From Desulfobacteraceae bacterium (GTDB lineage: Bacteria; Desulfobacterota; Desulfobacteria; Desulfobacterales; Desulfosalsimonadaceae), in contig JABZFM010000007.1 of the NCBI GenBank assembly GCA_014237465.1, forward strand, positions 62,001-126,000: a stretch of DNA of 64,000 nt, given 5' to 3'. Both the position numbers and the translations under genes were made by a program. Shown here piece by piece: positions 1 to 64,000 of the stretch (positions are counted from its first letter, which is position 1; every line of letters starts with the position of its first letter). The notes below the pieces were generated by a model that worked only from the letters and a program-made list of their open reading frames with translations, did not search any database and had not been told where the DNA came from.

Positions 1-836
1 CCGGCCGCCATTTTCCCCAAAGAAGCCATCTTTTCAGCCTGAAGTAACTGAACCTGGGTTTTTTCCAGTTCCTTTTTCATTCTGATTTCTTCACGTCGGT
101 CATGAAAAAACCCGATGGTTGCCACTATTTTACCGTTTTCATGCACAATCGAGGCACTCAGGCTGATGGGAAAAATCTCCCCACTCTTATGCTTTGCATC
201 AATATGGTATGAAATCAGCTTCCCTTCACCACCATAGTCCTCACTGAGCAGCATTTGCATGACTTCCCGGGCGCCTTCCCCGGAATACACATCCCGAATC
301 GTGATATCGTTTAACGCTTCCTTAACCGTATATCCGGAGAACTGTACAGCCGCTTCATTGAAAATCAAGATTTTACCGGTTGGATCCGCGGCAATCACAC
401 CATCCACTGCGCTGTGTATCAGGTTTCTTAAAAAAGAATTGGAACGGATTCTTCTTTCTTCCATATTCTTTAAGGCCGGCAGATCAAAATCAAGCATCAC
501 AAACGCATCCATTTGATCTCCCAGGTAAACCGGATAAGAATACAAACACAGTGTATCCTCATTGCCTGAAAAATTGTGACTCAGATCATATCTTAAGGAT
601 GCTTTTCCTTCTTTCATCACTTTATTTGCCGGGCAACTCGGACAGGGGCTACTGCACCCTGGGATAACTTCATAACAGGGTTTGCCGATGATGCTTTCAG
701 GGTGACCTGCCATGGCCGTATTATTGGCAGCCAGGATTTTATACTCAGGGGATATGATGAGGAGTTTTCGTTTAAAGGCATCAATCGCATCAATTAAAAA
801 TTTTTTTTCTACTTCAGAACGTGATCTTTTGGGCAT
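1..836 (-). CDS. PAS-domain sensor protein, probably histidine kinase (partial)
   Basis: The reading frame starts with ATG at 836 (complement) and runs off the left edge of the window, so only about 278 N-terminal residues are visible. The first part contains a PAS-like segment with a Cys-rich loop (CYEVIPGCSSPCPSCPANK). A second PAS domain follows (HSAVDGVIAADPTGKILIFN, then IGFFHDRREEIRMKKELEKTQ). The last visible residues (LLQAEKMASLGKMAAG) are the usual entry to a HisKA dimerisation helix, so a histidine kinase core is expected outside the window. No membrane segment is visible, so it is probably a cytoplasmic sensor. It is divergent from hmcA. The input signal is unknown. Confidence 0.8.
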   Translation of the reverse strand, partial: MPKRSRSEVEKKFLIDAIDAFKRKLLIISPEYKILAANNTAMAGHPESIIGKPCYEVIPGCSSPCPSCPANKVMKEGKASLRYDLSHNFSGNEDTLCLYSYPVYLGDQMDAFVMLDFDLPALKNMEERRIRSNSFLRNLIHSAVDGVIAADPTGKILIFNEAAVQFSGYTVKEALNDITIRDVYSGEGAREVMQMLLSEDYGGEGKLISYHIDAKHKSGEIFPISLSASIVHENGKIVATIGFFHDRREEIRMKKELEKTQVQLLQAEKMASLGKMAA

Positions 837-1185
837 CGTCTGTGGCCATTCTTTATTGGGTTGAAATCTCAAAAAACTTAAACAAAATCTTTATCTTATC
901 AAACAAAAACAGTCAAGAAAAACTCCTTTGAAAACCGGTATGCGCCCAATAGAGCCCTTCTCACTCTCTGTCCCATATTCTTTTTCAGGTTCCCCTATGT
1001 AGAGAAGCCGGTTTTCACCAACCATTATTTTTTTATTTATTAATATTTCAGTTAAATGCAGTTTCATATATCATTTTTGTTGACATTTCATACAAAAATG
1101 GTAGGAAATAAAAAACTAACTTTTAAAAAATTACAAAGCCCTTATTAATGATCCTGTAAAAAATCAGATCTCTTAGGTAAAAAGC
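837..1185. promoter_or_regulatory. Divergent intergenic region upstream of hmcA
   Basis: This 349-bp AT-rich stretch separates the PAS sensor gene from hmcA and should hold both promoters. I see no ORF in it. The clearest element is the inverted repeat at 1072-1100 (entered separately), which ends in a TTGACA hexamer at 1080-1085 that could be a -35 box. The matching -10 box is poor, so the promoter is only a suggestion. Confidence 0.4.
1072..1100. promoter_or_regulatory. Perfect 9-bp inverted repeat, candidate hmc operator
   Basis: The arms CATTTTTGT (1072-1080) and ACAAAAATG (1092-1100) are exact reverse complements, separated by 11 bp. The left arm overlaps a possible -35 hexamer, TTGACA at 1080-1085. 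The repeat lies 86 bp before the hmcA ATG. The arrangement suits a dimeric repressor that blocks polymerase. The Rrf2-type protein at 10664-11131 is an obvious candidate, but this link is inference. Confidence 0.35.
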
Positions 1186-2823
1186 ATGTTGAATTTACCA
1201 CCAGGCGGCCTTCTAAAAACTATTGCCATCCTCTTCTTTATTCTTATCCTCTTATTTCCACTGTCCGGCCTGGCGACTCAAAAAAAATTGCGGACGGATC
1301 TGATTTTCATTCAATTGGCAGATACTGATGGTGTCCATCAAATGCCGGATGCTGTTTTTCTTCATGACAAACACACCCGGGCGCAGACAGAACAGGACTG
1401 CAGCAAATGTCACATGAAAGAAAAAAATACGTTTATCTTTAAATTTAACCGGGTAAAAGATGGCGGATATGATGCGGATCAAAAACTTTATCACGAAAAA
1501 TGTATTGGATGTCATCAGGAAAAAAGAAATCAGGGCATAAAGTCCGGGCCGATCACCAGTGAATGCCGGCTGTGTCATTCTCAAGCATCTGTTTACAGCA
1601 GTTCAGCCACGTCGTTTGGATTAAATAAATCCCTTCATTACCGTCATGAAATCTCTGAAGCCATCCCGCCAACCGGTGAAGATAAGGACCGGAACTGCGA
1701 TGCCTGCCACCATGAATACGACAAAGACTTAAACAAGACCACCTACGTAAAAGGTAAAGAAGGCACCTGCCGGTATTGCCATAAAACGGAAAATACGTAT
1801 GACGCGCGCGCTTTCCAAACCGTGGCCCATGAAGATTGCCTCAACTGCCATTATCAATTAAAGGCAAACAATAAAAAAGCAGGCCCCACGGATTGTTCCG
1901 GATGCCATGATGCAGCCAGACAGTCAAAAATTGAAACCATAGAAAATATCCCCAGAATCAGACGGAACCAACCGGACAGTGAACTTCTCTCATTCTGGTT
2001 AAAAGAGGCAATCAAAAACGGGAAACCTTCCCGTCAGTTTATCAAACCGGTTGCATTCAACCATAAATCCCATGAAACAAGTATTGAAACCTGCTACGCC
2101 TGCCACCATGCATCCATGGATTCATGCAGTAAATGCCATACCCGAACGGGTACCGAAAACAGTCAAGATATCCGCCTGGAAACCGCCATGCACGCAACAA
2201 AATCTCCAACCAGCTGCATCGGCTGTCATTCGGAAAAACTGGCGGATAAGAACTGCGCGGGCTGTCACTCACTGATGCGCAGTAAAAACTTTTCAAACAG
2301 CAATTGCAATAAATGTCATACCATCAGTAAAAAATTGCTTGAACCGATTCCGGGAGACGATAGAAATTTTGCAGAAATTGCCGAATCTGAAATCAATTTG
2401 CGGGATACGCCCCAATCGCTGGTGCCGGATAAAGAAATCCCGGAAAATGAAACCCCGGAGACTGTAACCATCGATATTATGAAGGACCAGTATGAAGGCG
2501 CGACATTTCCCCACCGGAAAATTGTACAGGCGCTTTTGGCACGGACTCAGCAGAGTAAGTTGGCTAAACATTTCCATAACGGTGAACAAACCCTGTGCAC
2601 CGGTTGTCATCATTTCACTCCGGCCTCCGTGACGCCGCCCAAATGCGCATCCTGCCACGGAAAAGCACCGATGCCGGAACCGGATGGAAGGCCCGGTTTA
2701 AAAGGCGCCTATCATGGCCAATGTATCGGCTGCCATCAGGAAATGGGGATTGAAAAACCGGTTTCAACGGATTGTACGTCATGTCATCAACTGCGAACCA
2801 AATCGGCTCAACCGTCAAAGTGA
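1186..2823 (+). CDS. hmcA: HmcA, 16-heme high-molecular-weight cytochrome c
   Basis: This is the periplasmic cytochrome subunit of the Hmc transmembrane redox complex, which exchanges electrons with the periplasmic cytochrome c3 pool. The 545-residue protein starts with a Sec signal peptide (hydrophobic residues 9-30, cleavage probably near LSGLA). I count 16 CXXCH heme-binding motifs, the number known for HmcA of Desulfovibrio. The many other His residues, some directly following CXXCH, suit bis-His ligation. It is the first gene of a six-gene hmc operon and is followed after 23 bp by hmcB. A 120-residue stretch without heme sites separates hemes 12 and 13. Confidence 0.95.
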   Translation: MLNLPPGGLLKTIAILFFILILLFPLSGLATQKKLRTDLIFIQLADTDGVHQMPDAVFLHDKHTRAQTEQDCSKCHMKEKNTFIFKFNRVKDGGYDADQKLYHEKCIGCHQEKRNQGIKSGPITSECRLCHSQASVYSSSATSFGLNKSLHYRHEISEAIPPTGEDKDRNCDACHHEYDKDLNKTTYVKGKEGTCRYCHKTENTYDARAFQTVAHEDCLNCHYQLKANNKKAGPTDCSGCHDAARQSKIETIENIPRIRRNQPDSELLSFWLKEAIKNGKPSRQFIKPVAFNHKSHETSIETCYACHHASMDSCSKCHTRTGTENSQDIRLETAMHATKSPTSCIGCHSEKLADKNCAGCHSLMRSKNFSNSNCNKCHTISKKLLEPIPGDDRNFAEIAESEINLRDTPQSLVPDKEIPENETPETVTIDIMKDQYEGATFPHRKIVQALLARTQQSKLAKHFHNGEQTLCTGCHHFTPASVTPPKCASCHGKAPMPEPDGRPGLKGAYHGQCIGCHQEMGIEKPVSTDCTSCHQLRTKSAQPSK

Positions 2824-2846
2824 TGATTGAATAAAGGCTTTAAACC

Positions 2847-3962
2847 ATGGGAATTACCCGAAGACAATTTTTTGGCTGGATGGGTGCTGCAATCGGAAGC
2901 CAGGTGTCCCTTCACAAGGATGCAAATGCAGCATCCAATAAGCATTTCACCGGTTATCCCGGCAGCATGGGTGTGCTTCACGATATCTCCCAATGCATCG
3001 GATGCCGGAAGTGCGAAACCGCATGCAACAAGGTAAACAGCCTGTTACCGCCGGAACGTCCGTTTGATGACCTCAGCGTAATGGACCAGAAACGGCGGCC
3101 CCATGCCAATACATATACAATTGTTAACAGGTTCGACCAACCGGACAGACAATTACCGGTTTTTGTCAAAAAACAGTGCAATCACTGTAAAGAACCGGCC
3201 TGTGTCTCCGCCTGTTTTGTGAAAGCCCTGAAAAAATCAAAAACCGGTGCGGTGGTGTACGACGATTCATTATGCGTTGGCTGCCGTTACTGCATGATCG
3301 CATGCCCATTTGATATTCCGGCATATGAGTACGATAACCCGTTTACACCGGAAGTGACCAAATGCACCCTTTGTCAGCCGAGAATTCTAAACGGCCAACT
3401 CCCCGGCTGTGTTGAAATCTGTCCCAAAGAAGCATTAACATTCGGAACCCGGGATGAACTGATTCAAATTGCCAGGCAGCGGATCAAAAACTATCCGGAC
3501 CGCTATGTGAACCACATTTACGGCGAACATGAAATGGGCGGCTGCAACTGGCTGTATATCTCAAATACCCCTTTTGCCGATCTTGGCATGAGAGAAGATC
3601 TGGGTATTACGCCGGCACCCCAATTAACCAGCGGCGCACTTGCGGCAGTCCCGGTAGTTGTCAGCCTGTGGGTGGTTTTTATAACCGGGATCCATGCGAT
3701 TTCAAAACGAAAAGAACAGATGGCGGCAGACGAAAAACAGGCTGACGTCGGCCGAGTGCTGAAATCAGAACAGGCCAGGTTGACCGAAACCGTTGCAAAG
3801 CTAAAGGAAAAAGCCAAAGAAGAAAAAGAAGCCGCTGTTAAACGAGAAGTTAAAAAAGCGTTAGACGAGGCTGCCAAGCAGGCAAGGAAAACCGTATCTG
3901 ATCCAAAAGCATTGAAGACACCTTCAGAAACGCCTCACACAGAAAATCAGGAGAGCGAATAA
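2847..3962 (+). CDS. hmcB: HmcB, periplasmic four-cluster ferredoxin-like subunit
   Basis: This iron-sulfur electron-transfer subunit links HmcA to the membrane subunits. The start of the protein carries a twin-arginine-type motif (ITRRQFFGWMGAA). Sixteen Cys residues in four groups (50/53/56/60, 111/114/119/123, 143/146/149/153, 173/176/188/192) fit four [4Fe-4S] clusters, as in DsrO/NrfC-like proteins. A single membrane segment spans about 263-284. After it comes a Lys/Glu/Ala-rich tail of about 85 residues, likely a coiled coil in the cytoplasm. The length (371 residues) is as expected for HmcB. It is followed directly by hmcC, with one base between the stop and the ATG. Confidence 0.93.
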   Translation: MGITRRQFFGWMGAAIGSQVSLHKDANAASNKHFTGYPGSMGVLHDISQCIGCRKCETACNKVNSLLPPERPFDDLSVMDQKRRPHANTYTIVNRFDQPDRQLPVFVKKQCNHCKEPACVSACFVKALKKSKTGAVVYDDSLCVGCRYCMIACPFDIPAYEYDNPFTPEVTKCTLCQPRILNGQLPGCVEICPKEALTFGTRDELIQIARQRIKNYPDRYVNHIYGEHEMGGCNWLYISNTPFADLGMREDLGITPAPQLTSGALAAVPVVVSLWVVFITGIHAISKRKEQMAADEKQADVGRVLKSEQARLTETVAKLKEKAKEEKEAAVKREVKKALDEAAKQARKTVSDPKALKTPSETPHTENQESE

Positions 3963-5135
3963 ATGGCACACCCGACCTGCCAGACAAAACCGGTGGTCTT
4001 CACCCCATTTAATATTATTTGCGGCATCATCTTACTCATCGGTGGCGTCATTACCATTTTAAGATTTACCAAAGGAATCGGCGCAGTCACCAACCTTGAC
4101 GACAACAACCCTTGGGGCATCTGGATCGGATTCGACCTGTTATGCGGCGTTGCCCTGGCAGCCGGCGGTTACGTAACATGTGCCACATGTTACATTTTCG
4201 GCCTGAAAAAATTCCGATGTGCGGTTCGCCCGGCGATCCTGACCGCTTTTCTGGGGTATGCGCTCGTCGTTTTAGCGCTTCACTATGATGTGGGAAGACC
4301 CTGGCGTCTGCCGTATCCGATTTTTTTCTCACAAGGGACTTCATCCATTCTTTTTGAAGTGGCTTTGTGTGTATTTCTATATCTGACTGTATTATTCCTC
4401 GAATTTTCGCCTGCAGCATTTGAATGGCTGAATTGGAAACGCGCGCGTTATGTTATCGGCAAAATCTCGCTGGTGCTGGTCATTTTCGGCATTATCCTTT
4501 CCACACTGCATCAATCGTCTCTGGGCGCTCTTTTTCTGATTGTCCCGTCAAAGCTTCATCCGTTATGGCATTCCGGATATCTGGCAGTGTATTTCTTTAT
4601 TTCAAGCATATTTGCCGGTATGTCCATCGTCATTTTTGAACACCTTGTGGTCGATCGATTTCTCCATGACAAGATTGACGAAGAACATGATATTGAAAGC
4701 CGGAACGTGGCGTTGGGGTTTGGAAAAACCGCCTCGTTTCTGATGGCCGGTTATTTAATGATTCAGGTTATCGGCATTGCCATTGATAATGACTGGAAAT
4801 ATCTCGGCACACGATGGGGACTCTGGTATCTGATCGAAATGATCGGTTTTGTGGGGCTGCCGGCAGTTGTTTATGCCATCGGTGTCCGGGAACGAAATCT
4901 AAAGCTGGTCCAGTGGACATCTTTCTGGACCATACTCGGGATTATTTTAAACCGGCTCAACATTTCCCTGGTTGCCTTTAACTGGCAGCTGCCGCTGGGC
5001 CAAAAATATTTCCCGAGTTGGATGGAGGTCATGACCACTGTTTTTATTATCACCATCGGTGTTGTTTTTTTCAAAGTGATTGCCACCCGGATGCCCATTC
5101 TGCATGCTCACCCGGACTATCCGGACGATCATTGA
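3963..5135 (+). CDS. hmcC: HmcC, NrfD-like integral membrane subunit
   Basis: This NrfD/PsrC-family membrane protein has 390 residues and many hydrophobic segments through its whole length. It is the presumed quinone- or proton-handling subunit of Hmc. The start of the protein (PFNIICGIILLIGGVITILRF) and the internal LYDVGRPWR-like stretch (HYDVGRPWRLPYP) are typical of the family. The TGA stop (5133-5135) lies on the boundary of a palindromic repeat: its last two bases are the first GA of GATGGC. The native end of the gene may therefore have been shaped by that insertion. hmcD follows only after the repeat. Confidence 0.93.
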   Translation: MAHPTCQTKPVVFTPFNIICGIILLIGGVITILRFTKGIGAVTNLDDNNPWGIWIGFDLLCGVALAAGGYVTCATCYIFGLKKFRCAVRPAILTAFLGYALVVLALHYDVGRPWRLPYPIFFSQGTSSILFEVALCVFLYLTVLFLEFSPAAFEWLNWKRARYVIGKISLVLVIFGIILSTLHQSSLGALFLIVPSKLHPLWHSGYLAVYFFISSIFAGMSIVIFEHLVVDRFLHDKIDEEHDIESRNVALGFGKTASFLMAGYLMIQVIGIAIDNDWKYLGTRWGLWYLIEMIGFVGLPAVVYAIGVRERNLKLVQWTSFWTILGIILNRLNISLVAFNWQLPLGQKYFPSWMEVMTTVFIITIGVVFFKVIATRMPILHAHPDYPDDH

Positions 5136-5298
5136 TGGCATCGTTAAAAGTCCCATCTACTGCGTTGCAGTGATTTTTCAGCCAATCAAGATACTACATG
5201 TATGATTTCTTGTCTGGAAAATCACTGCCCTTGCCAAATTTTATGGTATTGGTGAAACTTTTAATTTAGCCATCCGGAAACTTTTTACGAATCCATCA
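5133..5298 (+). repeat. MITE-like palindromic repeat, copy 1 (subfamily A), inside hmc operon
   Basis: The 166-bp element begins TGATGGCATCGTTAAAAGTC and ends CTTTTTACGAATCCATCA, which are imperfect terminal inverted repeats. An inner palindrome pairs GCAGTGATTTTTCAG with CTGGAAAATCACTGC. An internal GCCATC at 5269-5274 marks a second, inner end that is shared with the other copies. The closest relative is copy 3 at 18437-18577. It fills most of the 193-bp gap between hmcC and hmcD, and its first bases provide the hmcC stop codon. It has no coding capacity. Confidence 0.85.
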
Positions 5299-5328
5299 AC
5301 TTTAATAAAAAAGAAAACAGGAAAAATC

Positions 5329-5472
5329 ATGGAACCGGACTACAATACACTACAGGAGTTTGTGACACATACCAAGGGGGTCGCTTATCTGCTCATAGCC
5401 GTCGCCCTGGTGGCGCTTCCGGTGTTCTGGCGTTTTTTAACAGACAGAGACGATAAAAAAAGAACTTTTTAA
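5329..5472 (+). CDS. hmcD: HmcD, small single-span membrane subunit
   Basis: This 47-residue protein starts with ATG at 5329, preceded by a purine-rich stretch (AACAGGAAAAATC). It has one hydrophobic helix (VAYLLIAVALVALPVFWRFL) flanked by an acidic N-terminus and a basic/acidic C-terminus (TDRDDKKRTF). Size, single span and place between hmcC and hmcE match HmcD of the Hmc complex, whose exact role is unknown. The gene is short enough to be missed by automatic gene finders. Confidence 0.88.
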   Translation: MEPDYNTLQEFVTHTKGVAYLLIAVALVALPVFWRFLTDRDDKKRTF

Positions 5473-5503
5473 AGCCATATAATTCGCTTTTAAGGAGCAT
5501 GTT

Positions 5504-6181
5504 ATGTATGATTTTCTGACCGGTCCCGGACTATGGCTTTCCATTGGAATATGCCTGACCGGGCTATGCGTTCGGGGCGTGCTCTATGTCAAAGGTTTGA
5601 ACTGGCAGCTGGATCGTGTCGCCTATACCGCGCACCCAAAGGCGGGGATGAAAGGGGCCCTGCGTTCAATCTTCTTCTGGGTGCTTCCTTTCGGGACCCG
5701 CAGCTGGCGTGCCCAGCCGCTGATGACCGTTCTTTTTTTTGTTTTTCATATCGGGGCGGTTGGGGTCCCTCTGTTTCTTTCCGCACATAATATGGTGCTC
5801 CAGGAAAAGCTGGGGTTTTCGTTTGTCTCAATAAATCAGACCGCTGCGGATATCATGAGCTGGGGTGTTATTATCAGTGCGGTTTTCCTGACCCTTCGCC
5901 GTATGGTTCTGCCGGAAGTCCGGATTCTTACAACCACCTATGATTATCTGGTTCTGTTTCTTTCCGCCGCCCCTTTTCTAACCGGCCTGATCTGTCGCTA
6001 TGAAATCGGCAATTACTCATTTTTTCTGATTGTTCATATCATCCTTGGAGAAATACTGCTGATCGCCATTCCGTTCACCAAGCTGTCTCACATTCTGCTG
6101 TTCTTTTTATCCCGTGCGCAACTGGGCATGGATTTCGGCATCAAACGCGGTGGCATGAAGGGTAAAGGACTTGCCTGGTAA
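5504..6181 (+). CDS. hmcE: HmcE, NarI-like cytochrome b membrane subunit
   Basis: This 225-residue membrane protein is of the NarI/DsrM type, with about five hydrophobic segments and several conserved His residues (for example FHIGAVGVPLFLSAH and FLIVHIILGEILLI) that could bind b hemes. It is expected to exchange electrons with menaquinone and pass them to the cytoplasmic HmcF. An SD-like AAGGAG lies just upstream of the ATG at 5504. It is a paralogue of TmcC (13550-14212) in this window: both share the pattern FLSAH...PFTKLSH. Confidence 0.92.
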   Translation: MYDFLTGPGLWLSIGICLTGLCVRGVLYVKGLNWQLDRVAYTAHPKAGMKGALRSIFFWVLPFGTRSWRAQPLMTVLFFVFHIGAVGVPLFLSAHNMVLQEKLGFSFVSINQTAADIMSWGVIISAVFLTLRRMVLPEVRILTTTYDYLVLFLSAAPFLTGLICRYEIGNYSFFLIVHIILGEILLIAIPFTKLSHILLFFLSRAQLGMDFGIKRGGMKGKGLAW

Positions 6182-6219
6182 TCGTATTGTAAAGGATTCC
6201 AAAATGGGAGAAACAAGCA

Positions 6220-7608
6220 ATGCCTGAAGGAACACTTTGTAATAAAAGTCCCATTCAAACCGATGAAACGTTAAAAACATTATTATCGGATACCGGCGGC
6301 AAACAATATTACGATGAAATGAAATCCCTAGAGGTTGACATCCCTCTGTTATGGACGACTATCCAAAAAACATGCAAATCCCGCATCCGGACCTGGCTTA
6401 AAATCTGTGCCCACTGCGGCATGTGTGCTGACAGCTGTTTTCTTTACCGAATAAACGACCAGGACCCCAAACAGGTACCCGCCTACAAAATACAATCGAC
6501 CCTGGGAGAAATTATCCGAAAAAAAGGAAAAGTGGATAACGCATTTATGCACATGGCCATGGAAACCGCATGGGCAAAATGCACATGCTGCAACCGCTGC
6601 GGCCTGTATTGTCCCCACGGCATTGATATGGGAATTATGTTTGGTTATCTGCGCGGACTTTTGTATCAGCAGGGATTTGTGCCATGGGAACTCAAAATCG
6701 GTGCCGGCATGCACCGGGTCTACCAAGCGCAAATGGATGTAACCGATGAAGATTTTGTCGAAACCTTTATATGGATGGCCGAAGAATACGAGGAAGACTA
6801 TCCCGGTCTCAAAGTCCCGGTTGACAAGGTTGGGGCGGATATCATGTATACCGTCAACGCCCGTGAAGTTAAACATTACCCGGAGGATCTGGCAGAAGCC
6901 GCTATTTTATTCCATTTGGCCGGAGAAAACTGGACAATTACAAGCCGGGGATGGGAGCAGACCAGCCTGGCCATGTTTGCCGGAGACTGGGAAGCCTGTA
7001 AAATTCAGGTGGAATCTGTTTATGAAGCCATGGAGCGGTTGAAGCCCAAACGCATGGTGGGAACCGAATGCGGCCATGCACACCGGGCAACGGTTGTGGA
7101 AGGGCCTTACTGGGCAGGCCGCAAAGACGGGCTCCCCCCGGCGGAGTCGATTCATTATGTGGAGTGGCTCGCCGAAGCGTTGAGAACCGGCAAATTAAAA
7201 ATCGACCCGAAAAAACGCATCAAGGAACCGGTCACGCTTCAGGATTCCTGTAACTATGTCAGGAATCACGGGCTGAAAGAAATTACACGGGAAATTATGA
7301 GTTATATCGTGGAACCGGGCTATTTCATTGATATGAGCCCAAACCGGGAGCACAACTATTGCTGCGGCGGCGGCGGCGGTTTTAATGGAATCGGACTATA
7401 CAGGGAACAACGCAATAAAGCCTTGCTTACCAAAAGAGACCAGATTCTCAACACCGGTGCAAAACTTGTCCTTGCACCCTGCCACAATTGCTGGGACGCC
7501 ATCCGGGACCTGGAAGAAGAATACCGCATCGGCATTCGCTGGTCGTTTTTAAAGCCATTGCTCATCGATATGCTTGAAATCCCTGAACACCTTAAGGCGC
7601 AGGAATAA
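6220..7608 (+). CDS. hmcF: HmcF, cytoplasmic iron-sulfur / CCG-domain subunit
   Basis: This is the cytoplasmic HdrD/DsrK-like subunit of Hmc. The N-terminal half has two [4Fe-4S] motifs, C63-x2-C66-x2-C69-x3-C73 and C121-x2-C124-x2-C127-x3-C131-P. The C-terminal half holds CCG (cysteine-rich) domain signatures ([26 protein letters not shown]), which in heterodisulfide reductases carry a special [4Fe-4S] site. It is therefore the likely end point or entry for cytoplasmic thiol/disulfide or ferredoxin electrons. The length (462 residues) is as expected. It is the last structural gene of hmc and has a clear paralogue in TmcB. Confidence 0.93.
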
Positions 7609-7615
7609 TATGAAA

Positions 7616-7632
7616 AGGAGAATGCATCTCCT
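7616..7632 (+). other. Small hairpin between hmcF and the stress-protein gene
   Basis: AGGAGA (7616-7621) and TCTCCT (7627-7632) form a 6-bp stem around a 5-base loop, 25 bases before the ATG of the next gene. There is no T-run, so it is not a Rho-independent terminator. It could mask or protect RNA between the structural and regulatory parts of the transcript, but nothing proves a role. Confidence 0.25.
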
Positions 7633-7657
7633 GTATACCAGAAAATGAGGTGATCAA

Positions 7658-8569
7658 ATGTTTAAAAAAATTTTATTTGCGACTTCCGCCACAGAGGCCT
7701 GTGATCATGCTGCCCGGGTCGCATTTGACATGGCCCAGCGATACAATGCCCATATTGATGTTTTCCATGTTCTTGGTATCCCCTCCCGGGGCTACAGCCA
7801 GGTTGTTGTTGATGTAAAAACCGGCGACGAGGTAGCGCTGGATGATAATTACCGAGACCTGGTCAAAGAAGAAATCCGCACCTATTATGACCATCAGATC
7901 GCAAAAACAAAAAACTGGTCCATTGATGTGGCAATCGGTCTGCCCCACCGCGAGATATTGAGAATCGCCCGACTTATGAAACCCGATATGATTGTAATGG
8001 GTGGAAGCACCGGCGCATCCGGCTCCTATGCGCATAAAAAAATTGTAACCGGCTCGACATTTCAACGCGTGGCCAAGGCGGCCCATTGCCCGGTCCTGGT
8101 CATCAACCGGCCGGCCGGATCATTTTGGGGCGGCTTTTCCAACGTTGTCTTCGGTACTGACTTTTCTAATGCCGCAGACACCGCATTTGAGTTCGCATTT
8201 AAGCTGGTTAAAGAACTGAATTGTGATTTTCATATTTTTCATGCCCTTGATATTACAGGCTTTCAGATGAACAATCTTCATACACAGGACTATATCGAGG
8301 ACCAGATTCAAAAAGCCGGCCGGCAACTCAGGTTTAAATATATTTCCAAAATGGAAAATTTCAAAGATTACGCCATGGAAGTTTGGGAAGGCATCCCGTT
8401 TGTTGAAATTGTAAAATATGCCAGGGAAAAGCACGCGGACCTGATCGTCATGGCCTACAATACAAAAAAGACAGATGAGAAGGATGCGTCGATCGGCAGT
8501 GTTGCCGAACAGGTGATCCTGAGGGCCAATTGTCCGGTCATCAGCATAAACCGATCAGTCGGCAAATAA
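7658..8569 (+). CDS. Tandem-domain universal stress protein (UspA family)
   Basis: The 303-residue protein consists of two Usp domains. The first (1-150) starts MFKKILFATSATEA and ends with a full nucleotide-binding G-x2-G-x9-G(S/T) pattern (GGSTGASGSYAHKKIVTGST), so it probably binds ATP. The second (about 158-300) starts NVVFGTDFSNAAD, and its loop (AYNTKKTDEKDASIGSVAEQ) is less canonical. It lies 49 bp after hmcF and just before the response regulator, so it is probably co-transcribed with the redox complex. The role is inferred as stress or energy-state sensing. Confidence 0.88.
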   Translation: MFKKILFATSATEACDHAARVAFDMAQRYNAHIDVFHVLGIPSRGYSQVVVDVKTGDEVALDDNYRDLVKEEIRTYYDHQIAKTKNWSIDVAIGLPHREILRIARLMKPDMIVMGGSTGASGSYAHKKIVTGSTFQRVAKAAHCPVLVINRPAGSFWGGFSNVVFGTDFSNAADTAFEFAFKLVKELNCDFHIFHALDITGFQMNNLHTQDYIEDQIQKAGRQLRFKYISKMENFKDYAMEVWEGIPFVEIVKYAREKHADLIVMAYNTKKTDEKDASIGSVAEQVILRANCPVISINRSVGK

Positions 8570-8593
8570 TAACTTAATGCAAAGGGGTTCACA

Positions 8594-8944
8594 ATGAAGA
8601 AGAAAATTTTAATTATTGACGATGACCCTGCTGTTGTAGATTACCTGACCACTCTTTTTGAGGATAATGGATACGCCGCATGCTCAGCGATGACTGCTCA
8701 GGATGGTCTTAAGCGTGCTCAAAAGGAACGTCCGGACCTGATCACACTGGATCTGGAGCTGCCGGATGAATGGGGGCCGCGATTCTACCGCAAGCTGTCT
8801 TCGGACAAAGAACTGAAAAACACACCGGTTATCGTGATCAGCGGTCTTTCCGGCAACAAGTATGCTGTCAGCAAAGCGGTGGCCAGTCTTTCCAAACCCT
8901 TTGACCGGGATGAACTGTTAAAAATTGTTAAGGAAAACGTATGA
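8594..8944 (+). CDS. Single-domain response regulator (Rrf1-like)
   Basis: This 116-residue protein is a CheY-like receiver with no output domain. It has the acidic triad D9-D10-D11, the phospho-acceptor D53 (LITLDLELPD) and the conserved Lys-Pro near the end (SLSKPFDRDE). In Desulfovibrio the hmc operon ends with rrf1, a response regulator, and rrf2. This gene holds the rrf1 position, but here a histidine kinase gene follows it. It probably works by protein contact and not by binding DNA. Confidence 0.88.
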   Translation: MKKKILIIDDDPAVVDYLTTLFEDNGYAACSAMTAQDGLKRAQKERPDLITLDLELPDEWGPRFYRKLSSDKELKNTPVIVISGLSGNKYAVSKAVASLSKPFDRDELLKIVKENV

Positions 8945-9049
8945 CAATTGATTGAATAACCTGTTGTTAATTTACAAAAATAAGAATTACTGGAATGGCG
9001 TCCCCATTCTGAATACGTGAATATCCGAACCAACCAGGTAAATTTAAAA

Positions 9050-10519
9050 ATGTCCCGCACAATACTCATCATTGATCAAGATATGGAACTGACTGAAGCG
9101 CTGGCCGTCTATCTTGAACGCCGGAGATTTGACGTCCACCTTGCCGATTCCGCCGACATGGCATTAAAAATGATCAATGACCTTGACCCTGAAATCATCC
9201 TTGCCGACCCCAATATCCCGGACCCTGATAATATTGCCGCATTGCAGCAGATCAAATCCCTGAAACCGAAAATCCAGTTTATTATTTATACCCTGCCGGA
9301 TACTTTTGAAAAAGCCATGGAACTCTTTCAATCCAAAGCGTTTGACTATATCAAAAAACCGGTCAGCAGCATTGAGCTGGACCTGTCTTTAAAAAAAGCC
9401 GGAAAATGGATTGCTTTAGAAAAAAAAATTGAAAGAAATTCCAAAAAGATAAAAGACCTGAAAAATGCCCAGGCGCTTTTTCAACAGCTATTTGATGAGG
9501 TGCCATGCTATATAACCGTTCAGGACAAAAACTTCAGGATTACGGCAACGAACCGATTGTTTAAAAAAGATTTTGGCCATGAAATCGGTGAGTTTTGCTA
9601 TAAAATCTATAAACACAGAACAACTCCCTGTACGGACTGCCCGGTGGCAGCAACATTTAAAGACGGCCGGCGCCATCAAACGGAAGAGGTGGTGACCTCA
9701 AAATCCGGTGAACAGTATCATGTACTGACATGGACGGCCGCCATCCGCGATGAAGCCGGTCAGATTACCCAGGTCATGGAAATGGCAACAAACATTACGC
9801 AAATCAGACAACTGCAGGACCACCTGACCTCTCTGGGCCTTATGCTGGGATCCATGTCCCATGGCATCAAGGGGATGCTGACCGGCCTGGATGGCGGCAT
9901 TTATTTGCTTGAAACCGGCATTAACCGACAGGACCCGAAAAGAACCCACCGGGCATTTCATCAAATCCACGTGATGGTCGAACGCATCCGTAAAATGATA
10001 CTGGACATCCTCTATTTTACAAAATCCAGGGAACTTGAATACCGTGAAATCGAGCTAAAAAAAATGATCCGATCAATCACTGACATTGTGCAGCCATCCG
10101 CGTCACATCATAATATTGAATTAAAAGTGACCACCCCGCCCGCTTCGGTCTGCATTGAAGTTGATCCGGACTGGTTCCGGTCTGCGATGGTCAATTTTCT
10201 GGAAAATGCCGTGGATGCCTGTTCGTCAGATACTACCAAAGATAAACATCACATCCTTTTGAATATATTTTTAAAAGGCACCGATCATGTCTGTTTTGAG
10301 ATCACGGACAACGGGTTGGGTATGGACCGGGAAACCCGTGAAAAAATGTTTACCCTGTTTTTTTCATCCAAAGGTTCAAAAGGGACCGGCCTGGGTTTGT
10401 TTATCGCCAATCATGTGATCCGCCAGCATGGCGGAACCATTGCAGTGGAATCTGAGGTAAAAACCGGGTCCCGGTTTGAAATAAGTATTCCCCGAACCCG
10501 GCCAATAAAAATTTTATAA
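9050..10519 (+). CDS. Hybrid receiver-PAS-histidine kinase
   Basis: From the ATG at 9050 the protein has 489 residues. I prefer this start over the GTG at 9017 because MSRTILIIDQD is a normal receiver start and the longer form adds only 11 unconserved residues. Residues 1-120 form a receiver (ILADPNIPD holds the likely phospho-Asp). About 145-255 is a PAS domain with a Cys cluster (CYKIYKHRTTPCTDCP) that could bind metal or sense redox state. The rest is a kinase core with H-box SMSHGIKG, N-box NFLENAVDAC and G-boxes DNGLGMD and GTGLGLFIA. It has no membrane segment. It is the probable partner of the preceding receiver. Confidence 0.87.
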   Translation: MSRTILIIDQDMELTEALAVYLERRRFDVHLADSADMALKMINDLDPEIILADPNIPDPDNIAALQQIKSLKPKIQFIIYTLPDTFEKAMELFQSKAFDYIKKPVSSIELDLSLKKAGKWIALEKKIERNSKKIKDLKNAQALFQQLFDEVPCYITVQDKNFRITATNRLFKKDFGHEIGEFCYKIYKHRTTPCTDCPVAATFKDGRRHQTEEVVTSKSGEQYHVLTWTAAIRDEAGQITQVMEMATNITQIRQLQDHLTSLGLMLGSMSHGIKGMLTGLDGGIYLLETGINRQDPKRTHRAFHQIHVMVERIRKMILDILYFTKSRELEYREIELKKMIRSITDIVQPSASHHNIELKVTTPPASVCIEVDPDWFRSAMVNFLENAVDACSSDTTKDKHHILLNIFLKGTDHVCFEITDNGLGMDRETREKMFTLFFSSKGSKGTGLGLFIANHVIRQHGGTIAVESEVKTGSRFEISIPRTRPIKIL

Positions 10520-10663
10520 TCCAGCATCATGCAGAGAATACATCATATGATTTCCGTAAAGGGCAGGCGGAATGATTAATTTACCATTTGACTTTTTCCC
10601 CTTAAAAAAGCATCAATGATCAAAAAATTTCATCCAAAAAAAACATCATAAGGCTTATTGTTC

Positions 10664-11131
10664 ATGAGACTGACCACCAAAAGCAGATATGGTACGCGCA
10701 TGATACTTGATTTGGCCATGCATTCCGAAAACAGACATATCCCCTTGAACGAAATATCCAAAAGGCAGAATATTTCGCTGAAATACCTTGAAAAGCTAAT
10801 CCGAAAGCTCAAAGCGGCCGGTCTTGTAACCAGCCGACGCGGACCGCTCGGTGGGCATAAGCTGGCACGGCCAGCGGATGAAATTACGGTGGGAGATATT
10901 GTCCGGACACTGGAAGAAGGTACGGCAATTACCGACTGCTCTGAACGAGATGAAAAACTGTGCGGTATCTGCAACCAGGCCGGCGAATGCCTGTCCCAGT
11001 GGGTGTGGATTGAAGCCAGCAAAGCAATGTTCGAACGCTTGGACCAGATCACGATTTCCATGCTTTTGGACAATCGGCAAACTTTTATCCAGGACGCCCG
11101 GGAATACACAAAAAAAATGGAACAGTCATAA
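10664..11131 (+). CDS. rrf2: Rrf2-family transcriptional regulator
   Basis: This regulator has 155 residues from the ATG at 10664; an in-frame TTG two codons upstream has less support, and an AAGG lies upstream of the ATG. The N-terminal winged helix is typical of Rrf2/IscR proteins (MRLTTKSRYGTRMILDLAMH, then ISLKYLEKLIRKLKAAGLV and RGPLGGHKLA). Four Cys in 89-110 (TDCSERDEKLCGICNQAGEC) could bind an [Fe-S] cluster. The founding member, Rrf2 of Desulfovibrio vulgaris, represses its own hmc operon, and this gene sits in the same place. Autoregulation of hmc through a redox-sensitive cluster is therefore a reasonable inference. Confidence 0.9.
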   Translation: MRLTTKSRYGTRMILDLAMHSENRHIPLNEISKRQNISLKYLEKLIRKLKAAGLVTSRRGPLGGHKLARPADEITVGDIVRTLEEGTAITDCSERDEKLCGICNQAGECLSQWVWIEASKAMFERLDQITISMLLDNRQTFIQDAREYTKKMEQS

Positions 11132-11524
11132 AATCAGCGGATTCTTGTAATTTTTTTCCTAAAGTACTCTTTTTAGCACCAAAACAGCCAGATAGACCCT
11201 AAATGGGGCCTGATTATTTTAACTTTTTCTGAATTTTCAGTCGCTTAACTTGACCCGACCCTATTTGGTCATTCGTTGATTTAACAAGTTATTGAGTTAT
11301 TTAAGGACGTCCCCGGTTTCACAAACTTACCTCTCTTTAATCGCTATTTCGTTTTTGGTGGATTACGCTTTGCTAATCCACCCTACGTGTGCCGTGTCAA
11401 ACCTTGATTATTACAATATGCGCAACCACTGTGAGGCTACGACTTATTGAGATGTTACAAGGGATGGTATCAAAGGATCTTTTAGAACAGGATGCTTACC
11501 TTTTGTTTATCTGTTTGCTTACAT
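11132..11524. other. Convergent intergenic region between rrf2 and tmcA, no gene
   Basis: In these 393 bp I find no convincing ORF. It contains a REP-like hairpin (11357-11382) and stretches that look like remnants of dispersed repeats (for example AAGGACGTCCCCGG near 11300). The region should hold the ends of the hmc and tmc transcripts, but no classical stem plus T-run was recognised. Confidence 0.5.
11357..11382. repeat. REP-like hairpin
   Basis: GGTGGATTA (11357-11365) and TAATCCACC (11374-11382) form a perfect 9-bp stem with an 8-base loop, followed by CTACG. Sequences of the type GGTGGATTACGC...TAATCCACCCTACG are a recurrent small palindrome in many unrelated bacterial genomes (general knowledge, not searched here). 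It may help to end convergent transcription. Confidence 0.5.
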
Positions 11525-11923
11525 CTATTTTTTCCGATGACACTCTCCGCACATAACGGGGCCGGTCTTTTGTTTCAGATGACATCCGCTGCACTGCAGG
11601 TGATATGAACGGATCAGGTCAGCTTCAGTCTCCCGGGGCTCGGAATAATGACACGCCGAGCATTCCATACCGATAGAATCATCATACTCAAGCTTTTCTC
11701 CGTCTTCAAACATATGATGACATACATTGCATTCATCGATATTCGCATTTTCATTATGTTCATCATGAAAAAACGACACCGGCGGCCGTGTCAGTTTTTT
11801 AAACGCACTGTCATCAACGGTTTCAATATCTTCCTGTGAAACAGCGGAAAAAATTCTGATCAACAGAAAAAAACTGAAAACAACTGTATATAATAAAATT
11901 TTATTTTTTTTCATCGACGCCAT
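11525..11923 (-). CDS. tmcA: TmcA, type II tetraheme cytochrome c3
   Basis: This periplasmic cytochrome has 132 residues: a signal peptide (about 5-29), then four CXXCH motifs (CNVCH, CSACH, CSGCH, CGECH) and extra His residues, including the early FFHDEHN pair typical of cytochrome c3 ligands. The mature part is acidic ([18 protein letters not shown]), as for the acidic or type II c3, which takes electrons from type I c3 and gives them to the Tmc membrane complex. A second in-frame ATG three codons downstream (11914) is an equally possible start. It is the last gene of the tmc run and is separated from tmcB by a repeat element. Confidence 0.9.
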
Positions 11924-12008
11924 TTTCCCGGAAAAATTCGATTATCATAATGAAATCATAATTTTGCTTCGCCATCTGTTTCCTTGATCACCATTTGCTG
12001 TTCAACAT

Positions 12009-12175
12009 TGATATCTTTGTGAAAAGTCAGAGTCAGATGGCAAAGAAAAAAGCTCCACCATATCTTATAAAAATTGGCAAGGCGCACAAGTCCTGAGGAA
12101 CGAGGCGTACGAATGTACGTTGAGTGATGAAGAATGCAGTGCAACACAGAATTTGGACTTTTTGCGAAGCCATCA
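12009..12175 (-). repeat. MITE-like palindromic repeat, copy 2 (subfamily B), inside tmc operon
   Basis: Read on the minus strand it begins TGATGGCTTCGCAAAAAGTC and ends in GACTTTTCACAAAGATATCA, which are imperfect terminal inverted repeats. An inner end GCCATC lies at the complement of 12036-12041. The core is nearly identical to copy 4 (44310-44446), including the inverted repeat CGTACATTCGTACG. Its first bases form the stop codon of tmcB (TGA at 12175-12173). It fills most of the tmcB-tmcA gap, and short ORFs across it are artefacts. Confidence 0.85.
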
Positions 12176-13504
12176 TGTTTTATCAATGCACTCATAGATA
12201 ATATCTCCCAAAAACTTGATTTCCATGTCCAGGTCATAATATTTGACAATATCTTCAAGACCGGCGTGGCAATTATGGCACGGTGCGATAATAATTTTTG
12301 CTCCCCTGGCTTTCGCGTCAGCCAGTTGATCTGCCTTGACTTTGTTACCAATCACCCGTTTTTTTGAATACGGCGGACCGCAGTTGATCACACCACCGCC
12401 CGCAGCGCAGCAGTAATTGTGCTCCCGGTTGGGATGCATCTCTACAAAACGGCTGCATGTTTCATTGATCACGTAACGCGCCAATTCATGAAGCCCGCCC
12501 CCGCGAACAACATTGCAGGGGTCATGCAGGGTGACCGGGATATCATATTTCTGCTTTACTCTCAGCTTTTTGTCTCTAAACAATTCATAATAAAACTCAA
12601 TGGCATGAATCAGCGGCAGGGGGGACATTTTCCAACCCAGGTGACGATTCCCAACGTCATAGACGGACCGAAAGGCATGACCGCATTCTCCCATAACGAT
12701 ACGTTTGGTTTTCAAACGCATGGCCGCTTCAAAATGGACTTTTTTCAATCGGGCCGCCATTTCGTCATCCCCGGTATACATGCACATGTCACTGTTGTCC
12801 CACCCGGGGGTAGCGGGCATTGTCCAGTCCATTCCAGCCACATTCATAATCACGGCCGTCTGGTAGATCAACTGGGCACGAAATTTCGGCTCCGGCCCAA
12901 TCACCGAATAAAAAATTTCCGCCCCCTCTTTTTCAAGGGGTATTCTCAAATTTTCGATTTCGTCCCGCGCTTCATCTTCCTGCCATTGAAGGGTATCAAT
13001 CCATTCATCTTCTTTGACCCACATCTGATTCATGGTGACGGAATGGCTGTGGGCCGTATCCTGAATATACTGCGGAACAACCCCCAGCTTGTGGCAAATC
13101 CGGCGCATAAACAGCATCAGGTAAGCAATGTCTATTCCAAATGGACAATACATCACACAACGCTTGCACAGATTACACTCGGTAAACGCAATTTCACTGG
13201 CTTTTTTTATAAAATCAATGGAAACTCTGCCTTTTTTCTGTATGATTATACCAAGCGTCTGTTTCACCTTTCCGGCCGGAGAAAACTTCGGATCCTTATT
13301 ATTGGACAGGTAAAAATGGCAGGCGTCGCTGCAGAGCCCGCAATGAACACATGTTTCAATATAAATCTTCAGACGTGCCCCGCCTTCTTCTTCAAACATC
13401 CTGCGAATCACCCGGGTGACCTGCTCCGGGGTCAGTCTTTGCCCGCCTTTGTCAACGCCTTCATCCGGGATGGTTGCAATATTTGCAGGCGACTGTTTTG
13501 TCAT
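12173..13504 (-). CDS. tmcB: TmcB, cytoplasmic iron-sulfur / CCG-domain subunit
   Basis: This 443-residue paralogue of HmcF is the cytoplasmic HdrD-like subunit of the Tmc complex. It has two [4Fe-4S] motifs (C52/C55/C58/C62 and C110/C113/C116/C120-P) and CCG-domain motifs (HDPCNVVRGGG, YCCAAGGG, IAPCHNCHAG). Tmc is believed to link periplasmic hydrogen or formate oxidation, through TmcA, to cytoplasmic reduction steps of sulfate respiration. The stop codon overlaps the end of the repeat at 12009-12175. It lies 45 bp after tmcC in transcription order. Confidence 0.92.
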   Translation of the reverse strand: MTKQSPANIATIPDEGVDKGGQRLTPEQVTRVIRRMFEEEGGARLKIYIETCVHCGLCSDACHFYLSNNKDPKFSPAGKVKQTLGIIIQKKGRVSIDFIKKASEIAFTECNLCKRCVMYCPFGIDIAYLMLFMRRICHKLGVVPQYIQDTAHSHSVTMNQMWVKEDEWIDTLQWQEDEARDEIENLRIPLEKEGAEIFYSVIGPEPKFRAQLIYQTAVIMNVAGMDWTMPATPGWDNSDMCMYTGDDEMAARLKKVHFEAAMRLKTKRIVMGECGHAFRSVYDVGNRHLGWKMSPLPLIHAIEFYYELFRDKKLRVKQKYDIPVTLHDPCNVVRGGGLHELARYVINETCSRFVEMHPNREHNYCCAAGGGVINCGPPYSKKRVIGNKVKADQLADAKARGAKIIIAPCHNCHAGLEDIVKYYDLDMEIKFLGDIIYECIDKT

Positions 13505-13549
13505 TCGTTATAATCCTTTGATATTAAAAGTCAATCAGGTCGTTTAAGG

Positions 13550-14212
13550 CTACCAGTCCTTTGAATTTCTAACCCCACCGAATTCAGACCCCATGTAACC
13601 GCGTGTAAACGGGGCAAAAAGCATGTGACTCAGTTTCGTAAAAGGAATGATCATCAGCATAATTTCTCCTGAAACAATATGTATAACCAGTGCTGCCTGA
13701 AATGCGGCCCATTGATGATAAGCCCATACTCCCGAGATAAAGGGGACGGCGACTGCCGCCAGAATCAAATAATCTGATACAGATGTCAGATACCTGACTT
13801 CTTTTAAAAAAATCCGGCGCCCCAAAAAAAACAGACAACAACCGATTACGATCATTGCCATAATATCTGCCGCCATATCCGGCATCCACCACCAGGAAAT
13901 ATTCCAGGACTCTTTGAAAAGTATGACATGGGCACTTAAAAAAATCGGAACGGCAAAAAGGCAACCATGGAATAGAAACGCAACCACCGTCATTGCCGGA
14001 TGTTTCCGCATGTTGACGCCGGCAAACGGTAAAATCCAGTGACCAATCGATCGGATAGCAAAGAAGATACTGAAATAATTAAATATAACGGAATCCTTTT
14101 TTTTAGCCAGCCGCCACATGGAAATGAGCCGATAAAGACTGCCCACGGTAAATACCGTAAATGCAATCCATACCATGGGCCCACGGACAAAGCTGAACAG
14201 GTCATGCAACAT
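13550..14212 (-). CDS. tmcC: TmcC, NarI-like cytochrome b membrane subunit
   Basis: I place the start at the ATG at 14212, 13 bp after the tmcD stop, with AAAGGG eight bases upstream; the longer frame would overlap tmcD by 65 bp. The 220-residue protein has about five membrane segments and conserved His residues (FLFHGCLFAVPIFLSAHV, AALVIHIVSGEIMLMIIPFTKLSH) for b hemes. It is a close counterpart of HmcE. It probably connects TmcB to the quinone pool or forms an electron path across the membrane. Confidence 0.9.
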   Translation of the reverse strand: MLHDLFSFVRGPMVWIAFTVFTVGSLYRLISMWRLAKKKDSVIFNYFSIFFAIRSIGHWILPFAGVNMRKHPAMTVVAFLFHGCLFAVPIFLSAHVILFKESWNISWWWMPDMAADIMAMIVIGCCLFFLGRRIFLKEVRYLTSVSDYLILAAVAVPFISGVWAYHQWAAFQAALVIHIVSGEIMLMIIPFTKLSHMLFAPFTRGYMGSEFGGVRNSKDW

Positions 14213-14225
14213 CTGAATTTCCCTT

Positions 14226-15500
14226 TCAGGCCAAAAATTCTGACAATTCAAATACATAACGGCAATAGTTGCCGTCATTCTTGCCGCCACCGATGCCTCT
14301 TACCAGCAATTTGTTGCTGTCCGGACTGAATAAAGGACCCCATGCGGCTGCAAAATCATATGTTAACGGTCTGCCATCGATAACAATAAAAAACCGCCCG
14401 TTTTTTTCAACTTTGGCGGCAATATGCCGGCTATCCGGACTGAAAACCGGGGCCCATGCCATATCATATCCATTATCCCAGCATTGACCATCTGCTGCGA
14501 TATGCCATTGCCCTTTTGTTCTAGCCGCACAGGCGGTCCTTTTTCCGTCAGGACTGATCGCCAGATCAGTCACCAGGTTATTGAATGTCGAGGGCCATGG
14601 CTTGCCATTCACAGCAATGGTCCATTGACCGAATTTCGGAGCGACAATGGCGGCAATATTTTCACCGTCAGGGCTGTATTGATGATGCCATAACTGAAAA
14701 AAGCGTTCCTCCCATATCACCTCTCCGTTTCGGGCCAAAGCCCATCCGCCGTTGACTTTTACCGGAGCAGTAACCGAACCGTCTTTCGGATTGAACTTGG
14801 GTTTCCAGACCGATAAGAAATTTTTATCCCAGGGTTGGCCGTCCACAACAATGGTGTAATCATAGAGAGTTTTTCGAACCTCTGCCGCCAGATGCCGTCC
14901 GTCCGGGCTGAAACTCATATCCCAGACATTTAAAAAGTTATTGTCCCAGGTTTTCCCGTTGACTGCTACAGTATAGCAACCCTCCTGAAACTTGAAGATA
15001 TCTCCTGAATTAAACGGAATTGTCTGAACCACGGCTGCGGCATTTTTACCATCATGACTGACGGCCAGATTGCTGATGGAAAAAAAAGCCTGCTGCCAGG
15101 CAATGCCGTCTGATACGGCAAAATACTTACTCCCATCCTGTGCCGCTACGGTGATATATTTTCCATCCAGGCTGAAACGGGTGTCCCAGACAAACTCATA
15201 CCAGTTGCCCCAGGGCTGGCCCGCAACCGCCACGGTCCACATGCTGTTTTCCGAAACAATTGCCACCGGGCAATTTCCCGACCCAAACCTTAAATACCAG
15301 ATCTTGTCAAAATATTTTTCCCACGATACGCCATTTTCACACACTGAAAATGCCATATCATCTGTTTTTACAATGGCGGCAATCGTCTCGCCATCCGGAC
15401 TGACATAGGGCTCTTCGACCCACTCAAATGCATTCCGCCACTGACTTAAATCCGCAATGACCTTTTTCCCGACATTCCAGTCCCATTGTGAATAATTCAT
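14226..15500 (-). CDS. tmcD: TmcD, tryptophan-rich beta-propeller-like subunit
   Basis: This 424-residue protein has no signal peptide or membrane segment, so it is cytoplasmic. It is built of about nine repeats of 40-50 residues, each with a pattern like W..xFSPDG..IAA.V...G.W..AV.G..W (for example WDTRFSLDGKYITVAAQDG, WAPVFSPDSRHIAAKVEK). Such WD40/TolB-like repeats predict a beta-propeller. TmcD of Desulfovibrio is known as a Trp-rich subunit of unknown role. Here it is the first gene of the tmc run, whereas in Desulfovibrio vulgaris the order is tmcA-B-C-D. Confidence 0.85.
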   Translation of the reverse strand: MNYSQWDWNVGKKVIADLSQWRNAFEWVEEPYVSPDGETIAAIVKTDDMAFSVCENGVSWEKYFDKIWYLRFGSGNCPVAIVSENSMWTVAVAGQPWGNWYEFVWDTRFSLDGKYITVAAQDGSKYFAVSDGIAWQQAFFSISNLAVSHDGKNAAAVVQTIPFNSGDIFKFQEGCYTVAVNGKTWDNNFLNVWDMSFSPDGRHLAAEVRKTLYDYTIVVDGQPWDKNFLSVWKPKFNPKDGSVTAPVKVNGGWALARNGEVIWEERFFQLWHHQYSPDGENIAAIVAPKFGQWTIAVNGKPWPSTFNNLVTDLAISPDGKRTACAARTKGQWHIAADGQCWDNGYDMAWAPVFSPDSRHIAAKVEKNGRFFIVIDGRPLTYDFAAAWGPLFSPDSNKLLVRGIGGGKNDGNYCRYVFELSEFLA

Positions 15501-15527
15501 TTCCGGCTCCAGATTTCAAATGAATTG

Positions 15528-15656
15528 TGCCAACCAGTATTTCTTCAATATGTAAAATAGCATATTCTGATTTTTTTTTTTAGGAAAAACTTGACTGGAA
15601 AAAGAACTCATTATTTTTATTGCATGAAAAATAAAATAAATGGTATCTGGTTGGCA
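15528..15656. promoter_or_regulatory. Divergent tmcD/waaA promoter region with spaced inverted repeat
   Basis: The 211-bp gap between tmcD and waaA carries the exact arms TGCCAACCAG (15528-15537) and CTGGTTGGCA (15647-15656), 109 bp apart, one arm close to each gene start. A dimer binding each arm, with or without looping, could control both genes. The DNA between is very AT-rich (a run of T near 15572-15582). No good sigma-70 or sigma-54 match stands out. Confidence 0.35.
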
Positions 15657-15711
15657 TAATTTTAAAATAAACCAGCTTTCAATATAATGAAACTATTAAA
15701 ATTCGAATTTC

Positions 15712-17016
15712 ATGATTATGCAACCTAAAATTTTACTGGCTCTGCGGCTTTATGACATCCTCTGGCGTTTATGTATTCCATTATTGAAGCTCAATTCGCG
15801 CCTTAAAGAAGGGTTTTCCAGTCGCCGTTCCGGGAACGGTTTGCAACCCGCGGATATCTGGATCCAGGCGGCTTCTGCAGGAGAAGCCTACCTGGCTTTA
15901 TCATTAATTGAAAATATGAATCCCGTCACACCGGTGCATATTCTGGTTACGACCAACACCCGGCAGGGCCTTGATATTATCAACAAAGAGATTGAATCCA
16001 AAAGCCTCAATGATCAGGTTACAGCTGAATGTGCTTATATCCCCTTTGACCGGCCCGCAATCATGGACAACGTCGTTCAACGCATTTGTCCGAAATTGAT
16101 GATCCTGCTTGAAACTGAAATATGGCCGGGCCTTCTTTTTGCGCTGAAAAAAAAAAATGTCAGAACAATTATCATAAACGGGAGATTGACCCCCAAAAGT
16201 CTTCAGCGCTATCTGTTATGGCCTTCCCTCTGGAAAACACTGAGCCCGGACTGGGTTCTTGCTATTTCCGACGATGATGCAAGACGTTTTGCAACCCTGT
16301 TTGGGCAGAAAAAAGTTCAAAAAATGCCCAATATCAAATTTGATCGATTACAAACAGTTATTAATGATACAGACAACCATTTGAAGGCTTTTATTCCGGA
16401 TGCCACCGATTTTCTGGTTCTGGGTTCTGTGCGTCAACCTGAAGAAAAACAGATTGAAAGCATCATTCAAAATATACAATCAAATCTGCCGGAAACCATT
16501 TTCGGACTGTTCCCGCGCCACATGCACCGTATTAAATACTGGGAATATACGCTTAACCGGCTCAATGTCCGGTGGATACGCCGGTCTGAATTAAACCGCG
16601 AACCGGTCGCCGAGGGCACGATCATTTTGTGGGATACGTTCGGAGAATTAAATCCGGCATATGCACTTGCAAAAGCGGTATTTGTCGGCGGAAGCCTTGT
16701 GCCCCTTGGCGGCCAAAACTTCTTAGAGCCCATGATATACGGAATTAAACCGATCATTGGTCCTTCATGGGAGAATTTCGCCTGGGTGGGTGATGATATT
16801 TTTAATCAGGGGCTTGCGATCAAAGCCAATGACTGGCAATCTGTTGCTTCCGGGCTGAAACGCCAGCTCAGACAGACAAGGTCAGCCGCCCGGCAGCAGG
16901 CGGCCGCTATCCGCTACATAAAGGCAAGAAAGGGCGGAACCCGTCAGGCATGCAATTTCATTGCTGATCTGCTAACCACCGATTCAGACTTAATAAAGGT
17001 TAAAGACCATGACTGA
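15712..17016 (+). CDS. waaA: 3-deoxy-D-manno-octulosonate (Kdo) transferase
   Basis: WaaA (KdtA) adds Kdo from CMP-Kdo to lipid IVA at the inner membrane, the first step of LPS core synthesis. The 434-residue length is normal. An N-terminal membrane-associated helix (residues 4-25) precedes the GT-B fold. Typical signatures are WIQAASAGEAYLA, LLETEIWPGLLFAL, LGSVRQPEE and VFVGGSLVPLGGQNFLEP. ATG at 15712 is used; ATG at 15718 is a possible alternative. It overlaps kdsB by 8 bp, so the two are coupled. Confidence 0.95.
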   Translation: MIMQPKILLALRLYDILWRLCIPLLKLNSRLKEGFSSRRSGNGLQPADIWIQAASAGEAYLALSLIENMNPVTPVHILVTTNTRQGLDIINKEIESKSLNDQVTAECAYIPFDRPAIMDNVVQRICPKLMILLETEIWPGLLFALKKKNVRTIIINGRLTPKSLQRYLLWPSLWKTLSPDWVLAISDDDARRFATLFGQKKVQKMPNIKFDRLQTVINDTDNHLKAFIPDATDFLVLGSVRQPEEKQIESIIQNIQSNLPETIFGLFPRHMHRIKYWEYTLNRLNVRWIRRSELNREPVAEGTIILWDTFGELNPAYALAKAVFVGGSLVPLGGQNFLEPMIYGIKPIIGPSWENFAWVGDDIFNQGLAIKANDWQSVASGLKRQLRQTRSAARQQAAAIRYIKARKGGTRQACNFIADLLTTDSDLIKVKDHD

Positions 17017-17782
17017 TCCGCCGAAATGTTACGGAATCATCCCTTCCCGGTATGCTTCCAGCCGTTTTCCGGGAAAACCGCTTGCCGAAATTCACGGGAT
17101 GCCTATGTTCTGGCATGTCTACAAAAGGGCAAGCCAATGCACGGAACTTGAAGCAGTCGCCCTGGCAACCGATGACCAGCGGATTGAAGATGCCGCAAAA
17201 AAATTAAACGTCCCGGTGATTATGACCCGTAGCGATCATCCCAGCGGCACGGACCGCGTTCTGGAAGCAGCGATTAAAATGGACATCCCGGATGACTCTG
17301 TCGTTGTCAATATCCAGGGGGATGAACCGGCCATGCAGCCGAAAATGATTTCACAATTAATCGCACCGTTTACAAATCCTGCGACATGCGTCTCAACCCT
17401 GGCCCGCCGGATTGATTACAGAACTGCTGAAAATCCGGATCAAGTAAAAGTTGTTTTAGACAAAAACGGGGATGCCATCTATTTTTCCCGCTCAATTGTT
17501 CCCTACCCCCGGGAGGATTCTACAGAAAAATTTTTAGGCCATATCGGTATTTATGCGTTTCGCTTAAACATTTTAAAGCAGTTTGTATCGCTTCCGGTCG
17601 GAGTGGTGGAAGCCGTTGAAAAGCTGGAACAGCTCCGCCTGATCGAAAACCGGATACCGATTCACGTTGTTGAAACAGAGCTTACGAGCTTTGGCGTTGA
17701 CCGACCGGAAGATATTGAGAAAGTCAGCAGCATCATTGACAAGAGCGATCTACCTAAAAAAGTTGACATAGCGGGCAAATGA
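17009..17782 (+). CDS. kdsB: CMP-Kdo synthetase (3-deoxy-manno-octulosonate cytidylyltransferase)
   Basis: KdsB activates Kdo with CTP to give CMP-Kdo, the donor for WaaA. The 257-residue protein has the expected N-terminal nucleotide site (IIPSRYASSRFPGKPLAEI), the VVNIQGDEPAM motif with metal-binding Asp, and the C-terminal HIGIYAFR and EKLEQLRLIENRIPIHVVET segments. It begins within the end of waaA, so donor and transferase are made together. Confidence 0.95.
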   Translation: MTDPPKCYGIIPSRYASSRFPGKPLAEIHGMPMFWHVYKRASQCTELEAVALATDDQRIEDAAKKLNVPVIMTRSDHPSGTDRVLEAAIKMDIPDDSVVVNIQGDEPAMQPKMISQLIAPFTNPATCVSTLARRIDYRTAENPDQVKVVLDKNGDAIYFSRSIVPYPREDSTEKFLGHIGIYAFRLNILKQFVSLPVGVVEAVEKLEQLRLIENRIPIHVVETELTSFGVDRPEDIEKVSSIIDKSDLPKKVDIAGK

Positions 17783-17846
17783 TATCATAAGATAACCAGC
17801 CTGATCAGAAGAATCGGATATATAACCAATAGTTAAGGAAAACAAT

Positions 17847-18434
17847 ATGCCGGAGAGCTTTCTGAGCCAAATTCACGACATCTTCAATAATAAAAAAGTC
17901 CGAAAAACCTTTCTTAAATTGAGAGTCCCGATTGGGATTTTGCTTTTTATTCTGATGCTCACTCAACTGAAGCCTGCCTGGTTTTTACCCGGATTATTTG
18001 TCTCTATACTCGGTCAGGCACTTCAGGTATGGTGCATGTCCACCATTAAAACCAAAAAAAAGCTTACCATCACCGGCCCGTATATGTTTGTCCGGAACCC
18101 CATGTACATCGGCCGATTTTTTCTCGTTTTCGGAATCCTGATGATGACCGGTAATCCATGGCTCCTGATCCTGCTCACAATCGGATACTATTATTATATG
18201 GTGAACCGGGTCAATCGTGAGGAAAAGATTCTTGCAGAGCTTTTTGGAAAGGATTATGAAGAATTCTGCCGGGACGTGCACCCGTACCTGCCGGGTTTTA
18301 AGCGATTTGACGTAAAGCAGCTGGGGTCATTTAATAAAGAAAGTTTTGAACAGAATAACGTATTAACAAATATCGTCTTACCGGTTATCTGTTATTTTGT
18401 TCTGTATTTGTTCACTTTTGTCTGGCCGATTTAG
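17847..18434 (+). CDS. Isoprenylcysteine/phospholipid methyltransferase-like membrane protein
   Basis: This 195-residue integral membrane protein is of the ICMT/PEMT-like methyltransferase type. The signatures are TGPYMFVRNPMYIGRFFLVFG and NREEKILAELFGKDYEEFCRDVHPYLP, the usual S-adenosylmethionine-binding end. Four or more membrane segments are visible. The substrate is unknown; the position after kdsB hints at a lipid or envelope substrate. The TAG stop is followed after two bases by repeat copy 3. Confidence 0.75.
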   Translation: MPESFLSQIHDIFNNKKVRKTFLKLRVPIGILLFILMLTQLKPAWFLPGLFVSILGQALQVWCMSTIKTKKKLTITGPYMFVRNPMYIGRFFLVFGILMMTGNPWLLILLTIGYYYYMVNRVNREEKILAELFGKDYEEFCRDVHPYLPGFKRFDVKQLGSFNKESFEQNNVLTNIVLPVICYFVLYLFTFVWPI

Positions 18435-18436
18435 GG

Positions 18437-18577
18437 GATGACGTCGTTAAAAATCCCATCTACTGCGTTGTAGCGGTTTTTCAGGCACTCAATATACGAC
18501 TTGTATTATTTCGGGCCTGAAAAACCGCTACGCCTTGCCAATTGTATGTGAATGGTGGAACTTTTACCTTTGCCATC
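18437..18577 (+). repeat. MITE-like palindromic repeat, copy 3 (subfamily A)
   Basis: It starts GATGACGTCGTTAAAAATCC, two bases after the stop of the methyltransferase gene, and ends at GCCATC (18572-18577). The core has a long exact inverted repeat, GTAGCGGTTTTTCAGGC against GCCTGAAAAACCGCTAC, with a loop of about 28 bp. It resembles copy 1 (5133-5298) base for base over much of its length. A degenerate outer end may extend to about 18611. Confidence 0.85.
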
Positions 18578-18628
18578 CAATTCTATTACATTTTTTACCT
18601 AATCACCATTGATAGTTTCGTTACCGGT

Positions 18629-19288
18629 TCAGCTCCTGCGATCAGTTTTGGTGCCCAGAGGATACCCTTTTAAGAACCACAAAAACCGTTTTTTATTTAA
18701 CGATTCCAAGTGTGCCCTTCGGCCGCTGTCTAAAGAATCGGGCTTTTTCCTGCTCCAGTTCTTATAAACTCCTGATATATCAATATCTTTCATTATTTTA
18801 TGCAATGCGTGGGGTGTGTTTTCCAGATTAAGGCTTGATTGGAAATCCAGCAATGCCGGTTCGCCATCATCAGTTACCAGAATATTTCTCTGGTTTCGAA
18901 TATCCAAATGAACCATGTTCTGCTGATGCATCATCTGCACTATGTTTTCAAATTGAAAGAAATAGTCATCACCAATCAATTCAGAGGGAGTCTCTTTTAA
19001 AGTCGTACCGGGCATAAATCGGTAACAGACCGCATAGACATCAAGAAGAAAGGGCTCTGCGGGAATCCCTTTAATTCCTTTGAGTTTCTGCAACGCCTGA
19101 AATTCCCTTTTGACCATAAACCGCCCCCATGTTTTCCGGATAAAGGGAGGGCAGGGTGAAAAATCTTTAACTACCCAAATTTTCTGACCGCGTTGGAACT
19201 GATAAAGATCTGCATTTCCCCAGCGTCCTTTGGAAATAATTTTAAATTCCCCTGTTGCAAGATCCTTTCTCGTAAAAGGTTTTTCCAT
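18629..19288 (-). CDS. Kdo/RIO-like sugar kinase-fold protein, probably LPS core kinase
   Basis: The 219-residue protein has a small protein-kinase-like fold: an ATP-binding Lys (WVVKDF), a helix-C Glu region (VKREFQALQKL), the catalytic loop HLDIRNQRNILV (H-x-D-x4-N) and the metal site LLDFQS. This fits the Kdo kinase / WaaP / InaA group that phosphorylates LPS core sugars. It is the last gene of the lipid A operon, after lpxK, which supports an LPS role. Without a substrate assay it could also be another small-molecule kinase. Confidence 0.7.
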   Translation of the reverse strand: MEKPFTRKDLATGEFKIISKGRWGNADLYQFQRGQKIWVVKDFSPCPPFIRKTWGRFMVKREFQALQKLKGIKGIPAEPFLLDVYAVCYRFMPGTTLKETPSELIGDDYFFQFENIVQMMHQQNMVHLDIRNQRNILVTDDGEPALLDFQSSLNLENTPHALHKIMKDIDISGVYKNWSRKKPDSLDSGRRAHLESLNKKRFLWFLKGYPLGTKTDRRS

Positions 19289-19344
19289 TTTTCCGGCCCT
19301 TTTTGTGCTTTGCTTGAAAAATTAATGCGAAATATGCGCACCTT

Positions 19345-19456
19345 TGATGGAGTCGTAAAAAGTCAAAAAATAGCTATTTTCGGACTTTTGCCTTCTATAA
19401 ATTCAATAAGATAAAAAGACTATTTTACAAAGCACCGACTTTTTACGGAGGCATCA
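19345..19456 (-). repeat. MITE-like palindromic repeat, copy 7, forming the 3' end of lpxK
   Basis: This 112-bp element has terminal inverted repeats TGATGGAGTCGTAAAAAGTC (19345-19364) and, at the other end, the complement of TGATGCCTCCGTAAAAAGTC (19437-19456). The lpxK reading frame enters it from the right and reads the terminal repeat as V-D-A-S-V-K-S-R before stopping at 19420. It has the same family ends as the longer copies but a shorter, unrelated core. Confidence 0.75.
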
Positions 19457-20568
19457 ACTTTTTCTTTGATAAATTCTGAAAACTTCATCTCATCATGTTT
19501 AAAAGAAACCCTGATACCGACAACAACAATATCCATGGGGCTTTGAATTTTACCGGCGACTTTGACATAATCTTTTTCAGTGGTCACCAAAAACTCTGCC
19601 GAACATTTCCGAGCCTGGTTGACGATGAGACGATAATCTGTTTCCGTGTATTTGTGATGATCGTCAAGCGGAATCATTCCAACCACCGCTCCGGCCAACG
19701 CCTTCACCGTCCTGAGGAACTCTTCATTTTTAGCAATTCCTGAGAACACGAATACTTTAGACATTTTTAAAAATTCATAGTCTTGAGATGAATTCAACTC
19801 CGAACTGCCTGGAAAATCGCAATCCGTTCCGTTAAAAATCCCGCACATATAAGGCTCATGAAATGATTTAAATATCGGTTTCCCGGGCGCCATTTCGGAC
19901 AAGCTGTCAAAACTGCGGTTTGAATTATCGCACCGGGTTAAAACAAACAGGTCGCCACGGGAAAGTCCGGAAACCGGTTCCCGAAGGATGCCCCTTGGTA
20001 AAAGGTAGCGGTTGCCGAAAAGAGACTTATCATCCACTAAAACAATATCCAGATCCCGGTTCAAGCGGCGGTGCTGAAACGCATCATCAAATATAATAAC
20101 ATCCGGACAAAATTTCTCCACCGCTTTCATACCGATCTGAAAACGATCGGCACCAACCAGAACAGGAATATCTTTTAGCCTTTGAGCCATCATAAACGGT
20201 TCATCCCCGGCAATATCCGGTCCTAAAAGGATATTGTGCCCGTCACTGACGATCCCGCCCTTATTCTCCGCCTGTCCCTTATATCCCCTGCTGATAACAG
20301 CCGGTTTAAATCCGAATTCTTTTAACCGTTCCGCCAGATAAATTGTCATCGGGGTTTTACCGGTTCCCCCGACAGTTAAATTACCAATGGATATCACTCC
20401 GCAGGGAAGCGTTCGGGACTGGAAAACACCATGATCAAACAAAATCGCCCGGAGTCTTACGGCAATGCCATAAAGCGTCGATAGAATCATCAGCAGGAGT
20501 TTCAGCAATGGGCCTGCTGTCTTTTCTCCGGTCATTACCGCCTGGGCATTTTTCGTCATTCTGTTCAT
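19420..20568 (-). CDS. lpxK: Tetraacyldisaccharide 4'-kinase
   Basis: LpxK phosphorylates the 4' position of the lipid A disaccharide precursor at the inner membrane. The 382-residue protein has an N-terminal membrane-associated helix (LLKLLLMILSTLYGIAVRLR) and the Walker A motif GNLTVGGTGKTP. The family block IIFDDAFQHRRLNRDLDIVLVD and the late TTEKDYVK are present. The final residues (about 372-382, ASVKSRCFVK) are encoded by the terminal repeat of a MITE-like element (copy 7), so the native C-terminus was probably replaced. Confidence 0.94.
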   Translation of the reverse strand: MNRMTKNAQAVMTGEKTAGPLLKLLLMILSTLYGIAVRLRAILFDHGVFQSRTLPCGVISIGNLTVGGTGKTPMTIYLAERLKEFGFKPAVISRGYKGQAENKGGIVSDGHNILLGPDIAGDEPFMMAQRLKDIPVLVGADRFQIGMKAVEKFCPDVIIFDDAFQHRRLNRDLDIVLVDDKSLFGNRYLLPRGILREPVSGLSRGDLFVLTRCDNSNRSFDSLSEMAPGKPIFKSFHEPYMCGIFNGTDCDFPGSSELNSSQDYEFLKMSKVFVFSGIAKNEEFLRTVKALAGAVVGMIPLDDHHKYTETDYRLIVNQARKCSAEFLVTTEKDYVKVAGKIQSPMDIVVVGIRVSFKHDEMKFSEFIKEKVDASVKSRCFVK

Positions 20569-20590
20569 TCACCGCCACCCGACACAATTT

Positions 20591-21667
20591 TTATTCCATA
20601 TTATATACCACAAGACCGGCTGCACAGAAAAAAATCAGATTGGCAATCCAGGCAGCAAACATTGGCGGAAGAACATTTCCATACCCGAGGGACAGACAAA
20701 AACTATAAAAAGACCAGTAAATAAAAACAGTTAATATTCCATACGCAAAACTGATAACCATTCCTTCCTTAGTGGAACCTCTTAGCGCCAGCCCTGCTCC
20801 GAACATGGAAATAATAAAACAAATAAACGGAAACGCAGTTTTTGCATAAAAATCTACCCGATACTTGGTGGCATCATAGCCTTCACTTTCAACCTTCAGA
20901 ATATATTGGTAAAGATCCGTAAACGGCATTTCTTCGGATTCCTTTGCCACTCTCAGCAAATCCGCCGGCACCAGGTCTATTTGACAAATTTTTTCATCAT
21001 GGAAAATCACTTGATTGTCTTTATCGGGAGAATCCAGGTGCTGTTGAATCAGACAGTCAAAAAAAGTCCAGTTTCCATCGATATATTTTCCGGTCCGGGC
21101 ATTGATCCGGCTCGTCAAACTGAAATCCTTGTTAAAATAGGCAATACTGATCCCTGAAATCATCTGATCAGCTGGATTATAATATTCAATATGTGTGATG
21201 GATTGATTACCGCGAATCCAAATATTTTTTTCCCGCGAAGTCATCATTTTTGCCCCTGATCTTAGCTCCTCAATACGGTTTGCTTTGACCACACTGATCG
21301 GGACCACTACCTCGGAAAAGAGAAACAGCAGGATACTTAAAGATGTTCCGATAACGACAATCGGTAATAAAAGATAATTCAAACTGATGCCGCCGCTTTT
21401 TAACGCTAAAATTTCATTATTTTTTGCCATTAACCCGAAAATCGCCAAAACCCCTAAAAGAACGGCAATCGGAGTAATCTGAGACACGATTAACGGAATT
21501 TTGTAAAGAAAAAAAGCGGCAATCAAAGAGGGAGAAATTTCGGCTTCTATGAACTTATCGATTCTTCCAAAAAAATCGATGGATAGATATATAACAATCA
21601 CCACCCCGAGGACAATACCGAAGTATTTGAAAAACAACTGGCTGATATATCTATGAATTACTGTCAT
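20591..21667 (-). CDS. lptG: LPS export permease LptG
   Basis: This YjgP/YjgQ-family permease has 358 residues, three membrane segments near the start, a periplasmic beta-rich domain (about 120-265) and three segments at the end. With LptF and the ATPase LptB it extracts LPS from the inner membrane and feeds it to LptC/A. No lptB is seen in the window. The gene order (lptF then lptG) and the start MTVIHRYISQLFFKYFGIV suggest LptG; the F/G distinction is less certain than the family. Confidence 0.88.
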   Translation of the reverse strand: MTVIHRYISQLFFKYFGIVLGVVIVIYLSIDFFGRIDKFIEAEISPSLIAAFFLYKIPLIVSQITPIAVLLGVLAIFGLMAKNNEILALKSGGISLNYLLLPIVVIGTSLSILLFLFSEVVVPISVVKANRIEELRSGAKMMTSREKNIWIRGNQSITHIEYYNPADQMISGISIAYFNKDFSLTSRINARTGKYIDGNWTFFDCLIQQHLDSPDKDNQVIFHDEKICQIDLVPADLLRVAKESEEMPFTDLYQYILKVESEGYDATKYRVDFYAKTAFPFICFIISMFGAGLALRGSTKEGMVISFAYGILTVFIYWSFYSFCLSLGYGNVLPPMFAAWIANLIFFCAAGLVVYNME

Positions 21668-21811
21668 TTGAATTTGTTCAGCTCATTTTTCCTAATCTTA
21701 ATCTGCCACACTTCACCTGAAAAAGATTATGATTGCGATTATGATTACAATTTTTTAGCATCGTCATATCTTTCCGGCCCGGATTAAAAGGCCAGACTTT
21801 AAACAAAACAA

Positions 21812-23002
21812 TCAATCTGTATGCCGGATACGAAAAAAATTCCGGATAATTTTGCCTGCGAATTGATTCATCCGGTTGAAAATTTCTACGGGGTTATCGT
21901 TGGCGGTTCTAACTAACAAATAAATCCCCAATCCCCCCATAATGATATTCGGCATCCACATTCCCAAAACCGGTGAGATTTTTCCCGCTTCACTTAAAAC
22001 GAGTCCGGCAGACAAAAGAAGATAATAAATCAAAAAAGCAATCAAACCGATGCCGAGCCCTGCTGATTTCCGGGTTGATGAAGACTGCACACCTAAGGGA
22101 ACCGCCAGGATTCCCAAAGCAATACAAGCAAAAGGGATGGAAAATTTTTTATGCAATTCGATCCACACGGAATAATACTTTTTTGATTTAGTTTTTGCAG
22201 TTTTAAGAAATGCGATCAGTTCCTCGATGCGCATGTCCTTTTCTTTTATTTTCTTTTTGCTGATATTTTTAACCGCATTCTTTAAATCCAGCTGGAGATC
22301 ATACGTATCAAACCGGGTGGAATGAACTGCGCGGCTTTCCAGATTGACCTGGTTAATCACGCCATTATAAAGACTCAATATAAATGATAACCTGTCTTCT
22401 CCATTAAAAATTCTGCCTTTGGGGGAAACAATGGTCGTACTGAATCTTGCGTTCCGCTGGTCTTCAATATAGATATCGCCCAGAGAATTGTCTTTAAAAT
22501 CAATTTTACTGACATAAAACATCACCCCGTCAAAGCTGTCATTGAATTGCCGTTCCTTTAATCCGACATTAAAGTTCGACTGCACCACATTAAGTGCCAT
22601 TTGCTTATATGACTGTTGTCCCCACGGGATACCGTATATGGCCATATATCCGGTCAGCAGTGCACTGAACAGACTGAATACGATCACCGGTGGCAGCAGC
22701 CGATAAATACTGATGCCGCTTGCTTTGAGCGCCACGATTTCATTATCACTGGAAAGGCGCAGAAACGTCAGCAGCACACTCATCATCACCGACATGGGAA
22801 TAATATAGGCAAGAAAATACGGCATGGAATATGTCAGCATTAAAAGAAAAGCAGTTAAACTGACCTGATAGTTAACGATCACATTTGTAATTTCAAGAAT
22901 CTGACGCATCAAAAAAACAAAAATAAAGAACAGCAGATTCATGGCAAAGGGTGGGATCAGTTCTTTAAAAATATAGCGATTGACTACCGAATTCAGCTTC
23001 AT
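21812..23002 (-). CDS. lptF: LPS export permease LptF
   Basis: This 396-residue YjgP/YjgQ-family protein is paralogous to the next gene (both have LALKSGGISLNYLL / VALKASGISIYRLL). It has the usual six membrane helices around a periplasmic domain. It pairs with LptG in the LptB2FG transporter. It lies 5 bp after msbA in the order of transcription, so lipid A flipping and LPS extraction are coupled. Confidence 0.88.
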   Translation of the reverse strand: MKLNSVVNRYIFKELIPPFAMNLLFFIFVFLMRQILEITNVIVNYQVSLTAFLLMLTYSMPYFLAYIIPMSVMMSVLLTFLRLSSDNEIVALKASGISIYRLLPPVIVFSLFSALLTGYMAIYGIPWGQQSYKQMALNVVQSNFNVGLKERQFNDSFDGVMFYVSKIDFKDNSLGDIYIEDQRNARFSTTIVSPKGRIFNGEDRLSFILSLYNGVINQVNLESRAVHSTRFDTYDLQLDLKNAVKNISKKKIKEKDMRIEELIAFLKTAKTKSKKYYSVWIELHKKFSIPFACIALGILAVPLGVQSSSTRKSAGLGIGLIAFLIYYLLLSAGLVLSEAGKISPVLGMWMPNIIMGGLGIYLLVRTANDNPVEIFNRMNQFAGKIIRNFFRIRHTD

Positions 23003-23007
23003 AATCT

Positions 23008-24795
23008 TTATACCGTTGCTTCCAAAGAAATATCAGCGGCAGCATCATTGTTATCTGCAAACTGCATCTGATGAAGATTATAATACTCCCCTTTTTGCTC
23101 CAGCAGTTGTTCGTGTTTGCCTTCTTCAACAATTTGGCCGCCGACAAGGACGACGATACGATTCGCATATGAGATTGTTGAAAGCCTGTGCGCAATAACA
23201 AATGATGTTCTCCCTTTCATCAAATTTTCAAGCGCTTTTTGAACCAGCCGTTCCGACTCCGTATCCAGCGATGCGGTTGCTTCATCTAAAATAAGAATCG
23301 GGGCATTTTTCAATAACGCCCGGGCAATACACATTCGCTGTTTTTCTCCGCCGGACAGCCGGCTCCCCAGTTCTCCAATGACCGTATCAAATCCCTTGGG
23401 CAGGCTCTTAACGAATTTATATATATATGCCGCCTCGGCCGCTTCAACAATCTCCCGATCTGTGGCTTCCGGTTTTCCATAGGCGATATTCTTTCTAATG
23501 GTATCATTAAAAAGGATGGGTTCCTGGGTAACAAAGGCCACCTGTTTTCGAAGATCTGTAACAGCAATATCACGAATGTCTGTGCCATCGATCCTAACGG
23601 AGCCTTCCGTGACATCAAAAAATCTGGGGATCAGATTTACCAGAGATGTCTTGCCGCCACCGCTCATCCCCACCAGTGCCATAACTTCACCCGGTTTAAC
23701 ATCAAGATCAATATTCTTTAAAACTACTTCACTTTTGTCATAGGAAAAGGATACATTTTCAAAGGAAATTCGGTGGGACCCGGTTTTAATCTCTTTTGGC
23801 GATTCAGGGTCCAGAATATCTGATCTGGTTTCCAGAATATCAAATACCCGGTCTGATGCGGCAAGACCCTGCTGCAGTACATTGTTTAGTTTGGTCAGTT
23901 TTTTTATCGGCGGATACAGCAGCATGACTGCCGTCATAAATGAAAGAAAATCGCCGGGCGTTTGAACTCCTTTAATAACAGCAAACCCTCCGTACCAAAG
24001 CACAAGAGAGATCCCGATACCACCGAAGGCTTCCATCACCGGCGATGTCAGGGCCTTTGCCCGTAAGGATTTTACCTCAAACCGAAAAACCGCATGATTT
24101 TTTTTAGAAAAAGATTTTTTCTCATACGACTCCATGCCAAAGGCTTTGACAATTTTATTTCCGGCAAAAGTTTCATGCAAAAAGGCATTCATGTCCGCCA
24201 TGCTCTCCTGGCTGCTGGTGCTGAATCGCCTCACCCGCCGGCCCAGTTCAACAACCGGAAAATAAGCCAGCGGCATGACGACAAACGCCATAATCGCCAG
24301 TTTCCAATCCCTGTAAAAAATCACGCCTGCAAGCCCGATAACGGTAAAACAATCCCTTAATGCGCCGGTCACTGCCTGGGATACCATGCTTTTAATAATC
24401 GTCACATCATTGGTAATCCGCGACATTAAAACACCGGTCCGTTCTTTATGAAAAAAGGAAAGCGGGAGATCCGTTATTTTTTCATAAAGGGCATCCCTGA
24501 GCTTTTTGATGATACTTTCCCCAACATACTGCATCAAAAACTCCTGGCCGTACATCGCCAAACCTCTGAAAAAGTACAAAACAATCACAATAAGCGGGAT
24601 TAATTTGAGCAGAAAAACATTTTTACTGATAAAGATATCATCAATCACCGGTTTAACAATAAAAGCGGTCGCGGATGTTGTCGCTGCCACCACCACCATA
24701 CAAACCATGGATAGAAACAATTTAAACCAGCTACCTTTAATATATTCCAGCAGTTGTTTATGACGGGACTTGATTTTTAATTTAATATTGATCAT
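23008..24795 (-). CDS. msbA: Lipid A flippase MsbA (ABC transporter)
   Basis: This 595-residue half-transporter carries LPS core-lipid A across the inner membrane. Six membrane helices occupy about 25-310. The ATPase domain has Walker A (GMSGGGKTS), signature (LSGGEKQR), Walker B (ILILDEATASLD) and the switch His (AHRLS). It sits between lpxB and lptF, which supports MsbA over a general ABC exporter. Confidence 0.93.
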   Translation of the reverse strand: MINIKLKIKSRHKQLLEYIKGSWFKLFLSMVCMVVVAATTSATAFIVKPVIDDIFISKNVFLLKLIPLIVIVLYFFRGLAMYGQEFLMQYVGESIIKKLRDALYEKITDLPLSFFHKERTGVLMSRITNDVTIIKSMVSQAVTGALRDCFTVIGLAGVIFYRDWKLAIMAFVVMPLAYFPVVELGRRVRRFSTSSQESMADMNAFLHETFAGNKIVKAFGMESYEKKSFSKKNHAVFRFEVKSLRAKALTSPVMEAFGGIGISLVLWYGGFAVIKGVQTPGDFLSFMTAVMLLYPPIKKLTKLNNVLQQGLAASDRVFDILETRSDILDPESPKEIKTGSHRISFENVSFSYDKSEVVLKNIDLDVKPGEVMALVGMSGGGKTSLVNLIPRFFDVTEGSVRIDGTDIRDIAVTDLRKQVAFVTQEPILFNDTIRKNIAYGKPEATDREIVEAAEAAYIYKFVKSLPKGFDTVIGELGSRLSGGEKQRMCIARALLKNAPILILDEATASLDTESERLVQKALENLMKGRTSFVIAHRLSTISYANRIVVLVGGQIVEEGKHEQLLEQKGEYYNLHQMQFADNNDAAADISLEATV

Positions 24796-24812
24796 TTAAG
24801 TATTTAACACCC

Positions 24813-25970
24813 TCAACTTGATGGATTCGACTTTAACAGGGATAAACCGATATCCGCTGTTTTCTCAGATGCGCCGGCTTCTCCCAGCATCGACTTCACA
24901 AGTTTCAGTTTTTCTTTGATACGGCTGAGTTCCAATGGATTATTCAGCATTTCGCCCACCGTCCGGGCAATTTTCCCCGGAGATGCCTCACCCTGAATCA
25001 GTTCAGGAACAATGCGTTCGTTTGCAATAATATTCACCAGGCCAATGTGATCAACTTCCACCAATGCCCGGCCCAGCATATAGCTGGCAGGCGATATTCT
25101 GTACATAATCACCATGGGGACACCGTAAATCGCTGTTTCCAGGGTCACCGTGCCGGACGCGGCAATGATCAGGGTGCTTTTTTCAAAGATCTCTAGTATA
25201 TTCCCGGGGACTAATTCAATACGGCATGTATTTTTATACGGATTGACAAATGACTCAACCCATTGCCTGCTGATGGATGGTGCAACAGAAAGCAGAAACT
25301 TCATATTCTGAAATCGATGCTGCAAGATACTGGCTGAAGCCAGCATATACGGAAGGTTCCGATCGATTTCACCGACCCGGGAACCGGGAAGAAGTCCAAC
25401 GACGGGTGTGGGATCCTCTACATTATCCGATTTTTTTTCTTCTATCGGAGAATAAGAATCAAGTAACGGATGGCCGACAAATGTTGCCGGAATATTGTGA
25501 CGGGTATAATATTCTTTCTCAAAAGGCAGAATCACCGCCATGTGATCCACATTCTGCTTAATTTTACGAATCCGCCCGGAACGCCATGCCCAGATCTGCG
25601 GACTGACATAATATAAAACAGGGACACCATGCTTTTTAGCAATAGACGCTATGTGAAGGTTGAAATCCGGAAAATCGATCAGAATAATCAAATCCGGAGA
25701 AAGTCCCTGCAATAACTTTTTAACCGTGGAAATGCCATTCAGCACTTTGGGGATTTTAGCGAAAACTTCGGTAATCCCAACCACCGAAAGCTCTTTGGAA
25801 TCCACCAGAATTTTAACACCTGCTGTTCTTAAGGCATCTGAGCCAATGCCACAGAAAAAAAGCGAACTGTCCTTCTTCTTCATCGCGCGGACCAGATGTG
25901 CACCATGAGCGTCTCCAGAGGTTTCTCCGGCAATAATCATCACACATTTTTGAACCGATGGCGTTGTCAT
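24813..25970 (-). CDS. lpxB: Lipid-A-disaccharide synthase
   Basis: LpxB condenses UDP-diacylglucosamine with lipid X to form the lipid A disaccharide. The 385-residue protein has the family start (IIAGETSGDAHGAHLVRAM), the IDFPDFNLHIA block, the YYVSPQIWAWRSGRI motif and LLPGSRVGEI. It follows the Gfo/Idh gene after 5 bp and precedes msbA by 17 bp. Confidence 0.96.
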   Translation of the reverse strand: MTTPSVQKCVMIIAGETSGDAHGAHLVRAMKKKDSSLFFCGIGSDALRTAGVKILVDSKELSVVGITEVFAKIPKVLNGISTVKKLLQGLSPDLIILIDFPDFNLHIASIAKKHGVPVLYYVSPQIWAWRSGRIRKIKQNVDHMAVILPFEKEYYTRHNIPATFVGHPLLDSYSPIEEKKSDNVEDPTPVVGLLPGSRVGEIDRNLPYMLASASILQHRFQNMKFLLSVAPSISRQWVESFVNPYKNTCRIELVPGNILEIFEKSTLIIAASGTVTLETAIYGVPMVIMYRISPASYMLGRALVEVDHIGLVNIIANERIVPELIQGEASPGKIARTVGEMLNNPLELSRIKEKLKLVKSMLGEAGASEKTADIGLSLLKSNPSS

Positions 25971-25975
25971 GGATT

Positions 25976-26941
25976 TTATCCTGAATATATCCTGCTTGAT
26001 TTTCGGATCTGCTGAGTAATACTCAAAGCGATTTCCAATGCGTCACGCCCCATCTGCCCCGACACTTCAGGGGGTTCGCGACGCTCAACAGCATGAATAA
26101 AGGACCGGATTTCATCCTCAAGCGCATCTCCGTCCGTAAAACATTTTTCTTCCAGATGCATGCCGGGAATAGGGCAGTTATTATCCTCTTCCCCGGGCCG
26201 GACATGGATAATCGAGCGATTGGCAAAATCGACAGAAATATAACCGTCTTTTTGGAATAAACGGATTTTACGCTCATTCTTATTTGAAATCCGACTAGCT
26301 GTGACATTGGCAACTGCGCCGTTATCAAACTCAATGTGGGCATTGGCAATATCGATATTGTCCGAAACAACCGAAGCCCCCATGGCATGGCAGTATTTGA
26401 TCCCCGACCGGACAAAATTTAATATAATATCAATATCATGAATCATCAGATCCAGCACAACACTCACATCGGTCCCGCGCTCCTTGTAAATACCCAACCG
26501 GTTGGATTCAATAAAAATCGGATGGTCGACGATGTGCTGGACCGCTGTTACCGCGGGATTAAACCGCTCCAGTTGACCGACCTGAAATACCAGATTTTTC
26601 CTGTCCGAAATCTCAATCAGTTCATCGGCTTCTTCAACTGTTGTTGTGATCGGCTTTTCAATCAGAACATCAATATCATGTTCTAAAAACGCTTTTCCGA
26701 TCTCAAAATGCAACGGTGTTGGAACGGCTATACTGACCGCATCCACACGGCCAAACAAATCCCTGTAATCAGAGAATGGCGTCGTCCCGACATTGCCGGC
26801 AATTTCCCCAGCCTGCGCCTTGTGTGTATCGACGACACCAACCAGTTCAACATTATCCATTTTTGCATATTTTTCAGCATGGAATTTACCAAGATATCCA
26901 ACACCGACGACAGCGGCCCGAATTTTTTTCATCAGATGCAT
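25976..26941 (-). CDS. Gfo/Idh/MocA-family oxidoreductase in the lipid A operon
   Basis: This 321-residue NAD(P)-dependent dehydrogenase has the Rossmann motif VVGVGYLGKFHAEKY, the EKP catalytic-region motif (LIEKPITTT) and a Gfo/Idh C-terminal domain with the active-site LMIHDIDI. The substrate is probably a nucleotide sugar. It is embedded between lpxI and lpxB. In some bacteria a relative, GnnA, oxidises UDP-GlcNAc so that lipid A carries an extra amide-linked chain, but the partner aminotransferase GnnB is not seen here. Start may be the ATG at 26932 instead. Confidence 0.8.
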   Translation of the reverse strand: MHLMKKIRAAVVGVGYLGKFHAEKYAKMDNVELVGVVDTHKAQAGEIAGNVGTTPFSDYRDLFGRVDAVSIAVPTPLHFEIGKAFLEHDIDVLIEKPITTTVEEADELIEISDRKNLVFQVGQLERFNPAVTAVQHIVDHPIFIESNRLGIYKERGTDVSVVLDLMIHDIDIILNFVRSGIKYCHAMGASVVSDNIDIANAHIEFDNGAVANVTASRISNKNERKIRLFQKDGYISVDFANRSIIHVRPGEEDNNCPIPGMHLEEKCFTDGDALEDEIRSFIHAVERREPPEVSGQMGRDALEIALSITQQIRKSSRIYSG

Positions 26942-26981
26942 TTCCTTTAAATTTATTGTACCCGGCTAAAAATAAAACCGA

Positions 26982-27800
26982 TTACGCCTCTTTTTCCATT
27001 GCCATGATGATAATACCCCATTGATTTGCAAGACGGATCATCTCCTCCTTATCAAAAACCAGCGACCGTCCTGCTTCAACTACAAGCACTGTTGCACCGG
27101 ATTCATGCATGGATCTGATGGTCTGAGCACCGACAGCAGGCACATCAAATCGAAAATCCTGAATCGGTTTGCACACCTTTACCACAACGGAATTCCCTTT
27201 ACAGAAGCCTCCGCCCCGGCGGATGGTGCTGTCCGTGCCGTCGATAGCCTCAACCGCCATCACTGTTCCATTGCAAACCACAACACACTGGCCGATATCG
27301 AGTCGGCCGATTTCCTTGGCCATTTTCCAGCCCAGCTCAATATCCGACAGTTCCGCATTCGTGGGTTTCCGCTTTGTCCAGCAGCCCTCTTCTGCAAGAA
27401 GTTCCGGAAGAAGAAACGTTGAAGACCGAATTCGGAATCCTTCATCTTCGAGCACTTTTGCAAAAGCTCTTAGAATCTTGTCATCATGCGTGCTATGGCG
27501 CATGTTGGCGATCAGTGAAATAGCCTTCATATCCGGTCTGATATCAAGAATTGCCCCGGGTTTTTTAATCGCCCCGATCATTACCGCTTCCTTGATCCGG
27601 TTCTTCTTAAAAAACTTGATCAGCCGTTTAATCTGGCCGATATGGATGACCTCAAGGGATTCAACATAGTCCGACAACAACGGTTCGGTCTCATTATGGT
27701 AGCCGATAGCGTAAATGCTAAACCCTCTATCAGCAGCTTTTTTTGAGAAAATAATCGGAAAAGAACCACTTCCGGCAATTAACCCAATCCGTTTATTCAT
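26982..27800 (-). CDS. lpxI: UDP-2,3-diacylglucosamine diphosphatase LpxI
   Basis: LpxI hydrolyses UDP-2,3-diacylglucosamine to lipid X, replacing LpxH in many lineages. The 272-residue protein matches the DUF1009/LpxI family: start RIGLIAGSGSFPIIFSKKA, the middle MIGAIKKPGA, and the catalytic end FDVPAVGAQTIRSMHESGATVLVVEAGRSLV. No lpxH is present in this operon, which fits. Confidence 0.93.
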   Translation of the reverse strand: MNKRIGLIAGSGSFPIIFSKKAADRGFSIYAIGYHNETEPLLSDYVESLEVIHIGQIKRLIKFFKKNRIKEAVMIGAIKKPGAILDIRPDMKAISLIANMRHSTHDDKILRAFAKVLEDEGFRIRSSTFLLPELLAEEGCWTKRKPTNAELSDIELGWKMAKEIGRLDIGQCVVVCNGTVMAVEAIDGTDSTIRRGGGFCKGNSVVVKVCKPIQDFRFDVPAVGAQTIRSMHESGATVLVVEAGRSLVFDKEEMIRLANQWGIIIMAMEKEA

Positions 27801-27828
27801 TGCTATAATCTATCATAATTAATTAAGA

Positions 27829-28599
27829 TTATCTGGTAATCCCACGCTGGGTGGATTTGATAAAATTCACCAGCGTCAGGACTTCCGGAATATTTTCAAC
27901 TTCTGCCAGCACCCGTTCCACGGCTTCATTCACTGTCAAACCAATTCGGAAAATAATTCGATACGCTGTTTTCAACTGGGATAATGTATTACTGGAAAAC
28001 TCATGTCGTTTTAACCCGACTTTGTTCAATCCATGCAAAGTCGCCCGGTCCCCGGCCGCCATCACATACGGTGGAATATCCTTTACAACTGCTGTTTTTC
28101 CGCCGATATAGGCGTAGTCACCGATTCTGACAAACTGATGAATGGCGACCAAGCCGCCGATGATCACATAATCCCCAATGGTAATATGCCCGGCAAGGGT
28201 CGCATTATTTGCCAGAATGACGCCTTTGCCGGTCTTACAGTCATGGGCCACGTGGGTATAGGCCATTAAAAAATTGTCCTCACCGACCTCTGTCACCCCG
28301 CCCCCGAATTCCGTCCCGCGATTTAACGTGACAAACTCTCGAATCACCGTATTGCGGCCGATCTTCAGATAGGTTTTCTCTCCTTTGAACTTGACCGCCT
28401 GCGGGGCGGCACCGATGGAAGCATATTGGAATATCTGACAGTTTGGCGCAATATCGACATATGGATCAATGGTTACATGCGGCCCGATAAAAGTGCCGGA
28501 TCCAATGGATACATTCCCGTTAACAATCGAATAAGGTCCGATTTCAACATTGGAATCAATCTCTGCACCAGGATCAATTATTGCGGTTGGATGTATCAT
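27829..28599 (-). CDS. lpxA: UDP-N-acetylglucosamine acyltransferase
   Basis: LpxA adds the first 3-hydroxyacyl chain to UDP-GlcNAc. The 256-residue protein is a left-handed beta-helix of hexapeptide repeats (IHPTAIIDPGAEIDSNVEIG onward). The catalytic His lies in YTHVAHDCKTG, and the C-terminal helical part is LKTAYRIIFRIGLTVNEAVERV. It begins 3 bp after the fabZ stop, as in the common lpxD-fabZ-lpxA order. Confidence 0.96.
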   Translation of the reverse strand: MIHPTAIIDPGAEIDSNVEIGPYSIVNGNVSIGSGTFIGPHVTIDPYVDIAPNCQIFQYASIGAAPQAVKFKGEKTYLKIGRNTVIREFVTLNRGTEFGGGVTEVGEDNFLMAYTHVAHDCKTGKGVILANNATLAGHITIGDYVIIGGLVAIHQFVRIGDYAYIGGKTAVVKDIPPYVMAAGDRATLHGLNKVGLKRHEFSSNTLSQLKTAYRIIFRIGLTVNEAVERVLAEVENIPEVLTLVNFIKSTQRGITR

Positions 28600-28601
28600 T
28601 C

Positions 28602-29039
28602 TTATCCTCCGATCAAAGCCATAAGTTTTGCTTCTGCAACTCGCTTTTTATCAACAAATGCGTAAGCACTCATTTTCACAACTCGGGATCGTTGTTTAAC
28701 AATTTCCACTTCAAAAATCAGTTGGTCACCCGGAATAACAGGTGCCCTGAACCGGGCCCGGTCCACACCGGAAAAACAAACCTGACGATGTATTTCCACC
28801 GGCAAACTTTCAACCAGCAACAGTCCACCGGCCTGGACCATTCCTTCAACGATTAAAAGACCGGGCATTATGGGCTTGTCGGGAAAATGCCCCTGGAAAA
28901 AAGGCTCATTGATCGTCACATTTTTTAATGCCCGAATTTTCACACCCGGTTCCAGTTCCAGAACCCGGTCGACAAGTATGAACGGGTATCGATGCGGCAG
29001 CAGGTTTAAAATTCTTTCAATATCATAGCCTATATTCAT
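28602..29039 (-). CDS. fabZ: 3-hydroxyacyl-ACP dehydratase FabZ
   Basis: FabZ dehydrates 3-hydroxyacyl-ACP in fatty acid synthesis and so competes with LpxA/LpxD for their acyl donor. The 145-residue form starts at the ATG at 29039, with GGGG six bases before it; a TTG four codons upstream is less likely. The active-site His is in LLPHRYPFILVDRV, and the acidic residue region is GHFPDKPIMPGLLIVE. Confidence 0.95.
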   Translation of the reverse strand: MNIGYDIERILNLLPHRYPFILVDRVLELEPGVKIRALKNVTINEPFFQGHFPDKPIMPGLLIVEGMVQAGGLLLVESLPVEIHRQVCFSGVDRARFRAPVIPGDQLIFEVEIVKQRSRVVKMSAYAFVDKKRVAEAKLMALIGG

Positions 29040-29084
29040 TCCTAACCCCAATTAAAATATATAATCGAAATGGTGTTGATGATA

Positions 29085-30110
29085 TTACTTTTTTGAAAAA
29101 GCATCCAGACGCTTTTCAAGGTCAACAATTTTTCTTTTTAATTCAGGCAGCCGGGGAATCATCTGACTAACGCGAAGCCATAATTTATGGGGCATTTCAG
29201 GCGTCCCGGAAACCACGTTCCCGTTGGGAACGGATCGGGTGACACCTGCCTGCGGTCCGACTGTCACATAATCGCCTATGGAAATATGACCGGCAATACC
29301 CGCCTGACCAGCTAAAATAACGTTCTTTCCGATCTTCGTACTGCCGGAGATCCCCACCTGGGCGACGATCAGTGTATTTTCTCCGATCACCACATTATGA
29401 GCGATTTGAACATGGTTATCCGTCTTCACCCCATTTTTGATCCATGTTTTTCCGAAAGTGGCTCTGTCGATGGTATTACAGGCGCCAATCTCAACATCAT
29501 CATCAATCTGAACAATACCCAGCTGCGGAATTTTATAATGTTTCTCCCCGTCCGGAACAAATCCGAATCCGTCACTGCCGATAACCGTGCCGGCATGAAT
29601 AATCACACGGCACCCAATAAGACATCGATCCAGAATCGTTACGTTCGGATAAATTTCAACATCATCCCCGATGCACGCCCCATTACCGATGACAACATGA
29701 GGGTGTATGATCACCCGGGTGCCGATGATCACATCATCACCAATCACGGCAAGCGCCCCCACGCAAACATTCTCGCTAAGTGATACATTGCTCCCAATGC
29801 ATGCTTGGGGGCTGATATTATCAGAAGGACGGGAAGCGGGGAAACACAGATGCATAATCTTTGCAAATGCCAGGCGCGGATTATCAGACTTGATAAGATT
29901 GGTTGACACTTCCTGCTGAAAATTCCTTGGAACGATTACCGCACCGGCACCTGTTTCGCTGACCTGCTTTAAAATCTTCGGTGAATCCGCAAACGTGATG
30001 TCATCAATGCCGGCTTCATTAAACGGAGCAATCCCCCGAACAATCTTATGGGAATCACCATGGATTTCACCGTCAATCTCTTCAATCAGTTCAGCTAAAG
30101 ATATCTCCAT
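29085..30110 (-). CDS. lpxD: UDP-3-O-acylglucosamine N-acyltransferase
   Basis: LpxD adds the second, amide-linked hydroxyacyl chain. I set the start at the ATG at 30110 because AAAGGAG stands six bases before it; the upstream ATG at 30134 has no ribosome site. The 341-residue protein has an N-terminal uridine-binding domain (to about 100), a hexapeptide beta-helix, the catalytic His in VQIAHNVVIG and a C-terminal helix (MIPRLPELKRKIVDLEKRLD). Confidence 0.95.
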   Translation of the reverse strand: MEISLAELIEEIDGEIHGDSHKIVRGIAPFNEAGIDDITFADSPKILKQVSETGAGAVIVPRNFQQEVSTNLIKSDNPRLAFAKIMHLCFPASRPSDNISPQACIGSNVSLSENVCVGALAVIGDDVIIGTRVIIHPHVVIGNGACIGDDVEIYPNVTILDRCLIGCRVIIHAGTVIGSDGFGFVPDGEKHYKIPQLGIVQIDDDVEIGACNTIDRATFGKTWIKNGVKTDNHVQIAHNVVIGENTLIVAQVGISGSTKIGKNVILAGQAGIAGHISIGDYVTVGPQAGVTRSVPNGNVVSGTPEMPHKLWLRVSQMIPRLPELKRKIVDLEKRLDAFSKK

Positions 30111-30148
30111 TTCCGGCTCCTTTAAAATGCTCATAACAGATGATCCAA

Positions 30149-30676
30149 TTAATTGGAACCTTTTGACGTTTCATTATATTTTTCAATTAATAAATCCGTT
30201 ATATCAATCGTACTCGGATAGTAAATGGCTGCACTTTTTTCAATAATCAACAGGTATCCTTCTTTTTTCCCTATCTTTTCAGCCAGTTCGAAAATATCAT
30301 TTTTTAATTTCTCTACCTCGATTGCTTCAAGTTCCCTGAATTCCATTTGATATTTTTTCTGTAAAGATTGAAAATCATACTTTTTGATTTCAATTTCCCG
30401 CTGTTTTTCTTCACGCTTTTCCTTGCTCATGACCATGGCCTCACGACTCATTTGCTCAGAAAGGCCCTCAATCGCTTTTCCCAGTTCGATTAGACTTGTC
30501 TCCATCTCCCGACCTTTTTTCTGTATTTCCTCCTGAACCGACTTGCCGGCTTCAGACTCCGTCAGGACTCTTTGAAAATCAATAATTCCTATTTTCGCCA
30601 CATCCGCCGCAAATGCCGGCAGGACATAAAAAAGAACCAATGCAACTACGATAAAACCGAATTTTCCGAGTCTCAT
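30149..30676 (-). CDS. skp: OmpH/Skp-family periplasmic chaperone
   Basis: The 175-residue protein has a signal peptide (about 1-23, VLPAFAAD) followed by KIGIIDFQRVLTESEAGKSV, the usual Skp start. A long charged coiled coil follows (about 45-130), forming the tentacles that hold unfolded outer-membrane proteins. It lies directly after bamA and before lpxD, the usual location. Confidence 0.92.
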   Translation of the reverse strand: MRLGKFGFIVVALVLFYVLPAFAADVAKIGIIDFQRVLTESEAGKSVQEEIQKKGREMETSLIELGKAIEGLSEQMSREAMVMSKEKREEKQREIEIKKYDFQSLQKKYQMEFRELEAIEVEKLKNDIFELAEKIGKKEGYLLIIEKSAAIYYPSTIDITDLLIEKYNETSKGSN

Positions 30677-30731
30677 TTAATAACCCCCTTATTTCTGCAA
30701 TCAAAAAAAATTTCCGAACCAACTTTTATAG

Positions 30732-32987
30732 TTAAAAACTGCCTCCCATGGAGAATTCCCACCGGCCGGATCCTTCTCCAGGCAGTGGATCAAGAATATA
30801 TCCCCGCTCAAGACGCAAGGGCCCCATAGGGGAAAACCACCGAATACCAAACCCTGCACTGTCGCGCAAACCACTGTATGATGTACCTTCATCCGCCCAG
30901 GTATTACCCGCATCATAAAAAAACAGCCCAACAAGTCCGCTCTCTTTTATAATCGGAAATACATATTCGACATTAAACTGAACAAATTCTGTTCCCCCGA
31001 TTTTAATACCATCGTCATTGATCGGGCTGATTGCTCGCCAGTCAAACCCCCTGACGGAATTAATACCGCCCAGATAAAACCGTTCATAATCCGGAAGATA
31101 TTTTCCTGAGTTTTCAACTATATAACCGCCTTCGCCATGCAGAACCCCCACGGTTCCCCAAAACAAGGGGAAGTACCACCCGGTTTCTGCGGTTACTTTG
31201 GTAAATCCAATATTCCCCCCAATCCCGGCATACTTGAGGGTGATGCTGTGCCGTGAACCTTCCGAAGGATTGAACTGACGATTTCTGGAATCATAAACAG
31301 CACTCAAAGAGACACTGCTTTCCACGCTCTTTCCGGGTAAAATATATGGTGAGGCTGCTTCTGAAATATTATCAATATTACTGACATCATAGGCATATTT
31401 GATATACCCCCGTGTAAAATCAAAAAGCGGATACCCGAATCGAACCGCCCCGCCGTAGCTGTCCCGATCATAATCATCATAATCACGTTCCATTTTATAG
31501 GCATCAATGCCTGCTGACAAAGGAATATCAAACAACCACGGTTCAGTAAACCCAAAGGAATACTGACGCGATGTTCCACCTGTCTGGACAGCGAATTCCA
31601 GTATCTGCCCCCGCCCGAGGAAATTCCTTTCAGACACGGAAGCCATCACATAGAGTTTGTCAATCGCACTGTATCCGCCACCGAAGGAAAAGGTTCCAGT
31701 GGGTTTTTCAACCACTTCGATATCCAGAATCATCTGATCTTCTTCAGATCCTCTCTGGGGTTTTACTTTGACGTCTTCAAAAAAATCCATCCGGAATAAG
31801 TCACTGACGCTTCTTTTTAAACGATTGCTGCTGTAAAGCTCCTGTTCATAAATCTTTAGCTCGCGGCGAATCACCTTGTCCCGGGTTTTGGTATTTCCGT
31901 GTATGTTGATCCTTTCAAAATAAACCGGTTCATTCTTTGTAATATGAAAAGTAATATCGACTGTTAAACTTTCCGGATCCGTCCCGATTTCGGGAAAAAT
32001 ATCGGCATGCGCATACCCTCTGTCTGCATAGATATCGGTCAGCGTGAGAACATCCCGCCTGATCACATCCCGGTTGTAATAGGCTTCTTCGTCCACCATG
32101 ACATTGGTAATAAGTTCTTTTTTCGGTGTGATAAAATCCCCTTTCAAATCAACATGGCCCATTTTAAAACGGGGGCCTTCATTGATTTTTATGAGAATAT
32201 ATATCCACTCGTCCCGGTATTCAATCTCCGGTTCACCGACCCTTGCTTCAGCATATCCATTATTTTGATAAAAAGCGGTCAGCTGATAGATATCCTGCTG
32301 CAGCTCTTCACGGTTCAACTCACCGGATGACGTCAGCCAGGAAAAAAAACCTTTTTCAGATGTTTCCATCATTTTTTTCAGCTTTTTAGAATCATAGGCG
32401 CTGTTTCCGTCAATAGTAATCGTCTTGATTCGAACCTTCTCACCTTCTTCTATTTCAAATTCCAGATTTGCCTGACTATTTTCCAAAGGCTCTATTTTAT
32501 ATAAGACCTTGACGTTATGATAATTCTTTTCCTTGTACAATGACTCGATAATTTTCATATTCCGGCGTATTTTAAAAATATTCAGGATCGATCCGCTGCT
32601 GATATCAACATTTTCATTGAGTTCTTCGTCATCGAGCGCCACATTTCCGGAAAATTTTATTTCACGGATGGTGGGTTTTTCTTTAACAATAAAAATGACT
32701 GTATTTCCATCTAATGCTTTTTCAGCTTCGACCCGGACATCATCAAACCATCCCATGTTATAGATTGCCTGAAGGTCTTCGGAAAGTAAGGCTTCACTAT
32801 ACACATCACCGGCTTTTGCCCGGGTAACCCTTAAAATTGCGTCATCCTCGATACGCTGATTATCCTGCACCAAGACCTGCTTGATCAGAACAGCATCTTC
32901 AGCACCTGCAACAGCAGTAGTCAAGAAAATCAACCATAGAACTATCATTAACCCCATGCATTTTTGCATGCAACTATCACATTTCAT
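30732..32987 (-). CDS. bamA: Outer-membrane protein assembly factor BamA
   Basis: BamA inserts beta-barrel proteins into the outer membrane. The 751-residue precursor has a signal peptide (MIVLWLIFLTTAVAGAE), five POTRA domains in about 30-420 (for example IKQVLVQDNQRIEDDAILRV, FERINIHGNTKTRDKVI) and a C-terminal Omp85 barrel. The barrel has the motif VRGFDW and the required terminal Phe (RWEFSMGGSF). Its ATG overlaps the lolD stop as ATGA. Confidence 0.96.
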   Translation of the reverse strand: MKCDSCMQKCMGLMIVLWLIFLTTAVAGAEDAVLIKQVLVQDNQRIEDDAILRVTRAKAGDVYSEALLSEDLQAIYNMGWFDDVRVEAEKALDGNTVIFIVKEKPTIREIKFSGNVALDDEELNENVDISSGSILNIFKIRRNMKIIESLYKEKNYHNVKVLYKIEPLENSQANLEFEIEEGEKVRIKTITIDGNSAYDSKKLKKMMETSEKGFFSWLTSSGELNREELQQDIYQLTAFYQNNGYAEARVGEPEIEYRDEWIYILIKINEGPRFKMGHVDLKGDFITPKKELITNVMVDEEAYYNRDVIRRDVLTLTDIYADRGYAHADIFPEIGTDPESLTVDITFHITKNEPVYFERINIHGNTKTRDKVIRRELKIYEQELYSSNRLKRSVSDLFRMDFFEDVKVKPQRGSEEDQMILDIEVVEKPTGTFSFGGGYSAIDKLYVMASVSERNFLGRGQILEFAVQTGGTSRQYSFGFTEPWLFDIPLSAGIDAYKMERDYDDYDRDSYGGAVRFGYPLFDFTRGYIKYAYDVSNIDNISEAASPYILPGKSVESSVSLSAVYDSRNRQFNPSEGSRHSITLKYAGIGGNIGFTKVTAETGWYFPLFWGTVGVLHGEGGYIVENSGKYLPDYERFYLGGINSVRGFDWRAISPINDDGIKIGGTEFVQFNVEYVFPIIKESGLVGLFFYDAGNTWADEGTSYSGLRDSAGFGIRWFSPMGPLRLERGYILDPLPGEGSGRWEFSMGGSF

Positions 32988-33652
32988 TCAATCTCAACCA
33001 GCTTCCCTTCCACCAGAGTCATCTGTTTATTCATATACTCTGCAAGTCGCATATTATGTGTCACCGTGATTATCGTCATATTGTATTCATCATTGAGTTC
33101 AAACAATAAATCATGCACCTGATTACTGTTTTTCTTATCAAGATTCCCCGTCGGTTCATCTGCCAGCAGTATAGCCGGATTCAGAACAAGCGCCCGGGCA
33201 AGCGCTACGCGCTGCTGCTCCCCGCCGGAAAGCTCCCTGACACGATGTTTCATCCTTTCCTTGAGCCCTACCCGAACGAGAATCGCTTCAGCCCTTTCCC
33301 GTATATCTTTGGACTTTAATCCTCTGATCAGTCCGGGCATTAAAATATTTTCAAGTGCGGAAAATTCCGCCAGAAGATAATGAAACTGAAAGACAAACCC
33401 CATGTTTTTATTTCTGAAATCCGCCAGTTTTTTTTTATCAAATTCAAACACATCTGCTTTTTTATATAAAAGGGTACCGCTGTCCGGCCGATCCAGGGTG
33501 CCAAGGATATGCAGAAGTGTCGATTTGCCAATACCGGATTCACCGACAATTGCTATTCTCTCTCCGGAATAAATATCAACCGATAAATCGCGCAACACCT
33601 CTATTTTTGCGCCATTATTCTGATAACTCTTGTTAATACCTCTTAAAGACAT
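32984..33652 (-). CDS. lolD: Lipoprotein-releasing ABC ATPase LolD
   Basis: LolD powers release of outer-membrane lipoproteins by LolC/E. I use the ATG at 33652 (222 residues, MSLRGINKSYQ), which has GGGA six bases upstream and the normal family length. An ATG at 33730, overlapping the lolC stop, is an alternative that adds 26 residues. Motifs are Walker A GESGIGKST, signature LSGGEQQR and Walker B ILLADEPTGNLD, the last typical of MacB/LolD ATPases. Confidence 0.93.
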   Translation of the reverse strand: MSLRGINKSYQNNGAKIEVLRDLSVDIYSGERIAIVGESGIGKSTLLHILGTLDRPDSGTLLYKKADVFEFDKKKLADFRNKNMGFVFQFHYLLAEFSALENILMPGLIRGLKSKDIRERAEAILVRVGLKERMKHRVRELSGGEQQRVALARALVLNPAILLADEPTGNLDKKNSNQVHDLLFELNDEYNMTIITVTHNMRLAEYMNKQMTLVEGKLVEIE

Positions 33653-33722
33653 CAATGGTCCCGGATCTTTCTCCTGATTCCCAGTTTTTGAATGTATTTG
33701 ATTATTATGTTTTTCCAATCGG

Positions 33723-34958
33723 TTAACCATATCGAAGGGCCTCAACCGGATTGAGTTTAGACGCTTTGTAAGCGGGATAAAGCGTCGAAATAAAACAAAT
33801 TGCCAATGCGGCTGAAACGATAAGAAAAACATCCAAAAATTCAAGCTGCACCGGTAGACTGGTAAAATAATAAACATCTCCCGGCAATTCGATAAATTTG
33901 TAATATTTTAAAACGACACACCCCAGAATCCCAAGGACAACCCCGCTCACCGTCCCGATTAAACCGATCACCGTGCCTTTAAAAACAAAAATTTTCCAGA
34001 TGCTCCGGTCTGTCGCTCCCATGGCTTTTAAAATGGCGATATCCTGAGTTTTTCCCATCACCATCATAATCAAGGTGCTGGCAATATTAAACGCTGCAAC
34101 CATAATAATCAGTGTCAGGATCACGAACATTGCCTTTTTTTCAAGTTTAAGGGCTGAAAAAAAATTCCGGTTCATCTGCATCCAGTCCACGGTCCAGTAA
34201 GGAAATCCTAAATCAGCCAGAATCATTTGCGAGATTTCATTGGCACGATAGATATCATCCACCCGGACCCCGATACCGGAAACCGAATCCCCAATTTTAA
34301 TGAGTTTTTGGGCGGTTTTTAAATGGATAAAAGCCAAAGAGGCATCATATTCATAAAAACCGGATTCGAAAATACCTGTCACTTCAAATCGTTTCATTGT
34401 CGGCATATGACCAATTGGGGACATCATCCCTTTGGGGGAAATCAGATAAATTGTTTCTCCTGCCGCGGCGCCAATGGTCAAAGCAAGTTCTTTTCCTAAA
34501 ATAATTCCCGGCGACAGGATGCCGGAATCTGCAGTCACCTGAGGTCTTATTTTTTCAATTAATGATTCTTTATCATATCCTTTTATCGGGCTTCCGTCTG
34601 CATAGGGATCAATACCCCTTAGAACAGCTCCGGAAATACCGGAAGAAGATCGCAACATCACCTGGGAATACACAAAAGGCGCTGCGGACTGTACCCCGGC
34701 TTCAGACTCAACCTGGTGGATAACCCCTTCATAATCAGCGATTGTTCCACCATGCCGGCGAATGATAATATGCGATTCAACACCTAATATCTGCGATGTA
34801 AAATATGATTCCGCCCCTGACATCACGGCAATAACAATAATCAGCGCCATCACACCAACAGTAACACCTGCCATGGAAAGAAACGTGATAAAGGAAATAA
34901 AGGCATGTTTATGTCTGGACCTGAGATAACGGCCACCTACAAAATATTCAAAAGACAT
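33723..34958 (-). CDS. lolC: Lipoprotein-releasing permease LolC/LolE
   Basis: This FtsX-type permease has 411 residues: one membrane helix at 20-50, a large periplasmic domain and three helices after about 270 (FVILTLIIMVAAFNIASTLIMMV, etc.). The N-terminal FVGGRYLRSRHKHAFISFITFLSM is a LolC/E signature. A single permease gene is present, so it probably forms a homodimer (the LolF situation known in other bacteria), as no second gene is visible. Confidence 0.9.
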   Translation of the reverse strand: MSFEYFVGGRYLRSRHKHAFISFITFLSMAGVTVGVMALIIVIAVMSGAESYFTSQILGVESHIIIRRHGGTIADYEGVIHQVESEAGVQSAAPFVYSQVMLRSSSGISGAVLRGIDPYADGSPIKGYDKESLIEKIRPQVTADSGILSPGIILGKELALTIGAAAGETIYLISPKGMMSPIGHMPTMKRFEVTGIFESGFYEYDASLAFIHLKTAQKLIKIGDSVSGIGVRVDDIYRANEISQMILADLGFPYWTVDWMQMNRNFFSALKLEKKAMFVILTLIIMVAAFNIASTLIMMVMGKTQDIAILKAMGATDRSIWKIFVFKGTVIGLIGTVSGVVLGILGCVVLKYYKFIELPGDVYYFTSLPVQLEFLDVFLIVSAALAICFISTLYPAYKASKLNPVEALRYG

Positions 34959-34983
34959 CGGTCAATCCGTATCTGAATTACTG

Positions 34984-35033
34984 AATCACATTTATACTCA
35001 GTTGAGTATAAATGATTGCTCGATAATGTGATT
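34984..35033. promoter_or_regulatory. Nested palindromes upstream of lolC
   Basis: CATTTATACTCA (34989-35000) and TGAGTATAAATG (35003-35014) form a perfect 12-bp stem with a 2-base centre. An outer pair, AATCACATT (34984-34992) and AATGTGATT (35025-35033), is also exact and overlaps the first by several bases, so the two pairings exclude each other. It lies 26 bp before the lolC ATG, in a place for an operator or an RNA switch in the leader. There is no T-run, so it is unlikely to be a simple terminator. Confidence 0.4.
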
Positions 35034-35125
35034 GATTTCATATCATAATATCATATTTGTGAACAACATTTCTTATCTCCGTTACAACAAATGTTGATTC
35101 AAATTATGATTTATTTCAATTTAAG

Positions 35126-35180
35126 CTTTTATCTGTTTATATTTTATCTATTTATGATTTGTCTGTTTATATTTTATCTG
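35126..35180. repeat. Short 31-bp tandem duplication at the lysS 3' end
   Basis: The 18-mer TCTGTTTATATTTTATCT occurs twice, starting about 31 bp apart. The copy nearer to lysS encodes its final residues and TAA stop; the other copy lies just downstream. This looks like a local duplication of the gene end and not a mobile element. Confidence 0.5.
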
Positions 35181-36660
35181 AGGGCTTCATGTGGGGGAAT
35201 AAAATTACATCACGGATGGATGCAGAATCCGTCAAGAGCATGGCCAGTCTGTCTATACCAATACCTTCACCTGCTGTGGGCGGCATGCCGTATTCCAATG
35301 CTCTGATATAATCTTCATCAATGATATGTGGCGTTTCATCCCCGGCTTCCTTATTTTTAAGCTGATGCAAGAACCTGTTTTTCTGGTCTTCCGGATCATT
35401 CAACTCTGAAAATCCGTTGGCAATCTCCCTTCCAGCAATAAACAATTCAAACCGGTCTGTCAGATCAGGGTATTCCTTGCTCCTTCGTGAAAGCGGTGAA
35501 ACTTCAACCGGATAACCGGTAATAAAGGTCGGCTGGATCAATTTCGGTTCCACAAGGACATCAAATATCTTTGTCATTACCTTTCCGATACCGATCGCAC
35601 CATTGTCACGATTACCAAAAGAAATCCCTTTTGACAGTGCAAAACTCATCAGTTCATCTTTACTATTAAATAAAGTCGGGGCCACGCCGGCAATTTTTTC
35701 CAAAGATTCCAGAAGCGTTAACCGTTTCCATGAACCGCTGAAATTGATCTGCTCACCCTGATATTCAAAATCCATTGAACCGGCAATGCTTTGCGCAACC
35801 GACTGAAACATCTCTTCCGTCAAATTCATGAGGTCTTCGTATGTGGCATATGCCTGATAAAATTCGAGCATGGTAAATTCAGGATTATGCTGGGTGGAAA
35901 TTCCTTCATTCCTGAAGTTTCTGTTTATCTCAAAAACTCTTTCAAACCCACCAGTAACCAGTCTTTTTAAATAAAGTTCCGGCGCAATTCGTAAAAAAAG
36001 ATCCATACTGAGCGAATTATGATATGTTTTAAACGGTTTGGCGTCTGCTCCACCCGGGAGGGGCTGCATCATTGGGGTCTCCACCTCAAGAAAATCCCGA
36101 TCAATTAAAAACATTCGGATGGCCTGAACCAATTGGCTTCTTTTGACAAATAATTCACGGACGTCCTCATTCATAATCAGATCCAGGTATCGTTGACGGT
36201 ATCGCTTTTCCGGATCCTTAAGGCCGTGAAATTTTTCAGGTAATGGCCTCATCGCCTTGGATATTAACTGCAAAGTGTTAGCCAAAAGCGACCATTCACC
36301 TGTCTTTGTCTGGAACAACCCGCCGGTCATTCCAATAAAATCACCAATATCCAGTTTTTTAAACAACGAATACACTTCATCGCCCACTTGATCCGTTCTT
36401 ATATATGCCTGAAGCTGACCGGAGCGGTCTCGGAATCGGATAAAGGCCGATTTGCCGAATCGGTTGATTGCCATAATACGGCCTGCCACCGAAAACGAAG
36501 AGTCCTCCGAAATTTCTTCGGGTTTTTCTTCCACAATTTTTTTAATATCATTAACCGTATGCGAAACGATATAGTCATTCGGGAAAAGTTCAATTCCCGA
36601 TTCTTTTATCATTTGTATTTTTTCTTTTCTTTTTTCAATCACATCGTTTTTTGAGCTCAT
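35167..36660 (-). CDS. lysS: Lysyl-tRNA synthetase, class II
   Basis: LysRS charges tRNA-Lys. The 497-residue protein has the N-terminal OB-fold anticodon domain (FSVAGRIMAINRFGKSAFIRFRD) and class II motifs: motif 2 around FRNEGISTQHNPEFTMLEFYQAY (partly listed) and motif 3 GEGIGIDRLAMLLT. The position before lolC-lolD-bamA is common in the Desulfobacterota. The 3' end lies in a short tandem duplication. Confidence 0.97.
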   Translation of the reverse strand: MSSKNDVIEKRKEKIQMIKESGIELFPNDYIVSHTVNDIKKIVEEKPEEISEDSSFSVAGRIMAINRFGKSAFIRFRDRSGQLQAYIRTDQVGDEVYSLFKKLDIGDFIGMTGGLFQTKTGEWSLLANTLQLISKAMRPLPEKFHGLKDPEKRYRQRYLDLIMNEDVRELFVKRSQLVQAIRMFLIDRDFLEVETPMMQPLPGGADAKPFKTYHNSLSMDLFLRIAPELYLKRLVTGGFERVFEINRNFRNEGISTQHNPEFTMLEFYQAYATYEDLMNLTEEMFQSVAQSIAGSMDFEYQGEQINFSGSWKRLTLLESLEKIAGVAPTLFNSKDELMSFALSKGISFGNRDNGAIGIGKVMTKIFDVLVEPKLIQPTFITGYPVEVSPLSRRSKEYPDLTDRFELFIAGREIANGFSELNDPEDQKNRFLHQLKNKEAGDETPHIIDEDYIRALEYGMPPTAGEGIGIDRLAMLLTDSASIRDVILFPHMKPSDKI

Positions 36661-36703
36661 TTTCTTATCCGGAACTTTTCTAAGTAATTATTTTAAACGT
36701 ATG

Positions 36704-36746
36704 AAAAAATAATGTACCAAAACAGAATTGCTCTGTTCCGGTACAT
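36704..36746 (-). terminator. Rho-independent terminator after the pilC-pilS genes
   Basis: On the minus strand a 15-bp stem with one 2-bp mismatch (ATGTACCGGAACAGA / TCTGTTTTGGTACAT) and a 5-base loop is followed by TATTTTTTC. This is a good terminator for the pilC-pilS transcript and would insulate lysS, which needs its own promoter in the remaining 50 bp. Confidence 0.65.
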
Positions 36747-36873
36747 AAATATAGATTCAGATTAATTAATATCCATCCGGTTGGCTATCCCATTTATAAT
36801 CTACTGTCAAGATTAACTTAACTTGCTCTCTATCTTGGGATATCCCCGAACTCCACACTCAGAACAACTGATT

Positions 36874-38202
36874 TTACACCGACCCGGACGCTGAAACCGG
36901 ACGGGAATTAATCTCTCGGCGAAATTTTACGTTAAAGGTGGTCCCTTTCTCAGGAGAGCTCTGTACGTCAATCAATCCATTGTATGAGGTGATAATGCGT
37001 TGAACAATAGATAACCCGAGACCGGTCCCCTTGGGTTTTGCGGTAAAAAACGGATCAAAGATTGATTCCATTGTCTCTTCGGTCATCCCGCATCCATTAT
37101 CCGATATGGTGATGCAGACATAGATTTTATCAACCGGATACATCTTAATATCAATCTGACCTTCGCTTTCGATCGCCTCATCCGCGTTTAACAGCAGATT
37201 CCACACAACCTGCCGCAAATGCTCCGGATCAATTTCAATAAATATTCCTTCAGCAAGCTGCTGGGTTACATTAATTCTTTTATTGCGACGGTTGTCGGTT
37301 GTAAAAACGTTTATAATCTCTTCAAGCGCAACATCCAGTTCCACAATTTTTGTCTGCCCGGGCTGTGGTTTTGCAAACATCAGAAAATCATTGACTAATG
37401 CAGTGAGACGATCCGCTTCTCGTAAAATGATATCCATCAACCGGTCCCGATCCGGATCATAGGGAATATCTTCCCTTAAAAACTGTATGGATCCGGATAA
37501 AGAGGCCAGGGGATTCTTGATTTCATGGGCAAGACCAGATGCCATTTCACCGATTGCCGCCAGTTTTTCGACGCGCTTCACCTGATCTTCCATTGCCCAA
37601 AGTTCCTTTTTTGCCCGCCGTTCCTGTTCAGCAAGAAAACCGCTTAAAAACGCAACACCAAAACATGCGACAATGGTTATGAAAAGCTTGTACAGCACAT
37701 AATTCCAGTTGTAATTCCTGAATATAAAATCAACCTCAACACCAACCGGATAAATGACCCCCTGGAATTCTAACGCAATAAGCACGCCGTATTGGACACT
37801 GCAGCAGAACGCGATAAACATCCCGCCGCTTCTGGAAAGAACCATGCCTGCGTAAATAATTACAACAAGGTATAAAAAAGAAAAGATACTTGAAAAACTT
37901 CCGGTGACAAAAATAATGCACGTTATGAGCAGACTATCAATGAATATTTGAATATAGCCGAAACGGACAAACTTAAAAAGGCGAGGCAGTATAAAGGCAT
38001 ACAGCGCTGAAAGAATCAACAGCGCAACGGCAATATAGCAGATAAATATAAGCGGTTGACTGAAAAAAGGTCGATTCTCATGAAACCCTACGAAAACTGC
38101 AGAACCCAGCAACACTGCCGCAAAAAGCCCCCGGAAGAATATCAGCCATTTTAATTTTTGATATTGATCCAGCTGGGGCTTATTTTGACGATCAATTTTC
38201 AA
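36874..38202 (-). CDS. Membrane sensor histidine kinase (PilS/NtrB-like)
   Basis: The 442-residue protein has about six membrane helices in residues 18-195 and a histidine kinase core: H-box [21 protein letters not shown]-box [11 protein letters not shown]-boxes DNGCGMTEE and GTGLGLSIV. The multi-helix sensor without a large periplasmic domain is the PilS type, and the gene directly follows pilC (11 bp). No pilR-like sigma-54 activator is adjacent, so the partner is elsewhere. Confidence 0.82.
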
Positions 38203-38213
38203 CTGCGATTTAC

Positions 38214-39419
38214 CTAAATTGCTCCGGCCATCTGGAATATGGGAAGGTACATGGAAATAACCAGGCCGCCAATGACAATTCCAAGAAAAACAAGCATAAA
38301 CGGTTCAATCATGGCCGTCATATTGTCAACTGCCTGGTCCACTTCCTCATCATAAAAATCCGCAATCTTTTCCATCATCGCGTCAATGGCACCGGTTGAT
38401 TCACCAACGGCAATCATCGAGCAGACCATGGGCGGGAAAACACCTGTTTCGGACAAAGGATCCGCAATGGTCTGGCCTTCAGCAATTCCAGTACGGACTG
38501 TATAAATGGCTTTTTCAATGGTTTTATTACCTGCTGTTTTAGCAACAATATCCAAAGCTTCCAAAATTGCCACACCACTGGACAGCATGGTCCCCATGGT
38601 GCGCGTAAACTTTGCCACGGCCACCTTACGGATCAGAATTCCAATCACCGGCAATTTCAACAGGGTATCATCAACCAGCGCACGGCCTTTTTCCGTTTTG
38701 TAAAACCGCTTAAACGCATATGAAAATAACACAACCGCACCGATTATATATAATATTCTCGTCTGCACAAACCGGCTCATAGCGACAACCACCTGTGTTG
38801 GTGCGGGTAATGCGGACCCGAAACTTTCGAACATTTCCTCAAAAACCGGAATAACAAACACCAGAATAACCGCAACAACGCCGACGGCAATAAAAAGGGT
38901 GACGATCGGGTATGTCATTGCGCCCTTGACCTGGGCTTTCAGTCTGGCGGCCTTTTCCATGTATGCCGACAGTCTTCTCAAAATCACATCCAGAATACCA
39001 CCGGCTTCGCCGGCAGCCACCATATTGACAAACAAATTATCAAATTGATCAGGATATTTTTTTAACGCCTCTGCCAATGTCTGGCCGCTTTCAACAGATT
39101 CCTTGATATTTTTGAGCATCTTTTTAAATGTGGCATTATCCTGCTGCGCCTGAAGGATGTCAAGGCACTGGATAATCGGCAGACCGGCATCAATCATGGT
39201 GGAAAACTGACGGCAGAAAATAATGATATCATGCTGGACAACTCTTGGCTGAAAAAATGCGACGTCTGCAAACAGATCTTTTGGTTTTTTCTTTAATTTA
39301 TCAGGTGTTATGCCCTGCCTGGAAAGATTATTGCGAACCTCCTGATCGTTTGCCGCCTCCATTTCCCCTTTGCGAAGCTGATTGTTTTTCCCCCGACCTT
39401 CCCATACATAAACCGGCAT
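38214..39419 (-). CDS. pilC: Type IV pilus inner-membrane platform protein PilC (GspF family)
   Basis: This 401-residue platform protein of type IV pilus or type II secretion assembly has two GspF domains (about 68-190 and 270-392; the first with FCRQFSTMIDAGLPIIQCLDIL) and three membrane helices. The N-terminal MPVYVWEGRGKNNQLRKGEMEA is typical of PilC. A strong ribosome site (AAAGGAGG) stands before the ATG. No other pilus genes are in the window, so assignment to pilus and not T2SS rests on sequence pattern and the PilS-like neighbour. Confidence 0.88.
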   Translation of the reverse strand: MPVYVWEGRGKNNQLRKGEMEAANDQEVRNNLSRQGITPDKLKKKPKDLFADVAFFQPRVVQHDIIIFCRQFSTMIDAGLPIIQCLDILQAQQDNATFKKMLKNIKESVESGQTLAEALKKYPDQFDNLFVNMVAAGEAGGILDVILRRLSAYMEKAARLKAQVKGAMTYPIVTLFIAVGVVAVILVFVIPVFEEMFESFGSALPAPTQVVVAMSRFVQTRILYIIGAVVLFSYAFKRFYKTEKGRALVDDTLLKLPVIGILIRKVAVAKFTRTMGTMLSSGVAILEALDIVAKTAGNKTIEKAIYTVRTGIAEGQTIADPLSETGVFPPMVCSMIAVGESTGAIDAMMEKIADFYDEEVDQAVDNMTAMIEPFMLVFLGIVIGGLVISMYLPIFQMAGAI

Positions 39420-39955
39420 ATTTCCTCCTTTACTGATGTTTCAGCATGATCAGCATACACCTAAAAAACAGATCTTTAAAAACAGAATTTAGTGATTACC
39501 AATGATTACCATATTGCCTGAAAAATGAACTCACCAATAAAGAATTCGGCGTCAAGATATTAAATCTTGAATCATCAAATATGATTATTAACATATCATG
39601 GGAAATAAGACAAATTCTTTTAAGCGAATTTCTCACTGTTAGATATTTATCACTTTTACTATAGGTAATTTTGTAAAAAGCCAGATTCAGATGGTAAATA
39701 AAAAAGCGCCACCTTTCTTATAAAAATTGGCAAGACGCACAAATTCTATGGAATGAGGGGCATTTAGCCTACTCTGCAGTGACGAAGAATGCAGTACCAC
39801 CCAAAGCTAAAATAGAATTTGGACTTTTTGCGAAGCCATCACTATAGAATTCTGAAAAAAATTCCCTGCCAAATTTCATGAACTTGTTTGCTCAAATTAT
39901 TTTTTTTTGTTAACAATCTGTAAAACAATATAATTTTTCTAACAGGAATGGGCAT
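39420..39955. other. Divergent intergenic region pilC / DHH-CBS gene
   Basis: This 536-bp, very AT-rich region has no gene. It holds repeat copy 5 (about 39665-39840) between a 7-bp direct repeat, and should include promoters in both directions. The stretch 39850-39950 is rich in A/T runs. Nothing else was recognised. Confidence 0.5.
39665..39840 (-). repeat. MITE-like palindromic repeat, copy 5 (subfamily B), with candidate target duplication
   Basis: On the minus strand it begins GATGGCTTCGCAAAAAGTCC and has the inner end ACCATC (complement of 39690-39695), then an outer end CTTTTTACAAAATTACC. The heptamer ACTATAG occurs at 39658-39664 and again at 39841-39847, directly on both sides, as expected for a target-site duplication. 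This copy is the only one not placed at a gene end. The core differs from copies 2 and 4 by insertions. Confidence 0.8.
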
Positions 39956-42631
39956 GTGAAACAATCAAAACATTCACACTCTAAAAATCTGACCGTTATT
40001 ACTACTCACGCGAATGCTGACTTTGATGCGATTGGTTCCATGCTGGCAGCCCACAAATTATACCCCGGTTCCCTTGTCATCTATCCCGGATTTAATGAGA
40101 AAAACTCAAAAAATTTCTTCGTCAGCTCAATGGCTTATCTTTTTAATATGATAGACATTAAAGAGATAAATAAATCTGAAATTGACAAATTGGTTATTGT
40201 CGATACCAAGCAGGCAAGCCGAATTGGAGAACTTTCAGAAATTGTTGATAAACCAGGTGTCGAAATACATATTTTTGACCATCATCCTGCAAGCAAAAAA
40301 GATATTAAAGCTCAGTTTGAAGTTAACAGCGCCACCGGAGCCAATGTGACGCTCTTAACCGAAATAATCCAGAAAAAAAAAATCCCCCTTTCTCCTGAAG
40401 AAGCAACCATCATGTGCCTGGGAATTTATGAAGATACCGGTTCATTTACATTTTCCTCCACCACAGCAAGGGATTTTACCGCAGCTGCCTTTCTTGTTTC
40501 AAACGGCGCAGATCTTACCACCATATCAAATTTGATTGCCAAGGAAATGGATCCCCGGCAGATCAGCCTTTTAAATGATATGATCAACGCTGCTGTTCAT
40601 CATACGATCAATGGAGTGGATGTCACCATTACAAGTGTTTCGTGTGATGAATATATACATGACCTGGCATTTCTTGTTCAGAAAATGATAAAAATCGAAT
40701 CACTCAATGCCCTGTTCGGCATTGCTTTGATGAAAAACAAAATATATATATCCGCGCGAAGCCGTTCGCCTGAAGTCGATGTCGGGGCTATAGCTACGGA
40801 ACTCGGCGGTGGGGGGCACAAATTTGCTGCGGCAGCCACGATTAAAGAAAAAACACTGGCACAAACTGAAAATGACCTGGTCGCAATACTTCAAAGGCAT
40901 ATTAAATCAAAAAATCTGGCCGTGAATATCATGTCGTCACCGGCAATTGCAGCAGCCCCTGAGATAACATGTGAAAATGCACGCAACTTGTTATCAAGAT
41001 ATAACGTTAACGCGCTTCTGGTCGTAAAAAATTCGAATGGGAAAAAACAACTTCTGGGTTTCATCTCACGCCAGGTGATTGAAAAAGCACTTTACCATTC
41101 CCTGGACAATATTCCGATCAGTGAATATATGTCGACGGAATTTGCGGTTGTCGGCCCGGAAGCAGACCTTGTCGAAATCCAGCAAAAAATTATTGAAAAC
41201 AAACAGCGGGTTCTGCCGGTCATAGAAAATGACGACATTATCGGAGTCATCACCCGCACCGACCTGCTCAATATTCTGGTCCAGGAATCTGATGCCAAAA
41301 AGCAGCAACTGACCATGGAAAGGCAGGTGGCCGCCCACCCCCGAACCAAAAACATCACCGCCTTTATGAAAGAACGGCTGTCAAAACGAATACTGAAACT
41401 TTTAAAACATATTGGTGAAGTGGCCGAGCAGTTTGACTACTCAGCTTACGTTGTGGGCGGTTTTGTTCGTGACCTGTTTTTATATCGTCACAATGAAGAT
41501 ATTGACATTGTGATTGAAGGTAATGGAATTGAGTTTGCGAAACGATTTTCCAAACTGTATGGCGCACGAATCAATGCGTACGCAAAATTCGGCACGGCTA
41601 TTATCATCTTTGCCGATGGATTTAAGATTGATGTCGCCTCTGCCCGAATGGAATATTACAATGCGCCGGCAGCATTACCCACCGTTGAGATGAGTTCAAT
41701 TAAGATGGATCTTTTCAGGCGGGACTTTACCGTTAACACGCTTTGTGTTGCCTTAAACAAGTCCTCTTTCGGACATCTCATTGATTTTTTCGGCGCCCAG
41801 CGGGATCTTAAAGAAAAAGTGATCCGGATTCTCCACAATTTAAGCTTTGTGGAGGACCCGACAAGAGTATTTCGCGCAATCCGCTTTGAACAGCGCTTTG
41901 GCTTTACGATCGGCAAACTCACTTCCGGGTTGATTGAGAATGCCGTTAAAATGGATTTTTTCAAACGGCTTTCGGGCCGCAGGGTGTTTTCCGAACTTTG
42001 CCATATCCTGAAAGAAGAAAACCCAACGCCCTACCTGATCAGGCTCAACGAATATAATCTGCTCAAGGTGCTGGACCCTTCTTTTGCATTAAACCAGAAA
42101 CTGATTTTCTATTTTAATTCAGCCAAAAAGGTCCTTTCATGGTTTGATCTCCTTTTTACGGAAGAATCTTATATGAAGTGGGCGGTTTATTTCCTGATCC
42201 TGCTCCGCCATAAGGACCAAAAAAAATCTGAAGAAATCTGCAATCGAATGGAACTGGCGCCCAGGTATCAAAAAATCTTTATCAAAGAACGGCTGTTTGC
42301 CGAAGAGTGCTTAAACCGGCTCCATCGCAACATGCCGAATAAGGTCAGTGATATATACAAAGAACTCAAGGACCTGAAAATTGAACTGCTCCTTTACATC
42401 ATGTCCATCACAACACATCAGCAACTGATCAAGAACATTTCGTATTATGTGACAGACCTCAGAAATGTAAAGCTTTCGGTGAGCGGCAAAGATATTGAAC
42501 AGTTAGGCCTGCCCCCCTCTCCTGTTTACGGGAAAATACTTTCCGCGGTAATGGATGCAAAATTAAACGGACTTGTCAAATCCAATAAAGAAGAACTGGA
42601 TCTTTTAAAAAATTATGTTGCCGAATTTTAA
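39956..42631 (+). CDS. DHH phosphoesterase - CBS pair - tRNA nucleotidyltransferase fusion
   Basis: The 891-residue protein begins with GTG at 39956 (AGGA about 10 bases upstream). Residues 1-315 are a DHH/DHHA1 phosphoesterase (HANADFDAIGS, IFDHHPAS, GGGGHKFAAAA), like oligoribonucleases. About 320-450 holds two CBS domains that may bind adenosine nucleotides. From about 475 it is a poly(A) polymerase/CCA-adding enzyme head (YVVGGFVRDLFL, EDIDIVIEG, DFTVNTLCVAL) with its RNA-binding tail. It is probably an A- or CCA-adding enzyme with an added RNase-like module. The architecture is known in Desulfobacterota, but the joint function is not. Confidence 0.88.
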   Translation: MKQSKHSHSKNLTVITTHANADFDAIGSMLAAHKLYPGSLVIYPGFNEKNSKNFFVSSMAYLFNMIDIKEINKSEIDKLVIVDTKQASRIGELSEIVDKPGVEIHIFDHHPASKKDIKAQFEVNSATGANVTLLTEIIQKKKIPLSPEEATIMCLGIYEDTGSFTFSSTTARDFTAAAFLVSNGADLTTISNLIAKEMDPRQISLLNDMINAAVHHTINGVDVTITSVSCDEYIHDLAFLVQKMIKIESLNALFGIALMKNKIYISARSRSPEVDVGAIATELGGGGHKFAAAATIKEKTLAQTENDLVAILQRHIKSKNLAVNIMSSPAIAAAPEITCENARNLLSRYNVNALLVVKNSNGKKQLLGFISRQVIEKALYHSLDNIPISEYMSTEFAVVGPEADLVEIQQKIIENKQRVLPVIENDDIIGVITRTDLLNILVQESDAKKQQLTMERQVAAHPRTKNITAFMKERLSKRILKLLKHIGEVAEQFDYSAYVVGGFVRDLFLYRHNEDIDIVIEGNGIEFAKRFSKLYGARINAYAKFGTAIIIFADGFKIDVASARMEYYNAPAALPTVEMSSIKMDLFRRDFTVNTLCVALNKSSFGHLIDFFGAQRDLKEKVIRILHNLSFVEDPTRVFRAIRFEQRFGFTIGKLTSGLIENAVKMDFFKRLSGRRVFSELCHILKEENPTPYLIRLNEYNLLKVLDPSFALNQKLIFYFNSAKKVLSWFDLLFTEESYMKWAVYFLILLRHKDQKKSEEICNRMELAPRYQKIFIKERLFAEECLNRLHRNMPNKVSDIYKELKDLKIELLLYIMSITTHQQLIKNISYYVTDLRNVKLSVSGKDIEQLGLPPSPVYGKILSAVMDAKLNGLVKSNKEELDLLKNYVAEF

Positions 42632-43277
42632 CCTGCTTGAATTTATTATTATTATTATCCCTCTTCTGTTTGCAGTCACTGCCCATGAATATGCCCATGG
42701 TTATGCGGCGTTTATATTAGGGGACTCAACCGCCAAGGATGCCGGGCGGCTCAGCTTAAACCCTGTCAGGCACTTAGATGTTTTCGGATCATTTATTCTG
42801 CCGCTGATTTTAAAATTATCCGGGGCCCCTATTCTTTTCGGGTATGCCAAACCTGTTCCTGTTAATTTTTCAAACCTCAAAAGTTTTCGATCCGGAACCA
42901 TCTGGGTTGCTTCCGCAGGAGTCATCACCAATTTTGTACTTGCGCTTGCCTCCGCCGCCGCGTTTCAAGGTATCCTTCATGTTCAGCCGTTATGGCAAAA
43001 TATGATTTTACAGCCGTTCATACTGATCCTTCTCAAGTTATTTGTCTACAGCGTCATGATTAACCTTGTTTTGGCAATTTTCAATCTGATCCCCATCCCG
43101 CCCCTTGACGGTGGTCGAATTCTGACAGTCTTACTGCCGATTCATATCAGACAAAAACTCACCCGCATTGAACCGTTTGGATTTATGATATTAATTCTGC
43201 TCCTTTTAACAAATTCACTTGATCTTTTAATTACATTTTTTATAACTCCCTTGATAAACTTGCTGCTCAGTGTCTGA
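42615..43277 (+). CDS. Site-2 protease family membrane metalloprotease (M50)
   Basis: The 220-residue intramembrane zinc protease has HExxH at H24-E25-Y-A-H28 within the first helix and the second zinc motif NLIPIPPLDGGRIL. It is the small form without PDZ domain (YwhC type). Its ATG lies inside the last codons of the preceding gene (17-bp overlap), so translation is coupled. The substrate is not predictable. Confidence 0.9.
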   Translation: MLPNFNLLEFIIIIIPLLFAVTAHEYAHGYAAFILGDSTAKDAGRLSLNPVRHLDVFGSFILPLILKLSGAPILFGYAKPVPVNFSNLKSFRSGTIWVASAGVITNFVLALASAAAFQGILHVQPLWQNMILQPFILILLKLFVYSVMINLVLAIFNLIPIPPLDGGRILTVLLPIHIRQKLTRIEPFGFMILILLLLTNSLDLLITFFITPLINLLLSV

Positions 43278-43325
43278 GCATAATTTTAACTCAGGTTTCA
43301 CAAAATTTCTACAGGAATAATTACG

Positions 43326-44312
43326 ATGACTGAAAAAAAAAGAATCGTCAGCGGCATGCGTCCCACCGGCGCGCTGCATCTCGGTAATTATCATGGTGCG
43401 CTTAAAAACTGGATTTCCATGCAGGACAGCCATGACTGCTTTTTCTTTATCGCGGACTGGCACGCTTTGACCAGCAACTATGAAGACACGGGCGACATTC
43501 CATCTTTTACCCGGCAGATGATTATTGACTGGCTGAGCGCCGGGCTTGCTCCGGAAAAAAGCACCCTATTTGTTCAATCCCATATTAAAGAGCATGCGGA
43601 ATTATTTCTACTGCTTTCCATGATTACCCCCACGCCCTGGCTGGAACGTAACCCGACGTATAAAGACCAGATTGACCAACTGAACAACAAGGACCTGTCG
43701 ACTTTCGGTTTTTTAGGATACCCCGTACTTCAGGCAGCGGATATCATTATATATAAGGCCCAGGGTGTACCCGTGGGGATCGACCAGGCGCCTCATATTG
43801 AAATCACCCGGGAAATTGCCCGCCGGTTCAACTATCTATACGGCAATGTTTTTCCTGAACCGGAAACCATTTTAACTGAAATGGCAAAAATTCTCGGTAC
43901 TGACCGTCGAAAAATGAGCAAAAGTTACCACAATGCCATTTACCTATCTGATACACCGGAAGCAATTATGTCAACTGTGTTAAAGATGGTAACCGATCCC
44001 CAAAGGGCCCGCAAGTCTGACCCGGGGAATCCGCATGTCTGCAATGTATATGAATTTCACAGGCTCTATTCACCGGAATCAATGGTGTCAACCATTGATA
44101 AAGAATGCCGGTCCGCTCGAATCGGTTGTGTGGATTGTAAAAAAATGATGGCCAAAAATCTGATTGATGTCCTGGCCCCCATCCGGAAAAAAAATCTATA
44201 TTTTAAAGACCATCCAGAAATTGTGGATGATATTCTTGCATCCGGTGAAAAAAAGGCAGGCCAGGTAGCCAGGGAGACCCTGGAGGAAGTCCGGGAAGCG
44301 GTTAATTTATGA
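43326..44312 (+). CDS. trpS: Tryptophanyl-tRNA synthetase
   Basis: TrpRS charges tRNA-Trp. The 328-residue class I enzyme has the HIGH-type motif (TGALHLGNYHGAL), the KMSKS motif (RRKMSKSYHNAI) and the EHAELFLLLSMITPTPWLERNP block (partly listed). The TGA stop at 44310-44312 uses the GA of the following repeat (copy 4), as in hmcC and tmcB. The last residues (EVREAVNL) still look native. Confidence 0.96.
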   Translation: MTEKKRIVSGMRPTGALHLGNYHGALKNWISMQDSHDCFFFIADWHALTSNYEDTGDIPSFTRQMIIDWLSAGLAPEKSTLFVQSHIKEHAELFLLLSMITPTPWLERNPTYKDQIDQLNNKDLSTFGFLGYPVLQAADIIIYKAQGVPVGIDQAPHIEITREIARRFNYLYGNVFPEPETILTEMAKILGTDRRKMSKSYHNAIYLSDTPEAIMSTVLKMVTDPQRARKSDPGNPHVCNVYEFHRLYSPESMVSTIDKECRSARIGCVDCKKMMAKNLIDVLAPIRKKNLYFKDHPEIVDDILASGEKKAGQVARETLEEVREAVNL

Positions 44313-44446
44313 TGGCTTCGCAAAAAAGTCCAAATTCTGTGTTGCACTGCATCCTTCGTCGCTCAACGTACATTCGTACGCCTCGCTCCTCAGGATTTGT
44401 GCGCCTTGCCAATTGTACGAATGGTGGAACTTTTTTCTTTGCCATC
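44310..44446 (+). repeat. MITE-like palindromic repeat, copy 4 (subfamily B)
   Basis: It starts TGATGGCTTCGCAAAAAAGT and ends TTTTTTCTTTGCCATC. Copies 2 and 4 are nearly identical through the core (GTTGCACTGCATCCTTCGTC, CGTACATTCGTACG, GTGCGCCTTGCCAATT). It supplies the trpS stop codon and fills most of the trpS-scpA gap. The outer right end seen in copies 1 and 2 is degraded here. Confidence 0.85.
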
Positions 44447-44497
44447 TGAATTTAATTTTTGGATCATTTTACAATAAATTGCGAAGTCGTATCGAAC

Positions 44498-45220
44498 ATG
44501 ACGAGCCATACATATGAAATAAAACTGGACAATATTTTTGAAGGGCCCATGGATCTTCTGGTCCATCTCATCAAAAAACACGAAGTGGATATTTATGACA
44601 TTCCCATTGCTTTGATTACTGATCAGTTTCTGGCCTACCTTGAATGGATGGAATCTTTAAATATTGAAGTAGCCAGTGATTTTCTTGTCATGGCGGCAAC
44701 CCTGGCACACATCAAATCACGAATGCTGCTGCCACGACGCGGTAATGATCCGGTGGATGAAGAAGAGGAAGATTTCCGACTGGAAATTGCCGGTCAGCTC
44801 CTGGAATACCTCAAAATAAAAGACGTTGCAGAACAGCTGGCTGAAAGACCGATGCTTGATGAAGATGTCTTTACCAGGAGTCCGGACAAATCATCTTTTC
44901 TGATAGATCCGGAAGAAGAAGTCGTCAAAACAGACCTGTTTGACCTGATTTCCGCTTATCACAAACTGCTCGACACAACGTCGACCAAAGCCGGGATACG
45001 CATTATTCCGGAACGGGTATCCATTAAGGACAGAATGACTGAAATCATCAATATCCTTGAAGACAAGGGTACAATTACCTTTGTTGAACTGCTGTCCAAA
45101 AACTCGGAACGAATTGATATTGTGGTCACGTTTCTGGCAATCCTGGAAATCGTAAAACTAAAACTGGTTCGAATTGTCCAGAACGGACAAAAAAGCGGGT
45201 TAAGGCTTTTTTATACATGA
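44498..45220 (+). CDS. scpA: Segregation and condensation protein A
   Basis: ScpA is the kleisin that bridges SMC heads in chromosome condensation. The 240-residue form starts at the ATG at 44498; an in-frame TTG 13 codons upstream lies at the edge of the repeat and adds unconserved residues. The typical N-terminus is YEIKLDNIFEGPMDLLVHLIKKHEVDIYDI (partly). The acidic middle and C-terminal winged helix (GTITFVELLSKNSERIDIVVTFLAILEI region) fit the family. Confidence 0.93.
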   Translation: MTSHTYEIKLDNIFEGPMDLLVHLIKKHEVDIYDIPIALITDQFLAYLEWMESLNIEVASDFLVMAATLAHIKSRMLLPRRGNDPVDEEEEDFRLEIAGQLLEYLKIKDVAEQLAERPMLDEDVFTRSPDKSSFLIDPEEEVVKTDLFDLISAYHKLLDTTSTKAGIRIIPERVSIKDRMTEIINILEDKGTITFVELLSKNSERIDIVVTFLAILEIVKLKLVRIVQNGQKSGLRLFYT

Positions 45221-45273
45221 AGAAGAAGGTGGAAGGATTAAGGTTGAAGACTGAAGGTGGAAGGATGTAATCA

Positions 45274-45948
45274 ATGGAAGACATCAAAAATATCGTTGAA
45301 AGCCTTCTGTTTGTTGCGGAAACCCCGTTATCGGTGGAGCATTTCAAAAATGCAATCCCTGAAGCTGAAACTGATCAAATCAAACAAACGATCCTTGCCT
45401 TAAAAGAAGAATATGAATTAAAAAACGGCGGATTTCTAATCCATGAAGTTGCCGGCGGGTTTCAATTCAGAACCCGTCCGGAATACAAAGAATGGATACG
45501 GCGATTGCTGCAGCCGAAACCGCCGAAACTCAGCAAGCCGGCCATGGAAACACTGGCCATTATTGCCTACCGTCAGCCGATTCTGCGCAGTGAAGTGGAG
45601 CATATCCGGGGCGTCAACTCCGGAAATTCCATCCGAATTCTCCTGGAGCGGAAACTGATTCGCGTGCTCGGACGACGGGAAGTCCCCGGACGCCCTTTGG
45701 TGTATGCGACCACCAAAAAATTTCTGGAAACCTTTGACTTAAAGGATTTAAAAGACCTGCCGTCATTAAAAGAAATTGACGAACTTGAAAGCAAATCCGG
45801 CAAACCCCGCCAGCAGGAAATTGTTTTCGGAGACGCGAACAACACTGACAGAGAAGATGATATTGAAAACAATGCCGACAATAAAAATTCTGAGAAATTT
45901 ATCAACGATGTTGACGACAACGATGTCAACGTTGATAATAACACTTGA
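45274..45948 (+). CDS. scpB: Segregation and condensation protein B
   Basis: ScpB dimerises and binds ScpA in the SMC-ScpAB complex. The 224-residue protein has two winged helices (IKNIVESLLFVAETPLSVE; PAMETLAIIAYRQPILRSEV, the strongest signature). An extra C-terminal tail of about 35 residues is nearly all Asp/Asn/Glu (NNTDREDDIENNADNKN) and probably disordered. It follows scpA by 53 bp. Confidence 0.94.
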   Translation: MEDIKNIVESLLFVAETPLSVEHFKNAIPEAETDQIKQTILALKEEYELKNGGFLIHEVAGGFQFRTRPEYKEWIRRLLQPKPPKLSKPAMETLAIIAYRQPILRSEVEHIRGVNSGNSIRILLERKLIRVLGRREVPGRPLVYATTKKFLETFDLKDLKDLPSLKEIDELESKSGKPRQQEIVFGDANNTDREDDIENNADNKNSEKFINDVDDNDVNVDNNT

Positions 45949-45986
45949 CTTATCGGTGCCCGGAGAATTAATAGAATAAAAGATAC

Positions 45987-46061
45987 GGGCGGTTAACTCA
46001 GTGGGAGAGTGCTACCTTCACACGGTAGAAGTCGTTGGTTCAAATCCAATACCGCCTACCA
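45987..46061 (+). tRNA. tRNA-Val (anticodon CAC)
   Basis: The 75-nt cloverleaf has acceptor strands GGGCGGT and ACCGCCT (one G-U pair), the D-loop AACTCAGTGGGAGAG, the anticodon stem CTACC/GGTAG with loop TTCACAC (CAC, reading GUG), the T-arm GTTGGTTCAAATCCAAT and an encoded ACCA end. It lies 38 bp after scpB. Confidence 0.93.
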
Positions 46062-46068
46062 ATAAATG

Positions 46069-46112
46069 ATAAGGGTTTATAAAGACTTGTTCTTTTAAAC
46101 CCTTTTTTATTG
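46069..46112 (+). terminator. Rho-independent terminator after tRNA-Val
   Basis: AAGGGTTTA (from 46071) pairs with TAAACCCTT (ending about 46104) around a 16-base loop and is followed by TTTTA. It ends the tRNA transcript, and perhaps scpAB, before the convergent protease gene. Confidence 0.75.
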
Positions 46113-46185
46113 GTGGAATAAGAGAATAGCTTTGTTTTAACATACGATTGGCAAGGGGTCTTTGAAATGGTCAATATCTTATTTT

Positions 46186-49100
46186 TTATTTCTTTTTTGT
46201 TTCAAAGATGAAACTGTCAATCATGAAATCTCTCCAGATTTCCACAGTATACTCTGCTGGAGTATTATCCGTCTTGAAGTTGGTAATATATAATTCACCA
46301 AGGCTGTCAATTCGATAATCTGTGGAGGTATTACCAAACAATGATGTCTGTAAAATGCTACCTGGATTTGAAGATTTATAAATCTTAATCTTCAGTTCTT
46401 CATTGTAAACAAATGGCATTAAAGGATCTACAGCTGCAGCTATTCTCAGTGAGAACTTTATAGGCATGGTACGGCCTGCTTTATATCTTTTTGAAGATGG
46501 CAAAAGTTCAACAACTGCCCAGTTTCTAATACTAAAGTTTACAAGTGTACTCCAGCCTTCGTTGCCAACAGTATCTGTTGCTTTTGCCAGTACTACATAA
46601 TAACCATCCGGCAGTTGGGTAGTATCTAAATCGTATTCCCATTGATTTGAGGAGATGTTTAATGTTCCCGCAAGGTTTTCATAACCAATTGGCACACCAT
46701 CTGGCCCGCCTGGTTCACGCATATAGAAGTTTACGCTGTCAATTCCGCTTATATCGGATGCCTCTGCTGTCAGCGTCACTCCATCCTGCAGGGCATCATT
46801 AACATAAGGTACTATAATACTGACTGTTGGCAATGTTGTATCAACCACGGTAACACTTACTGTATCAGTAACATAGAACTTTCCATCAGAGACTGTGAGG
46901 GTTATGGTTTTCTGCCCCATGGGAAAAACAACATCTGCCGACACCCCGCTTGCTGATCCTCTGTGCCAACTCCATTCATAGGAGAGAGTATCTCCATCAT
47001 AATCGTATGACCCTGATCCGTCTAATGTTACCAAGGCACCTGCTAAGCTGTCTCGCTCAATCGTTTGGTCAGGCCCAGCATCAGCAACAGACACACTGTT
47101 AGGTGACGCCACAACTTCCACATTAATGGTACTTTCACCAATAGAGCCATCACTGTCTTCCCCCTTGAGTGTGACATCATGAACACCCAGTGATAGTACG
47201 GCAAAATCGATCTGACGGCCTACACCCAGTAAGGCGTCAACGTTAGAGTGCCATGAGAGACTTTCGGAATCAAGCAGCCCATCCTCTCGGTCAAAAGCGG
47301 TTCCCTTGGCCACAAACCTTTTGCCTTTCTGAATGGTAATGGTCTCTTCCTGTGGGAAATATATGTCTACCCCTGGAATTTTACTTGGGACAATGAATGC
47401 GGGCGAAACTGCATTATTTGTATTGAAACCGTCTGTTGCCAGCACCCTTACCATAGCTTCATTACTACCGGGTAAGTTTTGCAGATTTATTTCGAGTTCC
47501 TCGAAAGTCAGATCCAAAGCGAACACATCCCATTTTAATTCACTTCTATCACTGGCGCTTGAGCTGTATTGAATTATATAGTGGAGAGGATCACCGTCTG
47601 TATCTCCTCCTGCCCAGAGAATAAGGGGATTGTCGGGTTGCCCTTGAAACCCGTCACTGGTTGGAGAAATGATTCCAACGGTAGGAATGTTTCCAGTTCG
47701 GGACCTTTGTGCAAGCACTGTATCACCATAACTGAATATGATAGTTTCTACCCCTTCTGGCAGTGGTAGCAATTTGCTGAAAAACGGACTTGTTTCAAGT
47801 GCTGGTTCATTTTCAGTATCTTCAGGATCAACGTGGAGTGTTTCTATATCAAAGTAGTACTCTGCGAGTAACCGTCCTTGTGAGTTGCGTAATTCAATTT
47901 TGTATTCTCCCACGTCATAAACATCAGACATCCCTTGAGGGAGTTCCAGTTCATAAAACGGTAACAATATCCAATCCCCGGTCGCTTCTTCAAACTTACC
48001 ACGGACCAAAAGATAATTCTCTGCTGATACGGATGCCATTAAAGCTGTGGGTTCTGAAGCTACACTTGACATCATTTTCGGATAATAAAAATCTTCGCCG
48101 GTAAATGCGTTGAAAAGGCGAATCCAATTGCGTGATGAGATCCATTTAGGTTTGCCGTATGACATAACATCATGCATCTCAAATGGCATTGGGTCGCCCG
48201 GTAAGGAGAAAGGAGGTATTACGCGCATTTTTAGAATATCAAATCCAAATGCATCCCCGATTGTTCCTTTACCCCATGGCCAGTCAGTCTCACACCATCC
48301 TTCGATTCCGCATTCATTGCCATGTCCTGGTGACGGATCAGAAGCATCATATATCCCTCCAGGATGATGAAGACCAAAGGTGTGCCCGGTTTCGTGCGCA
48401 CCAGCTTTAGGTCTACTACCTAGGGCGACCCCGCAAGCAGGATCCCCAATATCAGCTAATCCTGCACATATCTGTCCATATTGAGTATTAGAATTTGTAT
48501 CTAAAGGTGCCTCGCTGTCTGCAATAGCCAGTAAGGATTTTTGATTAAATGATTTTAGTGATTTATAGCTTTTCATCAGATCTAGTATTTTCTCGCATAC
48601 TTCTAAAGAGGTTGGGATTTCTGAGGGGGAGTGTCTGAATACGAGGCTCCCTCCCATATTTGACAGCGGCACTGTTGATTCATCGACGGGATAGATCTTC
48701 TGTATGTGATTCATGTTTGCTTTGATCTCCTCGTCTGACGGCCAAGCAGCTATTGGCAAATAACCATCAGGAAAAATACGAAATAGCCTTACAACGTATA
48801 AGAGTTCTTCCGATAGATTCGGTACAGAAAAAAATTGTACATTTGACAGGCGGAGAGTATTGGCACCGTCTTCACAGTCATCACATTCTGGAGTTCCGTC
48901 TGGGGCCTCTACTTCCGCCTCTAAATGGACGATTCCTGCCTGTGTCCACTCATCCGGAAGAACAAAGTTCCAGCTCTTCTCAATATCCCGCCGCTTTGTA
49001 TCCAGACTATCCGATGGATCAACAGTTATTTTCTGATAGACATCTTTGTCAGGCTGATTCTCTGGAAAAACTGCCAATGGTCCGGGACAGGAATCCCAGG

Positions 49101-50307
49101 AGGCGTAAGTATCATCATTATAACATCGGAGGCATGCTGTTGCGTCAACTGCAGGCACATCATTGGCTGTTCCTTCCACCCCGGCATAGAGACGTACCAC
49201 TGTTTTTCGCCCCGCAACAAGAGGGACCGCAGGATCAGCGTTATGATACCAAAAGGTCGGAGGGTTGCCCTCAGGCAGGTTGCTTTCACTGTTGACTGGC
49301 ACCCATGATTGAACGCCTTGGGTAATCTCTATTGCCTCGGCCCACAGATTGATATCAGGCCCAGGGAGCTGCATGTCAATTGTTATATAGGCTCCCTGAA
49401 GATTAAACTTTCCGGATAAATCCAATACTTCTACTTCGACTCTGTTCGTCCCTTCTGGTAATTCCGTTATAAAATCATAGCTAAGCTCTTTCGAGGATGG
49501 ACATGGGGGAGTTTTTTCACCGCCACATATAAAGAATGATTTTAATATGCTGTTATATTTAAAATAGTTAATCCGAACTTGCGCAATGCCGACATCGTCT
49601 TCGGCTATAAAAGCAAGATTAATAACGGGATTATTTATTGTTGCGGTTTGGGTATTAGATACGGGTTTCAAGATAAATGCTCTTGGAGCAGATATGTCGG
49701 AGAAACTACAATTGGGCCCAACGGTACTGAATGTCAGGTCATCGATCACTTCATATTCAGGTTGGCCATACTGATTAATAAATTTGATCGTTACACTGCG
49801 GATATTACCCTCTTGAGATTGTACGGTCAGAGGCTCATCAATCACGATAGGCGGATACCAAAGATTTACCTCATCCGAGGTAATATAGCCAAAGTCTGTA
49901 ACCCTCGTGCCCGGTGTGTCAGTGCTGAATGCCAATATTGAAGCTTCAACATATTGAGTTTCGGTCATTCGGTCCACGCCGACTTTTACACTTACTGACG
50001 ATTGCGGAGCTGTAAATCTGATCTGCAGTACATTATTCTGACCAAACTCATCTCCAATGAAATCATTGTGCAGGGCATGAGTGGGACTCGCTGTACCAAC
50101 ATAAGGTTCAAAAATCCGTCCGCCTTTGTAAAGAAACTCAACTCCCTTGTTACAGTACTGGAGCTTTATTGATCCTTGTTGGCTAACCCCCTCCTCAAAG
50201 GTGATTGTTTCTGCCTGTGCACTTTGATCGGCAATACCAATGCACAATAATAACAACAACATAATCAAAAAAACAAAAAAATATTTTGGCATGTTTATGG
50301 TCATCAC
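46186..50307 (-). CDS. Very large secreted metzincin-type metalloprotease with PKD and PxKF-like domains
   Basis: The 1373-residue protein has a signal peptide (about 10-32, ending AQA). Residues about 320-540 are beta-rich. The zinc motif HETGHTFGLHH at 638-648 fits HExxHxxGxxH, and HDVMSYG with Met 715 fits the metzincin Met-turn. Farther on are Ig-like segments, a PKD domain at about 1075-1150 (ADAGPDQTIERD, TLDGSGSYDYDGD) and a C-terminal PxKF-like domain (KRYKAGRTMPIKFSLRI). It is predicted to be exported and to cut proteins. It stands alone, convergent with tRNA-Val, and may have been acquired. No sorting signal is seen at the C-terminus. Confidence 0.82.
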   Translation of the reverse strand: MMTINMPKYFFVFLIMLLLLLCIGIADQSAQAETITFEEGVSQQGSIKLQYCNKGVEFLYKGGRIFEPYVGTASPTHALHNDFIGDEFGQNNVLQIRFTAPQSSVSVKVGVDRMTETQYVEASILAFSTDTPGTRVTDFGYITSDEVNLWYPPIVIDEPLTVQSQEGNIRSVTIKFINQYGQPEYEVIDDLTFSTVGPNCSFSDISAPRAFILKPVSNTQTATINNPVINLAFIAEDDVGIAQVRINYFKYNSILKSFFICGGEKTPPCPSSKELSYDFITELPEGTNRVEVEVLDLSGKFNLQGAYITIDMQLPGPDINLWAEAIEITQGVQSWVPVNSESNLPEGNPPTFWYHNADPAVPLVAGRKTVVRLYAGVEGTANDVPAVDATACLRCYNDDTYASWDSCPGPLAVFPENQPDKDVYQKITVDPSDSLDTKRRDIEKSWNFVLPDEWTQAGIVHLEAEVEAPDGTPECDDCEDGANTLRLSNVQFFSVPNLSEELLYVVRLFRIFPDGYLPIAAWPSDEEIKANMNHIQKIYPVDESTVPLSNMGGSLVFRHSPSEIPTSLEVCEKILDLMKSYKSLKSFNQKSLLAIADSEAPLDTNSNTQYGQICAGLADIGDPACGVALGSRPKAGAHETGHTFGLHHPGGIYDASDPSPGHGNECGIEGWCETDWPWGKGTIGDAFGFDILKMRVIPPFSLPGDPMPFEMHDVMSYGKPKWISSRNWIRLFNAFTGEDFYYPKMMSSVASEPTALMASVSAENYLLVRGKFEEATGDWILLPFYELELPQGMSDVYDVGEYKIELRNSQGRLLAEYYFDIETLHVDPEDTENEPALETSPFFSKLLPLPEGVETIIFSYGDTVLAQRSRTGNIPTVGIISPTSDGFQGQPDNPLILWAGGDTDGDPLHYIIQYSSSASDRSELKWDVFALDLTFEELEINLQNLPGSNEAMVRVLATDGFNTNNAVSPAFIVPSKIPGVDIYFPQEETITIQKGKRFVAKGTAFDREDGLLDSESLSWHSNVDALLGVGRQIDFAVLSLGVHDVTLKGEDSDGSIGESTINVEVVASPNSVSVADAGPDQTIERDSLAGALVTLDGSGSYDYDGDTLSYEWSWHRGSASGVSADVVFPMGQKTITLTVSDGKFYVTDTVSVTVVDTTLPTVSIIVPYVNDALQDGVTLTAEASDISGIDSVNFYMREPGGPDGVPIGYENLAGTLNISSNQWEYDLDTTQLPDGYYVVLAKATDTVGNEGWSTLVNFSIRNWAVVELLPSSKRYKAGRTMPIKFSLRIAAAVDPLMPFVYNEELKIKIYKSSNPGSILQTSLFGNTSTDYRIDSLGELYITNFKTDNTPAEYTVEIWRDFMIDSFIFETKKK

Positions 50308-50977
50308 TTTTCCCTCCTTAAGAAAGATAGGAACTCGCTTTTCAAGCGTTTTTAATAATATTTAAAACCTATCAGCAGAGGTGCAAATATAACTGAGCAC
50401 AGGCAAAGGAAATCAAAAGGAATGTCGTTTCTTTAGGATGGCAATGTTTATATTATTATATCGCAAAAATTTCAATGAAATGCAAGGACAAAAAAAGGCA
50501 AATATGGGGTAATGCCTTATAGCATTTGGCAATCGGTGTTAGGGACGAAGTAACTTGTGATTATTTTCGTTGCTGGGCCACACCTTCTTGATAGATATTT
50601 AAGTCAAGGTTTCTACAGCTGATATCATCACTAGCACAACCAGTCACCGTGAACTCCTGGTTTGTTCTTTAATTATCGTTACCCAAAACAATTTTGTTTT
50701 CTTTGTTATCACTCATAATCACATCGCCAAATTCCATGGCCTTTGACATAGTTTCCCCAAACCCTTTCTGTTTGATCAATTTTTCATCTTTTATCATGGC
50801 CAAAACCCTGTGAATTTTTTTAATCAAACGAATGAATTGTAATCTAAACGCAGTTAATCAATTTGATAGTTGGCTCACCCTTTACAAACCTATTCTTAAG
50901 TGATATTTTCATGCTGTCTTAAAATATCAGCATTTTAATATTAAAACATAAATCCCTTAAATTATCAGGAGCCTCAT
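50308..50977. other. Intergenic region between the protease gene and hsp20
   Basis: These 670 bp probably hold the promoters of the divergent protease and hsp20 genes. They include the small minus-strand ORF at 50669-50797 and a 13-base motif GCTGATATCATCA (50618-50630) that recurs inverted before lon (51466-51478). Otherwise I see no recognisable structure. Confidence 0.45.
50669..50797 (-). CDS. Possible small protein, 42 residues (uncertain)
   Basis: From the ATG at 50797 a frame of 42 codons encodes a Lys- and Asn-rich peptide (starts MIKDEKLIKQKGFGETM, ends KIVLGNDN). AGGG lies eight bases before the ATG. The frame is open for about 17 more codons upstream, so it may instead be the end of a lost gene. 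I do not recognise it. Confidence 0.25.
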   Translation of the reverse strand: MIKDEKLIKQKGFGETMSKAMEFGDVIMSDNKENKIVLGNDN

Positions 50978-51424
50978 ATGGAGTTTATCAAAATTCGGTT
51001 TACCAATGATTTTGATCGCATGGGGTCAAAATTCGAAAAGACCATCGCCGAAATGTTTCATACCATAAATCCCATGTTCTCATTTGCCAAAAATTCCTGG
51101 AAGCCCCCGATTGACATCTTTGAAACCCCGGACAGCATTCTGATTACCGCTGAAATCGCCGGTGTTGAAAAAGAAGACCTGGAGCTTGAAATAAGCAGCC
51201 GGGCCATCAGAATCTCAGGCAGACGAACCCCCTTGCCTGCCGCCGATAACGGAAGGTACCGGCTGGCGGAAATCCAATACGGCATTTTTGAACGGATCAT
51301 GCACCTGCCGGTAATGATAGATCCTGAAAAAGTCACGGCTTCATATAAAAAAGGTCTGCTTCAGGTCAATTTGACAAAACTGACGCATGAAACCAGCTAT
51401 AAAATTCCCATCTCTGATGAATAA
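50978..51424 (+). CDS. Small heat shock protein, Hsp20/alpha-crystallin family
   Basis: The 148-residue holdase has an alpha-crystallin domain at about 45-140: PPIDIFETPDSILITAEIAG, the GVEKEDLELEI segment, and YKKGLLQVNLTK as the conserved A-x-x-x-G-x-L end. The C-terminal YKIPISDE has the I-x-I type motif that docks subunits. A ribosome site AGGAG stands before the ATG. It precedes lon by 117 bp, a common pairing of holdase and protease. Confidence 0.92.
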   Translation: MEFIKIRFTNDFDRMGSKFEKTIAEMFHTINPMFSFAKNSWKPPIDIFETPDSILITAEIAGVEKEDLELEISSRAIRISGRRTPLPAADNGRYRLAEIQYGIFERIMHLPVMIDPEKVTASYKKGLLQVNLTKLTHETSYKIPISDE

Positions 51425-51462
51425 ACGATTCTACAGGCTCAATTCTTAAAGCCTTTTAGTGT

Positions 51463-51480
51463 GTTGATGATATCAGCAAC
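51463..51480. promoter_or_regulatory. Imperfect palindrome upstream of lon
   Basis: GTTGATGATATCAGCAAC is an 18-bp palindrome with a single mismatched pair (A against G). It lies 61 bp before the lon ATG. Thirteen of its bases (TGATGATATCAGC) recur inverted at 50618-50630, upstream of hsp20. It could be an operator for a shared stress regulator, but it is not the CIRCE element. Confidence 0.35.
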
Positions 51481-51541
51481 GGGGAAATAATTATTTAATT
51501 CATAAGATAATTTCATATAAGAATATATCCGGAGGGAACCC

Positions 51542-53890
51542 ATGAATCAAAAGCAGCAAACTGAATCCTTTGCAAACGAAAAAATACCGGAGATTTTACC
51601 GATTCTTCCTTTGTTTGATGTTGTCATGTTTCCCAAAATGGTTCTGCCGCTGATTGTATTACAGAAGGAATCCATCCAGTTAATAGATGAAGCCATGTCC
51701 AAAAACAGGATCATCGGCACAGTGGCCTCAAAATTCACAGACCCGAAAACCAACTACACTTCTGACGACCTCTACACCATTGGATCCAGCGCGGTGATTC
51801 TGAAAATGGCGAAAATGGATGAGGATAAAGCCCAGCTTCTCCTTCAGGGGCTGGGAAGATTTAAAATAACGGATTATACCTCTGAAAAGCCTTACTTCCA
51901 GGCCCGCATCAGTGAACTTGAAAATCCATGGGTCAAAGACAAGAAAATCGAGGCCCTGATGGCCAACCTGATCAATCAGTACCAGCGGATCGTCGAACTG
52001 TCCACCGGTCTGCCGCATGAAATCGCTTCCATGGCAAAATCCCTGGAAGAACCGGACATTCTTGCGGACATGATCACGTCCACCATCAATTCCACCACCA
52101 AGGAAAAGCAGGAGATACTGGAAACACTTGATATCAAGGAACGTCTGAAAAAAGTGACGAAAATGGTCAACTACCAGCTGGAAATACTGGAAATGGGCAA
52201 TAAAATCCAGACCCAGGTAAAAGGCGACATGGACAAACAGCAGCGGGAATATTATCTTCGCCAGCAGTTAAAAGCCATCCGGGAAGAACTGGGGGAGACT
52301 GATGACAGCAACGTGGAGATTGAAGATTACCGGACGAAGATTGCAGAAAAAGACCTCCCGGAAATGGTAAAAAAAGAAGCGGAACGTGAACTGAACCGGC
52401 TTTCCCGGATGCACGCCTCATCCGCCGAATACACGGTTGCTCTTACCTACCTTGACTGGATTACCGAACTGCCCTGGAACGAAGGTTCGGAAGACAACCT
52501 GGATCTTGTCAAGGCGCAAAAGATTCTGGACTCCGATCATTACGGTCTGGATAAAGCCAAAAAACGAATTCTGGAATATCTGGCGGTCCGAAAACTCAAC
52601 CCGAATATTAAAGGGCCCATATTATGCCTGGTGGGACCGCCGGGAACCGGAAAAACCTCCCTGGGCCATTCTGTGGCAAATGCCCTGGGACGTAATTTTA
52701 TCAGAATCGCTTTGGGCGGTATCCGTGATGAGGCGGAAGTCAGGGGACACCGCCGTACATACGTGGGGGCATTGCCCGGCCGAATCATTCAGGGAATCCG
52801 GCGGGCAGGTTCCAACAATCCGGTTTTCATGCTGGATGAAATCGATAAGGTGGGCAGCGATTTTCGCGGTGATCCGTCGTCCGCCCTTTTGGAAGTCCTG
52901 GACCCGGAACAGAATTTTTCATTTGAGGACCATTACCTGGATGTCCCGTTTGACCTGTCCCAGGTGATGTTCATCACAACAGCCAATGTTATAGATACGA
53001 TTCCCCCGGCTTTAAGAGACCGGATGGAGGTCTTGAGACTGTCGGGCTATACGCTGGAGGAAAAAATCAAAATCGCCTCCCGTTACCTCATCCCCAGACA
53101 GCGAGAAGCAAACGGCTTGAAATCGGAACATATTTCATTCACAAAAGGGGCAATCAAGCAGATCATCAGCGGATATACACTGGAAGCCGGACTAAGAAAT
53201 CTTGAACGGGAAATCGGGAATGTCTGCCGGGGTGTGGCGGCCAGTATTGCCAAGGGTGAAAAAGAATCCGTCGATATCAATACAAAAAATCTGACCAAAT
53301 ATCTGGGCCCGGTTCGAATCACCAATGAAATGAAAAAACGGGTGGCCACGCCGGGTGTTGTCATGGGGCTTGCCTGGACGGAGGCCGGTGGAGATATCCT
53401 GTTTATTGAAGCCACTTCCATGCGGGGCAACGGCAAACTGACATTAACCGGTCAGCTCGGTGACGTCATGAAAGAATCGGCAACCGCCGCATTGAGTTAT
53501 ATTCGTTCCAATGCCGCATCCATCGGCATTGAAGATGACTACTTCCAGACCCATGACATCCATATCCATGTCCCTGCCGGCGCGATTCCCAAAGATGGTC
53601 CGTCCGCCGGTGTGACCATGTTGACTGCCATCACATCCGTATTGACCGGCACAACCACCCATAAGGATCTGGCCATGACCGGCGAAATTACTTTAAGGGG
53701 ACAGGTCATGCCCGTGGGGGGGATTAAGGAAAAAGTGCTTGCGGCCCACCGATCCGGCATCAAAACCATTATTATGCCCAAATTATGCGAAAAAGATTTA
53801 CTCGATGTTCCCAAAAAAGTTAAAACCGCAATCAAATTCCATTTTGCGGATAATATGAAGGATGTTCTAAAAATTGCACTTAACCAATAA
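51542..53890 (+). CDS. lon: ATP-dependent protease Lon
   Basis: Lon degrades damaged and some regulatory proteins. The 782-residue protein has the N-terminal LON substrate domain (ILPILPLFDVVMFPKMVLPL), a coiled region, an AAA+ module (Walker A GPPGTGKTS, Walker B VFMLDEIDKV) and a C-terminal protease domain with catalytic Ser in PKDGPSAGVTM and Lys in GGIKEKVLAAHR. A strong ribosome site (GGAGGG) precedes the ATG. Confidence 0.97.
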   Translation: MNQKQQTESFANEKIPEILPILPLFDVVMFPKMVLPLIVLQKESIQLIDEAMSKNRIIGTVASKFTDPKTNYTSDDLYTIGSSAVILKMAKMDEDKAQLLLQGLGRFKITDYTSEKPYFQARISELENPWVKDKKIEALMANLINQYQRIVELSTGLPHEIASMAKSLEEPDILADMITSTINSTTKEKQEILETLDIKERLKKVTKMVNYQLEILEMGNKIQTQVKGDMDKQQREYYLRQQLKAIREELGETDDSNVEIEDYRTKIAEKDLPEMVKKEAERELNRLSRMHASSAEYTVALTYLDWITELPWNEGSEDNLDLVKAQKILDSDHYGLDKAKKRILEYLAVRKLNPNIKGPILCLVGPPGTGKTSLGHSVANALGRNFIRIALGGIRDEAEVRGHRRTYVGALPGRIIQGIRRAGSNNPVFMLDEIDKVGSDFRGDPSSALLEVLDPEQNFSFEDHYLDVPFDLSQVMFITTANVIDTIPPALRDRMEVLRLSGYTLEEKIKIASRYLIPRQREANGLKSEHISFTKGAIKQIISGYTLEAGLRNLEREIGNVCRGVAASIAKGEKESVDINTKNLTKYLGPVRITNEMKKRVATPGVVMGLAWTEAGGDILFIEATSMRGNGKLTLTGQLGDVMKESATAALSYIRSNAASIGIEDDYFQTHDIHIHVPAGAIPKDGPSAGVTMLTAITSVLTGTTTHKDLAMTGEITLRGQVMPVGGIKEKVLAAHRSGIKTIIMPKLCEKDLLDVPKKVKTAIKFHFADNMKDVLKIALNQ

Positions 53891-53891
53891 C

Positions 53892-54695
53892 ATGATTCAA
53901 ATAAAAAGGATCGGAATTATAGATCATTTTTTAATTCTACTAAAAAAATCCGGGCAATTAAAAATACAATATGTGGCTGTATTTATTTTAACCGCTGCCG
54001 TTTTATACGGCTGCGGCCCCCTTCGACCGGATGACCCGGTCATCCCGTTGCCGAAAAATGCATATGAAATTTACGGCAAGGTCTACCACCCCATGGACGA
54101 TGCAAATGGATTTCGCCAGCAGGGCGTGGCTTCCTGGTACGGTGAAAAATTTCATGAAAAAAAAACCGCCAATGGGGAAACCTATAACATGTATGCCATG
54201 ACCGCTGCCCATAAAACGCTTCCGTTCGGCACAATGGTTGAAGTCAAAAATATTGAAAACAGCAAAACAACCATCGTCCGTGTCAATGACCGGGGACCTT
54301 TTTGCCGGGACCGGATCATCGACCTGTCCTTTACTGCGGCAAAAGAAATTGAAATGATCAACAACGGAACTGCGGCGGTTGAAATCGTGGCCCTGGGCAA
54401 TGATGACGAGATTTTGACAGAATCCGGCAATACCATGCCAGACAATGTTTATTTTACCGGAGACTTCACCATTCAGGTGGGATCATTTGGTGATCCGGAC
54501 AATGCGGAAAAATTAAAAATATCCCTTGAAAAAATCGCCCAAAATGTTCACGTCGTTGCTTTTGAAAAAAACGGCCTGACCTTTTACAGGGTCCGCGTGG
54601 GCCGCTTCACCTCCCTCAAACAGGCCCAGCGCATAGAACAGCACCTGGTTCAAAACGGCTTTAAAAATGTTTATACCGTGGCCTGGGACTTATAA
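53892..54695 (+). CDS. rlpA: RlpA-family septal lipoprotein with SPOR domain
   Basis: RlpA is a lytic transglycosylase-like lipoprotein. From the ATG at 53892 (267 residues) the signal and lipobox (AAVLYGC, Cys 41) lie unusually far in, so a later start is possible. A double-psi beta-barrel follows (GVASWYGEKFHEKKTANGE, with RVNDRGPF), and the C-terminus is a SPOR domain (FTIQVGSFGDPDNAEKL) that binds denuded peptidoglycan at division sites. It lies directly after lon, with recD2 starting two bases after its stop. Confidence 0.9.
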   Translation: MIQIKRIGIIDHFLILLKKSGQLKIQYVAVFILTAAVLYGCGPLRPDDPVIPLPKNAYEIYGKVYHPMDDANGFRQQGVASWYGEKFHEKKTANGETYNMYAMTAAHKTLPFGTMVEVKNIENSKTTIVRVNDRGPFCRDRIIDLSFTAAKEIEMINNGTAAVEIVALGNDDEILTESGNTMPDNVYFTGDFTIQVGSFGDPDNAEKLKISLEKIAQNVHVVAFEKNGLTFYRVRVGRFTSLKQAQRIEQHLVQNGFKNVYTVAWDL

Positions 54696-54697
54696 TA

Positions 54698-56899
54698 GTG
54701 CCTGAACGAAAACTGCCAACGATCTCACTTGAAGGCAGCCTGGAACATATCACCTTCTATAATAAGCAAAATCATTATACAGTCGGCCGCCTGAAAACAG
54801 GCTTTCCGAAGACAACGGTCACCATTGTGGGACATTTGCCGAAAGCGCTTGTGGGTGAAACCATTAAACTGACCGGCAAATGGGCAACGCATCCCCGTTA
54901 CGGCCAGCAGTTCAGATTTGAGACCGCTGAAATCCTTCTTCCCGCAACCATTGACGGCATCCGGAACTATCTGACATCCGGAATTTTGAGCGGCATCGGG
55001 CCATCCACATCCGAAAAAATCATTGCCCGGTTTGGGGAACAAACCTTTGCCATCATAGAAGAAAGCCCTGAAAAATTAACACAAATTGACGGAATTGGCA
55101 AAAAAAAAGCATCCATGATCCATTCACAATGGCAATCCCATCATTGCCTGACAACCATCATGAAATTTCTGCAGGAAAATGGCATAAAAACCGTCTACAG
55201 CGGGAAAATTTATAAAACATACGGAAATGAAGCGCTCGATATTATCCAACAGGATCCCTATCAACTGGCAAACGACATACCCGGAATCGATTTTCCAATG
55301 GCCGACCGAATAGCCAGAAACCTCGGCATTGAAATGAATGTCTATGATCGCGCACAAGCATGTATTTTGCATATACTCCGGGAAGCCATCGGAGACGGAC
55401 ATGTTTTTATGCGTGAAAAAAATCTTTTAGAACGGATCAGCGGCCTTTATGAAATCGATTCCCAAACAGCGGGCGAAAGCCTCGAAGATCTTTCCAACTC
55501 CGGCGATATCGTCATTGAATCGTTTTCAGATACTACGTCCAACGGCCGGGCGGTTTACTTAAAACCCATGTGGCAGGCGGAACACGCCATTGCCAATCGG
55601 ATTACGGCCCTGCTTTCCATTCCAATCACCCCGTTGCCGACACCGATAAAAAACGTTCTGACCGAAGTGGAAAATACACTCATAATCTCGCTTTCTTCGG
55701 AGCAGCAAAAGGTTTTGGAAGCCGTAACAAACCACAGGATCAGCATCATTACCGGCGGTCCCGGAACCGGAAAAACCACCCTGATCAAATCAATCACCGA
55801 AATGAACAGAATCCTTGGCCGGTGCGTGTGTCTTGCGGCACCCACCGGCCGGGCAGCCCGACGGCTTTCGGAAGTCACCGGCCAAAAAGCGCACACCATA
55901 CACAAGCTCCTGGAGTACAGCTTTGAAGAGCAACTGTTTGGAAAAGGCCCGGACGATCCCATTGATGCGGACATAATCATCATTGACGAAGTATCCATGG
56001 TGGATACCATTCTGATGTATCATCTCTTAAATGCCATACCGTTTAACGCCACGGTCATCATGGTCGGAGATGCCCACCAGCTGCCCCCGGTGGGACCCGG
56101 GAACATGCTTTCCGATATGATCGCCTCAGAAAAGATTCCTGTGTTTTACTTAAAAACGATCTTCCGGCAGGCCGCAGAAAGCCCGATTATTGTTAACGCA
56201 CATCATGTCCGCAATGGGAAGTTCCCGCATTTAAATAAAATGAATGAACCCTTTGACGCTCAGGCGGAGTTTTACTTTATTGAGCAGCACACTCCGGAAA
56301 ACGTTGTATCATCCATCGTAGACCTGTGTTCCAAAAAACTGCCGGACATGTTTAACCTGAACCCGGTTGACGATATCCAGGTCTTATCCCCCATGCACAA
56401 GGGAGTCGCCGGCACTATTAATTTAAACCGACAGCTTCAGGCAGCGTTAAATATGAACTCAGGCACTTTGTCCAACGGGAATAACCGGTTTAAAGTCGGC
56501 GATAAGGTAATGCACCTGAAAAACAATTATCAAAAAGATGTTTTTAACGGGGATATCGGAGCCATCACCCAAATGGACAAAGCTAACGACCTGTTGTGCG
56601 TGGACTTTTACGGAAGAAATGTTGAATACGGCCTTGAAGAAATTGATGAACTGGCCCTCGGATACGCCATATCCGTACATAAATCTCAGGGCTCGGAATA
56701 CCCCGCGGTGGTGCTGCCGCTGATCACGCAGCATTATATCATGCTCCAGCGAAACCTGCTGTATACCGGAATCACACGCGCGAAAAAATATGTGGTGCTG
56801 GTCGGCACGAAAAAAGCCCTTTCCATTGCCTTGAAAAATAATAAACCGCAATTGAGATGTTCCGGATTATCCGACCGTCTGTGTTCAATGGTCCGTTAA
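54698..56899 (+). CDS. recD2: RecD2-type ATP-dependent DNA helicase
   Basis: This SF1B helicase without RecBC partners has 733 residues and starts with GTG at 54698. The N-terminal part has helix-hairpin-helix elements (GIGPSTSEKI, QIDGIGKKKA). The motor has Walker A (GGPGTGKTT), motif II (IIIDEVSMVD), GDAHQLPPVGPG and the late VHKSQGSEYPAVVLPL and TGITRAKK. It is likely to take part in DNA repair or replication fork processing. Confidence 0.93.
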   Translation: MPERKLPTISLEGSLEHITFYNKQNHYTVGRLKTGFPKTTVTIVGHLPKALVGETIKLTGKWATHPRYGQQFRFETAEILLPATIDGIRNYLTSGILSGIGPSTSEKIIARFGEQTFAIIEESPEKLTQIDGIGKKKASMIHSQWQSHHCLTTIMKFLQENGIKTVYSGKIYKTYGNEALDIIQQDPYQLANDIPGIDFPMADRIARNLGIEMNVYDRAQACILHILREAIGDGHVFMREKNLLERISGLYEIDSQTAGESLEDLSNSGDIVIESFSDTTSNGRAVYLKPMWQAEHAIANRITALLSIPITPLPTPIKNVLTEVENTLIISLSSEQQKVLEAVTNHRISIITGGPGTGKTTLIKSITEMNRILGRCVCLAAPTGRAARRLSEVTGQKAHTIHKLLEYSFEEQLFGKGPDDPIDADIIIIDEVSMVDTILMYHLLNAIPFNATVIMVGDAHQLPPVGPGNMLSDMIASEKIPVFYLKTIFRQAAESPIIVNAHHVRNGKFPHLNKMNEPFDAQAEFYFIEQHTPENVVSSIVDLCSKKLPDMFNLNPVDDIQVLSPMHKGVAGTINLNRQLQAALNMNSGTLSNGNNRFKVGDKVMHLKNNYQKDVFNGDIGAITQMDKANDLLCVDFYGRNVEYGLEEIDELALGYAISVHKSQGSEYPAVVLPLITQHYIMLQRNLLYTGITRAKKYVVLVGTKKALSIALKNNKPQLRCSGLSDRLCSMVR

Positions 56900-57150
56900 C
56901 CCGTATTTCTCATGAAGAAAATTAAGCGAATTAAAAACAATCTGTTCAGGCACGATTTATCAAAAAATCTTAATTTTCTTCACCAAAGGCGTGTAAATCA
57001 GCGCCTTAAAAATCATTTTAACCTTGAATGTCATGAATATTTCATATATGGTTTTAAATTAACTTAAATTAATCCTGTGATTTTAGTTACTTGTGAATTC
57101 AACGACTAAACGGCGCGGCCTGGAAGTTCAATTTTGGCCGGAGTTTTAAA

Positions 57151-57807
57151 ATGAAAAATTTTTTGGCAATGTTGGTGATCGCTTTCATATTACTCATCAG
57201 TTATTCAACCGCCTGCCTTGCAAAAGATATGTATGTTGGAGATATTAACAAACTGAATCTCCGGTCCGGCAAGGGGGTAAAATACCGGGTCATTACAACA
57301 CTGGGCCCCGGAGAAAGAGTGACGGTCATCTCGACTGCCGGTGAGTGGACAAAAATAGGCACAATGGACGGCAACGAGGGCTGGGTGGTTTCCAGATATC
57401 TGACCAGTGAAAAACCCGCTAAAATCAAAATCGAAGATTTAAAAATTCAGATGGAAACACTGCAGGAACAGCTTGAGATTGCAGCGCTTGAAAAACGGAA
57501 ATTAAAAGAAGAAAATATCAGCTTGACAACCTGCCTGAATGAAAACAGCATAAAACTGGGAAACGTGGAAAAATCATTTAATGATTTAAAAACCGATTCC
57601 CGTGAATACATTACCTTAAAAGAAAAATATGATAAGATCGCCAAAGAAGTGAACAAAAAGGATGCCAGAATAAAATCATTGGAAAAAAAAGTGGATGATC
57701 AGTATATTGCTATTGCGATTAAATGGTCTTTGACCGGTGCCGGAATCCTTCTTGCCGGTTTTTTTCTGGGTTCCCGGACAAAACGAAAACGGTCTTCCCT
57801 CTTATAA
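57151..57807 (+). CDS. SH3-domain, coiled-coil membrane protein (YgiM/TIGR04211-like)
   Basis: The 218-residue protein has a signal peptide (1-24), a bacterial SH3 domain at about 25-92 (NKLNLRSGKGVKYRVITTL, GNEGWVVSRYL), a coiled coil (about 95-188) and a C-terminal membrane helix (LTGAGILLAGFFLGS) followed by a basic tail (RTKRKRSS). This order is that of the YgiM-type family in the cell envelope, whose function is not settled. It ends 22 bp before nadB. Confidence 0.87.
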   Translation: MKNFLAMLVIAFILLISYSTACLAKDMYVGDINKLNLRSGKGVKYRVITTLGPGERVTVISTAGEWTKIGTMDGNEGWVVSRYLTSEKPAKIKIEDLKIQMETLQEQLEIAALEKRKLKEENISLTTCLNENSIKLGNVEKSFNDLKTDSREYITLKEKYDKIAKEVNKKDARIKSLEKKVDDQYIAIAIKWSLTGAGILLAGFFLGSRTKRKRSSLL

Positions 57808-57829
57808 TATCGAGTGCAGAATTATTAAA

Positions 57830-59470
57830 ATGGAATACGAATCAGACTTTTTAGTTATCGGAAGCGGCGTTGCCGGCCTGCTGTTTGCCTTAAAGGTGGC
57901 GGACCATGGGACCGTCACCATAATCACCAAACGAAACATTGCGGAAAGCAACACCGCATATGCCCAGGGCGGCATTGCATCGGTTTTTGCCGAAACCGAC
58001 TCTTTTGAAGCACACATTAAAGACACCCACACATCCGGCGACGGTATTTGTAATGAGAAGGTCGTGGAAATGGTGGTCAAAAACGCGCCGGAGCGGATAC
58101 AGGAACTGATTGACTTAGGCGTAAAGTTTAACCGGAACAAAAACGCATCCGCCCGTCCAGCAGACCTGCACCTGGATCTCTGCCGTGAAGGCGGGCATTC
58201 CCATAACCGTATTGTTCACGCGGATGATTTGACCGGTCTTGCCGTTGAAGAAGCCCTGGTGGATCAGGTTATGAAGCATAAAAACATCACCGTATTTGAG
58301 GACCATATCGCCATTGACCTAATCACCAGATCCACACGCCTGCAGCGGGGGATGACCGTCACCACCCATGAAGATTACTGCTATGGTGCGTATGTACTGG
58401 ACCGAAACTCCAGTGATATTCATACATTCTGTGCCCGGACGATCCTGCTTGCCACCGGAGGGGCTGGAAAAGTGTATACCTATACCAGCAATCCGGACAT
58501 TGCCACCGGAGACGGCATTGCAATGGCCTACCGGACCGGCGCCACGGTTGCCAACCTGGAATTTGTTCAGTTTCACCCCACCTGTCTGTATCACCCGGAT
58601 GCTAAAAATTTCCTTATTTCTGAGGCGGTTCGTGGCGACGGCGGAATTCTGATTAATGCGTCCGGCGAACGTTTTATGGAAAACTATTCACCGTTAAAGG
58701 AACTTGCCTGCCGGGATGTGGTGGCAAGGGCCATTGATGCGGAACTGAAAAAAAGAGGTGATGACTCCGTCTTTCTCGATATCAGTCATAGAGACCCGGA
58801 TTTCATCAAAACCCGCTTCCCCAACCTGTACGCAAAATGCCTGACGTTTGGCATTGATATGACAAAAAACCCCATACCGGTAGTTCCTGCAGCCCACTAT
58901 ATGTGCGGCGGAGTTGCCACGGATATCTATGGGAGAACCAATATTCAGCGGCTGTTTGCCATTGGTGAAACCGCCTGCACCGGGCTTCACGGCGCCAACC
59001 GCCTGGCCAGCAACTCCCTGCTGGAAGCCCTAGTTTATGCCCACAATGCGGCTGACCAGGCGGTTGAAGATTCTGGAAATTTTGCTTTTGAATCCTCTCC
59101 CCAGCTGCCGCCCTGGGATGACCTGGGGGCCATTGACAGCGATGAAGTCATTATGGTGACCCACTCATGGAATGCCGTGCGCCGACTGATGTGGAATTAT
59201 GTGGGTATTGTCCGGTCAGACAAGCGTCTGGAACGGGCCAAACGGCGAATTGACATGATTCAGGATGAAATTAACGAATATTACTGGGACTTTAAAATTA
59301 CGCCGGATCTGATTGAGTTAAGAAACATTGCCACTGTGGCAGAATTGATCATCCGGTGCGCCACTCACCGGAAAGAAAGCCGGGGGCTGCACTACAACAT
59401 TGCGTATCCGGAAAAAAATGACGACCGGTGGAAGAGGGATACTGTTCTTCGCAGGCCGTTTGTCAGTTAA
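57830..59470 (+). CDS. nadB: L-aspartate oxidase
   Basis: NadB oxidises L-aspartate to iminoaspartate, the first step of de novo NAD synthesis; under anoxia fumarate serves as acceptor. From the ATG at 57830 it has 546 residues; a longer frame would overlap the SH3 gene and is not needed. It has FAD motif VIGSGVAGLLFALK, AYAQGGIAS, the substrate region EGGHSHNRIVHADD and LHGANRLASNSLLEAL. No nadA or nadC lies nearby. Confidence 0.95.
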   Translation: MEYESDFLVIGSGVAGLLFALKVADHGTVTIITKRNIAESNTAYAQGGIASVFAETDSFEAHIKDTHTSGDGICNEKVVEMVVKNAPERIQELIDLGVKFNRNKNASARPADLHLDLCREGGHSHNRIVHADDLTGLAVEEALVDQVMKHKNITVFEDHIAIDLITRSTRLQRGMTVTTHEDYCYGAYVLDRNSSDIHTFCARTILLATGGAGKVYTYTSNPDIATGDGIAMAYRTGATVANLEFVQFHPTCLYHPDAKNFLISEAVRGDGGILINASGERFMENYSPLKELACRDVVARAIDAELKKRGDDSVFLDISHRDPDFIKTRFPNLYAKCLTFGIDMTKNPIPVVPAAHYMCGGVATDIYGRTNIQRLFAIGETACTGLHGANRLASNSLLEALVYAHNAADQAVEDSGNFAFESSPQLPPWDDLGAIDSDEVIMVTHSWNAVRRLMWNYVGIVRSDKRLERAKRRIDMIQDEINEYYWDFKITPDLIELRNIATVAELIIRCATHRKESRGLHYNIAYPEKNDDRWKRDTVLRRPFVS

Positions 59471-59473
59471 TTT

Positions 59474-59583
59474 TGATGTCTCAATAAAAAGTCAGCTTTG
59501 GGGGAAGGTATTTTTTTAAAATCTTGAATTTAAACGTAAAAATATTAATAAGCAGTCATTTCTGACTTTTTACAAATCCATCA
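59474..59583 (+). repeat. MITE-like palindromic repeat, copy 6, after nadB
   Basis: The 110-bp element begins TGATGTCTCAATAAAAAGTC and ends GACTTTTTACAAATCCATCA, the family terminal repeats, around an AT-rich core. It starts three bases after the nadB stop codon, in the same orientation as the gene, as do the other gene-end copies. Confidence 0.75.
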
Positions 59584-59726
59584 TATTTAGAATCCCTTCA
59601 ATGATTGAAAAGTTTAAATTGCCATTCCTCCATACTCTGGAAAGAGGAAGAGATGAAAGCCTGATCCTGCAAGGGGCGAAGAATAAGAACTTGCTTTAGC
59701 CGACTTTATGAAGAAAGATCATTATC

Positions 59727-61835
59727 ATGAGTTACAAACAAATCATTCCATTGCAGCTGTTTTGCCAAATTTGGATTATACTGTCCGTTTTCGGATTAAT
59801 AAGTGAAGCCTATGCTTACATTGGTCCGGGGGCTGGATTTGCCGTAGCTGGTTCATTTCTGGTTATGTTTACTGCCATGCTCTCCGCAATTATCGCTTTT
59901 CTGACATGGCCGATAAGGGGCCTTATCAGAGCCATCCGGTTTCGACGTATCTATGCACGCAGCCGCTTTAAAAAGGTGGTCGTTTTGGGATTGGATGGAA
60001 TGGATTGTACACTGACCGAAAAATGGTTGTCAGAAGGGAAACTTCCGAATTTTGCCAAACTTCGTGATCAAGGATGTTTCAAACCACTTAGCTCAACAAT
60101 TCCTCCAATTTCACCGGTTGCGTGGTCATCATTTCAAACCGGTTCAAATCCTGGCAAAACCAATATCTTTGATTTTCTTACCCGGGATATAAAATCCTAT
60201 GATGTAAAATTGAGTTCTGTTGATATCAAAGGACCGACCCGGAAGATAAAAATTGGCAAATACCAGATCCCAATAGGTTCCGGTGATATCCGGCTGTTAC
60301 GAAAAAGCATCCCATTCTGGAAGATATTAGGTAACAATGGAATTTTCAGCAGTGTAATCCGGGTTCCCATCACCTTTCCACCCGAAAAATTTTTCGGCGT
60401 TCAACTCTCTGCAATGTGTACCCCGGACCTTCGAGGTTCCCAAGGCATGTTTTCCTATTTTACCAGCCAATCAAATGATAGAAATGATAGCACCGGTGGT
60501 GAACACTATACCGTAAAAATAAAAAAAGATCGTATTAAAACAAAGCTCATTGGTCCCCAGAACCCGATGCTGACTACCAAGTCAACCCTAACATGCCCTT
60601 TTGAAGTTATTTTGAATGGGGCAGACAGCGCTACCCTGAAGATTAACGGGAAAACATACCAACTCGTAAAGGACGAATATTCCAACTGGATCAAAGTTGA
60701 TTTTCAAACGTTTCCAGGAGCTAAAATCTCAGGTATTGGCCGATTTTTACTTAAAAGTACACAACCGGAATTCAGACTCTATGTCACGCCAATCAATATT
60801 GATCCGGAAAAACCTGTCATGCCCATTAGCCACCCACCTGTTTATTCAACGTATATTTCTAAACGACAGGGGGATTATGCAACACTGGGGCTGGCTGAGG
60901 ACTCCTGGGCGCTTAATGAAAAGCTCATCAGCGATGATGATTTCATACAACAATGCCTTCAGGCAGATGATGAGCGTGAAAAAATGTTTTTCGATTCCCT
61001 TGATAACATCAAGCAAGGTTTGTGTGTTTGCGTTTTTGACGGGACAGACCGAATTCAGCATGCATTTTGGAGACAAATGGATAAAGAACATCCCGTGCAC
61101 AACGGTGATTTCAAGCCTTCAAACAACCTGGCGATTGAAAATATTTACAAGCGAGCTGATCTACTGTTAGGAAAGGTCATGAAGAAGTGTAATAACAAGG
61201 ATACACTTCTCATGATTATTTCCGACCATGGATTCAATGTTTTCCGGTATGGGATTGACCTGAATCGCTGGTTGGCAGACAATGGCTACTTAACATTAAA
61301 AGAGGACGCTCAAAATAAGAAAAATCTTGCAGGTGTGGATTGGTCTGAAACCCGTGCATTTGCCATAGGTTTGTCAGGAATCTTTCTGAATATAAAAGGC
61401 CGTGAATCCCGTGGTATCGTAGATCCGAAAACAGAAGCACCAAAACTTCGTGAAGAGATTGCTGAAAAACTTCATAAATTGACAGATCCAATTCGAAATC
61501 AACCGGCTGTTAAACAGGTCTATAATGCCTGGAAAGTTTATCACGGCCCATATCGGAACAATGCACCGGATTTGATTGTCGGTTACCAGGTTGGCTACCG
61601 TGCATCATGGGAAACTGCAGTCGGCCAGGTTACGGAACAGATATTTCATGATAATATGAAAGCCTGGAGTGGAGATCATTGCATTGATCATTCCCTGGTT
61701 CCGGGAATTCTGTTCTGCAATCAAAAAATTACAAATGAGAATCCCCGGTTGATGGATATCGGTCCAACAGTCCTCGATATGTTTGGTGTGGATATTCCCA
61801 CCCACATGGATGGCCAGCCATTAACCGTATCATAA
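59727..61835 (+). CDS. Membrane-anchored phosphodiesterase / alkaline-phosphatase-fold protein
   Basis: The 702-residue protein has one or two membrane helices at about 8-70 (the second FLVMFTAMLSAIIAFLTWP) followed by the type I phosphodiesterase/nucleotide pyrophosphatase domain. Metal and active-site segments are VVLGLDGMDCTL, the nucleophile region PPISPVAWSSF, ISDHGFNVF and WSGDHCIDH. The substrate may be a nucleotide sugar or lipid-linked phosphate. It is a paralogue of the next gene and lies 36 bp before it. Confidence 0.82.
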   Translation: MSYKQIIPLQLFCQIWIILSVFGLISEAYAYIGPGAGFAVAGSFLVMFTAMLSAIIAFLTWPIRGLIRAIRFRRIYARSRFKKVVVLGLDGMDCTLTEKWLSEGKLPNFAKLRDQGCFKPLSSTIPPISPVAWSSFQTGSNPGKTNIFDFLTRDIKSYDVKLSSVDIKGPTRKIKIGKYQIPIGSGDIRLLRKSIPFWKILGNNGIFSSVIRVPITFPPEKFFGVQLSAMCTPDLRGSQGMFSYFTSQSNDRNDSTGGEHYTVKIKKDRIKTKLIGPQNPMLTTKSTLTCPFEVILNGADSATLKINGKTYQLVKDEYSNWIKVDFQTFPGAKISGIGRFLLKSTQPEFRLYVTPINIDPEKPVMPISHPPVYSTYISKRQGDYATLGLAEDSWALNEKLISDDDFIQQCLQADDEREKMFFDSLDNIKQGLCVCVFDGTDRIQHAFWRQMDKEHPVHNGDFKPSNNLAIENIYKRADLLLGKVMKKCNNKDTLLMIISDHGFNVFRYGIDLNRWLADNGYLTLKEDAQNKKNLAGVDWSETRAFAIGLSGIFLNIKGRESRGIVDPKTEAPKLREEIAEKLHKLTDPIRNQPAVKQVYNAWKVYHGPYRNNAPDLIVGYQVGYRASWETAVGQVTEQIFHDNMKAWSGDHCIDHSLVPGILFCNQKITNENPRLMDIGPTVLDMFGVDIPTHMDGQPLTVS

Positions 61836-61871
61836 TCTAAAAAGGAATTTATGGGTTAACCCCATAAGTGA

Positions 61872-63917
61872 ATGATCATGAAAAAAATTAACAGAAGAGA
61901 ATTTATAAAAAAATCCATTATTACCGCCACGACAGTGGTTACCGGTATGAGTACTGGCTTTTCTTGCACAAAAAAGAAAAAATTACCCGGCGCAAAAGGC
62001 AAAAGAGTTATTGTAATCGGTTTTGATGGAATGGATCCGGGTTTATGCGAAAATTTAATGGCCGAAGGCAGGCTACCCAACCTTATGAAACTTCGTAAAC
62101 AAGGAGGATATCGAATTCTCGGAACAAGTAATCCACCACAGAGTCCAGTTGCCTGGGCAAATTTTATTAATGGTGCTGGCCCGGGTTCACATGGGATTTT
62201 CGATTTTATTCACCGTGATCCGGAAAGGCAGGTTGCTCCTTTTTTTGCTGCCGCAGAAACCGTTGCAGGACAGGGATATCTTGAATTTGGTGATCATAAG
62301 ATCCAATTAGACTTCTGGCCGTTTAATCACAAGCCTTCCAAGACAATACTCAAGCGGCAGGGAGTCCCTTTCTGGGATTATCTTGACCAGGCCGGAATCG
62401 AATCAACATTTTATAACCTTCCCTCAAACTACCCGCCGAGTCCATCAAAGTATGGAAACCATCAATGCCTGGCTGGAATGGGAACACCTGACTTATTAGG
62501 CACCTATGGAACATTTCAACACTTTGCGGAAAACGGTCCCATGAAAACCAAGTCAACCGGTGGCGGGATGGAATCCAGGATCATTTTCAATGAGGATACG
62601 TCTGAGCCATTAATGCTGGAAGGGCCGAATAACACTCTTCTGAATGAACCCAAACCAACCTTGATTGAATTTCTGGTTCATCGAGATAAAAAGGCTCAGG
62701 CAGCTGTTATTGAGATTGAAAACCAGACCCTTGTTCTGAAAAAGGGGGGGTGGAGCAAATGGGTCAACCTGGATTATACGCTTTCAGCACCTGCGGTAAT
62801 GCCTGACAAACAAATCAAAGGCACCTGCCGTTTTTATCTTCAGGAAGTATCTCCTAATTTTCGATTATATGTAACACCTATCAATACCAATCCGCGTGAT
62901 CCTGCGATTCAGTTAACAGAACCGCCCGAGTTCAGCAAAAAAATGTCTGAGAAGCTGGGGCTATTTTATACAACAGGTTTCCAGGAGGATCATAAGGCTC
63001 TATCAAAAGAAGTGTTCACAGAAGATGAATATATCGAGCAGGCAGACTACGTGCTTTTGGAAAGAGTGAATCTTTTGAATTATGCACTTGAAAATTATGA
63101 TGATGGCCTGCTGTTTTTCTATTTTTCCAGCACTGACCTCCAGGCCCACATGCTCTGGTGGGACAGCGAGGCGGAACACCCCACACGATCAAGAACCGAG
63201 GCCAAAAAATATTTTAGTCATTTAAAAAAAATCTATTCACACATGGATAAGATTGTTGGAGATCTTTTAAAAAGCCATGGCGAGAATTCCCATATCATTG
63301 TAATGAGCGACCATGGCTTTTCAAATTTCAAAAGACAGTTCAACCTGAATTCCTGGCTTCGAGATAACGGATATATAGGGCCTTCCGATACAACCTCTAT
63401 TCTGAGTGATGCCGACTGGACCGCAACACGGGCATATGGACTGGGCATGAACGGATTATATCTAAATTTACGAAAACGTGAACGATATGGTATTGTTGAT
63501 CCCGGACAAGAAAGAGAAAAACTGTTGGAAGAACTGACAGCCAAATTAGAAGCTGTTCGCGATATTGACGGTCGAGAAGTGATCCGAAAAGTTCACCGGG
63601 CAGACAAAATTTATTCCGGACAAGCACTGCAATATGCTCCTGATCTGATTGTTGGATACAGTCGTGATTTTCGGGCTTCATGGGAAACCTGCCTTGGCGG
63701 TATAACCGATAAGGTCATATATGACAATAATTCTGCCTGGAGTGCTGATCACTGTATGGATGCCTCGGAAGTCCCTGGAGTACTTTTCAGCAACAGACCG
63801 CTTGCCGAGCCTGATCCCTCGCTTGAAGACCTGGCGCCCTCAATTTTAAAGGAATTCGGGTTAAAAATTCCCGCAACCATGACAGGAAAAAATATTTTCA
63901 ATGAAGATCATTCATAA
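61872..63917 (+). CDS. Tat-exported phosphodiesterase / alkaline-phosphatase-fold protein
   Basis: The 681-residue paralogue of the preceding protein has a twin-arginine signal (INRREFIKKSIITATTVV) ending in GFSC, which could also be a lipobox. Domain motifs are VIVIGFDGMDPGL, PPQSPVAWANF, VMSDHGFSNF and WSADHCMDA. Both copies keep every metal-binding segment, so both are probably active, one facing from the membrane and one free or lipid-anchored in the periplasm. A start two codons on (61878) is possible. Confidence 0.82.
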   Translation: MIMKKINRREFIKKSIITATTVVTGMSTGFSCTKKKKLPGAKGKRVIVIGFDGMDPGLCENLMAEGRLPNLMKLRKQGGYRILGTSNPPQSPVAWANFINGAGPGSHGIFDFIHRDPERQVAPFFAAAETVAGQGYLEFGDHKIQLDFWPFNHKPSKTILKRQGVPFWDYLDQAGIESTFYNLPSNYPPSPSKYGNHQCLAGMGTPDLLGTYGTFQHFAENGPMKTKSTGGGMESRIIFNEDTSEPLMLEGPNNTLLNEPKPTLIEFLVHRDKKAQAAVIEIENQTLVLKKGGWSKWVNLDYTLSAPAVMPDKQIKGTCRFYLQEVSPNFRLYVTPINTNPRDPAIQLTEPPEFSKKMSEKLGLFYTTGFQEDHKALSKEVFTEDEYIEQADYVLLERVNLLNYALENYDDGLLFFYFSSTDLQAHMLWWDSEAEHPTRSRTEAKKYFSHLKKIYSHMDKIVGDLLKSHGENSHIIVMSDHGFSNFKRQFNLNSWLRDNGYIGPSDTTSILSDADWTATRAYGLGMNGLYLNLRKRERYGIVDPGQEREKLLEELTAKLEAVRDIDGREVIRKVHRADKIYSGQALQYAPDLIVGYSRDFRASWETCLGGITDKVIYDNNSAWSADHCMDASEVPGVLFSNRPLAEPDPSLEDLAPSILKEFGLKIPATMTGKNIFNEDHS

Positions 63918-63948
63918 GTAGTGATTAAAAGAAAGGAAAGGGATATAG

Positions 63949-64000
63949 ATGGCAAAAGTTAAAATTGACTCAAAATTGTTCGATCGTGCAAAAAAAGCTG
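63949..64000 (+). CDS. Start of a further gene (partial)
   Basis: An ATG at 63949 after AAAGGAAAGGG opens a frame reading MAKVKIDSKLFDRAKKA to the window end. It is probably co-transcribed with the two phosphodiesterases. The start resembles short ribbon-helix-helix-like or small accessory proteins, but 17 residues are too few to name it. Confidence 0.5.
   Translation, partial: MAKVKIDSKLFDRAKKA

Follow-up and report, generated by a model that had tools for sequence, protein, structure and literature searches.

Introduction

MITEs that provide a bacterial protein with its C-terminus have already been published. In Erwinia carotovora, an RU-1 element gives the amidase ECA3499 its end and its stop codon (Delihas, 2007; PMC2759123). 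The account of this gene given there resembles the locus described here in that the MITE lies at the 3' end of a conserved gene, the native stop codon has been lost, a new stop is read within the element and the extension lies past the domain. As portrayed in that account, however, RU elements duplicate TA and have ends unrelated to those of our element, and the tail added by RU-1 is about 35 residues long, whereas here eleven residues replace five. MITEAba12, an element of 111-114 bp with an IS partner, is a further relevant case, as one of its copies fuses a gene to 31 element bases that end the gene; according to the portion of the article dealing with these insertions, it differs in generating 9-bp duplications with no trend in target sequence, and the fusion left a protein 398 residues shorter, unlike in LpxK (PMC6382973). 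In Coxiella burnetii, the functional annotated genes affected by QMITE1 and QMITE2 were all struck at their 3' ends, the elements overlapping functional gene ends by 1-50 bp, and the part of the report that covers these insertions gives no reason for this (PMC5896051). The QMITEs belong to other element families, and the same part of the report gives neither a target motif nor a coincidence with stop codons.

Here we analyze a stretch of 64,000 nucleotides from a Desulfobacteraceae bacterium (the window), in which the lpxK gene is a further example of a MITE-encoded C-terminus. For LpxK itself the insertion appears to change little; the locus is a clean example of mobile DNA rewriting the end of a protein, with the old end still readable alongside.

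The end of LpxK is read from a 112-bp element

The features of the locus are as follows:

19420-20568, minus strand: lpxK, tetraacyldisaccharide 4'-kinase, 382 aa, ending ...KEKVDASVKSRCFVK
19420-19456, minus strand: end of LpxK read from the element, comprising the third base of V371, DASVKSRCFVK and the stop codon TAG
19345-19456, minus strand: MITE at the lpxK 3' end, 112 bp, two 20-bp ends with 0 mismatches
19437-19456, minus strand: terminal inverted repeat nearest lpxK, TGATGCCTCCGTAAAAAGTC, source of the codons from D372 on
19345-19364, plus strand: distal terminal inverted repeat, TGATGGAGTCGTAAAAAGTC, the partner end
19457-19460, minus strand: target duplication on the lpxK side, AAGT
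19341-19344, minus strand: target duplication on the far side, AAGG, one mismatch
19322-19339, minus strand: remnant of the native lpxK end, GCG CAT ATT TCG CAT TAA (AHISH*), from in-frame excision and sister alignment
18629-19288, minus strand: next gene, 219-aa RIO/protein-kinase-like protein, PF01163 30.4 bits

The 382-aa product is assigned as LpxK by the curated models PF02606 (303.5 bits, residues 23-371 matching profile positions 2-327 of 328) and TIGR00682 (209.3 bits, above the cut-off of 91.95), while its score against NF001892 (130 bits) stays under the cut-off of 327. The initial annotation had the lpxK frame entering a terminal inverted repeat and ending in DASVKSRCFVK, and both the coordinates and the frame proved exact: the 37 nt from 19456 to 19420 begin with the third base of V371 and continue with eleven codons and TAG, and each of the two repeat ends has 0 mismatches to TGATGNNNNCGTAAAAAGTC. 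The 20-bp repeat alone reaches through S377 to the first base of the R378 codon, and the interior of the element supplies the remainder of R378, CFVK and the stop. It had also been predicted that the C-terminal dozen residues would be unconserved. This is borne out by an alignment with 29 LpxK sequences of relatives, in which columns 372-382 are each identical in 0-4 of the 29 and become increasingly gapped.

The native end of lpxK and the empty site

The claim that the native C-terminus has been replaced likewise holds, since excision restores an in-frame end and the restored DNA aligns with a sister species. Removal of the element together with one 4-bp copy of the target joins the frame to a protein of 376 residues ending in KVAHISH*, and the five native codons that were cut off are still present at 19325-19339. 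When excision lengths of 0-6 bp were compared, 4 bp gave KVAHISH*, 1 bp gave KVGAHISH* and the other five gave tails unlike those of relatives; 4 bp is also the duplication length of the family, and at the lpxK copy the duplication matches at three of four bases (AAGT/AAGG). The joined DNA aligns with that of one close relative (L033) from the lpxK end across the native stop to the start of the kinase gene. In the four closest LpxK sequences of the same genus (72-75% identical), the equivalent of V371 is followed by SNILH, ANMAAS, DHIVQ and KRLSY, and sister species without the element at the lpxK end terminate in SNILH*, DHIVQ* and KRLSY*. LpxK ends 4-6 residues past the V371 equivalent in the five closest relatives (L032-L036). 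The replaced part thus consists only of the five codons after V371, and the conserved domain match stops at residue 371.

A dispersed MITE family with 4-bp target duplications

The window contains 12 matches to the element end with at most three mismatches, compared with 0.73 expected, and none of 100 shuffles reached 12. The genome itself holds 42 matches to a 112-nt consensus-like form of the element and 310 matches to the end pattern at up to two mismatches, and among relatives the ends are present without mismatch in 50 of 60 genomes. The nearest named record for the element is a Desulfococcaceae metagenome assembly. Among 27 copies of 100-120 bp, which were picked by their ends alone and irrespective of duplication and therefore give an unbiased count, a perfect 4-bp duplication occurs in seven (1.04 expected from mixed flanks) and a 5-bp duplication in two (0.54 expected). 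In the placement sets used further below, the score that selected the far ends took the duplication into account, which inflates the proportion of good duplications there (36 of 51). The 112-bp element is a MITE: it is short, carries no transposase gene, has 20-bp terminal repeats and a target duplication, occurs in dispersed copies and has a reconstructed empty site that sister species match.

Larger relatives of about 150-180 bp have the same ends. In the window, a longer related repeat is seen at 5134-5275, 18437-18578, 12022-12163 and 44323-44460, some of it with an internal hairpin and strings such as AATGGTGGAACTTTT.

Effect on the enzyme and the following gene

With the LpxK domain ending at V371, damage to the kinase is improbable; its activity would most likely not be affected by the new tail, and the insertion is probably harmless. 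Sequence alignment with the solved LpxK structures extends only to residue 339. By annotated coordinates, the insertion has lengthened the distance from the lpxK stop to the start of the kinase-like gene from 33 to 131 nt; in three close relatives (L033-L035) this gene starts directly after lpxK, as seen by eye. The longer gap, together with the folding of the inserted RNA (-25.4 kcal/mol for the 112 nt, z -3.29), makes it possible that the coupling of lpxK to the kinase-like gene is weakened.

In a second species of the same genus (G010), the lpxK frame ends in GGCGGCTTCGTAA, within which GGCTTCGTAAAAAG is the core of the element end, and TTTTTTACGGGATTATCA lies about 490 nt beyond the lpxK end, just before the kinase gene. 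This is likely, but not certain, to be another insertion with a degraded end, no more than about ten bases away from the first.

Proposed origin of the insertion

Very probably, an IS1182-like transposase moved the MITE into lpxK 16 nt before the stop, with a 4-bp duplication, and the resulting replacement of the tail was tolerated. On this proposal, the non-autonomous MITE would have been mobilized by an IS1182-like DDE transposase whose element has the same ends. Of the three frames that lead into the element end, one stops immediately at a TGA, another runs for eleven bases before a TAA, and the last is open; lpxK would have entered this last frame and read eleven codons to the TAG within the element, exchanging AHISH for DASVKSRCFVK outside the LpxK domain.

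Two other accounts of the tail itself were weighed. That it is native to LpxK, its likeness to the repeat being due to chance or convergence, would be compatible with the open frame and with a C-terminus that is variable in relatives anyway. Against this stand the two perfect 20-bp ends, which lie 92 bp apart from start to start with the spacing of other 112-bp copies, the excess of such ends in the window, and the survival of the native tail beyond the element with an in-frame empty site that matches relatives, so that a native origin is scarcely credible. Instead of being carried along as a tolerated hitchhiker, the insertion could have been selected for a function, either as a hairpin terminator or attenuator or because the new C-terminus was useful. 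The stable fold, the increased distance to the kinase gene and the repeat-like end at the lpxK stop of G010 speak for such a role; however, the U runs form part of the stem instead of following it, the residues of the tail are not conserved and elements of the family occur at many unrelated places, and we regard selection as unlikely.

The IS1182-like transposase had 0 matches in the own genome, and the loci with PF01609 (6 matches) and PF00665 (2 matches) found there were rejected as source, the ends being absent from them at the strict threshold; the mover is for this reason deduced from relatives. A transposase search of the 60 relatives gave matches in 16. Autonomous-type elements with the same ends as the MITE are present in seven of their genomes (G004, G016, G001, G045, G033, G036 and G008) as bounded stretches of 1889-1918 bp with a transposase gene, which is broken by a stop in some of the seven. 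In G004, which belongs to the same genus, and in G016 the ends bound elements of 1906 and 1908 bp, each with one long transposase frame, and these frames are 68% identical to each other. The transposase scores over three Pfam cut-offs (PF13751, 60.8 against 25.1; PF05598, 34.2 against 23.1; PF01609, 33.2 against 23), domain models that point to the DDE type. NF033551 (IS1182) is the best of its four NCBIfam hits at 145 bits, below the cut-off of 270, for which reason we call it IS1182-like only. In eight other genomes, PF01609 loci yielded two bounded elements (L248, L253) and PF00665 loci yielded no bounded element. Two further candidates were discarded by eye: a 1049-bp stretch in G054 (L225 604-1652), in which what looks like a host gene, without obvious likeness to a transposase, lies between two elements, and an 887-bp pair (L148/L149), whose open reading frame is not transposase-like.

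The element could also have been moved by a different transposase, as the IS1182-like one is absent from the own genome and the related IS1272, in the part of its description that treats transposition, replaces inverted repeats without duplication (PMC5678879), unlike the elements analyzed here, which duplicate 4 bp (sometimes 5) at TYA-ANNT-TRA. The same source presents features of the IS1182 family that agree with our elements, namely a related DDE transposase, an element of about 1.9 kb and, in some members, palindromic targets. In view of the seven genomes in which the same 20-bp ends bound IS1182-like elements, three of these with perfect 4-bp flanking repeats (L261 ATCT, L264 ATTT, L266 AAGA), a different mover seems improbable, if somewhat less so than selection for a function.

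Target motif and stop codons

The target of the family is the palindrome TYA-ANNT-TRA; in each of four genomes analyzed, 88-100% of sites have A at -1 and T at +4. When the motif was trained on the other genomes, the real sites came out at a median of the 98th-99th percentile of permitted sites. TRA, the right half of the palindrome, is a stop codon (TAA or TGA), and the element itself begins with TGA. The gene calls used here come from a custom codon-usage caller rather than a standard program. None of the 51 elements of the own genome with both ends placed lies inside a gene, and of 44 gene 3' ends that face an element 12 extend into it, as opposed to 5 of 56 facing 5' ends. Seven of these 12 genes stop at the element TGA, three at the TAA in bases 12-14, lpxK at 37 and one at 76.

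An insertion exactly before the native stop leaves the protein unchanged. In three genomes taken together, 9 of 90 insertions fall precisely where the native stop begins (5/51, 3/16 and 1/23; in G054, the 16 of 19 elements with flanks long enough were tested), compared with 0.39 expected under a uniform and 3.0 under a motif-weighted model. For a native stop 9-3 nt before the insertion point, 11 cases were observed (2.6 uniform, 3.7 motif-weighted), and insertions 1-30 nt before the stop are no commoner in these genomes than uniform (7 observed, 9.8 expected). A further genome, G018, which in this test served only for training the motif and is not among the three, shows no stop pattern: of 13 gene 3' ends facing an element one extends into it, and 0 native stops fall at 0 or at -9 to -3. 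The TYA-ANNT-TRA motif accounts for part of the excess of stops, and the remainder may reflect the survival of harmless insertions.

We tentatively suggest, giving the idea somewhat less than an even chance, that the elements are constructed so as to insert at stop codons and leave the protein unchanged, the target TRA and the element's own TGA swapping stop for stop in frame and the TAA at bases 12-14 serving the second frame. The lpxK site itself was rejected as such a landing, its native stop being 16 nt away. If the suggestion is true, gene 3' ends would be a safe harbour for the elements through the combination of target choice and end sequence, and lpxK would be the less tidy remaining outcome. 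A transposon with a stop in its target motif and another at its own end could spread almost silently in a compact genome, and stop-codon targeting would offer a testable reason for the unexplained clustering of MITEs at the 3' ends of bacterial genes, as with QMITE. In the open-licence literature searched, we found no account of a stop codon in the target motif of a MITE or IS.

Of the individual sites that follow, the first three were read by eye. At 5133-5298 of the window, the gene at 3963-5135 (plus strand) stops at the first TGA of a 166-bp element; when the element and 4 bp are dropped, the native TAA stands in the same place, leaving the protein length unchanged. Similarly, the gene at 12173-13504 (minus strand) stops at the TGA of a 167-bp element (12009-12175); once the element and 4 bp are removed, a native TGA takes its position. 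The gene between two elements at L225 604-1652 takes its last residues, MAQ*, from an element end. A 110-bp copy at 59474-59583 lies three bases past the stop of the gene at 57737-59470 (plus strand).

At L079 1345-1520 two head-to-tail elements share an AAAT between them; since the joined ends of an element look like the target motif, one element may insert beside another. Many contigs of G054 and G018 carry an element end some 70-140 bases in from the start, as if assemblies break at these repeats. Elsewhere in the window, a 424-aa protein (14226-15500) is encoded with a 33-nt DNA unit in four copies, which suggests a repeat protein, for instance a propeller.
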